Shown here piece by piece: positions 1 to 53,607 of a stretch of DNA of 53,607 nucleotides (within the stretch, counting starts at the first letter, position 1; each line of letters begins with the position of its first letter). Location: NCBI GenBank assembly GCA_020426005.1, contig JAGQQW010000010.1, positions 1-53,607 on the forward strand, read 5' to 3'. Position numbers and translations under genes: made by a program. The notes below the pieces were generated by a model. That model saw nothing but the letters and a program-made list of their open reading frames with translations. It did no database searches and was not told the DNA's origin. Source of the DNA: Planctomycetota bacterium (GTDB lineage Bacteria > Planctomycetota > UBA1135 > GCA-002748355).

Positions 1-1742
<1,742 letters not shown>

Positions 1743-1888
1743 CTGCGCACGGTAGCAACGACCGCAGCGCGTCCCGAGCACCTTGACGTGAGGATCGCGA
1801 TGTGCGGTCGACCGTTTCGGGATTGGAAACGATTCACCGCGGCTGCTCTGGGCGGATCGTGGCCGTGGAGCTTGGTATCGTGAGTCGC

Positions 1889-3691
1889 ATGCTGCGAAGC
1901 CGTCTCTCCCGTTGGATGCTCGTTCTGGCAACGATCAGCGTGGCCGTCCACGACAGTCCTGCACAATGTTCCCCGCCGAACGGCTACTACGCGTCGATCG
2001 ACGCGAGTTCTCCCGCGCGGCTGCGCGCGACCTTGCACGCGCGCATCCAGAATCACAGTCGCGTCGCGTGGAACGGCACATGGGCCGTCCTCGAGCGCGC
2101 CGACGAGGATCCGCAGAACAGCTCGCGCATCCTCGACATCTATCGCAATGCGAGCTACCCGAAGTTCGGCTCGGGCAACTCGTACTACAACCGCGAGCAC
2201 TCGTGGCCCAAGTCGCTCGGCTTTCCGGTGTCGACCAACTCGAACTATCCCGAGTCCGACTGCCACGCGTTGTTCTTGACCGATTCGACGTTCAACAGCG
2301 CGCGCGCCAACAAGGTCTTCCGCAACCTCGAACGCACGGCGCAGGAATACCCGACGCTCGGTGGTGGAAGCGGAACGTACCCAGGCAACTCGTGCTGGAC
2401 CGACGGGTTCGGGGTCACGGGCGCGTGGGAGACGTGGAAGGGCCGTCGCGGCGAGATCGCGCGTGCGCTCTTCTACCTCGACGTTCGGTACGACGGATCG
2501 CGGCATCAGAACGGATCGGCCGAGCCTGACCTGATCCTGACCGACGACATGGCGAAGATCGTCGCGTCGCAGAGCCAGACGAACTTGTCGATCGCACACA
2601 TGGGCCTGTTGTCCGTGCTGCTCGCGTGGCACCAGGAGGATCCGCCGGACGCTCGCGAGTGTCACCGCAACGACGCGGTCTACGCCGCGCAGGGCAATCG
2701 CAATCCGTTCATCGATCATCCCGAATGGGTCGCCCTGCTATATCGATCGGCGGGCCAAGACCTCAGGCATCCGTGGATCAACGAGTTCCACTACGACAAC
2801 GCGGGTGGTGATGTCGGAGAGATGGTGGAGATCGCGGGGCCGTCGGGGCTCGACCTGACGGGCTATCGGCTCGTCGCGTACAACGGCTCGGGTGGTGGAA
2901 CGTACGACTCGCAGTTCTTGGTCGGTACGATCCCTGTGTCGACGGGTTGCATCGGCGCACGGAGCTTCGACTTTGCGGGCTTGCAGAACGGTCCGAGCGA
3001 CGGCATCGCGCTCGTCGATCCGACCAATCGCGTGCTCGAGTTCGTGAGTTACGAGGGCGTGGTCACCGCGATCGACGGCCCGGCCGTCGGGATGACCTCA
3101 CGCGATGTCGGCGTTTCGGAATCGAGTGCGACGCCGATCGGCCACTCGATCCAGCTCGGTGGCAGCGGGATGCTCTCGAGCGACTTCACGTGGCGCGTTC
3201 CGACCACGGCGACTCCCAACGCGGTCAACGCGCAGCAGACGTTCGTCGGCGGCTGCGGCGAAGTCACGCTCTATGGCTGTGGACTCAATCCGTACCGCAG
3301 CATCGCGCTCGTCGATGGAATCCCGACGCTCGGAGCCAGCTTCACGATCGCGATCGACAACCCGCTCGCGACCCAGAGCGTCGGATCACCGAGCGTGCTG
3401 GCGCTGTCGCCGTCCGCACTCGCGAGCTATCCGTGCGGGCTCGCGCTTCCGTCGTTCGGGATGCGCGCGCCGGGTGCGAGCGGCGAGTTCTTGCTCGATC
3501 CTTTGGGCCTGACCGTTCTCGGCGGACCGCTCTGGAACGGCATTCCGGCGACGCTGACGCTACCGGTACCGAACGACGTCAGCCTCAGCGGTGCCGCGCT
3601 GTACTTGCAAGCGGCGATCATCGACCCGCTAGCGTCGAAAGGCATCCTCATCGGTCTGACCGATGCAGCACGTGTGCGGCTCGCGCAGTGA
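1889..3691 (+). CDS. Secreted endonuclease I-family nuclease with lamin-tail-like domain and shared C-terminal module
   Basis: Probable exported metal-dependent nuclease of 600 residues. The start at ATG 1889 gives a clear signal peptide (MLRSRLSRWMLVLATISVAV, cleavage near residue 26); GTG 1880 is an in-frame alternative. Residues about 40-290 match the endonuclease I (EndA/NucM) family, with the beta-beta-alpha-metal motif NREHSWPKS at 101-109, His104 being the expected base. Residues about 297-455 (INEFHYDNAGGDVGEMVE, then GLDLTGYRLVAYN) resemble a lamin-tail domain. The last ~138 residues are the C-terminal module shared with other exported proteins here (PTLGASFTIAIDNP near its start, a single Gly-Leu-Ala-Leu strand, then VPNDVSLSGAALYLQ). 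A role in scavenging extracellular nucleic acid is inferred. It converges on the kinase gene with an 8-base gap. Confidence 0.85.
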   Translation: MLRSRLSRWMLVLATISVAVHDSPAQCSPPNGYYASIDASSPARLRATLHARIQNHSRVAWNGTWAVLERADEDPQNSSRILDIYRNASYPKFGSGNSYYNREHSWPKSLGFPVSTNSNYPESDCHALFLTDSTFNSARANKVFRNLERTAQEYPTLGGGSGTYPGNSCWTDGFGVTGAWETWKGRRGEIARALFYLDVRYDGSRHQNGSAEPDLILTDDMAKIVASQSQTNLSIAHMGLLSVLLAWHQEDPPDARECHRNDAVYAAQGNRNPFIDHPEWVALLYRSAGQDLRHPWINEFHYDNAGGDVGEMVEIAGPSGLDLTGYRLVAYNGSGGGTYDSQFLVGTIPVSTGCIGARSFDFAGLQNGPSDGIALVDPTNRVLEFVSYEGVVTAIDGPAVGMTSRDVGVSESSATPIGHSIQLGGSGMLSSDFTWRVPTTATPNAVNAQQTFVGGCGEVTLYGCGLNPYRSIALVDGIPTLGASFTIAIDNPLATQSVGSPSVLALSPSALASYPCGLALPSFGMRAPGASGEFLLDPLGLTVLGGPLWNGIPATLTLPVPNDVSLSGAALYLQAAIIDPLASKGILIGLTDAARVRLAQ

Positions 3692-3699
3692 CTCCCTGC

Positions 3700-4674
3700 T
3701 CACTCTGACGGGAAGAAATCGCTTCCACCCGCGAGCGCCGCATCGAGGAGCGCGAGGTTGGCGCCGCGATACTTGTCGATCTCGCCGTGCGTGAGGTAGC
3801 CGAAGCGCAGTCGCCTGCATGCGAGGTAGACCGCGGTCGCGCGCATCGACCATTCGCTACGCACACGATCGCTGCCATGCATTCCGTCGAGGAAGCGCCG
3901 GAAGAGCGCGCGCTTCCATTCCTTCGAACGGCGACTGTGGATCCAGAACCACGTGAAGTCGTGTTCGGGTGAGCCGATGCCGACGCGTTCGAAGTCGACG
4001 AGGAACGGACGACCATCGGGGTCGACGAGGATGTTGTCGCCGGTGAAATCGCCGTGCACGCAGATCTGCGGCCGCGTTTCGCACCAGCGCATCGATTCGC
4101 GGAAGAAGTTGCGGATCGCGGACCAGCGCTCTTCGCCGACGATGACGATCAGCGGTTCGTACATCAGACGGACGACGCGATCACGCATCGAGGGAACGTC
4201 CCAACGATTGAGTGGGAAGTTCCGTCTCCCCATCAAGCGGTCCATCGGAATCGATCGCAAACGTCCGAGTAGGTCGAACACGTTGTCGGCCGACAGTTGT
4301 TCGGACTGAGGTCCCGCAGAGGGACGAATGTGCTCGAGCAGGATCCAACCCGGCGGATCCTTGGGGTCCATCAGGATCGTGCTCGGTGCCGGCAGCTCGC
4401 GCCGCGCCGAATCCCACGAGTCGAGGAAGCTGTAGAACGCGACCTCGCGCCGAGCGTAATCCTCGATCCGAACCTCGGGCGGATAGAACTTCCCCTCCTC
4501 GGGCGGCACGAAGTACTTGAGCAAGTACTCCCGGCCATCGACGCCCCGGCACGGCACGAGGACCGAGCTGTGATGTCCCGAGATCGCGCGCGGCGCGGGT
4601 TCGTCACGAGCTTCGATGCCGAGCTCATCGAGTACGCGGTGTGCGGCTTCGAGAGCCGTGGCAGTCGCATCCAT
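3700..4674 (-). CDS. Aminoglycoside phosphotransferase-fold kinase
   Basis: A 324-residue cytoplasmic protein of the APH/choline-kinase fold. The catalytic loop is VHGDFTGDNILVD, with Asp209 the expected base and Asn214 the magnesium ligand, followed by FLVDFE (Asp227), where the family usually has an acidic residue and Asp-Phe-Gly/Glu. The substrate cannot be told from sequence; antibiotic, choline, fructosamine and glycan kinases share this fold. The start at ATG 4674 (MDATATALEAAHRVL) is chosen because the frame further upstream overlaps the cytochrome gene and reads as low-complexity Arg/Ser. It lies 61 bases downstream of the pentaheme cytochrome gene on the same strand, so they may be cotranscribed. 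No signal peptide is seen. Confidence 0.8.
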   Translation of the reverse strand: MDATATALEAAHRVLDELGIEARDEPAPRAISGHHSSVLVPCRGVDGREYLLKYFVPPEEGKFYPPEVRIEDYARREVAFYSFLDSWDSARRELPAPSTILMDPKDPPGWILLEHIRPSAGPQSEQLSADNVFDLLGRLRSIPMDRLMGRRNFPLNRWDVPSMRDRVVRLMYEPLIVIVGEERWSAIRNFFRESMRWCETRPQICVHGDFTGDNILVDPDGRPFLVDFERVGIGSPEHDFTWFWIHSRRSKEWKRALFRRFLDGMHGSDRVRSEWSMRATAVYLACRRLRFGYLTHGEIDKYRGANLALLDAALAGGSDFFPSE

Positions 4675-4735
4675 GGGGTTTCTATCGGTCAGACGCGACT
4701 CGGGGCCAAGGTGGCCGCAGAAAACCGCGGGTGGC

Positions 4736-5788
4736 TCAACCGTCCTTCTTCTCGGACAAGTCCTTCGTGAGCTCCAGAGCGAGCCCCTTGTCGTCCCAGT
4801 TTCCCTTGGGCTTGGCCTGCCAGAAGTGCTGGAGCCGAACGCGCGCCGCGACGGCGCCCTCTTGCGCCGGTAGGTCGACATCGATCGAGGTTCCGACCTT
4901 GATCGGTTCGTCTTCCGAGATGACGCCGTCCTTGCCGGTCAGCTCCTTGCCGTCCTTGTCGACGAGGGCGAAGCGCACGTCGTAGCGCCGCAGCTCGAGG
5001 CCGGGCAGCCGGTGTCCAGCGAGGTTGTGGAGGCTCAGCTTCACGCCGTCCGCGCTCTTCGCGACCTTCAACTCGAAGGCCTTCGCGGTCATCTCTTCGT
5101 GACTCGCACCCACGAACGCGTGGGACTTGATCTTGCGCTTCTCACCGAGCGGCTCGCCGGTCTTGTCGTCGAACGTCGCATGACCTTCGAAGTCGGGCAT
5201 GTGGCACGAGCGACAGTTCTTACCCTGTGCAGGGAAGTCCGACTTCTCGAAGTCCTTACCGAGGGAAATCACGGGCTTGGGGGCCACGCGGTGGCAGCTC
5301 TGGCAGAGATCGACCGTGCCGGACTCGAAGAGCTTCGACTTCACGTTTTCATGCGCTTCGCACTGCGTGCCATGCGGACCGTGCACCTTGCCGTCCAGCA
5401 CGTGGCACGACGCACAACCGACGCCATCGTCGAGGCGGTCTTCGCGCGGCTTCGGCTGCTTCGGAGCGATGTCGAGAATCGAACTCGGAATGTGGCACTT
5501 GTGACACGACTCCGGCTTGGACTTCTTCGCCATCCAGTCCTTGTACGGCTGGTTCGTCCATGCTGCCGCGTGTCGCGAAGTCTTCCACTGTTCGTAGATG
5601 GTCTTGTGGCACTTGCCGCACGAAGCGCTCGACTCGTCGAGACCCGCCCCGAGATCTGAGTAGTGGTGCGCGATCTTCGGTTCGTCGGCGCCGGCCGGTG
5701 ACGGCGTTTCCGGGGCGAGCAACCATGCCGCCGACAAGAGCGGGACGAGCGTGAAGAGAGTCAGGCTTGGAGCATGCATGCGAATCAT
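4736..5788 (-). CDS. Pentaheme cytochrome c, exported
   Basis: A 350-residue exported multiheme cytochrome. It starts MIRMHAPSLTLFTLVPLLS (ATG 5788; Met4 at 5779 is an alternative), a signal peptide ending near residue 34. Five CxxCH heme sites are visible: CGKCH at 57, CHKCH at 95, CASCH at 125, CQSCH at 162 and CRSCH at 192. The spacing resembles cytochrome c-554-like multiheme families. Residues about 230-345 have no heme sites and look like a beta-sandwich domain (LSLHNLAGHRLPGLELRRYD). The likely role is periplasmic electron transfer; partner and acceptor are not indicated by neighbours. Upstream it faces the DUF3810 gene, with 31 bases between that gene's stop and this start, so both may share a transcript from 6983. 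Confidence 0.88.
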   Translation of the reverse strand: MIRMHAPSLTLFTLVPLLSAAWLLAPETPSPAGADEPKIAHHYSDLGAGLDESSASCGKCHKTIYEQWKTSRHAAAWTNQPYKDWMAKKSKPESCHKCHIPSSILDIAPKQPKPREDRLDDGVGCASCHVLDGKVHGPHGTQCEAHENVKSKLFESGTVDLCQSCHRVAPKPVISLGKDFEKSDFPAQGKNCRSCHMPDFEGHATFDDKTGEPLGEKRKIKSHAFVGASHEEMTAKAFELKVAKSADGVKLSLHNLAGHRLPGLELRRYDVRFALVDKDGKELTGKDGVISEDEPIKVGTSIDVDLPAQEGAVAARVRLQHFWQAKPKGNWDDKGLALELTKDLSEKKDG

Positions 5789-5819
5789 CGTAACAGTGTG
5801 TTCGGGGGACCGGCCCCAC

Positions 5820-6983
5820 TCAACGTGACGTGCGAGGGGCGAGTCGCCATCGCAGCATGAGTTCGACCATCTCGCCGTAGCTGGCGATGCCGGTCCGCAC
5901 GCCTTGCGATTTCAGTGCCGCGTCCCACACGAATCGCTGCACCTTGCTCGTGACCTTCCAGCGTTTTTGTTTCCAGTGGTTCGCGATGGCGACCCGATCG
6001 GCAGCGACCTCACTGCCTGCTTCGGCGCGGATCGCGCTGGATCGGGGCAAGAAGCGCATGGCTGCGAGCGCTGCGGAGTATTGAAACAGCGGATCGGCCG
6101 CGCGTGAGCACGCGAGCCACGCGATGAAATTCGCCTCGTCTTCGCCCGCGAACCCGGCGACGTGGGCGAGTTCGTGCACCGCGACGAATGGCATTTCGAG
6201 ACGGTGCAGTCCAGGATCTGCATGGGCCTCGAACGTGAACGGGCTGAAGACGCCCGACACGCCGAAGCGCATCAGCAGGCGAGGGGGATAGCAGGCCTTG
6301 ACCCCGCCGGGGGGCAGGACGCACTCGGGTGCGACGGTGTCGAGGATCGCGAGCAGTGCGGTGCGCGCGTCCCGCTGGATCGCGAGTCGCTCGGAGGCTG
6401 GGACGTCGGTTCCATCGCCGGTCGTGGACGATCGGGTCCACTCGAGCCGCGCGTTGCGAGCCGTGCGTGCGACCTCGAGCCCGAGCTCCGAGAGCCGCGT
6501 CGCGCGAGCGTCCTCTGCCACGACGGGTAGGGCGAGTCGATCGGCAAGCGGCGGGCGTGCGAGCGCGATTCCATGGCCCGACAAGTAGAGCCACGCGGCG
6601 GCGAGGGAGACCCACGCGAAGGTCTTGCATGCGCGCCACCGTCCACGACGGAGCCTGTCGGTTCGGCGGACGAGGCGCCACAGGAGTTCCGAGACGGCGA
6701 TGGTCGCAAGCACTCCGAACACGGCGACGAGGACCTCCGCGATCGAGAACGGCACCAAGGACGCGATGCCACCGAGAATCGCGCGCTGGGCTGCAAGTAC
6801 GGTCGGGGCGTAGACGTGTTCGACGAAGTCCGACGGCACGAGCCGGAAGTACAGTGCTGCGAAGATCGACACCGTCAGGAGCCAAAACACCGCGAGAGCC
6901 CGCCCCGAGGTCATAAAGAACCGGGCCCCGGGTGGCCGATGAATCAGGCACAGCTGTTTGGTCGCGCGTTCGGTCTCGTTCAT
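5820..6983 (-). CDS. DUF3810-family membrane zinc metallopeptidase
   Basis: A 387-residue membrane protein. Hydrophobic segments lie at about residues 29-46, 75-103 and 121-140, followed by a soluble domain. That domain carries HELAH at 270-274 and then AGFAGEDEANFIAWL, the zinc-site arrangement typical of DUF3810 proteins (HExxH plus downstream acidic EDE). Catalysis has not been shown for the family to my knowledge; a membrane-anchored peptidase is the natural inference. ATG 6983 (MNETERATKQ) is the longest supportable start; Met24 at 6914, just before the first hydrophobic segment, is equally plausible because neither has a strong ribosome binding site. Divergent from the DUF4388 gene, with 60 bases between starts. 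Confidence 0.82.
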   Translation of the reverse strand: MNETERATKQLCLIHRPPGARFFMTSGRALAVFWLLTVSIFAALYFRLVPSDFVEHVYAPTVLAAQRAILGGIASLVPFSIAEVLVAVFGVLATIAVSELLWRLVRRTDRLRRGRWRACKTFAWVSLAAAWLYLSGHGIALARPPLADRLALPVVAEDARATRLSELGLEVARTARNARLEWTRSSTTGDGTDVPASERLAIQRDARTALLAILDTVAPECVLPPGGVKACYPPRLLMRFGVSGVFSPFTFEAHADPGLHRLEMPFVAVHELAHVAGFAGEDEANFIAWLACSRAADPLFQYSAALAAMRFLPRSSAIRAEAGSEVAADRVAIANHWKQKRWKVTSKVQRFVWDAALKSQGVRTGIASYGEMVELMLRWRLAPRTSR

Positions 6984-7043
6984 GGCGCTTCGTTCGCAAG
7001 CGCCTGGCGCCCGACTTCGTGAGCAGGATATCCCAAGGGCCGC

Positions 7044-8342
7044 ATGGCAACGATTCGTCCGATCTCCGCCAACTCCACCGAAGCCAAGGTCGTCGACCTG
7101 AGCACGCGGATCTTGGAGACGGTCAAGTCCATGATCGGGGGCGATCGTAACGAGTCCGAGGCCGATTTCGGGCACTTGCTCGACCGCGTCAAGGACCTTT
7201 TCGGGCGACGCCACACGCTGACCGCGCCGGGGGGCGAGACCAAGGACATGCTGACCGAGGTGCTCTTCGGTCGCGTGATCCGGGGGTTCACCGAGTTCTA
7301 CGAGAACGCCGATATCAGCGGCGATCCGCGGAAGGCCGCGGAGTTCTTGCTCGGGACGGTGCTCACGGGTTCGGCTCTCGCCGAGTTCGCACACGTGATC
7401 GACCGCGTGCTGATGGAGGAGGGTGCGCCCAAGGATTACCACCTCGCGGGTCGCGCCGACTTCATCTCGATGGACGAGCTGCTGCAGCTCCTCGCGTCGG
7501 GCAAGCACACGGGGCAGCTTTCGTTGCAGAACCCCGAGGCGCGCCTCGATATCTGGTTCAAGAACGGGTTGATCGCCTTCATCGACCCACACTGCTTGCG
7601 CCAGAGACTGATCCAGGGACGCGGCCTCAACCGGTGGCGCGAGATCCCACCGGACTTGTTGCTCGAAGCCAACGAGATCCGCGGCACGAACGGGACCCCG
7701 GTCCTGCTCACGCTGCACGAGCGCGGCTTCCTCAAGTCGGACGAACTGCGGGATCAACTGCGCAACCTCGGGTTCGAACAGATCTACGCCTATCTGCAGG
7801 ACGGCAAGCACTGTGCGTTTGGCTACACGGCGATGGAAACGCTGCCCGCCTTCGTCGAGGAGCATCACTGCGGGATGCCGGTCACGCCACTCTTGCTCGA
7901 GGGGCACAAGCGGATCGACGACTGGCGACGGATCCAGCGTGTCTTCCCGGATCTCGACGCGCCGATCGAGCCCACGCCCGACATGTACATGAAGATCGGG
8001 CAGCTCTCGCTCGATGTCGTCGAGATCAAGGCGCTCACGCTCGTCGACGGGATGAACAGCTTCCGCGATGTCGCATCGCAGACCGGCCTGAACAACTTCG
8101 ACCTCGGCATGATGTTCTGCGGCTTCGCCCGCGATGGCGTGATCGTGCCGCCGGGTGGCACGGATGCGCTGTTCGACGACGAAGAGCTCAGTCTCGAGGA
8201 GTCGATGGACGCGGCGGCGCTCGCGCTCGATGCCAACGAGGCGCTGGACGCGATTCCGGACAGCTTGGACCAGGTGTTCGGGACCGACGACGACGGGTTC
8301 GGCCTCGGCTACACGAAGGCCGCGCGCAAAGACGACGCCTGA
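7044..8342 (+). CDS. DUF4388 (PATAN) domain protein
   Basis: A 432-residue soluble protein with no signal peptide. Residues about 135-180 (ADFISMDELLQLLASGKHTG, then WFKNGLIAFIDP) fit the DUF4388/PATAN domain, often found with two-component receivers and GTPases in delta-proteobacteria and Planctomycetes. Residues 275-300 (MPVTPLLLEGHKRIDDW) are also typical of these proteins. The segment around 315-375 (QLSLDVVEIKALTLVDGMNS) looks like a small winged-helix-like repeat also seen in this group. The C-terminus is acidic. No receiver, kinase or GTPase domain is present, so this is a stand-alone member whose partner is unknown. A signalling or scaffold role is inferred from the family only. Confidence 0.8.
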   Translation: MATIRPISANSTEAKVVDLSTRILETVKSMIGGDRNESEADFGHLLDRVKDLFGRRHTLTAPGGETKDMLTEVLFGRVIRGFTEFYENADISGDPRKAAEFLLGTVLTGSALAEFAHVIDRVLMEEGAPKDYHLAGRADFISMDELLQLLASGKHTGQLSLQNPEARLDIWFKNGLIAFIDPHCLRQRLIQGRGLNRWREIPPDLLLEANEIRGTNGTPVLLTLHERGFLKSDELRDQLRNLGFEQIYAYLQDGKHCAFGYTAMETLPAFVEEHHCGMPVTPLLLEGHKRIDDWRRIQRVFPDLDAPIEPTPDMYMKIGQLSLDVVEIKALTLVDGMNSFRDVASQTGLNNFDLGMMFCGFARDGVIVPPGGTDALFDDEELSLEESMDAAALALDANEALDAIPDSLDQVFGTDDDGFGLGYTKAARKDDA

Positions 8343-8549
8343 AGCGCCCGACCTGACGCGAATCCCTCGCGAGAGAGCGCGGTCAGGGAATCGTTCCTTC
8401 CCGCAGTCCGGAGTATCTTCGGACCGCTGTCGTAACCGAGCGAGGCTTGCGCCAGGACACGGTCGCGGTGGAGGTCCAGGCTGGCGCACTCCCCCTACGA
8501 TCCGGTACCGTCGTGGCTGCAATCCGCCTGCTGCCCACTGGAGACTTCG

Positions 8550-10238
8550 ATGCGCCTTCCTCTCACGCTCCCGTCCCTCTCTCTCATGACGCTGCTCTGT
8601 GTCTCGGCAGCAGCGGCGCAGAATCCTGCCCAAGCCGAGAAGAGCAACCCAGGCTGGCTCGGGGTCATCGTCGAGGGTCGCCGCGGCGAGGCGTCGAAGA
8701 TCGTCGAAGTCGATGCCGGTTCGCCTGCCGCGCATGCCGGTCTCGCGGTCGGAGACGTGGTTCGTGCGGTGGATGGCGCAGAAGCGGGGGACGTCGATGC
8801 GTTCCTCAGCAAGATCGCGAAGAAGCAGGCCGGCGCGCGGGTCGTGTTGACGATCGAGCGCGGTTCCGCCAAACGCGACCTGCCCGTGATCCTCGGCGAA
8901 CGGCCGGACGTTGCCGCAGCACGCAAGGCCGCGGAGAAAGCCGCTGCCGCGAAAGCCGCTGCCGCGAAGGCCACTGCCGCGAAGGCGGCTGCCGAAAAAG
9001 CTGCGGCAGCAAAGGCCTCCGCCGAAAAGGCTGCCGCGCAGAAGATCGCAGCTGCAAAGGCTGCCGCCGAGAAAGTCGCTGCCGAGAAAGTCGCCGCCGA
9101 GAAGGCCCGTGCGGCCGAGGCGGCAGCACGCGAAAAAGCGCGAGCCTCCGCTGCAAGAGCGGCCGCAGCCGCAGAGGCTGCGCGCAAAGCTTCCGAATCC
9201 TCGGCCAAGCAGCAGGCAGAGCAGGCTGCACGGCAGTCCGGCCAGGCCTTCCTCGGCGTCACGCTCGATCAGCGATCCGGCGACGACGTCGCCATCGCGC
9301 AAGTGACTCCGAAGAGCGCTGCACAGAACGCACGGCTACAGCCGCGCGATGTCGTGCTCGAGATCGATGGCAAGCGTGTTCGGACGACTGAAGACGTTGC
9401 CTCGCACATTCGTTCGAAAAAACCAGGCGATGCGGTCGTGCTCTCGATTCTGCGCGATGGCAAGAAGATCCGAATCGATGCGACGCTAGGCACCCGTCAA
9501 GGAGCGGTCGCTGCGCGCGTGCCGACCGCGGTCGACGCAAGCGGCGAGCAAGCGCGCCTCGAACTCGAGCGTGCACGTGAGGCGCTTGCTCGTGCGCGCG
9601 CGAGCGCGGCCGAAGCGGCTGCCGTGAAGGAACGCTCCACGAAAGAAGAACCGAAAGAGCCGGCTCCGGAACGCGAAGTCGAACGCGCCGCGCCCAAGGC
9701 GAGCGAGATCGCGTGGGGCAACGAGCTCGAAGCCGCCGTCCGAAACGCGAAGAAGAGCGGCAAGTCCGTACTCGTCGTCTTCACCGCCGCATGGTCCGGT
9801 CCGTGCCGGATGCTACTCGCGGGTTTCGAGCGTCCCGAAGTCGCACGACGCCTTGCCGCGTTCGAGGCGGTACGCATCGACGTCGACGAGAAGGAAGCCA
9901 TCGCGGACGCGTACGACGTGGATTCGATCCCCTACGTCCTCGCGATCCGTCCGGACGGCGAGAAGTCGTCGTTCACGGGCTATCTCGGCGCCAAAGAGCT
10001 CGCCGCATGGCTCGATGGCGTGGAACCTCGTGCCGGCAAGTCCAAGGCCGGCGCACAGGCCAAGGCACCGGTTGCAGCGGTTCCACAACCACGCGGTGTG
10101 GACGAACCTTCGAGAGCGTCGAGCGACGACATCGCCGATCTGCAGAAGCAGTTGCGCGAACTCGTCGAAGCGCAGAACCGTATGCGCGAACAGCTCGACC
10201 ACCTGCTCGAGCTGGCGCGCCGAGAGGGCAAGCGCTGA
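8550..10238 (+). CDS. Exported PDZ - Ala/Lys helix - PDZ - thioredoxin-like protein
   Basis: A 562-residue exported protein. The signal peptide is MRLPLTLPSLSLMTLLCVSAAAAQ. A first PDZ domain (about 34-118; GWLGVIVEG, SPAAHAGLAVGDVVRAVDG) is followed by an Ala-rich region in which Lys recurs every fifth residue from 130 to 185, then more Ala/Arg helix to about 230. A second PDZ domain spans 233-315 (AFLGVTLDQ, SAAQNARLQPRDVVLEIDG). A charged helical linker leads to a thioredoxin-fold domain at about 385-490. The active site is WSGPC (415-419), so the first cysteine of the usual CGPC pair is serine. The C-terminus (525-560) is a short coiled coil. With one cysteine, dithiol exchange is not expected; binding, mixed-disulfide or isomerase-type chemistry is possible. 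Neighbours give no pathway. Confidence 0.85.
   Translation: MRLPLTLPSLSLMTLLCVSAAAAQNPAQAEKSNPGWLGVIVEGRRGEASKIVEVDAGSPAAHAGLAVGDVVRAVDGAEAGDVDAFLSKIAKKQAGARVVLTIERGSAKRDLPVILGERPDVAAARKAAEKAAAAKAAAAKATAAKAAAEKAAAAKASAEKAAAQKIAAAKAAAEKVAAEKVAAEKARAAEAAAREKARASAARAAAAAEAARKASESSAKQQAEQAARQSGQAFLGVTLDQRSGDDVAIAQVTPKSAAQNARLQPRDVVLEIDGKRVRTTEDVASHIRSKKPGDAVVLSILRDGKKIRIDATLGTRQGAVAARVPTAVDASGEQARLELERAREALARARASAAEAAAVKERSTKEEPKEPAPEREVERAAPKASEIAWGNELEAAVRNAKKSGKSVLVVFTAAWSGPCRMLLAGFERPEVARRLAAFEAVRIDVDEKEAIADAYDVDSIPYVLAIRPDGEKSSFTGYLGAKELAAWLDGVEPRAGKSKAGAQAKAPVAAVPQPRGVDEPSRASSDDIADLQKQLRELVEAQNRMREQLDHLLELARREGKR
8940..9104 (+). repeat. Coding pentapeptide repeat (AxxxK), 15-base period
   Basis: Eleven consecutive five-codon units inside the PDZ-thioredoxin gene encode Ala-rich pentapeptides each ending in Lys (residues 131-185), e.g. 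AAAAK, ATAAK, AAAEK, VAAEK. The bases vary mainly at third positions, so this is a protein-level repeat and not a fresh DNA duplication, though near-identical GCTGCCGCGAAGGCC-type units occur. A five-residue period does not match a heptad coiled coil; it suggests a rigid single helix or a Lys-lined, polyanion-binding spacer between the PDZ domains. Confidence 0.85.
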
Positions 10239-10414
10239 GCGCATCGCTTCGGAATCACCGTAGCGGCGTGTAGACTCCTGCAGGCTCGATAGCGAAGATC
10301 GACGCCGATCCGAGAGTCCGGTCTCGTCCGTAGGAACTTTTTGGTCTACCTACGAGACGTTGCGGGGAACTCGCAACCGTCTCCAGCCTGCATCCGTCCC
10401 TCCAAGGAGCTTAC

Positions 10415-11557
10415 ATGCGCCCACTTCTGCCTCTCTTGGGCCTCACCGTCCTCACTGCGACGCTCGCGGCTCAATCGCCGATTCGCGTTCTGACCCTGGA
10501 CTCGTCGCGCTTCGGCTCGTGCCAGGGCACGAGCCAACAGTTCTCGAGCAACAGCTTCTTCCAGTTCGCGTACCTCGAACTGACCAATCCCGCCAACTTC
10601 GGTCCCGCGGGTGTCGTCAACCGGGCCGTCAACTACATCACGCCGGTGCCGGCAATCACGGCCGCGGATCTCGCGAACGCGGATGTCGTGATCGTCGGAC
10701 AGACGACCGACCAGGCATCGTTCTCCGTCCAGGAGATCTCGATGCTCAACTCCTTCCTGTGCAAGGGTGGGGGCGTGATCATGTTCGGCAACTGGGCGGC
10801 GCAGGCGTTGATGCCGGTCACCCAGGGGACGCTCGGTACGTTCGGCACCGCCGAGGTCCGCATCAATCCGAGCACGCCGATGTCGACCGGGCCGTTCGGC
10901 ACGGCGACGACGGGCGCCAAGCTCAAGGGCGGTTGGTCGGGTTCGTACGCATCGATCGGTCCGACCGGGACGCCTTGCCTCTCGCACGGCGCGAACGAAG
11001 CGCTCGCTGCCAGCTTCCAGATCGGACCCGGCAAGCTCATCGTGATCGCTGACGAAGAGATCCTCGCGTCGACGCTCAAGATCGGCTGCGGCGGTGCCGG
11101 CTGGGATACCGAAACACGTCGCTTGTGGCTCAACAGCTTTGCTTGGGTCGTACCGCAGGACGGCTTCGCGTTCACGACCAATGACGTCGTGTTCGACACG
11201 TTCGGCCAGGGCTGCCCGGGAACCGGCAACATCGCACCGCGCGTGCTATGGGCCGGTCGCCCGAAGGACAACGGGTGGTTGCAGGTGAACGTGATGGACG
11301 CACGTCCGAACACCGCTGGCGTCTACATCTCGGGGATCCAGCGCTTCACGCAAGGCTCGTGCTGGCTGCATGTCTTCCCGATCGTGTTCACGATCCCCGT
11401 GCCGATCGATTCAACGGGATCCGCCGTTCTCGGCTCCAACTTGCCGGTCCTCGGCAGTCTCAAGGGTGCGAGCCTGATCACGCAGGTCGCGCTGATCGAC
11501 GCCAACGGAACCAACGGACTGTCGACGTCCAACGGCACCGAAGTTCGCTTCCGCTGA
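10415..11557 (+). CDS. Exported protein with GATase-like N-terminal domain and shared C-terminal module
   Basis: A 380-residue exported protein. The start at ATG 10415 follows AAGGAG with a five-base spacer and opens a signal peptide (MRPLLPLLGLTVLTATLAAQ). Residues 23-245 (IRVLTLDSSRFG, then ADVVIVGQTTDQ and GGGVIMFGN) look like a Rossmann-type, class I glutamine amidotransferase-like or ThuA-like fold, but no catalytic Cys-His-Glu set is evident, so enzymatic activity is not claimed. The linker FGQGCPGTGNIAPRV starts the C-terminal module shared by several exported proteins in the window (NLPVLGSLKGASLITQVALI near the end, SNGTEVRFR at the terminus). It converges on the Rho-like gene across a long inverted repeat. 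Confidence 0.7.
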   Translation: MRPLLPLLGLTVLTATLAAQSPIRVLTLDSSRFGSCQGTSQQFSSNSFFQFAYLELTNPANFGPAGVVNRAVNYITPVPAITAADLANADVVIVGQTTDQASFSVQEISMLNSFLCKGGGVIMFGNWAAQALMPVTQGTLGTFGTAEVRINPSTPMSTGPFGTATTGAKLKGGWSGSYASIGPTGTPCLSHGANEALAASFQIGPGKLIVIADEEILASTLKIGCGGAGWDTETRRLWLNSFAWVVPQDGFAFTTNDVVFDTFGQGCPGTGNIAPRVLWAGRPKDNGWLQVNVMDARPNTAGVYISGIQRFTQGSCWLHVFPIVFTIPVPIDSTGSAVLGSNLPVLGSLKGASLITQVALIDANGTNGLSTSNGTEVRFR

Positions 11558-11582
11558 TCGCGCGTGTCCGAGCCGCGACGAG

Positions 11583-11699
11583 CACTACTTTGTCAGGTTC
11601 TCGCGCCACTCTCGGGACTGATCTGCCACATCGCTCGCTGTGACTAGCGGTCAGGCAGCTTTGATCACGAGCGGGCAGAGAGAACCTGCCGAAGTAGTG
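11583..11699. repeat. Long imperfect inverted repeat between convergent genes
   Basis: Two 20-base arms, CACTACTTTGTCAGGTTCTC at 11583-11602 and GAGAACCTGCCGAAGTAGTG at 11680-11699, are complementary at 18 of 20 positions, with one of the two exceptions a G-U pair in RNA. The 77-base interior can also pair: CTGCC at 11623-11627 with GGCAG at 11654-11658 or 11674-11678, and CGCT/AGCG around 11636-11649. The structure fills most of the gap between the stop at 11557 (+) and the stop at 11700 (-). It could act as a bidirectional terminator or RNA 3'-end structure. No T tract follows either arm, which is atypical for intrinsic termination. Confidence 0.6.
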
Positions 11700-12728
11700 T
11701 TAGACGACCACGTCGTGATCGAGGCTCGGGCGTAGCGCATCGAGCGACGGGTTGTCCGTCCTGAGCGTGCAGACCGTGGTCAGCGAACCGCCGCCCTCGG
11801 TCGCGCGAGCGCTCGCGAGCACGCACTTCGCGGTCGCGACGGCGTGCTGCCGGTTGGTCGAGGACGTCGCCTCGAGTGCGCGCACGTATCCATCGAGCGC
11901 GTCGATCACGAGCAGGACGTGGGATCCACGTTCGACGAGCCGCTTGGCGCGCTCGAGAACGAGTCTCATCGCCCGAGTCTGACTCTCGGGCGTCGTCATG
12001 TCGTCACTGACGACGACGAAGTCTCCGCCCTCGCGATAGTGCTGGCCAGCCTGCGGCCGGTGATCGAGAACGAGCGTCAAAGTTTGGATCATGGCCAACT
12101 GTGTGGCGGCTCTTTGGATGCTCCGGGTCAGGAGCGTGACTTGCTCCGGGTCCCCTCGAAGAACCATGCGCTGACCGAGGAGCAATCCGTGTTGCCGATC
12201 GAACTCACGGAGGCCCTTGTTGCCGGCTTTGCCGAGACGCAAGGGTTCGTGCGGACACGTTGCGGTGAGTTCCTCGAAGAGAAGTCGCTCCCCTGGCTTG
12301 TGCGGGACGGCTCCCTCCACGTCGTGGATCTTGAGCATTGCGAAGTTCGCTTCGTGCCCGCGCGGTGGCCGCAGGGTGCCGCGGACCATGTCGCCGGTCC
12401 TGAGGGAGCACCGCTGCACCTGGCTCGGCGAAACGTAGAAATCGTCGACGTCGGGAACGAGGTCCTTGGACGGATTGCGCAGGAATCCGAATCCATCGGG
12501 CAGGACTTCGAGCATGCCTCCACCGACGATGCTGCGACCAGTCGCTGCGTGTCCGCGCAAGAGCGCGAGGAGCATCTTGGCTCGTGTCGGTGGTTCGGGT
12601 TTGTCCCACCCCGCGCCCTGTAAGCGCGTTTGGAGGTCGATTGCGGAGAGGTGTTGGATTGCTGTGACGTCGAAGAACGCACCACGGTGGTCTTCGCCGT
12701 CTCTTGAGTCCAGGGTCGACTCGGTCAT
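11700..12728 (-). CDS. Rho-like protein: intact RNA-binding half, degenerate truncated ATPase
   Basis: A 342-residue paralog of transcription termination factor Rho. Residues 24-62 resemble the Rho N-terminal helical domain, and 67-138 match the Rho primary RNA-binding (cold-shock) domain, including MLEVLPDGFGFLR, DDFYVSPSQVQRCSLRTGD and VRGTLRPPR. The ATPase half still aligns to Rho: GQRMVLRGDPEQVTLL (185-200) lies where Walker A (APPKAGKT) should be, LDHRP (221) for LIDERP, LERAKRLVERGSHVLLVIDALDG (258-280) around Walker B, and ATEGGGSLTTV (309-319). The P-loop Lys-Thr and the catalytic Glu of DERP are gone. The protein stops before the R-loop and arginine-finger region (Rho is usually about 420 residues). 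It cannot be an ordinary translocase. The start ATG 12728 follows a C-rich leader. Confidence 0.85.
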   Translation of the reverse strand: MTESTLDSRDGEDHRGAFFDVTAIQHLSAIDLQTRLQGAGWDKPEPPTRAKMLLALLRGHAATGRSIVGGGMLEVLPDGFGFLRNPSKDLVPDVDDFYVSPSQVQRCSLRTGDMVRGTLRPPRGHEANFAMLKIHDVEGAVPHKPGERLLFEELTATCPHEPLRLGKAGNKGLREFDRQHGLLLGQRMVLRGDPEQVTLLTRSIQRAATQLAMIQTLTLVLDHRPQAGQHYREGGDFVVVSDDMTTPESQTRAMRLVLERAKRLVERGSHVLLVIDALDGYVRALEATSSTNRQHAVATAKCVLASARATEGGGSLTTVCTLRTDNPSLDALRPSLDHDVVV

Positions 12729-12730
12729 GA

Positions 12731-12859
12731 GGTTTATGGGTCCGGGTGAAGCGGGTGAGCACGTCCGGTGGATGCGAAGACGTGGGCGACAGACAGGCGG
12801 TGGGGTGTGGGATGCGGCTCGGCTGCGGGTAACAGCGGGTTGGGGCGCTGAAAGCGCCC
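12731..12859 (-). promoter_or_regulatory. C-rich, G-poor leader of the Rho-like gene with a hairpin (rut-like)
   Basis: Read on the minus strand, the 110 bases from 12840 down to 12731 contain 54 C and 20 G by hand count, the C-over-G bias characteristic of Rho-utilisation sites. It lies immediately before the Rho-like start at 12728. Just upstream is a perfect 7-bp hairpin with a 3-base loop (12843-12859, GGGCGCT/AGCGCCC). In E. coli, the rho gene has a Rho-sensitive leader that mediates autogenous control; a similar arrangement is inferred here, with either the true Rho or the degenerate paralog as reader. Confidence 0.5.
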
Positions 12860-12985
12860 GCTCGGTGCATGTCTGAGTTTTTCAACACGCTGGTAGGTGC
12901 GTGCCGCGCGTCCACTGTATCAGGCGATCGAAGGTCGGTGCCACCGTCTGTCACGTGGCCGGAGTGCGGTGTGAAGCCGAACGAC

Positions 12986-13669
12986 TCAGTCGTGCGTTGC
13001 GTCTTCGCCGGCGGTGCGCGAGCGCATGGACTCCACGACGTCGCGCACGGCCGCCTTGGTTGCGTCGAGGTCGCCATCGTTCGGTACGATGCGATCCGCG
13101 CGTCGACGCTTCTCGTCGATCGATAGTTGCTGTCGCTCGCGGCGTTCCCAATCCGCGATGTCCATGCCTCGCGCTTCGGCGCGCTTTCGGCGGACCGTAT
13201 TCGAGGCGTCCACGAAAAGGACGATGTCGCAGAGCTCGTCGTAGCCGCTCTCGAAAAGCAGCGGCACGTCGAGCACGAGCGGCACTCCATCACGTCGCGC
13301 CGTCGCGATGCGCTCACGGAACTTCGTGCGGATGCGCGGGTGGATGCGAGCCTCGAGTCGAGCGAGCAACGCCGAGTCGGCGAACACGCGATCCGCGATC
13401 CGGCGCCGATCGATGCGTGTTCTGCGGTTGCCGTCGTCACTGCTTTCGATCAGGACCGCGGGACCGAAGACCTCCACGAGCCACTCGATGGTGTCCGGCT
13501 CCTCGAGGACCGCATGGGCTTCGCGGTCGGCATCGAGGACGACGAATCCCGCTTCTTCGAGCAGGCGCGCGACCGTCGACTTGCCCGATGCGATTCCCCC
13601 GGTGAGGCCGACGATGAGCGGCGGTTCGGGAGTGCCGCCGGGTGGGGGGGCCGGAATGCTGGCAGGCAT
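12986..13669 (-). CDS. coaE: Dephospho-CoA kinase
   Basis: Last step of coenzyme A synthesis: ATP-dependent 3'-phosphorylation of dephospho-CoA. The 227-residue protein begins MPASIPAPPPGG at ATG 13669 and carries the P-loop GLTGGIASGKST at about 20-31. It then has the family strings VLDADREAHAVLE, RIHPRIRTKF and VPLVLDVPLLFESGYDELCD, and ends with the RRRADRIVPNDGD segment. Length and motif order are as usual for CoaE, apart from a Pro-rich extension of about 15 residues at the N-terminus. The open frame upstream to 14731 is antisense to the next gene and is not coding. A 257-base gap separates its stop from the Rho-like start. Confidence 0.95.
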   Translation of the reverse strand: MPASIPAPPPGGTPEPPLIVGLTGGIASGKSTVARLLEEAGFVVLDADREAHAVLEEPDTIEWLVEVFGPAVLIESSDDGNRRTRIDRRRIADRVFADSALLARLEARIHPRIRTKFRERIATARRDGVPLVLDVPLLFESGYDELCDIVLFVDASNTVRRKRAEARGMDIADWERRERQQLSIDEKRRRADRIVPNDGDLDATKAAVRDVVESMRSRTAGEDATHD

Positions 13670-14047
13670 CGCGTCAGAGTAGCGTGAACCCCCCGGATTC
13701 TCGCGACGTGCATGGGCCGTCCGCGCAGGATCCTGCGGCGTGGTCGACGCTTCCCGTTGCGGTACCCGAATCGGGCCCCGAGCCACTCCGGGCAGCTTGT
13801 TGCGTCCCGGCTTGTTTCGCCGCAGGGGAGCCGTAAGATCACGAGCCGTCGTAAGTCTGGCGAGAGAGCGATTTTCCTGGTATCTCGGACGGCGCGGACG
13901 GCTTCTTCGGGAATCTTGTGAAGAGGTCACGCACCGGTCGGAATCGTCGGGATAGACTTCCCAGGCGCTGAACACCGCCCCCCGTAGGCCGTCGTAGCGA
14001 TCGACGTGCCGCATGTCCCGAGATCGAACTCCCCCTCCTGGAGGCAA
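13670..14047. other. Divergent intergenic region between coaE and the BRCT-like membrane protein
   Basis: 378 bases without a convincing gene. It should hold the promoters of both divergent genes. At its right end is CCTCCTGGAGG (14034-14044), a small palindrome whose right half, GGAGG, is the probable ribosome binding site of the next gene, so pairing could mask it. I see no sigma-70-like promoter pair I would defend and no RNA gene. Confidence 0.5.
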
Positions 14048-15313
14048 ATGCTCATCATGGATCCCCGCGAACGTGGCGTGGCTCACGTGAACATCTTTTG
14101 GGCCCTGGTACCTCTCGTCCTGATGCTGGGCGCCGGTGGCTACGCTTACATGAAGCACGTCGAGGCCGATGAAGCCGTCGCCGCGAAGACCGAAGCCGTT
14201 TCCAAGGCGAACATTCAGCGGGACGTGATCACGCACCGCGAGGATCAGCTCAAGGCGCTGACGAAGATCCTCGGCAATGCCGACAAGTTCACCGAGCCGA
14301 CGACGCCGATCGAGGGCTACACGACGCCCAACGGGTATTCCACGCCCGAGTCGATCAAGCGCGTCTTCGACACGTTCAAGAACAAGCTCGGTGTCGCCTC
14401 GTCGTTCTCGACGCTGGATGAGATCGTCAACGCCGCCGGTGTCGAATTGGCGACCCGCAAGGACCTGATCGGGAAGCTCGAGAAGCAACTCGGTGACGTG
14501 CGCAACGAACTCGCCTCGGCCCAGTCCGCGACGGACACCGTCAAGACGGATCTGACGGGGCAGCTCAGTGCAGCCAACGCGACGATCCAGTCCGAGCGCA
14601 AGAAGCTCGACGACCAGGTCAAGTCGGGTGCCGAACTCGTCGCCGACGCGCAGTCCAAGACGCGCAAGGCTCTCGACGAGAAGAAGGCGGTCGAAGAAGC
14701 GTCGAACGACGCGATCGCGAAGAAGGAACACGAGCTCATGCAGTCGAATGCCGCGCTCGCGAACCTCTCGAGCAAGGTCAGCATGATCAACTCGCCCGAC
14801 CAGCCGGACGGTCGCGTTCTCTCGAGCTCGGCACAGACCGGCCTCGCGTGGATCGACATCGGCGGCAAGGACATGGTCAAGACCGGCATGCAGTTCCGCA
14901 TCCTCGAGCGCGTCCAGAACGGACTGCGTCAGAAGGGCCGCGCGATCGTGACCAAGGTCGAGCGTGACCGCGCTCAGATCCGCGTCGAAGAACTCGTCAA
15001 CACGCTCAACCCCGTCGTGCGCAACGACCTCGTCGCGAACGACCTCTACTCGAAGAACGTCAAGCGCAACGTCTTCCTCGTCGGCCGCTTCGTCGCGCCG
15101 CTGAGCAAGCCCGAAATCAAGCGCATCCTCGAGGACATGGGCAACGTCGTGCTCGACAAGATGAGCCCGCAGGTCGACCTCGTGATCGTCGGTCGCGAAG
15201 AGCTCGGCGAAGACGCCAAGCCGATCGCGGAGACCGAGGACTTCCTCAACGCGACACGCTGGAACATCGAGATCGCGTCGATCAACAAGATCCGCGACTT
15301 CCTGCGCCTGTGA
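14048..15313 (+). CDS. Membrane-anchored coiled-coil protein with BRCT-like C-terminus
   Basis: A 421-residue protein. ATG 14048 sits three bases after GGAGG; ATG 14057 (MDPRERG) is twelve bases after it, so either may be used. One transmembrane segment near residues 14-33 (NIFWALVPLVLMLGAGGYAY) anchors a long charged region (about 40-240) rich in Lys, Glu and Ala and predicted to be coiled coil. Residues about 255-330 (GLAWIDIGGKDMVKTGMQF) look like a small beta domain. Residues about 340-420 (NVFLVGRFVAPLSKPEIKRI, then NVVLDKMSPQVDLVIVGRE) have the pattern of a BRCT domain, as at the end of NAD-dependent DNA ligase. Cellular role unknown; BRCT folds bind phosphopeptides or DNA ends, here presumably on one face of the membrane. 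A strong hairpin terminator follows. Confidence 0.72.
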   Translation: MLIMDPRERGVAHVNIFWALVPLVLMLGAGGYAYMKHVEADEAVAAKTEAVSKANIQRDVITHREDQLKALTKILGNADKFTEPTTPIEGYTTPNGYSTPESIKRVFDTFKNKLGVASSFSTLDEIVNAAGVELATRKDLIGKLEKQLGDVRNELASAQSATDTVKTDLTGQLSAANATIQSERKKLDDQVKSGAELVADAQSKTRKALDEKKAVEEASNDAIAKKEHELMQSNAALANLSSKVSMINSPDQPDGRVLSSSAQTGLAWIDIGGKDMVKTGMQFRILERVQNGLRQKGRAIVTKVERDRAQIRVEELVNTLNPVVRNDLVANDLYSKNVKRNVFLVGRFVAPLSKPEIKRILEDMGNVVLDKMSPQVDLVIVGREELGEDAKPIAETEDFLNATRWNIEIASINKIRDFLRL

Positions 15314-15347
15314 TCGCGGACTGATCCTCGATCCTCGGGAACTCTGC

Positions 15348-15377
15348 AGAGGGAAGACGATTCGTCGTCTTCCCTCT
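15348..15377 (+). terminator. 13-bp hairpin with TTCG tetraloop
   Basis: A perfect 13-bp stem (AGAGGGAAGACGA at 15348-15360 with its complement at 15365-15377) closes on TTCG, an exceptionally stable tetraloop in RNA. It lies 35 bases after the stop of the BRCT-like gene. The T content downstream (TCGCGTTTGC) is poor, so it may protect the 3' end as much as terminate. Confidence 0.75.
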
Positions 15378-15480
15378 TCGCGTTTGCGGCAGGTCCATGC
15401 CGCGAGAACGCGTCATTCGAACGCAGGGCTCGTGGAACCTGACAATGTCGTGAGCGCACCCTGGTAGAATCCGCCGCCCG

Positions 15481-16479
15481 ATGACGACGACCCAGGTGCC
15501 ATCCGACGACCAGCCCGAAGCCGAAGGCATGGCCACGATGACCTTCGGCGAGCATCTCGACGAGCTGCGCCGGCGCCTGTTGATCAGCCTGCTCGCGATC
15601 GTCGTCGTGATGGGTTTCTTCCTGCTGCAGAAGGACGCCGTCATGTCCTTCGTGACGACGCCCTACAAGACGATGTGGCAGAAGCGCTTCGATGCGTGGT
15701 GGGAAGAGTCCTTCGAAACGGAAGTCCTCGCGGCGAAGGACACGTTCACGCAGTCGTACCGCGAAGACATCGAGATGATCGCGGCCAACCACGATGCGAT
15801 TCGCTCGTGGGACTGGGAGTCGATCCATCAGGGACTCATCGACATTCCTTCGGCGCTCCAACGCTTCGGGTTCAAGCTTCGGCCCGGTTTGATTTCGATC
15901 ACACCGCTGCAGGACTTCCTGACGTTCATGATCGCTGCGGCACTCTGTGGATTCGCGGTTGCGTCCCCGATCGTCTTGCACCAGATCTGGCGTTTCATCG
16001 CGGCCGGGCTCTACAAGAACGAGCGTCGTGCCGTCATGAGCTATCTCCCGGCGTCGATCGGCTTGTTCGTGTCGGGCATGCTCTTCGGGTTCTTCGTGCT
16101 CGTGCCCTACGCGCTGTTCTTCCTGATCGGGATGTCGGATTCGGACACGATGTTGACGATCCGAGACTACTTCCACTTCTTGTTCTTGTTGACCGTGGCG
16201 CTCGGCCTCGTATTCCAACTCCCGGTCGTCATGGTCGCGCTGACGCGCGTCGGGATCACGACGCCGGCGATCTACGTGAAGTACTGGCGACACGTGATCC
16301 TCGCGATGTTCGTGATCGGAGCGTTGCTGACACCTCCGGATCCGTTCACGCAGGTGATGATGGCGGGTCCACTCGTCATCCTCTTCTTCGTCGGGATCTT
16401 CTTCTCGCGCATCGTCTACCGGAAGCGACAGGAGCGAGAGCAAGGCGAAGGCGGTGCGACACCGCCGGCGACGACATGA
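15481..16479 (+). CDS. tatC: Sec-independent (Tat) translocase TatC with enlarged first periplasmic loop
   Basis: TatC is the polytopic receptor that binds twin-arginine signal peptides with TatB. The 332-residue protein has the cytoplasmic N-terminal motif FGEHLDELRRRLL (about 22-34), and six hydrophobic segments ending near residue 315. The ALLTPPDPFTQV and GPLVILFFVGIFF strings at the C-terminal side are typical. Family members are usually near 250 residues. The extra length is an acidic insertion between the first and second membrane segments (about residues 60-145, rich in Trp, Glu and Asp), i.e. in the first periplasmic loop. The stop overlaps the cinA start as ATGA, so the two are translationally coupled. 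No tatA or tatB gene is in the window. Confidence 0.93.
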   Translation: MTTTQVPSDDQPEAEGMATMTFGEHLDELRRRLLISLLAIVVVMGFFLLQKDAVMSFVTTPYKTMWQKRFDAWWEESFETEVLAAKDTFTQSYREDIEMIAANHDAIRSWDWESIHQGLIDIPSALQRFGFKLRPGLISITPLQDFLTFMIAAALCGFAVASPIVLHQIWRFIAAGLYKNERRAVMSYLPASIGLFVSGMLFGFFVLVPYALFFLIGMSDSDTMLTIRDYFHFLFLLTVALGLVFQLPVVMVALTRVGITTPAIYVKYWRHVILAMFVIGALLTPPDPFTQVMMAGPLVILFFVGIFFSRIVYRKRQEREQGEGGATPPATT

Positions 16480-17702
16480 CCTCGATCGCACTCCTGCTTG
16501 TAGGTGACGAACTGCTCGACGGCAGGACGGCCGACAAGAACGGCGCGTATTTCGCGGGGCAACTCCGCGAACACGGCGTCGCGGTTTCGCGGATCACGAC
16601 GATCGGGGATCCACTCGCTGGCATCGTCGCGACCATTGGCGATCTGCTCCAAGCCGTCGACTTCGTCGTGATCTCGGGCGGCATCGGTCCGACCGCGGAC
16701 GATCGCACGCGCGAAGCCGTCGCGCGCTTCGCGGGTGTCGATCTCGTCGACGATGGCGTGACGTGGGACGAGATCGTGCAGAGATTCGAAAAGCTCGGAC
16801 GCGGTGCGCCGAGCGAAGCCAATCGGGTCCAGGCTCTGATCCCGCGTGGCGCCACGAGACTGCCCAACCCTCTCGGGACGGCGCCAGGCTTCGTGATCAA
16901 GGTCGGCGGCAAGCGCGTCGCCTCCGTTCCAGGCGTGCCCTCGGAGGCGCGGCGCATGTTCGACGATCACGTCCTGCCATTGCTGTCGACTGGAAGCGCG
17001 ATTCCGCAGACGACGCTACTGTTCGCGGGTGTGCCCGAGAGCAAGCTCGGCCATCTGCTCGCGGACGAAATGGTCGAGCGCGAGGAGGTTCGCGTCGGAA
17101 TCACCGCCTCGTGGAGCGTGCTCGCCGTGACGGTGCGCGCCGCGGACTCGGCACTGCTCGAGAGTACGTGCCAGCGGGTTCGGGCGATCGGGGCGCAGTG
17201 GTACGTCGGTGCCGGCGCGCGGCGCATCGAGCAGCTCCTCGTGGAACGCCTCCGCAGCGATCGCCTCGACCTGAGCCTCGCCGAATCGTGCACGGGGGGG
17301 CTGGTCGCCTCGCGGATCACGGGTGTGCCCGGAGCGTCGGAGGTCCTCCAAGAAGCCTACGTGACCTACTCGAACGCCGCGAAGCAGCGGCTCCTCGCGG
17401 TCCCGGCCGAGGTTCTCGAGACACACGGCGCGGTGTCCGAGGCCTGCGTGCTCGCGATGGTTCGGGGGCTCGTGGACCGTTCCGGGGCGGCGCTCGCGGG
17501 CGTGGTCAGTGGCATCGCCGGGCCCGGAGGTGGAAGCGCGGACAAGCCGGTCGGGCTCGTGCACTTCGCGATCGCAAGGTCCGGAGTGCCCGAAGCGTGG
17601 TCCCGGCAGTATGGCGACATCGGCCGCGAAGAAGTCCGCCAGCGGGCGGCGACCGATCTGCTGGTTCGATTGACGAGGGCGACGAGCCAAGCGGGCCGTT
17701 GA
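16476..17702 (+). CDS. cinA: CinA-type nicotinamide-nucleotide amidase / competence-damage protein
   Basis: A 408-residue two-domain CinA. The N-terminal molybdopterin-binding-like (COG1058) domain, known in some bacteria as an ADP-ribose pyrophosphatase in NAD recycling, shows LLVGDELLDGRTADKNG, VISGGIGPTADDRTREA and NPLGTAPGF. The C-terminal domain (from about residue 255), the NMN deamidase (PncC) domain, shows LSLAESCTGGLVASRIT, AYVTYSNAAKQ and GIAGPGGGSADKPVG. Both domains appear complete. It starts at ATG 16476 inside the last codon of tatC. It is followed 71 bases downstream by tRNA-Thr. Confidence 0.94.
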   Translation: MTSIALLLVGDELLDGRTADKNGAYFAGQLREHGVAVSRITTIGDPLAGIVATIGDLLQAVDFVVISGGIGPTADDRTREAVARFAGVDLVDDGVTWDEIVQRFEKLGRGAPSEANRVQALIPRGATRLPNPLGTAPGFVIKVGGKRVASVPGVPSEARRMFDDHVLPLLSTGSAIPQTTLLFAGVPESKLGHLLADEMVEREEVRVGITASWSVLAVTVRAADSALLESTCQRVRAIGAQWYVGAGARRIEQLLVERLRSDRLDLSLAESCTGGLVASRITGVPGASEVLQEAYVTYSNAAKQRLLAVPAEVLETHGAVSEACVLAMVRGLVDRSGAALAGVVSGIAGPGGGSADKPVGLVHFAIARSGVPEAWSRQYGDIGREEVRQRAATDLLVRLTRATSQAGR

Positions 17703-17773
17703 TCGTCCGGTGGAGCGTCGCTACCCTTCGTCGCCTTCGGACCGTCAGGCGAGCCCTGAGTGGATCGAAGCAT

Positions 17774-17848
<75 letters not shown>

Positions 17849-17873
17849 TTTTTTCTCGTGCCCGCGATGGCGC

Positions 17874-18422
17874 TCAGTAGCCTGCGACGTAGCGCACGTA
17901 GTTGCTCGACAACAGCATCGTCCGGCGCTGTGCGTCCTCGTAGAGCAGGGCTCCTTGGCCGTAGAAGCGCGCCCCGACGAGCGCAGGGTCATTGGGCACG
18001 CGGAACGCTCGGCCGAGTTCCTTCGGCTGGATCACCTGCCAGAGCGCCAAGGGCAGATGCGCCGCGTGCACCGAGTCCGCGGCGACGACGAGGCGCCCAC
18101 AAGCGCGACGGCCGCCGAGGATGATGTCGAAGGGCGATCCGCCGTGCACGCTCATCGCGAACCAATAGAGGCCCCAAACCTCCGTGAATCCGTGGCCGAG
18201 CGCCTTCTCGTCGACCGAGTCGCCCGAGAGCTTCGGCGCGAAGAAGAGGCCCCCGAGCACCGGGAGCTGGTTCGAGTCCTTGATGACGAAGAGCGGCTGC
18301 TTCGTCGCTTGGCAGTCGACGGGCAGGGCGACGAGGGTCGCGCTCGCTTGCTGCGCGCGCGCGTGAGCCAACGTCGAGAGAACGAGCGTGATCGCGAGGG
18401 ATACGAGTTGCAGCGCTTTCAT
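17874..18422 (-). CDS. Exported stand-alone copy of the shared C-terminal module
   Basis: A 182-residue exported protein: signal peptide MKALQLVSLAITLVLSTLAHARA (start ATG 18422), then a single domain. The domain reads LPVLGGLFF (53-61), SPFDIILGGRRACGRLVVA (96-114), RVPNDPALVGARFYGQGALL (141-160) and ends SSNYVRYVAGY. These strings follow the same order and spacing as the C-terminal module of the larger exported proteins at 1889, 10415, 27410, 30158, 34293 and 43474, but nothing precedes the module here except the signal peptide. No function is known to me. It is convergent with the tRNA gene, its stop lying about 25 bases from the tRNA. Confidence 0.75.
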   Translation of the reverse strand: MKALQLVSLAITLVLSTLAHARAQQASATLVALPVDCQATKQPLFVIKDSNQLPVLGGLFFAPKLSGDSVDEKALGHGFTEVWGLYWFAMSVHGGSPFDIILGGRRACGRLVVAADSVHAAHLPLALWQVIQPKELGRAFRVPNDPALVGARFYGQGALLYEDAQRRTMLLSSNYVRYVAGY

Positions 18423-18723
18423 GGCAACGACGTCCAGGTGAGAAGGAGTGAAATTGGGCGGGACCGATATTGGCTCGTGATCGTACGAAAGGGGTCCGCG
18501 GCCGTAAACGCAGGCGAGTCGTTGATTCGCGATTCTGCCCGTGTCATGGACCTCTGCTCCATCGGTTCGGCCCGCCCGACTCGACCGACACGGCGCGTCG
18601 GCCGCCGCGCAAATCGTGGGGTAAGCTCCTATGGAGAGGAGGTCATCGCGCCGCGACCCATCCACGAGACGGCGCCGGGCTCCGCTCCCTCGATCACCCC
18701 AGGTCCGCACGAGGTTGCACCCC
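18423..18723. other. Divergent intergenic region
   Basis: 301 bases between two divergent exported-protein genes. A purine-rich GGAGAGGAGGT (about 18632-18642) resembles a very strong ribosome binding site, but no start codon sits at a suitable distance after it. The in-frame ATG just before it (18631) would give a long Arg-rich N-terminus that does not look like a signal peptide. Nothing else is recognised. Confidence 0.4.
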
Positions 18724-19050
18724 ATGGCATCAGGCAGCATGCGTTTCGGTTTCGTTCTCTTCGTTCTCGGTTGCATCGCCGCAGCGGCGTGGACGCCGGA
18801 GGGTGAGGAGGGTAAGCGCGCCGCGGACTACGCGTCCGAGTCGTGGCACGTGGCGATCGCATCGGCGTTCGAGGCCGAGATCTTCGGTAGCAAGGCTCCG
18901 CAGGTGCACCTGACCACGGCCGAATGCGCGAGCGTCGACACCTGCGACCCATCCGAGGTCGGGACGGCAGAAGCCGTCTGGTCCCGCACCGAGACCGCCG
19001 AGTGCGTCGAAGCGCCGTATCGCCCCCGGGACGCCTGGTCGATGCGCTGA
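18724..19050 (+). CDS. Small exported protein, unknown
   Basis: A 108-residue protein. ATG 18724 follows GAGG with a nine-base spacer. The N-terminus (MASGSMRFGFVLFVLGCIAA) is a signal peptide or single membrane anchor. The mature part is acidic with two cysteines close together (ECASVDTCDPSE), possibly a disulfide, and a third further on. I do not recognise the family. Third-position GC is high, as for real genes here, and the longer antisense frames lack protein-like composition. It lies 53 bases upstream of the giant membrane-protein gene on the same strand and may be cotranscribed with it. Confidence 0.5.
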   Translation: MASGSMRFGFVLFVLGCIAAAAWTPEGEEGKRAADYASESWHVAIASAFEAEIFGSKAPQVHLTTAECASVDTCDPSEVGTAEAVWSRTETAECVEAPYRPRDAWSMR

Positions 19051-19103
19051 GCGCGACCAACGGCGTTCTCGGCCGATCGATCCGCTGCTGCTAGACTCGT
19101 TAC

Positions 19104-22100
19104 GTGTCGGAGCTTCGAGACGAGGAGGGGTTGGCGGCGGCTTCCGGAGAGGCGTCGCGCGACGAAGAGTGCGCCGAGGGGATCTGGCCGCCGACGCTCG
19201 TTCGTTGGGCCTTCGAGACGCTTCCGGATCATCTGGACGAAGCCGAACGCACGCAGCTCGAAGAACTCCGGCTCCGCTGGGACACCGCGGTGCTCGATCA
19301 CGAGGTGGGTGGGGATGCGCAGGCCGTCGATCTCGTGCAGCGCTATCAGTTGCTCGCGCGCATCGCGTGGCACCCGGCGCTCGCCGATCGAATCCGTAAC
19401 GAACGGCAGAGCGTCCTCGATACGCTCGACGATGCGCAGCTCGACGACGTCGCGAAGCTCGCCATCGAGTCGGGACATCTCTTGCTCGTCGAACAAGAGG
19501 ACCTGACACTCGCGCAACGCTCCCAGGACCTCGAGCGAGAGCGCGAGATCGTCCTCGCGATCGTCGGTCGACTGCGGCAGCGCCTCTCGGAATCCGGAGA
19601 ACGTCGCGCGGCGCGCGCGGAGCGGATTCGCGAGCTCGACCGGCTCGCATTGCGTCTGCGCGACCAGAACGACGAGACCAACCTGACGCGCCGCCTCGAA
19701 GCGACCTTCGGGCGTCGTGCGTTCACGATCTTCTCGCGCTTCACGTTCTGGTGTCTCGTCGCGCTTCTCGTGCTCCTGATCTGGGAGATGAACCTCGATC
19801 ACGAGTCCGAGTTGCTGCCGACGTTGTTGCTCATCGACAGCGGCTTGTGCCTCGTCTTCCTCTGGGAGTTCGTCGTACGAATCTGGTTCGTCGACCGCAA
19901 GGCGCGATGGTTCCGGAGGCACTTCCTGACGGACTTCCTGCCAGCGCTGCCGTTCGCGCTCCTGACCGGTCCGCTGCATGCGTTCCCCGAAGGCACGGGT
20001 TCGATCTGGATCAGCCTGCTTCGCCTTCTGCGCATTCCGATCTATGCGCGCTACCTGCGCTTCTTGCAGCCCTTCGTCGCGACGGTGCGGCTCATCGTCT
20101 TCTGGGTTCGCGGCATGGACCGCCTCGTCCAGGGGCTCGCGCCGTTCCTCAATCGCACGATCGTCCTGTTCGAGCCCGAGCCGGACGATGCGAAGAGCGA
20201 GGACGATGATCGCTCGTTCCGCGACGAAGGCGTACTGCACGAAGTCCCCGACGAGTTCGTGCGTCTGACACCGGCGATGCGTCGCGAGCGAGCGACGGGA
20301 TTGCTCGTCGAGTTGCAATCCAACGTCTCGCTCTATTGTGCGCCCGAGCGAACGGACTGTATTCCCGAAGAGCGACCGCGCATCCGAGACGCGTGGACGA
20401 GCAGGCGCGTCGATCGTGCCGAGGACATCGTCGCAGGACTCGAAGAGGCAGAAGCCGCCGATGTCGAGCGCGTGCTGCCGCGCGATTCGGTCGTGAGCCT
20501 CGGGCGGCTCCTCCGCGCGATGGACCTACCGTTGCTGCGTCACGTACCGTTCCTCGGTGGCGTCGTGCGTGCTTCGAGTGGATCGACGCCTGCGGATCGC
20601 GTCGCGCATGCCGGGCGCAAACTCGGTGGCTACGCGCGGTCCGCGCTCTCGTTCGTGACCGGTTGGGCGGATCTCGCCGGCGTCCTGACGCCGACGGTCG
20701 TCGTCGATCGACTCGCGACTGCGTTGATGAAGTCGACGCAGCGACCGGCCGTGCGATTGCTCCTGTTCGGGTCGTTCTTCGTCCTCGTCAAACTGTTCTT
20801 CGAGGCCTTGCCCTCGTGGCGCAACGAAGGGCTCGTGCGCTTCCTCGATCGCTTCGTCGCGACGCCGCTGCTCGTCCTCGGTGCCGTGTGTCTCGTGCTC
20901 TTGCTCTTGGCGCGATGGCTCAAACGTGTGGCCGGCGAAGCGTCGGAGCGCTTCCTGCGCGCGGCGGAGGCGCGCTTCGTCAATCTGCTCGAGTTGCTGC
21001 GGCGGTCCCGCGAAGAAGTCGATCGTGACGCGGTCGTCGATCGGCTCGTGAGCGTCGAGTTGCGGGACAAGATGCCGTTGTCGATCGAGCTGAGTGCGGC
21101 GATGGACGAGTTGCGAGGTCGCGCGACGCCCCGCACGATTTCCAACCGTGCGCGACGGCTCGCGCTGTTGCTCCTCGACTTCCAGGATGGCGCGCCACTG
21201 CATCGGACGGATACCAAGCTCGCCGAACAGTTCTTGTCGCATCCCGATCTCTGGAACCTACGGCACGAACATCTGCGGACGTCGACGCGCGAGGATCGGC
21301 GGATCGCGAAGCTCGACCTCGAGAAGGGCGGTGTCTTCTCGGGTGCGTTCCTTTGGTTCGATCTCGTGACGCAGGCCGTGTCGGTGCGCGTCGCAACGCT
21401 TTGCTCGACCTACAACCTCCACCTGTTGCCCAGGGACGAGGTCGAGACCGCGAGCCAGGAGCGCAGAGAGCGGCACGAACGACTCGTGCGTGGTGGTGCC
21501 GAACTCTCGGTCGAAGCCGTTCGCGGTCGTCCGTATCGGGACAGCTTCTTCCACGCGCTGCACTTCTTGGATCCCTCGGAGCGGTGGCTCGACGAAGTGC
21601 GGAACCGATACGGCGATGCGGTGGCACATCGACTCGTGCTCGATCGTGCGTTACTCGTGCGCGAGATCTTCGGGACGCGGTCGCTCCATCGTCTGCCCGA
21701 GAAGGATCGCAGCTTCAACCCGTTCGACTGGTACGAATCGCGCGTCGGTAGCGGGCGCATCTTGCTCTTGCCGCTGCGCATGATTTGGAGCTGGTTCAAG
21801 CTGACGTGGCTGTTGCTGCGGCTCGTGGCGAGCAGTGCACGCGCGATTCTCGACCCCAAGGTGCGTGCACGCGAAGCGATCGATCAAGGTGCGCCGTTCT
21901 CCGTCGCACGGCGCAAGCTCCGACGACTCAAGAAGCCTCTCCTCATCGCCGCGATCGAACTCGCGGTCCGTATCGATCCCGAGTATCTAGGCCTCGACGA
22001 CGACGGAAAGGAGCGCGAAGCACGCGGCGCGTGGGAACACGATCTCGCGCGCGCAGAACCGACTCCCCGCGAAGTCGAGCGCGTTCGCCGGTTTCGAGCC

Positions 22101-22670
22101 GATGTGCGCGGTCGCCTGCTCTATCTGCCGAAGTTCGTCGAGCGTGTCGGCGGTGCGGCCCTCGACTCTCGCTCACGACGTCGACTCGCGTGCGCGTTCG
22201 CGATGGACGAGGGGGGCATCGCTCGCCTCGCGGCGGCCGAAGAGCGAGCGCGCGCGTGGCTACTCGCGTACTCGGAGGGGCGCGAAATCCCTTCGGGAGG
22301 ACTGCCCTACGGACCGACCGGGCGTCCGTCGAAGTCGACCGTCGACCGCGGTTTCCACGCGATGCGTGGTTGGCTCGGCCAGATGTCACCGAAGGAGCGA
22401 CGCTTCTTGGAGCGTGCGAAGAAGCACCGCCTCGGCGATCTCGACGTCGTGTGCCAGGCATTCGCCGATGCCTCCGCCAAGCGCCCGAGTTCGGTCGCGC
22501 TCGAGCTCGCGGCGCGTTTCGACAGTGGCCGCGAGCGCTTCCTCGGGCGTCTCGAGACCTTGCAAGCGCTCCTCGCGCTGATCATGCAGGACCTCGAACT
22601 GCACGAGTCGCTGATCCGGCAGCTCGGACTGTACGACGGCCACGACCTGCCTTCTGCGCGCTCCGCGTGA
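19104..22670 (+). CDS. Giant membrane protein with a voltage-sensor-like segment, unknown function
   Basis: An 1188-residue protein starting at GTG 19104. Residues 40-200 are soluble and helical, strongly charged from 130 on. Residues 209-340 look like the S1-S4 voltage-sensor unit of ion channels: FWCLVALLVLLIWEM (S1), LLLIDSGLCLVFLWEFVVRI (S2-S3, with the Glu and Arg typical there), FLTDFLPALPFALL, and then SLLRLLRIPIYARYLRFL, an S4-like helix with arginines at three-to-four-residue spacing. No pore helix or selectivity filter follows; instead there is an acidic linker (355-395). Two further membrane segments lie near 550-566 and 586-605, and a membrane-associated stretch occurs near 880-905. 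The last ~280 residues are soluble, Arg-rich and helical. I do not recognise a named family. It converges on the lipoprotein fusion gene. Confidence 0.75.
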   Translation: MSELRDEEGLAAASGEASRDEECAEGIWPPTLVRWAFETLPDHLDEAERTQLEELRLRWDTAVLDHEVGGDAQAVDLVQRYQLLARIAWHPALADRIRNERQSVLDTLDDAQLDDVAKLAIESGHLLLVEQEDLTLAQRSQDLEREREIVLAIVGRLRQRLSESGERRAARAERIRELDRLALRLRDQNDETNLTRRLEATFGRRAFTIFSRFTFWCLVALLVLLIWEMNLDHESELLPTLLLIDSGLCLVFLWEFVVRIWFVDRKARWFRRHFLTDFLPALPFALLTGPLHAFPEGTGSIWISLLRLLRIPIYARYLRFLQPFVATVRLIVFWVRGMDRLVQGLAPFLNRTIVLFEPEPDDAKSEDDDRSFRDEGVLHEVPDEFVRLTPAMRRERATGLLVELQSNVSLYCAPERTDCIPEERPRIRDAWTSRRVDRAEDIVAGLEEAEAADVERVLPRDSVVSLGRLLRAMDLPLLRHVPFLGGVVRASSGSTPADRVAHAGRKLGGYARSALSFVTGWADLAGVLTPTVVVDRLATALMKSTQRPAVRLLLFGSFFVLVKLFFEALPSWRNEGLVRFLDRFVATPLLVLGAVCLVLLLLARWLKRVAGEASERFLRAAEARFVNLLELLRRSREEVDRDAVVDRLVSVELRDKMPLSIELSAAMDELRGRATPRTISNRARRLALLLLDFQDGAPLHRTDTKLAEQFLSHPDLWNLRHEHLRTSTREDRRIAKLDLEKGGVFSGAFLWFDLVTQAVSVRVATLCSTYNLHLLPRDEVETASQERRERHERLVRGGAELSVEAVRGRPYRDSFFHALHFLDPSERWLDEVRNRYGDAVAHRLVLDRALLVREIFGTRSLHRLPEKDRSFNPFDWYESRVGSGRILLLPLRMIWSWFKLTWLLLRLVASSARAILDPKVRAREAIDQGAPFSVARRKLRRLKKPLLIAAIELAVRIDPEYLGLDDDGKEREARGAWEHDLARAEPTPREVERVRRFRADVRGRLLYLPKFVERVGGAALDSRSRRRLACAFAMDEGGIARLAAAEERARAWLLAYSEGREIPSGGLPYGPTGRPSKSTVDRGFHAMRGWLGQMSPKERRFLERAKKHRLGDLDVVCQAFADASAKRPSSVALELAARFDSGRERFLGRLETLQALLALIMQDLELHESLIRQLGLYDGHDLPSARSA

Positions 22671-22682
22671 TCGCGGACTCCT

Positions 22683-24986
22683 TCACGCATCAGCGATCGG
22701 GTACTGCTTCCAATCGCGATAGTCGAAGTGCCACCATTCGTGCTCGTAGACGGTGAACCCCTCGGCTTCCATCGCGCGACGTAGCACTTCGCGGTAGTGG
22801 CGCGCACGGCTGGTGCCACCAGGATAGGCGGGATACGCGCGCTCGGTGAACTCGTCGTACTCGCTCGGCATAGGGACGGCTTCTCCCGTCCTGCGGTCGA
22901 AGAGCGTGAGATCGACGGCGCAGCCGCGATTGTGACGCGACCCCTGCACAGGATTCGCGACGAAGTGGCGAAGCTCGTCCGGCGTCGCGTCCCAGAACGC
23001 CTTCGTCACGCTCCACGGACGATGCGCGTCGAAGATCAGCAGCCCGAGGTTCTGCGCAGCGAGTGCGCGGTGCACGCGAACGAGCGCTTCGGCAGCGGGT
23101 CGCTGGAGCTTGGCGACCGGTTCGGGGTAGACCTGCGTGCCGAGGAAGTTGTTCGTCGTCGCGTAGCGGATGTCGAAGCGCAGCGTCGAATCGAGGGACG
23201 CGAGATCGACGAGGTCGAAACGACGGAGGTTCTTCGGCTGTGGTGGTGGAGTCGCTGCCGACGCCTCGCGGAGGATCTCGGCCATGTCGCGCCTTGGCAC
23301 GATGCGGAACCCTCCCTCGTCGGGCTCGTTGCGCCGCGGGAATCGCGTGCCGCCGACGGTCATCGCGACGACCTTGCCCTGTGCGTCCCGTTCGAACGTC
23401 ATCGCATCCCCTCCGTACATCCCGGACGGAAAGCGGAACGCATCGGGCCCCGTCGACTCCGGGATGTCCCGAACCAGCCACTCGATGAGGACCGCGAGTT
23501 CTCCTTGATCCTCGTAGACGATCCACGAGTTGTGTGGCCAGCCATACTCGCCGAGGTACGGGAGTAGCTTGTCCGGTGCTTCACCAGGAACTCCATCCTC
23601 GCGCACGTACTTCGCGTTGCCGTCATCGAGCTCGCCGCTCTGCAGTCGTTCGAGTCGCCGGGCCCCGCCGGTCGAGAGCACGTCATCGCCGACGAGGACG
23701 TGGTCCGCGCGCTCGCGCATCCTCGACTCGACGCCGACGTTGGGGGAAAAAACGAGTTCGCCATCGCGCTCGTAGAGGTGGACCCAGTCGCGTCCAGTGC
23801 GCCAGAACCCGGCGAGGGCACGCGCGGCTTCGACGCCGACGGGTTTCGGAAACACCGGAGGATCGAGCTGCCTGCCCTTGCGAGTAGCGAGGGCAGCGCG
23901 CAGTGCACGAGCCGCGATCTGCTGACCGAGGTCGTTCGCGAGGTCCTTCGTGATGATGACCGCGACCGCGATGCGATCGTCCGGCAAGACCAAGAGCGTC
24001 GACGCCGTGCCGTAGATCGCGCCGTTGTGCGTGACGAGTCGATGACCTTCGAAGTCGCGAACGAACCAGCCGAGACCGCAGCCGCGCTGCGCGCCACCTT
24101 GGGGCTTCCACATCGACTCGAGCGTCGCTCGGTCGAGCACCTGTGGATCCGCCGCATCGAACGTGCTCGCCGCGAAGCGCACGAGATCCACGGTGCTGCT
24201 GCGTAGCTCTGCCGCCGGCGTGTAGCCGAGGCGCCACGTCGGCGTCTCGATGTCGCGTCCGTCGTAGGTCCACATCTCACCGACTGCGCAGCGCGCGACG
24301 AGGTCGGGGCGCGCGGCGAAGTCGCTGCCGCCGAGTGCGAGTGGTTCGAGCACGAGCTCGCGCACCGCGTCTTCGAACGACTTGCCGGTCACCTTCGCGA
24401 TGACTTCGCCGACGACGCCGATCGCGGGGTTGCTGTACTTGTATTGCGTGCTCGGTTCGAAGACGAGCTTCGTGTCGTTGAGGCTCGCGACGGTTCGTTC
24501 GAGTGACGGTTCGCTGTCGTCGAAGTAGTGACCGACTGGCGACTCACGAACGATGCCTGATCGATGCCCGAGCAGATGACGCAGCGTGATCTTCGTGCCG
24601 AACGGGTTCTCGGGCGCGAAGGTCGGTAGGTACCGCTCGATCGGAGTGTCGAGGTCGAGCATGCCGCGTCGGACGAGGACCATCGCGCACGTTGCGGTGA
24701 AGAGCTTGCTGATCGATGCGACGCGGTGGGGAGTCTCGGCATCGCGTGGGCTACCGTCCGCGTCGAAGCCGCGCGCCCAGATCGCTGGCTTCGCGCCGGA
24801 GCGCTGGTCGAGCACCGCGATCCAAACGCCGGGGAGCTTGTGTTCGGTGAGCTGTCGCTGCACGAACGCCGAGAGGTCGTCGCGTACCGAGGTGAGCTCC
24901 GGAGCATCGAAGACCGCACGCGTCGCACAGGCGACGAGGGAGACGGCTCCGAGAGACCACAGGAAAAGCGTCGAGGTCGTGCGCAT
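22683..24986 (-). CDS. Lipoprotein fusing serine beta-lactamase/DD-peptidase and VanX-type D-Ala-D-Ala dipeptidase
   Basis: A 767-residue predicted lipoprotein. The signal MRTTSTLFLWSLGAVSLVAC ends in a lipobox with Cys20. Residues about 35-380 are a class C beta-lactamase/DD-carboxypeptidase-type domain with SISK at 91-94 (nucleophile Ser91, Lys94), YSN at 184-186 and HNG at the KTG position. A middle region (about 400-585) resembles the beta-barrel tail of such proteins. Residues 590-767 are a peptidase M15D (VanX/DdpX) domain: FDAHRPWSV, then SRHNRGCAVD (zinc His and Asp) and EWWH (catalytic Glu and zinc His). Both active sites look complete. The fusion suggests sequential release and cleavage of D-Ala-D-Ala or related peptides at the envelope. 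The open frame further upstream is antisense to the next gene. Confidence 0.88.
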   Translation of the reverse strand: MRTTSTLFLWSLGAVSLVACATRAVFDAPELTSVRDDLSAFVQRQLTEHKLPGVWIAVLDQRSGAKPAIWARGFDADGSPRDAETPHRVASISKLFTATCAMVLVRRGMLDLDTPIERYLPTFAPENPFGTKITLRHLLGHRSGIVRESPVGHYFDDSEPSLERTVASLNDTKLVFEPSTQYKYSNPAIGVVGEVIAKVTGKSFEDAVRELVLEPLALGGSDFAARPDLVARCAVGEMWTYDGRDIETPTWRLGYTPAAELRSSTVDLVRFAASTFDAADPQVLDRATLESMWKPQGGAQRGCGLGWFVRDFEGHRLVTHNGAIYGTASTLLVLPDDRIAVAVIITKDLANDLGQQIAARALRAALATRKGRQLDPPVFPKPVGVEAARALAGFWRTGRDWVHLYERDGELVFSPNVGVESRMRERADHVLVGDDVLSTGGARRLERLQSGELDDGNAKYVREDGVPGEAPDKLLPYLGEYGWPHNSWIVYEDQGELAVLIEWLVRDIPESTGPDAFRFPSGMYGGDAMTFERDAQGKVVAMTVGGTRFPRRNEPDEGGFRIVPRRDMAEILREASAATPPPQPKNLRRFDLVDLASLDSTLRFDIRYATTNNFLGTQVYPEPVAKLQRPAAEALVRVHRALAAQNLGLLIFDAHRPWSVTKAFWDATPDELRHFVANPVQGSRHNRGCAVDLTLFDRRTGEAVPMPSEYDEFTERAYPAYPGGTSRARHYREVLRRAMEAEGFTVYEHEWWHFDYRDWKQYPIADA

Positions 24987-25049
24987 CGCGCCATCTTGGT
25001 GTCGCTGGCCGGTTCGTTCCACTCGATGTCGTGCGCTATGCTCACACGC

Positions 25050-27398
25050 ATGTCGACTCCTGAGAGCCCATCGTCGTCGACGCACCGTGCCGGTTCGAAG
25101 GGTCGATGGCTCGCGGTGTTCGTCGTGCTCCTCGCTCTTGTGCTCGTGCTCGAGTTCTCGTTCGGAATCGTTGCCTCGGCGCTTTCGGGCACGACGAACG
25201 CGGTGACGCTCGAGACGGACATCGAGTCCGCAGGGGCAGGAGACGTCGGGGTCGAGACTCCTCGGGCAGAGTCGGACGGAGTCGCGGTGAACGACAGGGA
25301 GAACACCGCTCGCGCGCGACGGAGTCCGACGCTGTCCGCGCGCCTCGTCGATCCCCAAGGGAACGCACTCGAAGGCTTGGTCGTCGACGCGATCGCCGTC
25401 GACGAGGAACATCGGTTCGATCGGCAGCCCGGCGCAGCGGTCGTGCTCGCGCGCGCGACGAGTTCGCGCGATGGGCGCATCGCGGTTCCGATGCCGCGCG
25501 AGGGGTTCGTCGCGCTCGACCTGCGCGGACAGCCGTTCGTCCTGACCGATCGGTATTGTCACTTCGCCGTGAGCGAGTCGGACGTCGACGTCGGCGACGT
25601 ACCATGTCGCCCAGCAGCCACGTTGAAGGGTCGCGTCGTCGACCAAGACGGCGCACCGGTCGAGAATGCCGAGTGTCTCGCGATGTTCGACACGACGATG
25701 AGCCCGGTCACGACGCGCTCCGACCGCGATGGGCGTTTCGTGTTCGACGGAATCGCGTTGCTCCCGGGTGCAGTCGTCGTGACTGGGGCTGGTTACGGAA
25801 TTTCACGCGAGCGTCCGAAAGACCTCGACACGGAACTCCAAGTCAGACTCGATCGTACCCATACGTCCGTGCTGTCTGTGACGGATGACGACGGACGATT
25901 GCTGCGCTCGGTGAAGGTGCTCCGCGCAGACTTGCCGGCAGGCATGGACAGGTCCGTGCTTACCAGGGCGGATGATCGCTTCGAGTTCGATCATGGAGAC
26001 GTCGACAGCATCCTGTCGTGTTCCGCGAACGGCCGCGAGACTGTCGTCGTGACGGTGCGACCGGGCGTCACCGAAGCTTCGGTCACCCTTCGAGACTGCG
26101 CGCGTGTCGAGGGGCGTGTGGTCGATTCGTCAGGCGCCGGCATTCCAGGGATTCCGGTCGATCTGGCCGTCGAAGGTCGTTCGCTCGACCGAAGCGGCGT
26201 AGCTTGCAAGACGAAGAGCGTGATGCTCCATGCGGTCAGCGCGGATCGTGGATCGTTCGTGTTCGAGGAGGTGCCCCCCGGCAACGGCTACGTACGTCGT
26301 ACAGGCGCGCCTGAGTTGATGCGAGTGCAGACGTTGCCGGGAAAAACGCTGCGCGACTTGCGACTCGAGATCGACACGCCCCAAGAGCTGCACGTGGTCG
26401 TCGTCGATCCTTTGGATCGACCGATTTCGGGGGCGCGCATCGAGACGACGCGGAGGTCGGTATCCAGTGAGCTCATGCCCGCGATGACCGATCGCGAAGG
26501 GCGTACGACTCTGCGGCTCGTGGGAGGTCGAACGTGTTCGCTTCGCGTGACGAAACACGGATGGGTGAAGTCGGTCGTCGATAGAGAACTCGGTCGTTCG
26601 GAGCCGCTTCGAGTCGTTCTCCACCCTGCAGCAAGCGTTCGCGTCGAAGTCGTCGACGCGGAGGGCAAGCCCGTGCCGAACGCTGCCGTGTTCGCATATC
26701 TCACGAACGACGACAGTGTCAGTGCCTATCGCCATGCGGACGGGCGTGGGGTCGCGCGCTTTTCGGATTTCGAGCCAGGACCGTGGACGTTTCAGGTCCG
26801 CAGCACCTCGAGTGGCCAGTTCGTTCTCGGTCGGTTCTCGTCCGATTCGCTGGCTCCCGACGCGCTCAGCATCAAGTCGGCAGTCCTACGAGCGGGCTCG
26901 GAAACTGTCGTGACGTTGAGATTCGGCAGTGTGCAGAAATGCACCGTGCGCGTGCGCTGGAAGAGTCGCGATCTCGCGAATGCCCGCGTTACCTTCTTCG
27001 ATGCACGTGGATCAGCAGTCTCCGCGTTGACGAACGAGCAAGGCCGAGCCCTGCTCGTCAAGGGCGGTTTCGGCAAGGGCAGAGTCGTCGTCGAGCCCGA
27101 GGGATCGCCGTTTACGTTCACACATGATCTCGAAGTGCCGCGGGGGCGTGCCGAGTCGTTCGAGACGATCGATCTCGCCGGTGCGACGCTCGTCGTCATC
27201 GCACCGAGTGACGTTTCCAGGACGAAACCCGTGCAGCTCTTCAAGGGAGCCGAGGTGCTGCGCATCACGACACCCGGGCGCGTCGTCGTCGAGCCTCTGC
27301 CGCCGGGCGTGTTCACACTTCGCAAGCAGGGTACGAATGCTGCCGCAAAGTTCGCGGTCAAAGTCGGGGACTACCTCGAGAAGGTAGTTCCGAACTGA
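25050..27398 (+). CDS. Membrane-anchored protein with carboxypeptidase-regulatory-like repeats
   Basis: A 782-residue protein. After a short Ser/Pro-rich N-terminus there is one transmembrane segment (about 20-42, WLAVFVVLLALVLVLEFSFG), then an extracytoplasmic region of repeated beta-sandwich domains. Signature starts are ARLVDPQGNALEGL (97), GRVVDQDGAPVENAE (194), GRVVDSSGAGIPGI (355), VVVDPLDRPISGAR (450) and VEVVDAEGKPVPNAA (532), the pattern of CarboxypepD_reg-like/Cna-B-like repeats. No catalytic domain is present. Starts at 25050 and 25038 are both possible; 25050 is chosen as nearer the anchor. A structural or adhesive surface role is inferred. Divergent from the beta-lactamase/VanX gene with 63 bases between starts. 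Confidence 0.78.
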   Translation: MSTPESPSSSTHRAGSKGRWLAVFVVLLALVLVLEFSFGIVASALSGTTNAVTLETDIESAGAGDVGVETPRAESDGVAVNDRENTARARRSPTLSARLVDPQGNALEGLVVDAIAVDEEHRFDRQPGAAVVLARATSSRDGRIAVPMPREGFVALDLRGQPFVLTDRYCHFAVSESDVDVGDVPCRPAATLKGRVVDQDGAPVENAECLAMFDTTMSPVTTRSDRDGRFVFDGIALLPGAVVVTGAGYGISRERPKDLDTELQVRLDRTHTSVLSVTDDDGRLLRSVKVLRADLPAGMDRSVLTRADDRFEFDHGDVDSILSCSANGRETVVVTVRPGVTEASVTLRDCARVEGRVVDSSGAGIPGIPVDLAVEGRSLDRSGVACKTKSVMLHAVSADRGSFVFEEVPPGNGYVRRTGAPELMRVQTLPGKTLRDLRLEIDTPQELHVVVVDPLDRPISGARIETTRRSVSSELMPAMTDREGRTTLRLVGGRTCSLRVTKHGWVKSVVDRELGRSEPLRVVLHPAASVRVEVVDAEGKPVPNAAVFAYLTNDDSVSAYRHADGRGVARFSDFEPGPWTFQVRSTSSGQFVLGRFSSDSLAPDALSIKSAVLRAGSETVVTLRFGSVQKCTVRVRWKSRDLANARVTFFDARGSAVSALTNEQGRALLVKGGFGKGRVVVEPEGSPFTFTHDLEVPRGRAESFETIDLAGATLVVIAPSDVSRTKPVQLFKGAEVLRITTPGRVVVEPLPPGVFTLRKQGTNAAAKFAVKVGDYLEKVVPN

Positions 27399-27409
27399 CC
27401 CGGCCTGCG

Positions 27410-28543
27410 TCAGCGACCGATCTGAATGCTGACGCCGTTGCTCCAGGACATGCCGCCTTGCACCGGCTCGAAGACGGCGTGTTGGAGGTGGAATTGCAAG
27501 AGCGGCAAGGTTTGCGGAATTGCGAGCGGAGTCTGGAGCGCGCCGGCCGCCGATGTCACGCCGGCGATCATCGCATCCATACTCACATGGAGTTTGCAGC
27601 CCGACGTGCCGAGGAGTGGATCGAGGATGAGCGGAAGGCTGCCGAATGCGGACTGCGTCTTCGAGCCACCGAGGATGACGAGGCCGACGCGACTCGGGCC
27701 ATGGCCCGACGAAGTCGACGTCAGCGTTTGTCCGAGTCGCGGCGAACCCGACACGGTGAGTGTCGATGGGGCGTTGGCCGTTGTTGCGCAACCTTGGCCG
27801 AACGGCTGCACGAACGCCGACAAGAACTCCGCGCCGCGAAGATCGTGATTGCCCAGCGACGCGACGAACTGGGTCGTGCCCGTTGCCGGGTCGATGCGGT
27901 AGAGGTCGTTTCCGCCGCCGAACAGCGCTCCGTCGCTTCGCACGGCGAGGAACTGGATCGCGGCCGTCGCGCCCACGAACGGATTCACGTCGGACCATGT
28001 GCGGTTCGTCTCATCGATCGTGATCAAGCCGGCGGTTGGACTCCAGCCGTAGAGCTTGCCGCCGTGAAGCGTGAGTGCGGTGATTTCGCCCGGCAACGGG
28101 GGGTAGCGCAGGATGCCTTCGCCGACGTAGCAGAGCTGCCAGTACGAGGCCGAGCGCTCTTGGATGAACCACTGCCCGTTGGTTCCCTTGGGGGCGAGCC
28201 CTTGCGTCACGACGCCATCATTGACGAGGTAGTTCGTGATCGCGCCCGTGGTCTCGTTGACCTCGACGAGGTCACTGCCGAGATACGTGCGGTTCGTCCA
28301 CTTCTTGTAGCGCCGGACCGTAGCCAGAAGGCGGCCATCGGGCATGCGCGTCGTGTCCGTGAAGAACACGTTCGGGTCCCGCATCAGAAGCTGCGTCAGC
28401 CCGGTCGTCGAATCGATCGAGAACGATTCGCCTCGGTAGTTGAAGCCGACCATGTCCTGCGAGATTGCGGGAGACGCCATCGCGGTGATCCAGGTAGCGG
28501 CGGCCAGAAAGTGAGTCGGGAGCGGGATGCGAAGTGGTGTCAT
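27410..28543 (-). CDS. Exported beta-propeller-like protein with shared C-terminal module
   Basis: A 377-residue exported protein. The signal peptide MTPLRIPLPTHFLAAATWIT runs from ATG 28543 to about residue 28. Residues 30-245 contain repeated strands of the type found in propeller or Kelch-like proteins (GRLLATVRRYKKW, ITALTLHGGKLYGW, FLAVRSDGALFGGGNDLYRI). The junction FGQGCATTANAPSTL begins the C-terminal module shared with other exported proteins here, ending WSNGVSIQIGR. No catalytic residues are recognised. It converges on the regulatory-repeat gene with an 11-base gap and is divergent from the sulfatase gene at 28722. Confidence 0.72.
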   Translation of the reverse strand: MTPLRIPLPTHFLAAATWITAMASPAISQDMVGFNYRGESFSIDSTTGLTQLLMRDPNVFFTDTTRMPDGRLLATVRRYKKWTNRTYLGSDLVEVNETTGAITNYLVNDGVVTQGLAPKGTNGQWFIQERSASYWQLCYVGEGILRYPPLPGEITALTLHGGKLYGWSPTAGLITIDETNRTWSDVNPFVGATAAIQFLAVRSDGALFGGGNDLYRIDPATGTTQFVASLGNHDLRGAEFLSAFVQPFGQGCATTANAPSTLTVSGSPRLGQTLTSTSSGHGPSRVGLVILGGSKTQSAFGSLPLILDPLLGTSGCKLHVSMDAMIAGVTSAAGALQTPLAIPQTLPLLQFHLQHAVFEPVQGGMSWSNGVSIQIGR

Positions 28544-28721
28544 CGGAGAGGCTCGAACAACTGGCGTGCCAGCCGAGATCGGGCATCGATACGTGCATTG
28601 CGACCGTTTGCGAGGATCGACGGTCCAGTTGCTGGGCAGTGAGTCCGATATTTGGTCCCGCATGCGAGCAGCTGCCGATCAACGCCGTGGATCCAAGCAA
28701 CGACAGCACGTACAAGCTGTC

Positions 28722-30122
28722 ATGCGCCCTCGCCTCGCATTGCCGCTCACGACTCTCCTCGTCGTCGCTTGTCGCTCGTCGGTCGAGGAACCGCGCAGCC
28801 GCGTGACCAACGTCGTGCTCGTCATGGCCGACGACCAAGGCTACGGCGATGTCGCGGCGCGCGGTCATCCACATCTCGCGACTCCGACGCTCGACGAGTT
28901 GTATCGCGATGCTGTGCGCTTCGAACGTTTCTATGCACAGGCGCCCGTTTGTTCGCCGACGCGTGCAAGCGTCTTGACTGGGCGGCATCCGACGCGCATC
29001 GGGATCACGGGTGCCAACGTCGGTCATCTACCCGAAGGCGAAGCGCAACTCGCGACGAGTCTGCACGATGCCGGTTACCGCTGTGGGCACTTCGGAAAGT
29101 GGCATCTCGGGACCCTCAGCAAGACCGTGCGCGACAGCAACCGCGGTGGGGCGCGTGGAGTCGCGCACTATGCACCGCCGTGGGAACGCGGCTTCGACGT
29201 GTGCTTTTCGACCGAAGCCAAGGTGCCGACGTTCGATCCGATGCGGACGCCCGGCAGATTTGCAGGTGGTGTCGGGCAGAAGCGCGAGGGCTCGGAGTAC
29301 GGCACGTACTACTGGCAGTGCGATGCAAACGGGCGCGTGTCCCGCGTCGATGAGCAGGAGCTCGGCGGCGACGATTCTGCGCTGATCGTCGATCGTGCAT
29401 GTCGGTTCATCGAGGATTGTGTTGCGTCGAGCAAGCCGTTCTTCGTCGTCGTTTGGTTCCATGCACCGCATCTGCCGGTCGTCGCGTCGCGTGAGGATCG
29501 TGCGCGCTACGACGCGCTCGCCGTCGACCTTCAGACGAAGCACTACTACGGTTGCTTGACCGCGCTCGATCGCGCACTCGGCAAGTTGCGCACGACGTTG
29601 CGCGAGACCGGGCAGCGTGACGACACGATGCTCTGGTATTGCAGCGACAATGGACCCGAAGGCAACTCCGATGAGTCACCGGGACAAACGGGTGGTTTGC
29701 GCGGTCGCAAGCGTTCGCTCTACGAAGGCGGCGTCCGCGTGCCCGCGTTCCTCGAGTGGCCACGTCGTACTCGCGGACCCCGTGTGGTCGATGCACCGTG
29801 TTCTACGTCGGACATCGCGCCAACCGTGCTCGCTTCGCTCGGGCTCGACACGACTGCGACGCAGAGGCCTTTTGACGGCATGGATGTGATGCCGCTACTG
29901 AGCGGCGAGCGATCGCTACGCGGTGCCGAGATCGCGTTCGCGTACGACGCCGAGGCCGCACTGATCGGGGATCGCTACAAGTTGATCGGGCGGGACGGAA
30001 CGTACGAACTCTACGATCTTCGTGCGGACGCGGCGGAGTCCGTCGATCTCGCGAACGAACTACCGGATCTCGTCCACGATTGGCACTCGAGGCTCGAGAG
30101 TTGGAAGCGAGGACTCCGGTAG
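28722..30122 (+). CDS. Lipoprotein sulfatase (formylglycine type)
   Basis: A 466-residue sulfatase that should hydrolyse sulfate esters at the cell surface or periplasm. ATG 28722 gives MRPRLALPLTTLLVVAC, a lipoprotein signal with Cys17. The metal-binding start VLVMADDQGYGD (Asp37, Asp38) is followed by CSPTR at 77-81, the C-x-P-x-R site whose cysteine is converted to formylglycine. GKWHLG and SDNGPEG are also canonical. The usual DNGP metal site and the GGVRVP segment are present, so the enzyme looks complete. The substrate is unknown; Planctomycetes carry many such enzymes for sulfated polysaccharides. The formylglycine-generating enzyme is not in this window. Confidence 0.93.
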   Translation: MRPRLALPLTTLLVVACRSSVEEPRSRVTNVVLVMADDQGYGDVAARGHPHLATPTLDELYRDAVRFERFYAQAPVCSPTRASVLTGRHPTRIGITGANVGHLPEGEAQLATSLHDAGYRCGHFGKWHLGTLSKTVRDSNRGGARGVAHYAPPWERGFDVCFSTEAKVPTFDPMRTPGRFAGGVGQKREGSEYGTYYWQCDANGRVSRVDEQELGGDDSALIVDRACRFIEDCVASSKPFFVVVWFHAPHLPVVASREDRARYDALAVDLQTKHYYGCLTALDRALGKLRTTLRETGQRDDTMLWYCSDNGPEGNSDESPGQTGGLRGRKRSLYEGGVRVPAFLEWPRRTRGPRVVDAPCSTSDIAPTVLASLGLDTTATQRPFDGMDVMPLLSGERSLRGAEIAFAYDAEAALIGDRYKLIGRDGTYELYDLRADAAESVDLANELPDLVHDWHSRLESWKRGLR

Positions 30123-30126
30123 CGCG

Positions 30127-30148
30127 CCGCGGGCCGTCGGGCCCGCGG
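30127..30148. terminator. Bidirectional GC-rich hairpin terminator
   Basis: A perfect 9-bp stem, CCGCGGGCC (30127-30135) with GGCCCGCGG (30140-30148), and loop GTCG. It fills the 35-base gap between the convergent sulfatase and protease genes. No T tract is present. Confidence 0.7.
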
Positions 30149-30157
30149 ACATGGGAT

Positions 30158-32887
30158 TCAACGACCGACGATTGCCGTTCCGCCATTGGAGAACGAGAGG
30201 CCCAAGGTGTTCGCACCGGCGTCGAGGACGAACCACTGGTTGTGAAACGCCTTGCCGACGAGCGACGCGTCCGATGGCACCTGGATCGAGAACGCAGCCG
30301 TGCCGTTGGACGTCGTCGCGCTGGCGCCGAGGAGCATGTCGTAGGAAGCGACGAGGTAGCAGCCGGGTGCGCCGGCGCCAGTCAGGGACAGTGGTAGGGG
30401 AACCGTGCCCCAGGTCGTCTTCGAGGCTCCGAGGATCAGCGCTGCTGCCGAGTTGCCTTTGGCCCGAGCGAGATTCACATCAAAGCTCGTGTTGGTTTCC
30501 GGCACCAAGCTGTTCGCGAGGATTGGAATCGCCGGAAGTGTCGTGCTGCGGAAGCACATGACGAGACCTTCATGGAGAGATACCGTTCCGGTCGTCGCGG
30601 TCGCGCTCGTTGCATAGAGTCTCGCGGTCTTCGCGGTCGCGCTCGAGGCCGCGTCTTCGAAGTGGCTCGTGCTCGACGAGCTCGTGTTCACGATTTCGAC
30701 GAGGAGGTTGGCGCCTGCCGTGGAACTCCAGTACCAATTCGTATCGAACGGGATGCAGATCGTGCAGCGCGTCGGTGAGTAGTTGCCTCCGGCCCATTGG
30801 TGGATATAGACCTTGCCGCTGAAGACGGTCGCCATGGCTCCACTGACGTTGGTGGCGAACGACGATGTGAGGTTCGTGTCATCACGGGTCGTGTATCCGA
30901 GCTTGACTGTCAGGACTTGCAGTTCCGCGTCGCCACCGGAGTATTCGTCGAGCCGCAGGCAGAGTTCATTGAACCATCGTGATGCACCGACTTCTTTGCG
31001 CAGGAAGACTTGCTGGTAGCGCATGTTGGCTCGAGCGTGCGGGAACGTGTTCGCCGATTCGCCCATCTTGGTTGCATACGCTGCGGGCAAGATCACGCCG
31101 CCACCGCCAGGCGTACCTGGGCAGCCGATGCCGTAGGTCTCGTACCTGCCAGCGATCTTGCTCCATGTATCGGTCAGGGATGCCCATCCGAAGGACTGGC
31201 TCGATCCCCCGACGACGGATCCGTTCAAGCTGACTTCGATGGTCAAGTATTCGGTCACCGTCGCCGTGTATCGGATGAACTCTTCCGAGTTGCGAAGCGT
31301 CGTCGAACTCAGGACCGTGGCTCCGCCGCGGCGCAGATAGAGGTTGAGGTCCGTCCAGGTGCTGCTGTTCGTATCCAGGCGGTTCCAAGCAATCGCGAAT
31401 TGATACGTCTGTCCTTTGACGACCGGCAGCACTCGCTGCCAAACGCGATTCGAGTCCGACAGAGTGGCACGTCCATGGCGATCAGGATCGCTTCCGACCA
31501 CGTAGGCAAGGTCGTCGCGCAAGTAGCCGCAGCCGGTGCCCGACGACGTTTGTCGCACCGTCGAATACTGACACGTTTGTGTGGACGCGAGCAGGATCGC
31601 CTTGGTTTCATCGGCGCGAAGTGTCGACTGTGCAGCTCGCAAGAGTGCCGCTGCGCCGGCAACCTGGGGCGACGCCATCGACGTGCCCGTCATGATTGCA
31701 TCCGTGTACTCGTTGTCACGCTGCGCCATGTTCGTCGCAACACCGTTCGCTGCGATGTCTGGAAAGACCTGGCCGTCGGCGATTCCATGACTCGTTCCGG
31801 TCCATAGGTCATGTGTGTTCTCGTAGACGGCACCGACCGAGATGCCGTTGACATTGATCAAACTGTTGGCCGTACTCGTCCCGGTGTTTCCCGCGCACGT
31901 GACATTGAGGATGTCCGTGCCGTTGGTCGCCGCATCCATGGCTTTCTGTTCGACCGACAGCGGATCCGGGCTTCCGTGGTAGGACATGTTGGAAACGCGA
32001 ATCCCGTACGGAATCGAATCGATGACCATCTGGGTGTAGGCATTCGCCATGGTCGAGGTCGATGACGTGCCGTCCAACGCATTCGCGATCGCGTAGCCGG
32101 CAATGTTCGAGTCGTAGGCATGACCATCATCGGCGGTCGTCGTCCGCCAGCGCCAACCGGCGGCGACGCTGTCGACTGCGGTCCCGTGTCCATGAACGTC
32201 GTCCGCGGACATGAGGCCGATCTTCCGATTCAAGACGAGTCGAGTCGTTGTCGTTCCTCGGCGCGAGTAGGTGATGTGTGGCTTCCCCGTTCCTGCCATG
32301 TTCGAGTCGTGACCGGTGTCGATCACCGCAATCGTGACACCTGCGCCACGAACGTTGATGGCCTGCAGGGCATCGGCGTTGTGGTTCGCTGCATTCGTTG
32401 CGGTCTTGATGGCGGGTTTGACGGCGACATCAGGTTGGAGATAGGCGACGTTTTCCAGCTTACGAATCGTGTCGAGTCGACTTGGGTGAATCGCGACCGC
32501 ACAAGCATTGACGAGCCACCACTGTGCATAGACTTCACCGCCCAGCGCTTCGACCGCCTGTACGAACGTGCTCTGGTGAGCTTTCATCTGGCGTTCGAGG
32601 TCACGAACGATGCCATCGACGACCGGCGCGCGCCGTGCGCCCAGGCTCTCGTTCCGAAGAGCAGCCAAGTCGAACGGCCGATCCTTGAAGTGGACGATCC
32701 AGCGCTCCGTTCCCGGTACCCGACCGGGAAGCGCCTGCCCTTCGAAGAATGGCCCATCGTTGCGTAGGGCCGCAGTCGCACGACCTTGGTCCGTTTGCAT
32801 TGCAAGCGGTTGTGCGGAAGCGACGCGGGGGAGACCACCGACGGCGAAGAGCAGGATCGCCGCCGTGTCCAAACCGTGGATGTTCAT
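30158..32887 (-). CDS. Exported subtilisin-like serine protease (S8) with shared C-terminal module
   Basis: A 909-residue secreted protease. The signal peptide ends near residue 25 (ATG 32887; GGAG five bases before it). Residues about 60-155 look like an inhibitor-type propeptide. The S8 domain follows: AVIDTGHD (Asp190), HGHGTAVDSVAAG (His234), CAGNTG (oxyanion Asn334) and TGTSMASPQVAG (Ser403). All catalytic residues are present. Residues about 430-600 form a P-domain-like or pre-peptidase C-terminal beta sandwich; 600-760 is another beta-rich domain (GIGCPGTPGGGG onwards). The last ~120 residues are the shared C-terminal module (PLPLSLTGAGAPGCYLVASYD, VPSDASLVGKAFHNQ, SFSNGGTAIVGR). Likely role: extracellular protein degradation. 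Confidence 0.9.
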   Translation of the reverse strand: MNIHGLDTAAILLFAVGGLPRVASAQPLAMQTDQGRATAALRNDGPFFEGQALPGRVPGTERWIVHFKDRPFDLAALRNESLGARRAPVVDGIVRDLERQMKAHQSTFVQAVEALGGEVYAQWWLVNACAVAIHPSRLDTIRKLENVAYLQPDVAVKPAIKTATNAANHNADALQAINVRGAGVTIAVIDTGHDSNMAGTGKPHITYSRRGTTTTRLVLNRKIGLMSADDVHGHGTAVDSVAAGWRWRTTTADDGHAYDSNIAGYAIANALDGTSSTSTMANAYTQMVIDSIPYGIRVSNMSYHGSPDPLSVEQKAMDAATNGTDILNVTCAGNTGTSTANSLINVNGISVGAVYENTHDLWTGTSHGIADGQVFPDIAANGVATNMAQRDNEYTDAIMTGTSMASPQVAGAAALLRAAQSTLRADETKAILLASTQTCQYSTVRQTSSGTGCGYLRDDLAYVVGSDPDRHGRATLSDSNRVWQRVLPVVKGQTYQFAIAWNRLDTNSSTWTDLNLYLRRGGATVLSSTTLRNSEEFIRYTATVTEYLTIEVSLNGSVVGGSSQSFGWASLTDTWSKIAGRYETYGIGCPGTPGGGGVILPAAYATKMGESANTFPHARANMRYQQVFLRKEVGASRWFNELCLRLDEYSGGDAELQVLTVKLGYTTRDDTNLTSSFATNVSGAMATVFSGKVYIHQWAGGNYSPTRCTICIPFDTNWYWSSTAGANLLVEIVNTSSSSTSHFEDAASSATAKTARLYATSATATTGTVSLHEGLVMCFRSTTLPAIPILANSLVPETNTSFDVNLARAKGNSAAALILGASKTTWGTVPLPLSLTGAGAPGCYLVASYDMLLGASATTSNGTAAFSIQVPSDASLVGKAFHNQWFVLDAGANTLGLSFSNGGTAIVGR

Positions 32888-33326
32888 TGGAACTCCATTT
32901 TCTGAAGGCAGCCCCTGAGGTCTCTCAGGTTCTGTCTCGAAAGGACAGTGGATGGCGCCGACTCAATGGGCGCTACGGCGAATCATGGAACAACTAGCGT
33001 GCCGATCGGCGGTTTGCATGTACGGACGCTTCTTGCCACAGGACGCATGCCGTAATGCCTGCTACATGGTGCATTCTCACTCTTGCTGCGGGCTCTGGCT
33101 GCTTCGCAATCTCTGCGACACGACGCGGATTTGCAGCCCTGCGATGTCGAGCACCAATCCTGCGAATCTTGGTCGGATGAAGCTATTTGGTCCGAGCGCA
33201 TGTATGCGGCAACACGTGTGCTCGCGACACGGCTTGTCGCGGAAGTCGAGATCGTGATACGAGAGGACGCAGGTCGTGGATCCGATCTTGCGAGTTACCG
33301 ATCGACTGGGTTCCTACGTAGCCTCT
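32888..33326. other. 439-base non-coding stretch with a structured leader
   Basis: No convincing gene. Two adjacent hairpins lie near the protease start: CCTGAG-GTCT-CTCAGG at 32914-32929 and CTGTC-TCGAAAG-GACAG at 32932-32948. Read on the minus strand they fall in the protease leader, 27 bases or more before its ATG. A short frame from ATG 33055 to 33180 (+) and longer frames on both strands exist, but none gives a recognisable protein; the Cys-rich frame 32952-33257 could be a decayed gene fragment. Confidence 0.45.
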
Positions 33327-34145
33327 TCACTGCGGTCGAAGGAACGGCGTCAGCAGTTCGTGCGGCGCCAGAGCAATGTTCGAGATGCGTACCTCGTCGA
33401 TCGTGCCGCAGAACGACTGAGGACCCGCGATTTGCCAGTTGCCGATCCCGATTCCTGGGTCCGGGCCACTCAGGTCGGCAATTGCTCGGATCTTTGTGTG
33501 CCCCGTCGCGACTCGCTCGGCGTTGATCCAAAGGCTCTGTGTGCCGGTCGCGTCGTCGAGTGTGCCGGCGACGTGAAGGATCGCCCCGATCGGCAGTGCT
33601 CGCGGTGAACGGAGAATGGAGGTTTCGTTTTGGTCGTCCGTGACTTCGAACACGAGCCTCCCTTGTGCGTCGACTGCGAGATACCACGGGTCGAAGCCGG
33701 CACGAGAGTCTCCGCGAAACACGATCTGCTCGAGACCGTCGTTCGCGTACCGCTCCACCTGAACGGTCGCCTCGAGGGTCATGCTCGCCGGAAGATGCAG
33801 CGCTTCGTGATCCGGCACCGCGATGCGGTCGTCTTCTCCATCGAAGCGCAACGCGAGGTTGTTGCCCGGAAAGTCCATCGCACGGTGAACCGGGCTTCCG
33901 TGCGCAATGCCGTGTAAGTCGTTCCCCGAGGAGTCGAGAATCAAGGACTCCGGTTTCACCGCATGTCCAGGAACGCCTCGCTGGAAGCGCCAATGGGCGA
34001 CGACGCTGTTCCTCGACGTGGAATCGAAGCGACGCACGAGGAGGTCGTCCGTCGCACGCGACACCTCTGCAGGCTTCAGATCGGCGGCGCATGCAGCCAA
34101 GAGGCCGGCGATCGACGTGAGAGACAGTAGGAAGCTCAATCGCAT
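33327..34145 (-). CDS. LamG-domain lipoprotein
   Basis: A 272-residue lipoprotein. The signal MRLSFLLSLTSIAGLLAAC ends in a lipobox with Cys19 (ATG 34145). Residues about 75-268 match the concanavalin A-like/LamG-3 fold: VAHWRFQRG, ALRFDGEDDRIAVPDHEALH, MTLEATVQVERY, WYLAVDAQGRLVFEV, and GTIDEVRISNIALAPHEL at the end. Such domains bind sugars or serve as surface adhesion modules; here there is no attached enzyme. It is divergent from the ELWxxDGT-repeat gene, with 147 bases between starts. Confidence 0.85.
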   Translation of the reverse strand: MRLSFLLSLTSIAGLLAACAADLKPAEVSRATDDLLVRRFDSTSRNSVVAHWRFQRGVPGHAVKPESLILDSSGNDLHGIAHGSPVHRAMDFPGNNLALRFDGEDDRIAVPDHEALHLPASMTLEATVQVERYANDGLEQIVFRGDSRAGFDPWYLAVDAQGRLVFEVTDDQNETSILRSPRALPIGAILHVAGTLDDATGTQSLWINAERVATGHTKIRAIADLSGPDPGIGIGNWQIAGPQSFCGTIDEVRISNIALAPHELLTPFLRPQ

Positions 34146-34292
34146 GGGGAAACGTTCGGGTTTGAGTGCGAATGTGACACGACGCGAAGCCGCAAGTCTA
34201 CGGAGGCTAGATGCGTACTCTTCACAGCTTCTGGTGTGGGGGGGCTGTCGCTCGATCGAACTTCGCGCAAACTGGTGCGAGAGGTGTCTCCC

Positions 34293-37163
34293 ATGCAAAT
34301 GATCCCACGATTGGCGTTCGTGGCGCTCGTACCGTTCGCTAGCGCGATTACTGCTCAAGTCCCGTATCCACTCGGAGACATCAACAAGGCTCCCGGTTGG
34401 CGTCGGACCTACGATTGGTCGTCACAGCCAACCGGATTCACGGAGGTGGGTGGAGTCACGGTGTTTGCCGCGACGAGCACGCTGTTGGGCCGTGAGCTCT
34501 TTGCGACCAAGGGCACGACTGCGACGACGGCGATGCTCAGGGATATCGCAGTCGGCACCATCGACTCGGACCCCCGCGAGTTGACCCTCGTCGGTGCGCA
34601 GTGTTTCTTCACCGCGACGACTCCTCAGACTGGCTTCGAACTGTTCAAGACCGATGGCACGACGAACGGGACCGTACTCGTGCGTGACATCATTCCGGGG
34701 GCGGCTAGTTCGAATCCGGTTGCGTTGACGGAATTCGGCGGTGCTCTCTACTTCTTGTCTGGGGACAAGAACGTGGAACTGTGGCGCTCTGATGGCACCG
34801 CGCAAGGCACGGTACGGATCGTGCAGCTCGTCGCATTGCGTGCTGCGGAAGCGGGGATGGTCGCAACCGGGAACGGCAAGCAGTTGTGCTTCCATAGCGG
34901 TACGAATGTATGGCTGAGTGACGGATCGGCTTCCGGCACGCGTAGCTATACGACGCTGGGTTCGCCACCGATTCTCACCGCGACGTCCAGTGCGTCGTAC
35001 TTGGCGACCTCGAAATCCTTGTGGCGATGCGATCCTACGGCGCCAACTCTTATTCGCGCTGCGGGAACGACGGAGAGAATTCGAGTCAGGACCACGATCA
35101 ACGACGCGCTCTACTACCAAACGGAAGACTCGACATCTGGCGTCTCCAAGCTGTACGTGTTGATCGGTACGACGGAGACGTACCTCGACGATATCGCGCC
35201 ACCTCTCAGCAACCACTTCGCCACGGATGGGACTGATTATTACTACGAACGTGCAACGACGAGTTCGAGTAAGCACACGATATGGAGATCCCGCGGGACG
35301 ACGAAGTCGTTCGTCGCGGATGTTCCAGTCATTTCGAATCAGCCGCTCGTTCTCGAGCTCGTCCACCGCGGAATCCTGTATTCCACGTCCTTCGGCTGGT
35401 TCACGTCGTCGACGGTCCTCGCTACGAACCTGGCTTCACAAGCCTCGCAGTCGCTGATCACCGTCACCGCCCCGACGGAGTTTCGTGCGTCCGGCTCGCT
35501 TGTGGTCTTCGCGGCATCGACGCTCAGTGACACCGAGCCATACGTGACGGACGGTAGTCCCGCAAATACGGGCATTCTCGCGGATCTACGCACGCAGCCA
35601 GCTGGTATGACGCTCGATTCTTCCCCAATCCTCTTCTACGACGCGACGGGGATCGCTCTGTTCCTTGCTTCGGAACCGACGACTGGCTCTGAGTTCTATC
35701 GGACCGATGGTACGCCAGCGGGTACGACTCTGATCAAAGATGTCGTGCCAGGGCCGGCTTCGGTCACGCCGGCACCAATTGGGCGGCTCGGCAATACGCT
35801 CTACTTCGATGGCGACAATCGGTTGTGGAGTTCCGATGGAACAGGAGCCGGAACTCGGTTCTTGAAAGATGTCAAATCGCCCTGGCACTTCTCACAGCTC
35901 GGTGGATATCTCTACTTCACGTCGGGGCTCGATCTGTGGCGCACGGATGGCACGGCAGCGAACACGACGCTCGTACGCGCACAATCGTTGCTGCGGAGCG
36001 ACGCGATCGGTGGATACCTCTATCTCGAGTGCTATGGGCCTGGCGGTTTGGAGCCGTGGCGATTCGACGGGACTACGTTCACGATGCTCGGAGACGTGAA
36101 CCCGAGCGGGGACAGTCGTCCGGATTGGTTCCTGCGTGCCGGCAACTACGTGATCTTCGAAGCGACGGTTCCCGGGCTCGGTCGTGAGTGGTTGACCATG
36201 CCCGTCCGTGGGGGCACACCGACGGTGCTGAAGGATCTGCACCCTGGGTTCGACAAATACGCTTCGGGCGGCTGGGCCTGCTCCACCGGAGACAAGGTGT
36301 ACTTCTGGGATGAGTTCCAAGGCGTCGCGCAGCTCTACGTGACGGATGGAACGACCAATGGAACCGTGGGGCTTCCCGTCACGTCGACGCAGGCGTCCTA
36401 CTTGACCGTGTGGGGGAACGGCCAGCTTCTCGCGCAGACCGATTCGGCGGTGTGGACCACGGATGGCACCGTCCCGGGTACGCGAAAGATCACGGACTTG
36501 ACGGGTCGGACATCGTTCCAGCCGCTTCGCATCGGTTCCAGGAGAGTCGCCTTCAAGGCGAGCGACGGCTTTCATGGTTACGAGCTGTGGCTGAGTGACG
36601 GTAGCGGAGCACGTACGGCCATGGTCGCAGACCTATGTCGGGGGGCCTGTGACGGGCTCTGCCCCACGGGTTCGACGACGCGCGGAATCGTCTCGAATGG
36701 ACGCCTGTTGTTCGCTGGAGATGATGGCCAGTTCGGTGAAGAGCCGTTTGCCCTCGATCTCGGTGCCGTGTCGCAGAAGGTCGGTGAGGGATGTCGATCC
36801 AGCGGCTTCGTGCCGGCTTTGTCTGCGGAGGACCCTGTCCTCGGCGGTTCGTTCGCGATCGACATCGAAGACGCGACGGCGAACACCGCGGGCGCGCTCG
36901 TGATCGCGGCGCCACTCCTCGGCTTCCAGTCGACGTACCTGGGGTCGGGGTGCTCGCTCTACGTCGACACGACGGCGATCCTGCTCGTGCACCCATTCGG
37001 TACGGACGCGAGTGGACGCTGGAACCTGCCAGCGATGAACGTGCCCAACAACCCGGCGCTTCGTGGCGTGCGTTTCATGTTGCAAGCGGGCATTGGTCCC
37101 TCGACGACGCATCCGCTCGGCTTCGACCTGACGAATGGCGTCCTGATGGTCATCGGGTCGTAG
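34293..37163 (+). CDS. Exported ELWxxDGT-repeat protein with shared C-terminal module
   Basis: A 956-residue exported protein. ATG 34293 follows GAGAGG with an eight-base spacer and opens a signal peptide (MQMIPRLAFVALVPFASAIT). The body is a long series of the ELWxxDGTxxGTxxVxDI-type repeat: ELFKTDGTTNGTVLVRDI, ELWRSDGTAQGT, EFYRTDGTPAGTTLIKDV, DLWRTDGTAANT, QLYVTDGTTNGT, AVWTTDGTVPGTRKITDL, ELWLSDGSG. These repeats probably form a large beta-propeller or solenoid. GEGCRSSGFVPALSAE starts the C-terminal module shared with other exported proteins here (PVLGGSFAIDIED, VPNNPALRGVRFMLQAG, DLTNGVLMVIGS). Function unknown; a surface or matrix role is inferred. Confidence 0.85.
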   Translation: MQMIPRLAFVALVPFASAITAQVPYPLGDINKAPGWRRTYDWSSQPTGFTEVGGVTVFAATSTLLGRELFATKGTTATTAMLRDIAVGTIDSDPRELTLVGAQCFFTATTPQTGFELFKTDGTTNGTVLVRDIIPGAASSNPVALTEFGGALYFLSGDKNVELWRSDGTAQGTVRIVQLVALRAAEAGMVATGNGKQLCFHSGTNVWLSDGSASGTRSYTTLGSPPILTATSSASYLATSKSLWRCDPTAPTLIRAAGTTERIRVRTTINDALYYQTEDSTSGVSKLYVLIGTTETYLDDIAPPLSNHFATDGTDYYYERATTSSSKHTIWRSRGTTKSFVADVPVISNQPLVLELVHRGILYSTSFGWFTSSTVLATNLASQASQSLITVTAPTEFRASGSLVVFAASTLSDTEPYVTDGSPANTGILADLRTQPAGMTLDSSPILFYDATGIALFLASEPTTGSEFYRTDGTPAGTTLIKDVVPGPASVTPAPIGRLGNTLYFDGDNRLWSSDGTGAGTRFLKDVKSPWHFSQLGGYLYFTSGLDLWRTDGTAANTTLVRAQSLLRSDAIGGYLYLECYGPGGLEPWRFDGTTFTMLGDVNPSGDSRPDWFLRAGNYVIFEATVPGLGREWLTMPVRGGTPTVLKDLHPGFDKYASGGWACSTGDKVYFWDEFQGVAQLYVTDGTTNGTVGLPVTSTQASYLTVWGNGQLLAQTDSAVWTTDGTVPGTRKITDLTGRTSFQPLRIGSRRVAFKASDGFHGYELWLSDGSGARTAMVADLCRGACDGLCPTGSTTRGIVSNGRLLFAGDDGQFGEEPFALDLGAVSQKVGEGCRSSGFVPALSAEDPVLGGSFAIDIEDATANTAGALVIAAPLLGFQSTYLGSGCSLYVDTTAILLVHPFGTDASGRWNLPAMNVPNNPALRGVRFMLQAGIGPSTTHPLGFDLTNGVLMVIGS

Positions 37164-37197
37164 CGCAGCGAGGCGATGTAAGGGCATGATCTGCGTC

Positions 37198-38658
37198 ATG
37201 CCCTTTCGCACACTCGCGCTCTTCACGGTCTTCTTGCTCGTCGGCGGTTGTCGGAGTTCGACACAGGATGCAAGGCCCACGGCAGCGCACCCGAACGTCG
37301 TCGTCTTCTTCACGGACGACCAGGGCTTCGGCGATCTGTCGTGTTACGGACATCCGACGATTCGGACGCCGCACGTCGACCGACTCGCGCGCGAAGGTGC
37401 GAAGCTCACGCAGTTCTACGTTGCGGCTCCGGTTTGCTCTCCGTCGCGTGCGGCGTTGCTCACCGGTTGTTATCCGAAGCGTGTCGGGATGCAACGACAC
37501 GTCGTCTTTCCGCCGGATGACCACGGGTTGCATCCGCAAGAGGTGACGATTGCCGAGGTCCTGCGCGACGCCGGGTATCGCACGGGTTGTTTCGGTAAGT
37601 GGCACCTGGGGCATCGGAAGGGGTTGCTCCCGTGTGATCAGGGATTCGACGAGTTCTTCGGCGTGCCGTATTCCAACGACATGGCGCAGTTCCACCGCCG
37701 GAAGGGCACGAAGTATGCGTTCCATCTACCACTCATGCGCGACGATCGCGTGATCGAGTGGGAGCCCGACCAGCGTGCGTTGACGCGGCGGTACACGGAT
37801 GCCGTGATCGACTTCATGGATCGCGCACATGATCAGCCGTTCTTCGCGTACGTGCCGTATTCGATGCCGCACATCCCGATCTATGCCTCGGATGAGTTTC
37901 GCGGTCAGAGTGCCCGCGGGCTCTACGGCGACGTGATCGAAGAGATCGATGCGAACGTCGGCCGGGTGCTGTCGTGGCTCGATGCACACGCGCTGGCAGA
38001 AGACACGATCGTGATCTTCACGTCCGACAACGGGCCATGGCTGCCGTTCAAGGAGCGCGGCGGTTCGGCTGGGCCGCTGCGCGGTGGGAAAGGCACCAAC
38101 TTCGAAGGCGGCCAGCGGGTGCCTTGTGTCGTGCGTTGGCCCGGGCGCGTCGCGGAGTCGTCGCTCTGCACCGATCCGATGACGGCGATGGACCTGTTGC
38201 CGACGTTGGCAGGGATCTGCAATGCGTCGCTTCCCGAGGTCACGATCGATGGACGCGACATGGGGGACAGGCTGGTCGATCTCGTTCGACTTCCCTCCGG
38301 CTCGAAGGCGTTCATGGCGACTTCGGCCAAGACCCGTGAAGACCTCGACGAGTTCGTGTTTCTCTACTACACGTCGAAGGGCGACCTCGCCGGCATCCGC
38401 AAAGGACGATGGAAGCTACTACTCCCGAACGAGCTGCACGACGTCGAGGTCGACGTCGGCGAAGCGTGGAATCGCGCTGCCCAGCACGAGGATCTCGTGC
38501 GTGATTTGACGAGTCTCGCCAAAGAACTCGACGCGCGCATCGAGTCCGAGGCGCGCCCGGTACATCACAGCGACGAGCTGGTCTTTGACCCGCGCGCACC
38601 GAAGGACCCGAACGGACAGCCGTTCACGATGCCCAACGAGCGCCGCCGCGCGCAGTGA
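37198..38658 (+). CDS. Lipoprotein sulfatase (formylglycine type), second copy
   Basis: A 486-residue sulfatase. ATG 37198 gives MPFRTLALFTVFLLVGGC, a lipoprotein signal with Cys18; ATG 37186 is an in-frame alternative. FFTDDQGFGD is the metal site and CSPSR (80-84) the formylglycine site. FGKWHLGH and FTSDNGPW are canonical, as is the EGGQRVP segment. It is a different subfamily from the sulfatase at 28722: the two share motifs but differ widely between them, and this one resembles arylsulfatase A-like enzymes in length. Substrate unknown. It follows the ELWxxDGT gene on the same strand with 34 bases between and converges on the radical SAM gene. Confidence 0.93.
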   Translation: MPFRTLALFTVFLLVGGCRSSTQDARPTAAHPNVVVFFTDDQGFGDLSCYGHPTIRTPHVDRLAREGAKLTQFYVAAPVCSPSRAALLTGCYPKRVGMQRHVVFPPDDHGLHPQEVTIAEVLRDAGYRTGCFGKWHLGHRKGLLPCDQGFDEFFGVPYSNDMAQFHRRKGTKYAFHLPLMRDDRVIEWEPDQRALTRRYTDAVIDFMDRAHDQPFFAYVPYSMPHIPIYASDEFRGQSARGLYGDVIEEIDANVGRVLSWLDAHALAEDTIVIFTSDNGPWLPFKERGGSAGPLRGGKGTNFEGGQRVPCVVRWPGRVAESSLCTDPMTAMDLLPTLAGICNASLPEVTIDGRDMGDRLVDLVRLPSGSKAFMATSAKTREDLDEFVFLYYTSKGDLAGIRKGRWKLLLPNELHDVEVDVGEAWNRAAQHEDLVRDLTSLAKELDARIESEARPVHHSDELVFDPRAPKDPNGQPFTMPNERRRAQ

Positions 38659-38667
38659 GTGTCGACG

Positions 38668-39966
38668 TCAAACGCGTGTCCAAGCGCGCACGTCCGCTTC
38701 GAGCTCGCTGACGGGCACCCACGGGCGTGCCCAGCAGTTGCGGCAAGCCTCGATCGGGTTGCCGGACAAGAGCCCTTCGCGAATCTCGACGACCTTTTTC
38801 GCGTTGAGGATCTGGTCGAGGCTCTCACCCGTGCCGAGGTGACCGACCGTCTCCGTCATGAAGCAACAGATGCGAACCGCGGTATCGGCTTGGAGGTACG
38901 CGAAGCTCCACGGATCGAGGCACCTGCGGGTCATCGCTTGAACATCCGTACTCGACTTGCGTGACGGGTAGACCGTGCGGACCTCGCCCTGGACTCCGAG
39001 AGACGCCTCGGGTTCGGGATCGATCGGCGGCTTGGTCTCTGCAGAACTCGCATTCGCCGCGCCATCGTCGTCTCCGCGGTCGACTCGCGTGGCATCCGCC
39101 TCTGTCGAGCCCTCGGCACAGGCTTTCGAACCTGTCGACAGCCCGCGTTCGGCGACGATTTGGCGAATCGACTTCTTCGGATGTGACTGCGGTACTTCGA
39201 CCTCGGTCGGAACGGCCATCCCGAGGGTCTGCGCCAGCGCCTCGGGCCAAGCGAACTGCACCCCGTGCGCACGCAGCTTTTCGAGCATGCGCCGTGTCGA
39301 GACCGCGAGCAGGTCGCGTTCGCCCTTCGGCAGCTCGCTCAAGTGGCGCACGGGTTGGGCGCCTTCGACGTCGGGGTACTTCGCGAGATTGCAGAACTCG
39401 AAGTAGCGAACACCGCGCGCGAGACCATAGTCGGCGAACTCTTCGAGCTTCGGCGCGCAGATATCCGAAACGACGCACGAAAACGTGAGGACCGTCTCCT
39501 TCTCGTTGCGTGCGATCGCTTCCATCAGTCGCGTGAGGTTCGAATCGAAGATCTCCCACTTGGCATTGCGACGGAGCGCTTCGAACAACTCGGGCACCGA
39601 GCTATCGGTGCTGATCGTCACGCGTCGCAAGCGCGCGAGCGTCTCGATCTCGGTGTCCTTCAGCTTCTTGCTGAGGTTGGTGATGATCTCGAGATTCAGC
39701 CCGAGGTCGAGCCAGTGGCGGACATAGACGTCCCAGTCCTTGACGATCGTCGTTTCCCCGTGGCCATTGATCATCACGATCTCCGGTGCGCGATCGACGA
39801 TGAGTTTGGTCAATGCTTCGAAGTGCTCGATCGGGAACTGGATCCCCTCGTAACCCGGTTGTGCGACGGCGCAGTAGGTGCACCGGAGGTTGCACTTGCT
39901 CGTCAGCTCGATCAGCAGGCGTTGTGTGCGCGACGATCTGAGGAGGGAGTCCGCGAGGGCAGTCAT
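38668..39966 (-). CDS. Radical SAM/SPASM protein
   Basis: A 432-residue enzyme of the radical S-adenosylmethionine superfamily. CNLRCTYC (25-32) binds the SAM [4Fe-4S] cluster, and INGHGETT is the second-strand glycine motif. Residues about 345-420 form a SPASM-type auxiliary cluster domain with CLDPW, ICCF and CRNCW cysteines. Between the barrel and SPASM domain lies an acidic, low-complexity linker (about 270-335, rich in Ser, Asp, Glu, Ala). SPASM enzymes often modify ribosomal peptides, but no precursor peptide is visible nearby; other members act on sugars or proteins. Divergent from the ferredoxin-like gene with 102 bases between starts, so that protein may supply electrons (inference). 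Confidence 0.87.
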   Translation of the reverse strand: MTALADSLLRSSRTQRLLIELTSKCNLRCTYCAVAQPGYEGIQFPIEHFEALTKLIVDRAPEIVMINGHGETTIVKDWDVYVRHWLDLGLNLEIITNLSKKLKDTEIETLARLRRVTISTDSSVPELFEALRRNAKWEIFDSNLTRLMEAIARNEKETVLTFSCVVSDICAPKLEEFADYGLARGVRYFEFCNLAKYPDVEGAQPVRHLSELPKGERDLLAVSTRRMLEKLRAHGVQFAWPEALAQTLGMAVPTEVEVPQSHPKKSIRQIVAERGLSTGSKACAEGSTEADATRVDRGDDDGAANASSAETKPPIDPEPEASLGVQGEVRTVYPSRKSSTDVQAMTRRCLDPWSFAYLQADTAVRICCFMTETVGHLGTGESLDQILNAKKVVEIREGLLSGNPIEACRNCWARPWVPVSELEADVRAWTRV

Positions 39967-40068
39967 CTTGGTAGTCTACAATCCATACCGGTCGGATCGC
40001 GCCAGGCTGCTCGAGCGGATACCGGTCCCGAGGTTCGTGAAGTCGCTTCGTGAAGTCGTAGAGTCACC

Positions 40069-40755
40069 ATGGGTCAAGACGATTCGCCGCGCGTGCCCCG
40101 ACGCGGATTCTTCCGTGCCGGGTTGCAGAAGATCGCCAAGGCGGCGGCCGATGCGCTCGAAGAGTCGATGGATCGGGTCCGTCACGAGTTTCAGGAGCAT
40201 CACCGAGATGCGCCCGTTCGGCCGGTAGCGCCGAGCCGATCTGGCCCGCCACCGCGGATGCATGGCTCGGATCGACTCGAGTATTCGACGCGGCCGCCGG
40301 GCGCCGTGGAGGGCGATCGCTTCTTCGAACTCTGTACGAAGTGCGGGGATTGCGTCGAAGCGTGCCCCGCATGGGCGATTCGGAGCGCCGATGCTCATGA
40401 CGCGAATCCGGGCTTTCCGATCGTCGAGCCCAACATCTCGCCCTGCTCCCTGTGTTCGGACCCGGTGCCTTGCATCGCTGCCTGTGGCACCGGAGCGCTC
40501 GTCGCGACTCCGCGGACGGAGATCGACTTCGGACTCGCGGTCGTCGACTTCAAGACGTGCATCGTGCCTCTCGGGGAGCACTGCGATTATTGCGTGCTCT
40601 ACTGCCCGCTCGAGTCGGCCGCGATTCGGATGACGGGGGACGGGCCCGAGATCATCGAAGGGGGTTGCACCGGCTGCGGGTCGTGCGTCCAGATGTGTCC
40701 GACGTCTGCGATCACGGTCGTGCCGCGCGTTCGGCCGCGCAGCGTGGCGCAATAG
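40069..40755 (+). CDS. Four-cluster ferredoxin-type protein (NapG/NapF-like)
   Basis: A 228-residue iron-sulfur protein. Four cysteine groups are visible: CTKCGDCVEACP, CSLCSDPVPCIAAC, CIVPLGEHCDYCVLYCP and CTGCGSCVQMCP, so four [4Fe-4S] clusters, as in NapG/MauM. The N-terminus has VPRRGFFRAG, a twin-arginine-like string, but the residues after it are charged and amphipathic, so an exported Tat substrate is doubtful; it may be a vestigial signal or an assembly tag. No napA, napB or quinol partner is next to it. The likely role is electron transfer, possibly to the divergent radical SAM enzyme. Confidence 0.82.
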   Translation: MGQDDSPRVPRRGFFRAGLQKIAKAAADALEESMDRVRHEFQEHHRDAPVRPVAPSRSGPPPRMHGSDRLEYSTRPPGAVEGDRFFELCTKCGDCVEACPAWAIRSADAHDANPGFPIVEPNISPCSLCSDPVPCIAACGTGALVATPRTEIDFGLAVVDFKTCIVPLGEHCDYCVLYCPLESAAIRMTGDGPEIIEGGCTGCGSCVQMCPTSAITVVPRVRPRSVAQ

Positions 40756-40800
40756 TCGAGCGCACGGCGCGCACATCCTCGAACACCCACGAGGCCCTTC

Positions 40801-41631
40801 ATGAGACACGCATCGCAGCGCACGCTGAAACGTGTTCGGCATTCGACCCTCTTGATGATCCACGTTGCCGTGATCAGCGTGACGATCGTCACTGTGCTCT
40901 GGATCACGTTTCTGTGGTTCATGGTCGACGATCCCTACTACTTCTCCACGGACATCTCGAGCCTGCGTGAGTGGGCTCTCGCTCCCGTTCTCGGCACCAT
41001 CGGACTCATCGACCTGTTGCTGTGCATCGGAGTCAGCACGTGCGTATGGAACGTTCTCGTGGCTGCCACTTCCCGTGTTCATGTTTGGCAACGTTGGGTC
41101 CAGACGGCAGCAAGTCTCTTTGTTGTCGGGGCTTTCGTGTATGGATCAGTGCTCTGGAAGTACGCAGCGAACCAGTACGACAACGACCGACTCATGACCG
41201 CAGGCGAACTCGAGCGAGCGTTCGACGTCCAACGCGCAGCGCTCGACACCCACGCTTCGAGAATCATGGAGCTCAGGCAACGGATGCTCGACGACAACAA
41301 GACGCCACGTAGCTACTTGGATGTCTACGTCCAGGACTGGGAAGCATTGTTCGTGTCCGGACGAGCGATTGGAGAGGTTGGACCTTTTCGTGGATGCCAG
41401 CTCGACGACTCGGGAACGCGTCTCTACTTCGTCACACTCCGCAACGGGATCGGTACCGATACACGCGCAGAGGGTTTTTGCTACAGCATGGACGATTTGC
41501 CGACCGGTTCTATCGATCCCGACCAACCTCCGCCGCGAGGAAGCGAGGTCTTTCTCGAGCTCGACGAGCATTGGTACGCGTTCTTGCGAAACGGCGTCTT
41601 CGCTCACGAGCTCGAGGCCCCGCAGCGTTGA
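40801..41631 (+). CDS. Membrane protein, unknown
   Basis: A 276-residue protein. ATG 40801 follows GAGG with a six-base spacer. Three hydrophobic segments lie near residues 17-40, 58-85 and 101-120, followed by a hydrophilic C-terminal half (from about 125) with a short helical stretch and a beta-rich end (YFVTLRNGIGTD, EVFLELDEHWYAFLRNG). I do not recognise the family and see no catalytic motif. It follows the ferredoxin gene by 45 bases on the same strand, so cotranscription is possible, but codon use and the RBS would also fit an independent gene. Confidence 0.65.
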   Translation: MRHASQRTLKRVRHSTLLMIHVAVISVTIVTVLWITFLWFMVDDPYYFSTDISSLREWALAPVLGTIGLIDLLLCIGVSTCVWNVLVAATSRVHVWQRWVQTAASLFVVGAFVYGSVLWKYAANQYDNDRLMTAGELERAFDVQRAALDTHASRIMELRQRMLDDNKTPRSYLDVYVQDWEALFVSGRAIGEVGPFRGCQLDDSGTRLYFVTLRNGIGTDTRAEGFCYSMDDLPTGSIDPDQPPPRGSEVFLELDEHWYAFLRNGVFAHELEAPQR

Positions 41632-41645
41632 CCCGGAATTGCAGC

Positions 41646-41684
41646 GGGGACGCGGCATGCACACATCGTGCACGCGACGTCCCC
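41646..41684. terminator. Bidirectional hairpin between convergent genes
   Basis: Outer stem GGGGACG (41646-41652) with CGTCCCC (41678-41684), then inner pairing TGCAC (41658-41662) with GTGCA (41668-41672). It lies in the 84-base gap between the stop at 41631 (+) and the stop at 41716 (-). No T tract. Confidence 0.6.
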
Positions 41685-41715
41685 GTCGGGCGTTCGGTAG
41701 GACTGCTGCCGGTGC

Positions 41716-43167
41716 TCAGTCGCAGCGGCGCGAGCTGTGACGGCTCGAGCTGCGGCGGCAATCGTCGTCGCGGTCCTTCCGCGAGTCGCAGTTGCGATCG
41801 TCGCGGTCGCGATCGTCGCAGTCACGGCGCGAATCGCAGTGACGGTCGTTGTCGCGGTCGCAGTCGCCGCAGCGCGGCTTGCAGGTGCGGGGCGTCGGGA
41901 GCTTGCAGTAGAGCTCGTTCGCCGCTTCGAACTTGGCGAGAGCGGTCTTGACGGTTTCGGGACCGCAGATCGCGCCGACCGCGTCGCGGTAGATGCGGAT
42001 GACCTGGCGGAGCGTGTAGGCGTATTCGAGGTTGCTGTCTGCGGCGAGCAACGCGGCGGCGGCGTGGCGGTTGAGGCGTTCGATGTCGCTGTCGCCGGTC
42101 AGGCAGATCGCGTCGAGAACGGTCGCGTTGCGGGGGAGCTTCGAGCGGCAGGACGAGACGCCGAAGACGCGCATCCAGTTGGTGTAGGTCTTGATGTTGC
42201 AGGTCACGTCATCGCGGCCACAGCCGTCCCAGAGCGTGATGTGCTTCTTCCAAAGGTCGGGACCGCATTCCATGGACTTCGGGTTCGGCAGCGAGAGGCT
42301 GTGGAAGACCCAGGTCAGCGATGCCGGCAGGTTGCCGGTGTAGGGGCCGAGGCCGCTGTCTGCCGACACGACGCGGACGCTGAGCGACGTGGCGCCGGCC
42401 GGGATCGTGACGGTGTGCATGTAGCTGTCCCATTCCGGGCCGTCGGTGTCGCCGAGTGCGTCGTATTCGCTCTCGGACGGGGTGAGCGAACCGTTGATCG
42501 AGACTTCGATCGTCGTCGGGCGAGCCGGTGCGACGCTACCGAAGAAGTACGCGAGCGAAGCCGTGCGCTCCGTCGAAGCTGCCGGGAACGTGTACGTCTG
42601 CGTCTCGGTCACGTCGAGCGGATTGGCGAAGTCGCGGAACGCGTTGTCGTTGCCGTCGCGGATCGAGATCGTGCCCGTGTTCTGGCCATCGTCGATGATG
42701 ACGGCCAGGCCGAGTCCGTTGCTGATCCCTCGGAAGTTGAGGCCACGCACCTTGACGACGTTGTCGCCGTTCGTGACGAGGCCCATCGCCGTGACGTCCG
42801 CGCGGTAGGTCGAGCTCCAGCGCGAGAAGAAGAAGTTGGTCGGACCACCGATGCGCGAACCGGTGACGGGCAGGCCGTTGAGCAACACGTCGTCGGTGAT
42901 GCCCTGCTCGTCGGCGGCGAGTGCTTGGCCTTCCCAGTAGGCGATGACCTGCTTGACCGTGACGCCGGTCGGGACGGTGAGGTTGATCGTGCCTTCGAAC
43001 TTGTCCTTCATGCCGGTGCCGGCGACGAGGACTTCGGATCCGGCCGCGATCGTCAGTCCGGACGGCGGGCCGAGTGTTTCACTGCCATCGAAAGCGAAAG
43101 CGTTTTGAGCGACGAGAGCGCAGGCGACTGCGACGGCTTGGAGCGAACGTTGGGTGCGTGATGCCAA
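41716..43167 (-). CDS. Exported protein with WKxH/RHAAAALL module and Cys/Asp/Arg-rich tail
   Basis: A 483-residue exported protein. The start is probably TTG 43167: AAGGAGG (43182-43176) lies eight bases before it, giving MASRTQRSLQAVAVACALVA and a clean signal peptide. ATG 43191 is in frame but would place that ribosome binding site inside the coding sequence. Residues about 25-280 are a beta-rich region similar in pattern to DUF3344-type extracellular domains (VIAYWEGQAL, VTNGDNVVKVRGLNF). Residues about 295-425 carry LWKKHITLWDG and LNRHAAAALLAA, a module found in secreted proteins ending in varied tails. The last 55 residues contain 17 Asp, 15 Arg and 8 Cys in short alternating runs. Role unknown; metal binding or cross-linking at the surface is a guess. 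Confidence 0.7.
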   Translation of the reverse strand: MASRTQRSLQAVAVACALVAQNAFAFDGSETLGPPSGLTIAAGSEVLVAGTGMKDKFEGTINLTVPTGVTVKQVIAYWEGQALAADEQGITDDVLLNGLPVTGSRIGGPTNFFFSRWSSTYRADVTAMGLVTNGDNVVKVRGLNFRGISNGLGLAVIIDDGQNTGTISIRDGNDNAFRDFANPLDVTETQTYTFPAASTERTASLAYFFGSVAPARPTTIEVSINGSLTPSESEYDALGDTDGPEWDSYMHTVTIPAGATSLSVRVVSADSGLGPYTGNLPASLTWVFHSLSLPNPKSMECGPDLWKKHITLWDGCGRDDVTCNIKTYTNWMRVFGVSSCRSKLPRNATVLDAICLTGDSDIERLNRHAAAALLAADSNLEYAYTLRQVIRIYRDAVGAICGPETVKTALAKFEAANELYCKLPTPRTCKPRCGDCDRDNDRHCDSRRDCDDRDRDDRNCDSRKDRDDDCRRSSSRHSSRRCD

Positions 43168-43175
43168 GGGGGTTT

Positions 43176-43182
43176 CCTCCTT
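43176..43182 (-). promoter_or_regulatory. Ribosome binding site that decides a TTG start
   Basis: AAGGAGG, a perfect match to the anti-Shine-Dalgarno sequence, eight bases before TTG 43167. The in-frame ATG at 43191 lies upstream of it and has no comparable site. Confidence 0.75.
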
Positions 43183-43269
43183 CGGGGTCATGGGTGAAGG
43201 GGATCCTCGAGCTCCGTGCTCGGGCGACCGCGTGTTTCCCTCCCGCTGGTCGCGTTGGCTTCCCCTCCG

Positions 43270-43314
43270 TGCAAAAACCTACTCCACGCATTCGAGTGGG
43301 GCGGAGTTTTTGCA
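43270..43314 (-). terminator. Hairpin terminator with T run, downstream of the arylsulfotransferase gene
   Basis: Arms TGCAAAAAC (43270-43278) and GTTTTTGCA (43306-43314) are perfectly complementary, and CTCCAC/GTGGGG extends the stem inward with a G-U pair. On the minus strand the descending arm ends in GTTTTTGCA. It lies 160 bases after the stop at 43474 and before the next minus-strand gene. The sequence works on both strands. Confidence 0.75.
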
Positions 43315-43473
43315 TGCACCTAGCGACCGTGGTCCGGGACTCGCGGTCTCATCGCGCGTTCGCCGGTGAAGAAAAACCGGCGGCCGCGTACGTTTCCCTA
43401 GAGGCAGCTCATGCGAGCTGTATCGACCGCAACGGTGATGGCGCTCGAATGCGTCTTGGCATGGACGACACGA

Positions 43474-45714
43474 TCAGTTCTTGATGTGCACGGTCACCGA
43501 GTTCGAGATCAACGACAGGTTGGTCGGCGCGGAGAAGTCGAGAACCAAGAACGAGTTGTAGAGCGTCGCTCCCTTGAGAGCGGGGAGTGGGGGCAGCGCG
43601 AGTTGCGCGGTCGCGTGACCCTGGGCATCGATCGTGCCGAAGTAGTTGACGAAGATCGTCGGTGCCACCGCGGTCGCGGACATCAGCGCGACGTCGTCCC
43701 ACGCCATGCGCATGAAGCGCGAGTCGATCGGTTGAAGTCCGGCAGTTGCCGACGTCAGCATGAGATAGAACTTGCCTACTTCGGCTTGGGCATTGAGGGA
43801 GAACGTCGCGGTTTCGCCGAGCTCGATGTACGCAGGAACGCGCGATCCGTCCACGAGGAGAGCCGTGGCATCGCGTTCTAGCGGTTCGCCCGGAACGAGA
43901 TTCTTGCCCACGATGGCCGGATGGTCCGGCGCAAAGGCGGGGGCGCGGAACAGCCAGTTGTTGGTCGGCACGTCCCCTTGAGACATCGCCACCGGCCGCT
44001 CGCGAACCGGATTGGTGTAGGCCCACACGACGGTGCCGCTCGGGGTGACCTCGAAGGCCTCGCCGATCCATCCGCCGCAAATGCGGGTATTCCCATTCGG
44101 TAGCCGTTGTGCGCCGGAGACGAATGCCGAGTAGAAGTCCGTCGGCACAGGCGCCTTCCAGGACCACGTCGCCTCGTTCGGTCCCCAGGTCGGCCCCGCC
44201 ATCACGTAGTTGTTCGTGCCATCACGACGTGGCAGCACGATCTCATCGACAGAAGACGCATTGCCACCGGGACGTGCGATCCCGTTGTTGAACACGAGCA
44301 CGTTGCCTGCGCCCGGGAGTCCGTTCGGAATCCAATGCGCGTCGTGTTGTTTGAAGAGCTTTTGGTCGGCGAGCGAGCCGCGTTTGTAGGCCCTCGGGTT
44401 GCCCCAGCGATACAGCAGGTTGCCGCCCCTCCCGCTGTTGCCGCCCGTTTCGCCAGCTGCCTCGACGGTCGTCGTCGAGTGATCGATGATCCAAATCTCG
44501 TCGAAGCTTCGGATCGAGACCATGATCTGATCGAGCGACGCGTTGTAGTCGATCGCATTGGCGTGCATCCAATCCGCAAACGTGTCGATCACGTAGTTGA
44601 CGTCGATACGGTCGGGGCGAGAAGCCGTCGTCACCGCGTAGTGGGGCTTCGTCGGATCGAAGTCTTGGACGATGTGATCCCAGGCATGCCACTCCCAGAC
44701 GATCACACCCGAAGTCGGACCCGTCGGGCGCACTTCGATGATCTTGTCAGGCCACACTTCGTCCTTGACGAAGCTGTTCGGATCACGGCCTGCAGCAATC
44801 GCGTCGTTCTTGCTGATCTTCTCCCACGCGAGCATCAAGATGTTGCCGTTGGGTAGACGCTCGAAGTCGTGATGCAGTACGTAGTCCGAAGTCGAGTGGG
44901 TGTATTCCCACACCTTGTTTCCTTCGAAGTCGAATTCCTCGACGATCCCGCCATCCCCGCCCGTCTCGATGAAATCGACGTTGAACAAACGTCCGGCCCG
45001 CAGCAGGTGCCCGTTGTTCTCGAGATACGAGACGACCCCGGGTGGATAGTTGCTGGACCACTCGTGCACGACGCGCCCTCTCGGATCGAGCAAGAACGTC
45101 TTCGTGTGTGCGAGTGGGGACACGAGCGTGAAGAGATCCGTCGCGGAGGGACCGTCTTGGAGCAACCCGACGGTCGTGCGCGCGTGCGTGCCCGCGAACT
45201 CCACGACGAAGCCGGCGAGCTTCGTCGTGGATGGAACGTCGTGCCATGTCGCTGCGCGACCGGATGCAGCTCCGAAGCAAATCCTGTTGGCGCCGTTGTC
45301 GTTGTCCGGTTGTCCGGCACTCCACGCGCTGTAGGTCCACAGCTCGTTCTCGGACCACACCCATCCGCCGGCGGGCTCGCTCGTGATGTCGCGCTGTACG
45401 CCGCCGAGCCAAGGGCCGAGCGACGCCGTCGATGTGGTCGTCCAATACTGCGCCGTATCGACGACAGCGAAGATCGCGTTGGCTTCGTCCGCACTGTGGA
45501 TCGATGCCAAGTAGCCGCCCAGAGCCGCAGCCTGGGTGTGAGCTTCGTCCCACGTCACACCCGCTGGCGTCGAGACCGCGCGATACCAATGCGTCGTGCC
45601 ATCCGGATGCGCGAAGTACGCATCTTGTGCCCAGGTGGTCGAGGCAATGGCGAGAGAGGAGACGAGCGCACGAGCGACCGTGCGCCCGAACGCGGGGACA
45701 AGAGAACGATTCAA
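43474..45714 (-). CDS. Exported C-type lectin - arylsulfotransferase fusion with shared C-terminal module
   Basis: A 746-residue exported protein. TTG 45714 is the favoured start: GGAG lies eight bases before it and MNRSLVPAFGRTVARALVSS forms a signal peptide ending at Gln30. ATG 45837 would overlap the next gene and bury the signal. Residues 38-173 are a C-type lectin domain (THWYRAVSTP, WDEAHTQAAALGGYLASIHS, WVWSENELWTYSAW, WHDVP). Residues about 195-625 match arylsulfotransferase (six-bladed propeller): FLLDPRGRVVHEW, VLHHDFERLPNGNIL (His281, His282), WEWHAWDHIVQDF. Such enzymes move sulfate between phenolic donors and acceptors. Residues about 640-746 are the shared C-terminal module. The two sulfatases elsewhere in the window make a sulfate-handling theme likely. 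Confidence 0.83.
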   Translation of the reverse strand: MNRSLVPAFGRTVARALVSSLAIASTTWAQDAYFAHPDGTTHWYRAVSTPAGVTWDEAHTQAAALGGYLASIHSADEANAIFAVVDTAQYWTTTSTASLGPWLGGVQRDITSEPAGGWVWSENELWTYSAWSAGQPDNDNGANRICFGAASGRAATWHDVPSTTKLAGFVVEFAGTHARTTVGLLQDGPSATDLFTLVSPLAHTKTFLLDPRGRVVHEWSSNYPPGVVSYLENNGHLLRAGRLFNVDFIETGGDGGIVEEFDFEGNKVWEYTHSTSDYVLHHDFERLPNGNILMLAWEKISKNDAIAAGRDPNSFVKDEVWPDKIIEVRPTGPTSGVIVWEWHAWDHIVQDFDPTKPHYAVTTASRPDRIDVNYVIDTFADWMHANAIDYNASLDQIMVSIRSFDEIWIIDHSTTTVEAAGETGGNSGRGGNLLYRWGNPRAYKRGSLADQKLFKQHDAHWIPNGLPGAGNVLVFNNGIARPGGNASSVDEIVLPRRDGTNNYVMAGPTWGPNEATWSWKAPVPTDFYSAFVSGAQRLPNGNTRICGGWIGEAFEVTPSGTVVWAYTNPVRERPVAMSQGDVPTNNWLFRAPAFAPDHPAIVGKNLVPGEPLERDATALLVDGSRVPAYIELGETATFSLNAQAEVGKFYLMLTSATAGLQPIDSRFMRMAWDDVALMSATAVAPTIFVNYFGTIDAQGHATAQLALPPLPALKGATLYNSFLVLDFSAPTNLSLISNSVTVHIKN

Positions 45715-45722
45715 GGGTGCGA

Positions 45723-45726
45723 CTCC
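45723..45726 (-). promoter_or_regulatory. Ribosome binding site supporting a TTG start
   Basis: GGAG eight bases before TTG 45714. It is weaker than the site at 43176 but gives the only start that leaves a normal-length signal peptide and does not overlap the amidohydrolase gene. Confidence 0.5.
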
Positions 45727-45806
45727 GTGGCTGGCAGTACTCGGGAGCGTCGTCACGACGGTCCCGAGATTGTAGTCCGCCAGGAGCGCACGTGGAGTGG
45801 TCGTCT

Positions 45807-46982
45807 TCAGGCCAAGTCGGCGAGCTTCAGAAACCACGCCGTCCCGCGCCAGAGCGCTTCTTCATCGACGTCGAAGTTCGTCGCATGGTTGGGTGCGACG
45901 ATGCCCTTCGCCTCGTTTCCGACCCCGAGAAACGCGAAGCACGCAGGACGCCGTTCGGCGTAGCGAGCAAAGTCCTCGCCGCCCATCCATGGTTCGCTCC
46001 GGGGCACGAAACCGGTCTCTCCAAAAAGCTCCCTCACGGCGCGCTTCCCGCGCTCGGTCGCGTCCGCATCGTTGACGAGCACCGGGTAGCCGCGCACGTA
46101 TCCGATCTCGGCGCGACAACCAGCCGCGCTCGCGGTGTGCGTGACGACTTCCCGGATCCAGTCGGGAGCGCGTGCGTGCAGCTCTGCGTCGAGGGTGCGG
46201 ACCGTGCCTTTCAGTTCGACCTCGTCGGGAATCACATTGGTCGTGCCGGTGCCGCCGCGAATCGTCGCGATCGACACGACGAGAGATTCGAGCGGACTCG
46301 TTCGACGCGACACGAGGGTCTGCAGCGCCATCACGATCTGGCTCGCGGCGACGACCGGGTCCTGCAGGAGGTGCGGATACGCGGCATGCCCACCCTTGCC
46401 GCGAACCAGGATCTTCAGTTCGTCGGCCGCTGCCATGAAGGCGCCTGCGCGCAGCGAAAAACGTCCGGCGGGAAGCGGCGGGATCACGTGCATGCCGTAG
46501 ATCTCGTCGACGCCTTCGAGACAGCCCTGTTCGATCAAGTCGATCGCACCGCCAGGTGCTCGCTCCTCAGCATGTTGGAACACGAAGCGCACGTTGTGCG
46601 AGCGAGGTGCCTGATCGGTGGCGAGCAGGCGCGCTGCAGCGAGCAGCATGGCCATGTGTGCGTCGTGACCGCAGCAATGTGCGGCACCCTCGTTCTCGCT
46701 CGTGAAGCCCGACTTGTTCGGAGTCTCGACTTCGTCCATCGCGAGCGCATCCATGTCCGCGCGGAACGCGACGCGCTTCGTGGTGCCGGGTGTGTCGAGA
46801 TCCGCCCACATGCCGGTGCTGTCTCCCTGATGCACGGTCAGGCCGAGCCCCTCGAGATACTCGCGTATCGTTCGCGAGGTCGCGTGCTCGACGTACGAGA
46901 GTTCCGGGAAGCGATGGAAGTTCCGGCGCAGTCGCACGATCTCAGGGGTCATGGCGGCAGCGACATCGAGGAGTTCGCTCAT
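45807..46982 (-). CDS. M20-family amidohydrolase (N-acyl amino acid hydrolase type)
   Basis: A 391-residue cytoplasmic metallohydrolase of the M20D/hippurate hydrolase/IAA-amino acid hydrolase group, which releases an amino acid from N-acyl conjugates. The start MSELLDVAAAM at ATG 46982 gives family-normal length. Metal and catalytic strings are in order: FRADMDALAM, CCGHDAHMAML, FQHAEERAPGGA (catalytic Glu and metal Glu), MHVIPPLPAG and HATNFDVDEEAL at the end. The dimerisation domain occupies about residues 180-295 (GKGGHAAYPHLLQDP). The substrate is not predictable. It precedes the arylsulfotransferase gene on the same strand by 92 bases and is divergent from the barrel protein. Confidence 0.92.
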   Translation of the reverse strand: MSELLDVAAAMTPEIVRLRRNFHRFPELSYVEHATSRTIREYLEGLGLTVHQGDSTGMWADLDTPGTTKRVAFRADMDALAMDEVETPNKSGFTSENEGAAHCCGHDAHMAMLLAAARLLATDQAPRSHNVRFVFQHAEERAPGGAIDLIEQGCLEGVDEIYGMHVIPPLPAGRFSLRAGAFMAAADELKILVRGKGGHAAYPHLLQDPVVAASQIVMALQTLVSRRTSPLESLVVSIATIRGGTGTTNVIPDEVELKGTVRTLDAELHARAPDWIREVVTHTASAAGCRAEIGYVRGYPVLVNDADATERGKRAVRELFGETGFVPRSEPWMGGEDFARYAERRPACFAFLGVGNEAKGIVAPNHATNFDVDEEALWRGTAWFLKLADLA

Positions 46983-47146
46983 CCAGCGGAGGATAGCAGC
47001 GTGTGCCTGCGGTCGCGTTTCGGGACTCGTGCGCCCTTCGTGCGTGCCGAAAACGACGACTTTGGCGTCGCCCGAGCCGTCCGTCCTGCGCATGCTTGCG
47101 CGTTCTGTTTGCGCCCCGTCGTCTTGATTCCCCGAGGTCGCCCTTC

Positions 47147-48322
47147 GTGCATCGAATCCGTTTGGACGTACGCGTGCTCTGCCTGACGTTCGTCACCTTG
47201 ACAGCCAACCTGTCGGCGCAGTACCACGCGCCGAGCTACCGCGACCTCACGATCGTGCGGAACCGTCCATGGGCGAAGCCGGAATTCGTCGAGTTTCGTG
47301 CCGGAGCCCTCGCTGGAGTGCCAGGAAGCAAGGACGAAGCGCGTTCGGCCGAAGACGCACTCGGCGTCGACGGTCACGTGTATTGGCGCAAACCGCAGGC
47401 GTTCGGGCGTCAGGGTCACCTCGACTTGTACGCGGGTCGCGATGGGGCGTACGTCGGTTTGACCGAAGGCGATCCTGCTCGGCAAGCCGGCTATTCGCGG
47501 CTCGAGCTCTTCGGCCGTCAATGGGGGCAATTCGTTCGCGAGGGTTTCTACGACTCCGACGACTTCATCCCGGTCGGCCAATACCGCATGCGCGACTGGC
47601 GAGCGCGGTTGTCGTTCGCGACGCAATTCGCCGAGTCTTTGCGCGGTGAGTTGAGCGGCTTCTACGGCAAGAACACGTTCAGCCGCTACAGGCGCACCGC
47701 CAGTGCGTACACGATTCCCGACAACTACTCGGTCTACGGTGTGTCGGCGATCCTCGAAGACAACAAGCTCCAGATCGATCCGAGTTCTTCGTTGCCGAGT
47801 CAGGGTTACTTGCTGTCGGCATGGATCGAGCGCGAGTGGAACGACAGCGATTCGGTCTTCGGCATCACCGGCCGCGAAAGCGAACTACCTTCCGCCGTCG
47901 TTCGTGGTGGTGGGCATCTCGAGTGGTACTTCCCGTACACCAACACCGGAACTTGGCTTCTCGAAGCGGATGTCGGCATCGGCCCCAAGGACGACCGCGT
48001 CTGGATCTACGACGCATCGAAACCGATCGGGCAGATCTGGGTCGACGGGCGCGTGTCGTATCGCATCTTGCTCGGCGACACGTTGTCCGTGATCCCCGGC
48101 GGTCGAGTCCAGTGGGTGCAGATCGCAGACGAGTTCAACACGACGCGCGACAAGCAGCTGTTCTTTGGTGCTCAGGTCGCATTGCGCGCCGACTTCTCCG
48201 AGAACCTCGCGGTGGCACTCGAGTATTCGTACCTCAGCAACGAGAGCCGGGAGCCCGTCCTCTTCCATGACGATTCGCTCGGCGTCCACCGGCTCTTCCT
48301 CGGCGTCGAGTTTCGTCCCTGA
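47147..48322 (+). CDS. Probable outer-membrane beta-barrel protein
   Basis: A 391-residue exported protein. GTG 47147 follows GAGG with a nine-base spacer and gives a signal peptide (MHRIRLDVRVLCLTFVTLTA, cleavage after SAQ). The mature part is made of alternating amphipathic strands with aromatic ends (HLDLYAGRDGAYVGLTEG, LRGELSGFYGKNTFSRYR, LWEYFP-type edges, VALEYSYLSNES) and ends FLGVEFRP, close to the aromatic C-terminal strand of barrel proteins. No named family is recognised. The Gram-negative-type outer membrane of Planctomycetota would accommodate it. A transport or structural role is inferred from fold only. Confidence 0.68.
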   Translation: MHRIRLDVRVLCLTFVTLTANLSAQYHAPSYRDLTIVRNRPWAKPEFVEFRAGALAGVPGSKDEARSAEDALGVDGHVYWRKPQAFGRQGHLDLYAGRDGAYVGLTEGDPARQAGYSRLELFGRQWGQFVREGFYDSDDFIPVGQYRMRDWRARLSFATQFAESLRGELSGFYGKNTFSRYRRTASAYTIPDNYSVYGVSAILEDNKLQIDPSSSLPSQGYLLSAWIEREWNDSDSVFGITGRESELPSAVVRGGGHLEWYFPYTNTGTWLLEADVGIGPKDDRVWIYDASKPIGQIWVDGRVSYRILLGDTLSVIPGGRVQWVQIADEFNTTRDKQLFFGAQVALRADFSENLAVALEYSYLSNESREPVLFHDDSLGVHRLFLGVEFRP

Positions 48323-48355
48323 CGACGGCGTCCATCGAGCACGTCCGGGCGAGCG

Positions 48356-50479
48356 CTACTTCGAGCGCTCGACCCCTTCGGCGGGCGGATACGTAATCGT
48401 CTGATGGCCACGAATCTGGCCCTCGACGTACTTTTCCGCATAGTGCGGAAGTCGTAGTCCGCCGACTCCGCGATAGTCGCTGAAGATCCAAGTCACGCGT
48501 TGCGGCACGGCATTGGGGCGCCATGCCCACGTGTCCATGCGCCTCGGCAAGCCGTTCTCTTCGTCGACGCCGATGCGGAGTTCCTTGGTCGTCGGGAGTT
48601 GGAGCACGTAGACGAGGAGCGAACGGCCGCTTTCTTCGAGGCGACCTTCGAGTTCGAGAGTGTGCGCCTTCTGCGCCCAGAGAGCGAACAGCGCGCCGGG
48701 GTTGGTGAGCGACTCGAGCTCGAAGTACGCGCGCTCGGCGTTCGAGAGGACCCTGCGATTGCGGTTGAAGATCTCGACCGTTTCTGCTCCCGGCTTGCGC
48801 TCGGTGACGACCGTCGAGCCGAGGATCTTGCGAGTGCGCGTTCTCGGGCCGGCGGGTAGCGCGACGGACCACAGCTCTTCGATCGGGACCGAGGCTTGGT
48901 ACTCGCACGTTGCGTTCCATTGCATCGTGGAGAGTTCTTGGAGGCTGCGACGACCTCCGAGGGCGGCCGCTGCGCGATCGAGGCCGGATTTGGCGAGGGC
49001 GCGGAGCTCGGCTCGTTCGCCTAGGATCGGACGGATACGGCTTTCTTCGAGTACGGTCGCGATCGTGACTTTCGGCACCGGCAGGTCGGCCGCGTCGCGC
49101 GGTCGTGCGGAAAGGGGGCCACGCACGAGGAAGACAGGGACGAACCGCTCGGTCGCGATCCGCGAGATCGTGCGATCTCGCATCGACTCGAGTTCGTCCT
49201 GGATGCGTTTGTCGACATCGGTCACGTTCGCGTAGATCTTCGCGCGTGCGAACGCGCGAGCGCGCTCTTCACTGTCCACGACGACTTCGTCCCACAGGAA
49301 CCACGCACGCTGCTTGGCGCGGTTGAACTCCGCGATGCCGTGATCGCTGACTCCGAGATCGGCGAACGCTGCTCGAAGGGTGTCGAGGAGTTGGGTCGTG
49401 CGCTCGCTGTCGACTTCGAGGCGCACCGTGCGGATCCGATGCCTCCCGGTATCGAGATCTTCGGTGATCGGCATCACCTCGCGAAAGCCGCGTTCGTCGA
49501 GTCGCTTGCGAAGCAAGCCTGCAACTCCGTCGCGATCGAAGAGCTGCCACACGAACTGCGCGGCGATGCTGCCCAAGGGCGCGGGAGCCGGCGACAGGAG
49601 CACCGCGGTGACTTCGGTCGTCTTGCCGTCCCGCTCGACGAAGCCGAGCGGGCGCACTTCTTCGGGAATCGCGAGGTCGCCGAGCTTCTGTCCCTTGAGC
49701 CACGGTGCGAAGATCGTCGGTATCTTCGCGAGGACCTCGGCCCCGGGGACAGCCGGTGGCGTCTGTAGGACCACGTACGATTCGTTCGGTCGGTAATGGA
49801 TGCCGACGAAGAGCCGGACCTCCGTGCTGCCGTAGCTCTTGATCGCTTCTTGCTCGAGGGCGACGTTGGGTCCGGGCTCTCCGAGCAGACGTTCGATCGC
49901 TCGTTCGCGACGGAGTTCGGCAAAGTTCTTGGTGTACCGACTCAGGACCTGGGCTCGAGCCAGATCGATCTCGTCCTGGCTCGGAGCGTCCTGATTGACG
50001 AGTCCGAAGAGCAGGCGTGCCACCTTCTCGGTGTCTCGAGGCTGACAACTCGCCTCGAAACAGACCCACTCGCCTTCGAAGCGCAGATCGATGCGCGCGC
50101 CGAGTCGGTGGAGCTCTTCGGCGAGCGTCGATCCCGGTTCGAGTCCGCGCGCTGCGATCAGCAGGGAGCGCGCCGAGAGTTCTGCGAGTCCCGGTTTGCT
50201 GTCCCGATCACGACCGACCCCTGCCCGGACCCAGAGGGTCACGCGCGCGACCTCGAAGAGATCGCCCTGGATCAGCAGATAGTTGAGGCCATTGTCCCCG
50301 ACGGACGAGACCGCGGCTGGCCACCGCGGGTGTTCGCGAGCCAGCTGGGGTTGTACGGGTGCTTCTTCGGCGATCGGCGCCGGCTGGAGCTTCGGTGGCG
50401 TTTCGCAGGCCGCGAGTAGGGCGGACGCGACTGCGAGCAACGGCGCCGCGCGACGCCATGTCGGACTGTTGCTCGTCAT
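48356..50479 (-). CDS. M16-like lipoprotein lacking the zinc motif
   Basis: A 707-residue predicted lipoprotein (ATG 50479; MTSNSPTWRRAAPLLAVASA then lipobox LLAAC). The body resembles tandem M16 (insulinase/mitochondrial processing peptidase) half-domains: GLAELSARSLLIAARG at the place of the usual GxAHFLEHMxFxGT, LHRLGARIDLRFEGEWVCFE, then the R/Y-type region VWQLFDRDGVAGLLRKRLDE. The HxxEH zinc motif is absent. This fits the non-catalytic partner seen in heterodimeric M16 proteases. The C-terminal part (about 540-700) is a beta-rich domain of unknown type. Its start overlaps the stop of the next upstream gene as ATGA (50476-50479), so the two are coupled. Confidence 0.8.
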   Translation of the reverse strand: MTSNSPTWRRAAPLLAVASALLAACETPPKLQPAPIAEEAPVQPQLAREHPRWPAAVSSVGDNGLNYLLIQGDLFEVARVTLWVRAGVGRDRDSKPGLAELSARSLLIAARGLEPGSTLAEELHRLGARIDLRFEGEWVCFEASCQPRDTEKVARLLFGLVNQDAPSQDEIDLARAQVLSRYTKNFAELRRERAIERLLGEPGPNVALEQEAIKSYGSTEVRLFVGIHYRPNESYVVLQTPPAVPGAEVLAKIPTIFAPWLKGQKLGDLAIPEEVRPLGFVERDGKTTEVTAVLLSPAPAPLGSIAAQFVWQLFDRDGVAGLLRKRLDERGFREVMPITEDLDTGRHRIRTVRLEVDSERTTQLLDTLRAAFADLGVSDHGIAEFNRAKQRAWFLWDEVVVDSEERARAFARAKIYANVTDVDKRIQDELESMRDRTISRIATERFVPVFLVRGPLSARPRDAADLPVPKVTIATVLEESRIRPILGERAELRALAKSGLDRAAAALGGRRSLQELSTMQWNATCEYQASVPIEELWSVALPAGPRTRTRKILGSTVVTERKPGAETVEIFNRNRRVLSNAERAYFELESLTNPGALFALWAQKAHTLELEGRLEESGRSLLVYVLQLPTTKELRIGVDEENGLPRRMDTWAWRPNAVPQRVTWIFSDYRGVGGLRLPHYAEKYVEGQIRGHQTITYPPAEGVERSK

Positions 50480-51939
50480 TTGTTCGCCTCCTCGTCTTCG
50501 GCGGGTGGCCTCGTGGTCACCGTCGTCCGCTTGGATTCCGCGAAGACGAGCTTGGAGAGCGCGAACGCCGCCTCCAGCGTGCGTTCGGTGGGGGGCATGC
50601 TGCGGGTGGGGCTCCGTCCGACCGCCCGTGCGAGGACGGATGCCATCCGTCGTGGGTTCTCCCAAACGCGCAGCACGTCGGTCAACACCGTGGCCGCTTC
50701 GAGTTGCAGTTCTTTTGCCGGCGCGCCGTCGCGTTCGAGCGTTTCGAACATGTTGCGAGCCGCGATCTCGAGCTTGCCGAAGTCGAAATACGAGTTGGCG
50801 AGGAGTTCGACGACGAAGGGCGCGGGGGCGCCGCCGCCGGGAAAGCGCGGTAGGACGCGAACGCTCTTGGCGACATTGCGCTCACGCACGAATTCCCGCT
50901 CCAAACGTCTCTGCAACCATTCGGCAAGGACTTCGAGTGCGTCGTAGCGGGCATCGTCGGGCGGTCGCCAGCCCCAGAGGAGGCGAGGCTCGCTCGAAAT
51001 CAAGACCTTCGTCCGTGGTCCCTCCTGCGGTGGCTCGAGAACGTCGCTCTGGAGCATCGAGGCGGGTGCCGTGGACGAGACGAAGATCTTTCCGAGTTGA
51101 TCCTTCACGCGGTCCGCATCGAACTCGCCGACGATCACCGTCGTCGTCCCGCTCGGATCGTGATGCCGCCGGTAGAACTCGAGTGCCTCCGTCCTGGCGA
51201 TCGGCGGTGCCTTCTGTGGTGGCGGGATCAAGACGCGGCGCAGTGGGTCGACCTCGAGGGCGGTCAAGGCGAGCGCCCGTCGGTGACTCGCTCCGGGCTC
51301 CTCGGACTCACGCCGGAGGCTGGCGCGCACCTCGTCGAGAATCTCGTGGTAACCGCGCAGGACGGCATCCTTGCGTCGACTCGCCATGAGGACTGCAAAC
51401 TCGTCGATGCGGTCGGTCGGACAACTGCTCTCCAGCAGATACCCGTCGACTCCTGGCGTGAGTCGAAGCGCGGTTGCCGGGATCGAGGCGAGCAGACGCC
51501 GATAGGCGAAACGGTCCGACAGGTTGGCGCAACGCGCCTTCGTATCGGCGAATTCGGCGCGCAACGCCGCGAGTTCTCCGTCGGCACGACCCTGCAGTTC
51601 TGCGGTGCGGAGGGAGCGTCGCACGGTGTCGAGCTGCTGCAGGAGTTCGGCTTCGGCCTCGGGCGAACTCGTGCCGTGCGTCGTCGTGCCGGCAAGGGAC
51701 GCGATCGCACAGGCTTCCGCGAGCCCGGCTTGGGTCTCGCTCTCGTGCTTGCGACCCATGCGGATCCACTCGGCCCAATAGACGATGCCCCGCGCGGGTC
51801 TGGGCAGCAGCACGAAGACCGATCCGTCCGAGGTCACGAACCGCTCGACCGGCAGCTGTGCGGTCTGTGCCGGAATGGTTGCGATCGCGCTGGTCCCGGC
51901 GACCAAGGCGGTAATGGCGCGTACGAACGATGTAGCCAT
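50476..51939 (-). CDS. Second M16-like exported protein lacking the zinc motif
   Basis: A 487-residue exported protein (ATG 51939; signal MATSFVRAITALVAGTSAIA). GLAEACAIASLAGTTTHG aligns with GxAHFLEHMxFKGT of active M16 peptidases, but the His-x-x-Glu-His residues are replaced, so zinc binding is not expected. Later M16 features remain: EFYRRHHDPSGTTTVIVGEF (the strand after which the domain ends) and LAEWLQRRLEREFVRERNVA. A helical insertion (about 85-130) carries charged residues. It overlaps the downstream M16-like lipoprotein gene by four bases. Since partner M16 subunits normally pair one active with one inactive chain, a pair of two inactive chains is unusual. Confidence 0.78.
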   Translation of the reverse strand: MATSFVRAITALVAGTSAIATIPAQTAQLPVERFVTSDGSVFVLLPRPARGIVYWAEWIRMGRKHESETQAGLAEACAIASLAGTTTHGTSSPEAEAELLQQLDTVRRSLRTAELQGRADGELAALRAEFADTKARCANLSDRFAYRRLLASIPATALRLTPGVDGYLLESSCPTDRIDEFAVLMASRRKDAVLRGYHEILDEVRASLRRESEEPGASHRRALALTALEVDPLRRVLIPPPQKAPPIARTEALEFYRRHHDPSGTTTVIVGEFDADRVKDQLGKIFVSSTAPASMLQSDVLEPPQEGPRTKVLISSEPRLLWGWRPPDDARYDALEVLAEWLQRRLEREFVRERNVAKSVRVLPRFPGGGAPAPFVVELLANSYFDFGKLEIAARNMFETLERDGAPAKELQLEAATVLTDVLRVWENPRRMASVLARAVGRSPTRSMPPTERTLEAAFALSKLVFAESKRTTVTTRPPAEDEEANK

Positions 51940-52062
51940 GGGGAGTCGAGGATATGCGCTTCTCATCGGCGAAGACAGCAGTGCTCCAGTGGCCAAATAG
52001 TCGGCACCTTGCAGAAGTTCGAATCCCTGCGAGACCCTATCAACAGGAGTCCGAAGCCGGGC

Positions 52063-53607
52063 ATGATGGTCGCCCAAATGCTCGAAGGTCTTCCAGTTTG
52101 CAGTGGTGTGGCAATCGGTCCCGTCCGCTTCCGCGGATTCGAGCTCGACCGCCCTCTCCCCGTCCGCCTGCCGGCGACGCGGGTCGACAGCGAGATCGAG
52201 CGGTTTCGTGCCGCGATTGGTCGAGCCGTGGACCAGGTCGGTCGGGTCAAGGACGAGCTCGCCTCGGGGCTGGGCGCGGACGAGAACCGCATCCTCGACG
52301 TGCATTCGTCCTATCTCGAAGACCCGACGTTCTTGCAGGACGTCGAGAATCGCATTCGCAGTGACCAACTCGCTCTCGAAGACGCCCTCGCACGCGCGGT
52401 GCGCGACTTCGATCGCATCTTCGAACTCGTCGAGAGCGAGCACATGAAAGAACGTGCGCTCGACCTCCGCGACGTCGCGCTCCGCGTGATCCGCAATCTC
52501 CAGGAAGAAGCCCGTAGCCCCGGCGCCTTCGAAGGCAGCACGGGCATCGATGCCGACACGCCGTTCGTGATCGCGGCTCACAAGTTGTCGCTGACCGACC
52601 TCTTCGACCTCGAACATGGACGCGTTCTCGGCATCATCGCCGAGCAAGGTGGGCCGTCGTCGCATGCCGGCATTCTCGCGCGATCGCTCGGAATCCCGGC
52701 GATCACGGGGGTCGCCAACCTGCGGGACCACTTCCGCGACGGGGACTTCGTGATCGTCGATGCGGGGACCGGCGTCGTGCACGTGGATCCGGACGAACGT
52801 CTGCGGCGGGAATACGAAGTGCACCTGACCGCACCGAAGACGCGCGCGCCGCTCGAAGACGTGGGGCCGGCCGCGCTCGGCGACGGTGAAGGGATCATCG
52901 TCCTCGGGGCGTGTGGCAACCTCGGTGAGGTGGCGCAGGCGCGCGACGCGGGGTTCGAGGGTGTCGGAGTCTATCGCACGGAGTTGCTCTATCTGCTCGA
53001 GCGCAAGATGCCCGGCGAAGAGCTGCTTCTTCATCACTACGAACAGGTGCACGAGCGCATCGGTCGCGACGTTCGAGTCGTGTTCCGCTTGCTCGACCTC
53101 ACGCGCGTGCAGCGTCATGCAGGTGACGACGAGCCCAACCCTGCACTCGGTCTGCGTGGCGTGCGCGGTTTGTTCTCGGAACCGGAGATGCTTCGCGCGC
53201 AGCTCCGTGCGCTGCTGCGCGCGAGTCCCGAGGCCACGATCGAGATCGCCGTGCCGTTCGTGAGCACGATCCAGGACGTGCGGCGGATCCACGAGGCCGT
53301 GCGCAGTGAACGCGCCGCGCTGGTCAAGGAAGGGCTCGCGTGCGCGAGCGAAGTGCGGGTCGGCGCGATCATCGAGGTGCCGGCCGTCGCGTTCCACATC
53401 GCGAGCGTCGCGTCCGAAGCCGACTTCCTCGTCGTCGCATTGGATTCGTTGCAGCAGTATCTACTCGCGGCGGATCGCGACAATCTCGGTGTCGAGGATT
53501 ACTACCAAGGCTTCCATCCGGCGTTGTTCCGGTTGTTGGCGCAGCTCGTCGCGGATGCGAAGCGACACGGGACGGAGATCATGCTCTTCGGTGAATCTGC
53601 CGTGAAC
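52063..53607 (+). CDS. Divergent PTS enzyme I-like protein (PEP-utilising), 3' end cut off by window edge
   Basis: 515 codons are visible from ATG 52063 (ATG 52066 also possible; AGGAGT lies twelve bases before). The order of domains is that of PEP:sugar phosphotransferase enzyme I. GLPVCSGVAIGPV starts the HPr-binding region, GGPSSHAGILARSLGIP holds the phosphorylated His (201), and the C-terminal barrel has VGVYRTELLYL (Arg305), FRLLDLTRVQRH, GAIIEVPAV and LAADRDN. But the DIGGDK segment reads DLTRVQRH, GTNDL reads ALDSL, and the MCGE site reads LFGES, so the catalytic acid Cys502 (E. coli numbering) is Phe509. HPr phosphorylation by PEP through this chain is therefore doubtful. About 60 residues are missing at the end. 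Confidence 0.85.
   Translation, partial: MMVAQMLEGLPVCSGVAIGPVRFRGFELDRPLPVRLPATRVDSEIERFRAAIGRAVDQVGRVKDELASGLGADENRILDVHSSYLEDPTFLQDVENRIRSDQLALEDALARAVRDFDRIFELVESEHMKERALDLRDVALRVIRNLQEEARSPGAFEGSTGIDADTPFVIAAHKLSLTDLFDLEHGRVLGIIAEQGGPSSHAGILARSLGIPAITGVANLRDHFRDGDFVIVDAGTGVVHVDPDERLRREYEVHLTAPKTRAPLEDVGPAALGDGEGIIVLGACGNLGEVAQARDAGFEGVGVYRTELLYLLERKMPGEELLLHHYEQVHERIGRDVRVVFRLLDLTRVQRHAGDDEPNPALGLRGVRGLFSEPEMLRAQLRALLRASPEATIEIAVPFVSTIQDVRRIHEAVRSERAALVKEGLACASEVRVGAIIEVPAVAFHIASVASEADFLVVALDSLQQYLLAADRDNLGVEDYYQGFHPALFRLLAQLVADAKRHGTEIMLFGESAVN

Follow-up and report, generated by a model that had tools for sequence, protein, structure and literature searches.

A motor-dead Rho, derived from the standard coaE-linked Rho of a planctomycetal lineage and apparently kept under selection

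The closest described system is the Rho protein of Escherichia coli (TIGR00767 and NF006886; PDB 5jji, 6xas and 8ptg), built of N-terminal helices, an OB domain and a RecA-like core. Roles have been assigned to its residues K181, T185, R212, E211, D265 and R366 (PMC11718236; PMC8828861), R366 being the Arg finger that acts on the ATP of the neighbouring subunit (PMC11718236), and the catalytic residues of Rho are highly conserved even in divergent members (PMC8828861). In mycobacterial Rho the R-loop lysine is altered, and activity is weak (PMC8828861). Two proteins that are not derived from Rho are known to act on it: Rof (YaeO), which blocks the primary RNA-binding site (PMC11018607), and Psu, which clamps open Rho rings (PMC11718236). 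No description of a Rho pseudoenzyme was found in the literature searched, most subscription papers lying outside its scope.

In the window analyzed here, a stretch of 53,607 nucleotides from a Planctomycetota genome, the gene at 11700-12728 codes for a protein that has the N-terminal helices, the OB domain and the RecA-like core in common with E. coli Rho, and the coaE-rho locus in common with the working Rhos of the phylum. Its R-loop lysine departs from the norm, as does that of mycobacterial Rho. Unlike E. coli Rho, it has no Walker A, catalytic Glu, Q-loop, R-loop, Arg finger or C-terminal tail. It shares the Rho core with the short-form Rho paralogues (paralog_Rho2, NF041509), scoring 71.8 bits against a cut-off of 628, and it would share with Rof and Psu the outcome, a restrained Rho, only if its role were that of an antagonist. 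The features of the locus are as follows, with residue numbers referring to the 342-residue protein:

12989 to 13687, minus strand: coaE, the upstream neighbour (Pfam CoaE, E 3e-39).
11700 to 12728, minus strand: coding sequence of the motor-dead Rho, 342 aa (ORF; NCBIfam Rho, E 4e-44; AlphaFold pLDDT 93.2).
12543 to 12668, minus strand: N-terminal helices, residues 21-62 (model helices 21-25, 29-39 and 49-62).
12303 to 12530, minus strand: OB/cold-shock RNA-binding domain with the primary RNA-binding site, residues 67-142 (PF07497).
12132 to 12155, minus strand: Walker A destroyed, GDPEQVTL standing where Rho has PPKAGKT (residues 192-199; alignments).
12054 to 12065, minus strand: lost catalytic Glu, residues 222-225, DHRP in place of DERP (alignments).
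11889 to 11909, minus strand: what remains of Walker B, VIDALDG (residues 274-280), with its Asp but without the R269 counterpart (alignments).
11703 to 11753, minus strand: C-terminal end common to both species, residues 326-342 (alignment, model and downstream search).

The ORF runs from an ATG at 12728 to a stop at 11700. The NCBIfam Rho profile matches residues 25-325, Pfam Rho_RNA_bind (PF07497) is found above its cut-off (E 3e-22), and, among solved structures, E. coli Rho chains match best by sequence (E about 1e-38). The scores stay far below the thresholds for a functional Rho (151 bits against 315 for NF006886; 146 against 509 for TIGR00767); despite this, homology to Rho, as judged from these sequence matches, is certain. 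AlphaFold predicts the structure with confidence (mean pLDDT 93.2, pTM 0.91), and the best fold matches of the model in the PDB are all Rho (TM-score 0.87). In the model the RecA-like core forms a single compact domain, the last element of which is a strand, and the P-loop, the Q-loop, the R-loop and the C-terminal tail are missing. The N-terminal helices are the counterpart of the Rho N-terminal helical bundle and align with E. coli Rho from residue 19 onwards; a Pfam profile search gave no match to Rho_N.

Residues are numbered here as in E. coli Rho, a numbering checked on an aligned gammaproteobacterial Rho; that of the R-loop is uncertain, as the R-loop of the gammaproteobacterial reference is expected ten residues lower. 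In the alignments, Walker A reads GDPEQ-VTL, K184 and T185 both being gone. E211 is replaced by His (the sister species has DQRP), R269 is replaced by Gly, the Q-loop and the R-loop, which form the secondary RNA site, are both deleted, and the protein stops short of the Arg finger R366 and of the C-terminal tail. The counterparts of D210, R212 and D265 are still present. In the primary site, the GFGFLR motif is present, and F62, F64, R66, D78, Y80 and E108 are kept; Y110 is replaced by Asn and F89 by Cys, in the window Rho as well as in the copy of the sister species, changes that would alter the C-specific pocket. An earlier note, made from the DNA letters of the window, had read the gene as a truncated Rho paralogue with a dead ATPase (P-loop Lys-Thr, the Glu of DERP and R-loop lost) and an intact RNA-binding half. 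Truncation and motor loss are both borne out, the Rho-like ORF ending before R366; the RNA-binding half retains its OB domain and most of the primary site, but with Y110 and F89 changed it is not fully intact.

Over residues 326-342 the last strand of the core is kept, the R-loop is deleted and the Arg finger is absent. No remnant of a C-terminal Rho part was detected downstream of the gene in any frame, in the window species or in the sister species, which points to a clean truncation rather than a frameshift; as the sister species also has the same end, a frameshift or a misassembly was ruled out. Promoter and terminator scans found nothing.

The motor-dead gene lies directly downstream of coaE, on the same strand. 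Hereafter, the coaE-linked Rho is designated 'a' and a divergent second Rho 'b'. The neighbourhood of coaE and 'a' recurs in sampled genomes through the order, coaE is present at 27 of the 28 Rho loci sampled from the rest of the phylum, and it is also found near Rho in named contigs of Phycisphaera, Kiritimatiellales and Chlamydiae. Thus, the gene occupies the standard position of Rho and, on this positional evidence, is the orthologue of the coaE-linked Rho of the phylum, the ancestral 'a' copy, and not a stray duplicate. A phage or mobile origin was considered and rejected, given the absence of a relative in viral contigs and the full synteny with the sister species. A search of named GTDB genome contigs for an orthologue of the motor-dead Rho returned ordinary Rhos only.

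For genus g1, to which the window species belongs, one other genome was examined, that of the sister species G001. It carries the same dead Rho, with the same end point, 54-56% identity and no stops, in a region that is syntenic over 17 kb. The two genes differ by a dN of 0.435 and a dS of 1.27 (NG86), giving a dN/dS of 0.34, a value to be read with two species only, synonymous sites near saturation and a simple substitution model; the ratio is 0.28 in the N-terminal and OB part as against 0.40 in the dead ATPase part. Neutral evolution simulated to the same divergence at fourfold sites leaves 16-17% identity and about six stops. CoaE is 55% identical in the same pair of species, so the constraint on the dead Rho, at 54%, is about the same as that on the adjacent enzyme gene. 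Together, the simulation and the dN/dS rule out a recent pseudogene, and the sequences support the view that the dead Rho has been shaped by selection rather than by decay. This is what had been proposed beforehand: identity is far above the neutral expectation, the comparison of the ATPase half (0.40) covers the two species of the genus, and the orthologues show no random stops or frameshifts. Elsewhere in the window, the gene at 7044-8342 (plus strand) codes for a DUF4388 protein that is 91% identical between the two species of genus g1, above most of its neighbours, and the gene at 8550-10238 (plus strand) for a protein in which two PDZ domains are combined with an Ala/Lys-rich linker and, at the C-terminus, a thioredoxin-like domain.

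A total of 154 genomes of the order were searched (a search at the class level gave the same number). Two of its families are considered here: f1, which includes genus g1, and f6, with 34 genomes. Of the 34 f6 genomes, 32 yielded a Rho of the coaE-linked type, with a readable Walker A in 31, and none of these has K184, which is Arg in 24 of the 31. T185 is kept in 8 of 31 copies, E211 in 10 of 30 and the R-loop Lys in 2 of 29, and R269 is lost in all copies but one. R366 is kept in every f6 copy in which the column is present (28/28), and the primary site is well preserved (E108 in 32/32, F62 in 29/31, F64 in 30/31, R66 in 31/31 and D78 in all); the cis-acting D210 and D265 are retained as well. 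The model of one dead f6 copy (G026) has secondary structure up to the C-terminus (pLDDT 86.3). At f6 loci such as L005, L012, L014 and L063, the lysine is replaced mostly by arginine and not by varied residues, and a subset has DERPEE; binding of ATP without hydrolysis is therefore conceivable there. Within f1, the copies of genus g1 and of G004 are dead and those of G003, G005, G006 and G007 are intact. Outside the dead copies, K184 is kept in all 35 other 'a' copies sampled and in 28 of 28 controls from the phylum, and GKT or GKS in 80 of 80 named Rhos. In G007, two very similar pieces of a coaE-type Rho lie at contig ends (L042, G007:C180; L048, G007:C169), possibly reflecting strain variation or a recent duplication.

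The dead copies of f6 also appear to be constrained. In the six pairs for which a neutral expectation could be computed, identity is 0.52-0.88 as against an expected 0.20-0.32. For two f6 pairs dN/dS is about 0.8 over whole stop-to-stop ORFs, and 0.51 and 0.70 over the Rho-homologous part; for genomes of such very high GC as those in these two pairs, the neutral simulation is a better guide. The dead copies can be read in one unbroken frame over the Rho-homologous part; in three f6 matches a single stop appears, and this only on extension with a longer query.

In the Rho tree, all dead f6 copies form a single clade (99/100), and the three dead f1 copies (99/99) group with the intact f1 copies (88/85). 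The coaE tree likewise has f6 as one clade (97/97) and places the f1 rows, dead and intact, together, if weakly (72/35). In the tree of 'b', G004 lies beside G006 and not beside G001, which raises the possibility of three losses. Constraining all dead copies together gave a p-AU of 0.09, so that the Rho data by themselves do not reject this topology, in tests where long branches are in play; given the grouping of dead with intact f1 copies, a single origin is nevertheless not favoured. From these trees, the motor was most likely lost at least twice. The sequences extend the earlier note in three respects: the dead Rho is the ancestral coaE-linked copy rather than a spare one, the same loss runs through a second whole family, and in that family the trans-acting Arg finger has been retained.

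A 'b' Rho is present in most genomes of the order. That of the window genome is visible only as its last 164 codons, at a contig edge. The search for another Rho, suggested beforehand, thus succeeded as to presence and reached a C-terminal fragment as to sequence, which rules out the motor-dead Rho as the only Rho of this genome. The fragment is 97% identical to the 'b' of the sister species, in which the motor residues are intact, and from this we infer an intact Walker A in the window species as well. K184, E211 and R366 are kept in 24 of the 24 'b' copies sampled; E108 and Y110 are absent and F62 is mostly replaced. No helical N-terminal domain aligns in 'b'; at L035, L037-L041 and other loci, a basic N-terminus rich in Arg and Lys takes its place. 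Over its C-terminal part, 'b' has a dN/dS of 0.028 between the window and sister species, and is far more constrained than 'a'. With an intact motor and a non-canonical primary RNA site, 'b' is thus a separate kind of Rho paralogue.

We conclude that the gene truly codes for a Rho whose motor is dead, that it descends from the lineage's standard Rho and that selection has preserved it. As to what it does, the most likely answer, at a little under an even chance, is that it binds RNA without acting as a motor and in connection with the live Rho; a motor would then have become a regulator that binds RNA. The ancestral coaE-linked Rho no longer has the residues that hydrolyse ATP and drive translocation, yet it persists under selection; the motor would be supplied by 'b'. 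The OB domain of 'a' has retained the greater part of the canonical C-specific primary site, which is missing from 'b'; it would capture C-rich nascent RNA, and the captured RNA would steer where the 'b' motor loads, with 'a' as an accessory or partner subunit. The full-length dead copies of f6 could even take part in mixed rings, where their Arg finger would serve the adjoining subunit; for the window Rho, a mixed ring is unlikely because R366 and the C-terminal tail are lost. A motor-dead 'a' with its RNA site kept, and a 'b' with the reverse, fit a split into RNA-reading and motor subunits. However, 'b' is without the canonical primary site even where 'a' is a working motor, so this complementarity did not arise with motor loss; nor is the f6 pattern cleanly one of cis residues lost and trans residues kept, since D210 and D265 remain, and the retention of R366 may be structural.

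The dead Rho could instead be, as the earlier note suggested, an antagonist or antiterminator: by sitting on C-rich, rut-like RNA or by forming dead assemblies, it would keep active Rho from terminating. In favour of this, the RNA-binding domain is kept without a motor, and blocking the contact of RNA with the primary site of Rho is an established route of inhibition, that of Rof (PMC11018607). But 'b' has no canonical primary site and so may not compete for the same RNA, mere competition has no need of the R366 retained in f6, and the loss of the C-terminal parts from the window copy speaks against poisoning of rings. The retention of R366 in f6 points to partnership with a live Rho as much as to antagonism. 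We regard antagonism as possible though doubtful, and an RNA-capture partner of the live Rho as at least as likely. A role as a general RNA-binding protein, with the fold reused outside termination (RNA chaperone, translation or mRNA stability), would suit a compact, well-predicted fold stripped of its translocation parts, with the N-terminal and OB part as the more constrained half; this we hold to be unlikely, as in f6 conservation spans the ATPase core up to the Arg finger, beyond the needs of an RNA tether.

It is also conceivable that the coaE-linked Rho, its place in termination taken by 'b', became a slow relic under weak and fading constraint. Decay is graded within f6, and three genomes, G002 (L261), G023 (L262) and G133 (L263), have coaE with no 'a' Rho beside it, so that 'a' can disappear altogether in the two families with motor-dead copies; moreover, 'b' is 97% identical, over the C-terminal part compared, in the pair in which 'a' is 54% identical. 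Yet the Rho-homologous frame is uninterrupted, identity greatly exceeds the neutral level and is similar to that of coaE, and dead copies are spread across many f6 genera, so the dead state is old; we consider such a relic improbable. That the motor still works through other residues is hardly credible, the counterparts of D210, R212 and D265 notwithstanding, in a protein with no GKT or GKS at the P-loop and no catalytic Glu, Q-loop, R-loop or Arg finger.

The preferred reading, an RNA-binding partner of the live Rho, has a bolder form, which we put forward as speculative and rather unlikely in its entirety: the Rho of the order would be a hetero-oligomeric, two-part factor, in which an 'a' that reads RNA, and in f6 bears a trans-acting Arg finger, is paired with a 'b' that serves as the motor and has a non-canonical RNA site, and in genus g1 'a' would have been trimmed to a ring-independent RNA-capture factor. 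Rho is treated as a homohexameric motor (PMC8828861). With an ancestral Rho that has lost its motor, most likely more than once, and that selection has retained alongside a second Rho, this lineage would allow a test of whether termination can divide RNA recognition and translocation between two proteins, and the dead 'a' is a naturally occurring Rho pseudoenzyme in which the regulation of termination could be studied.
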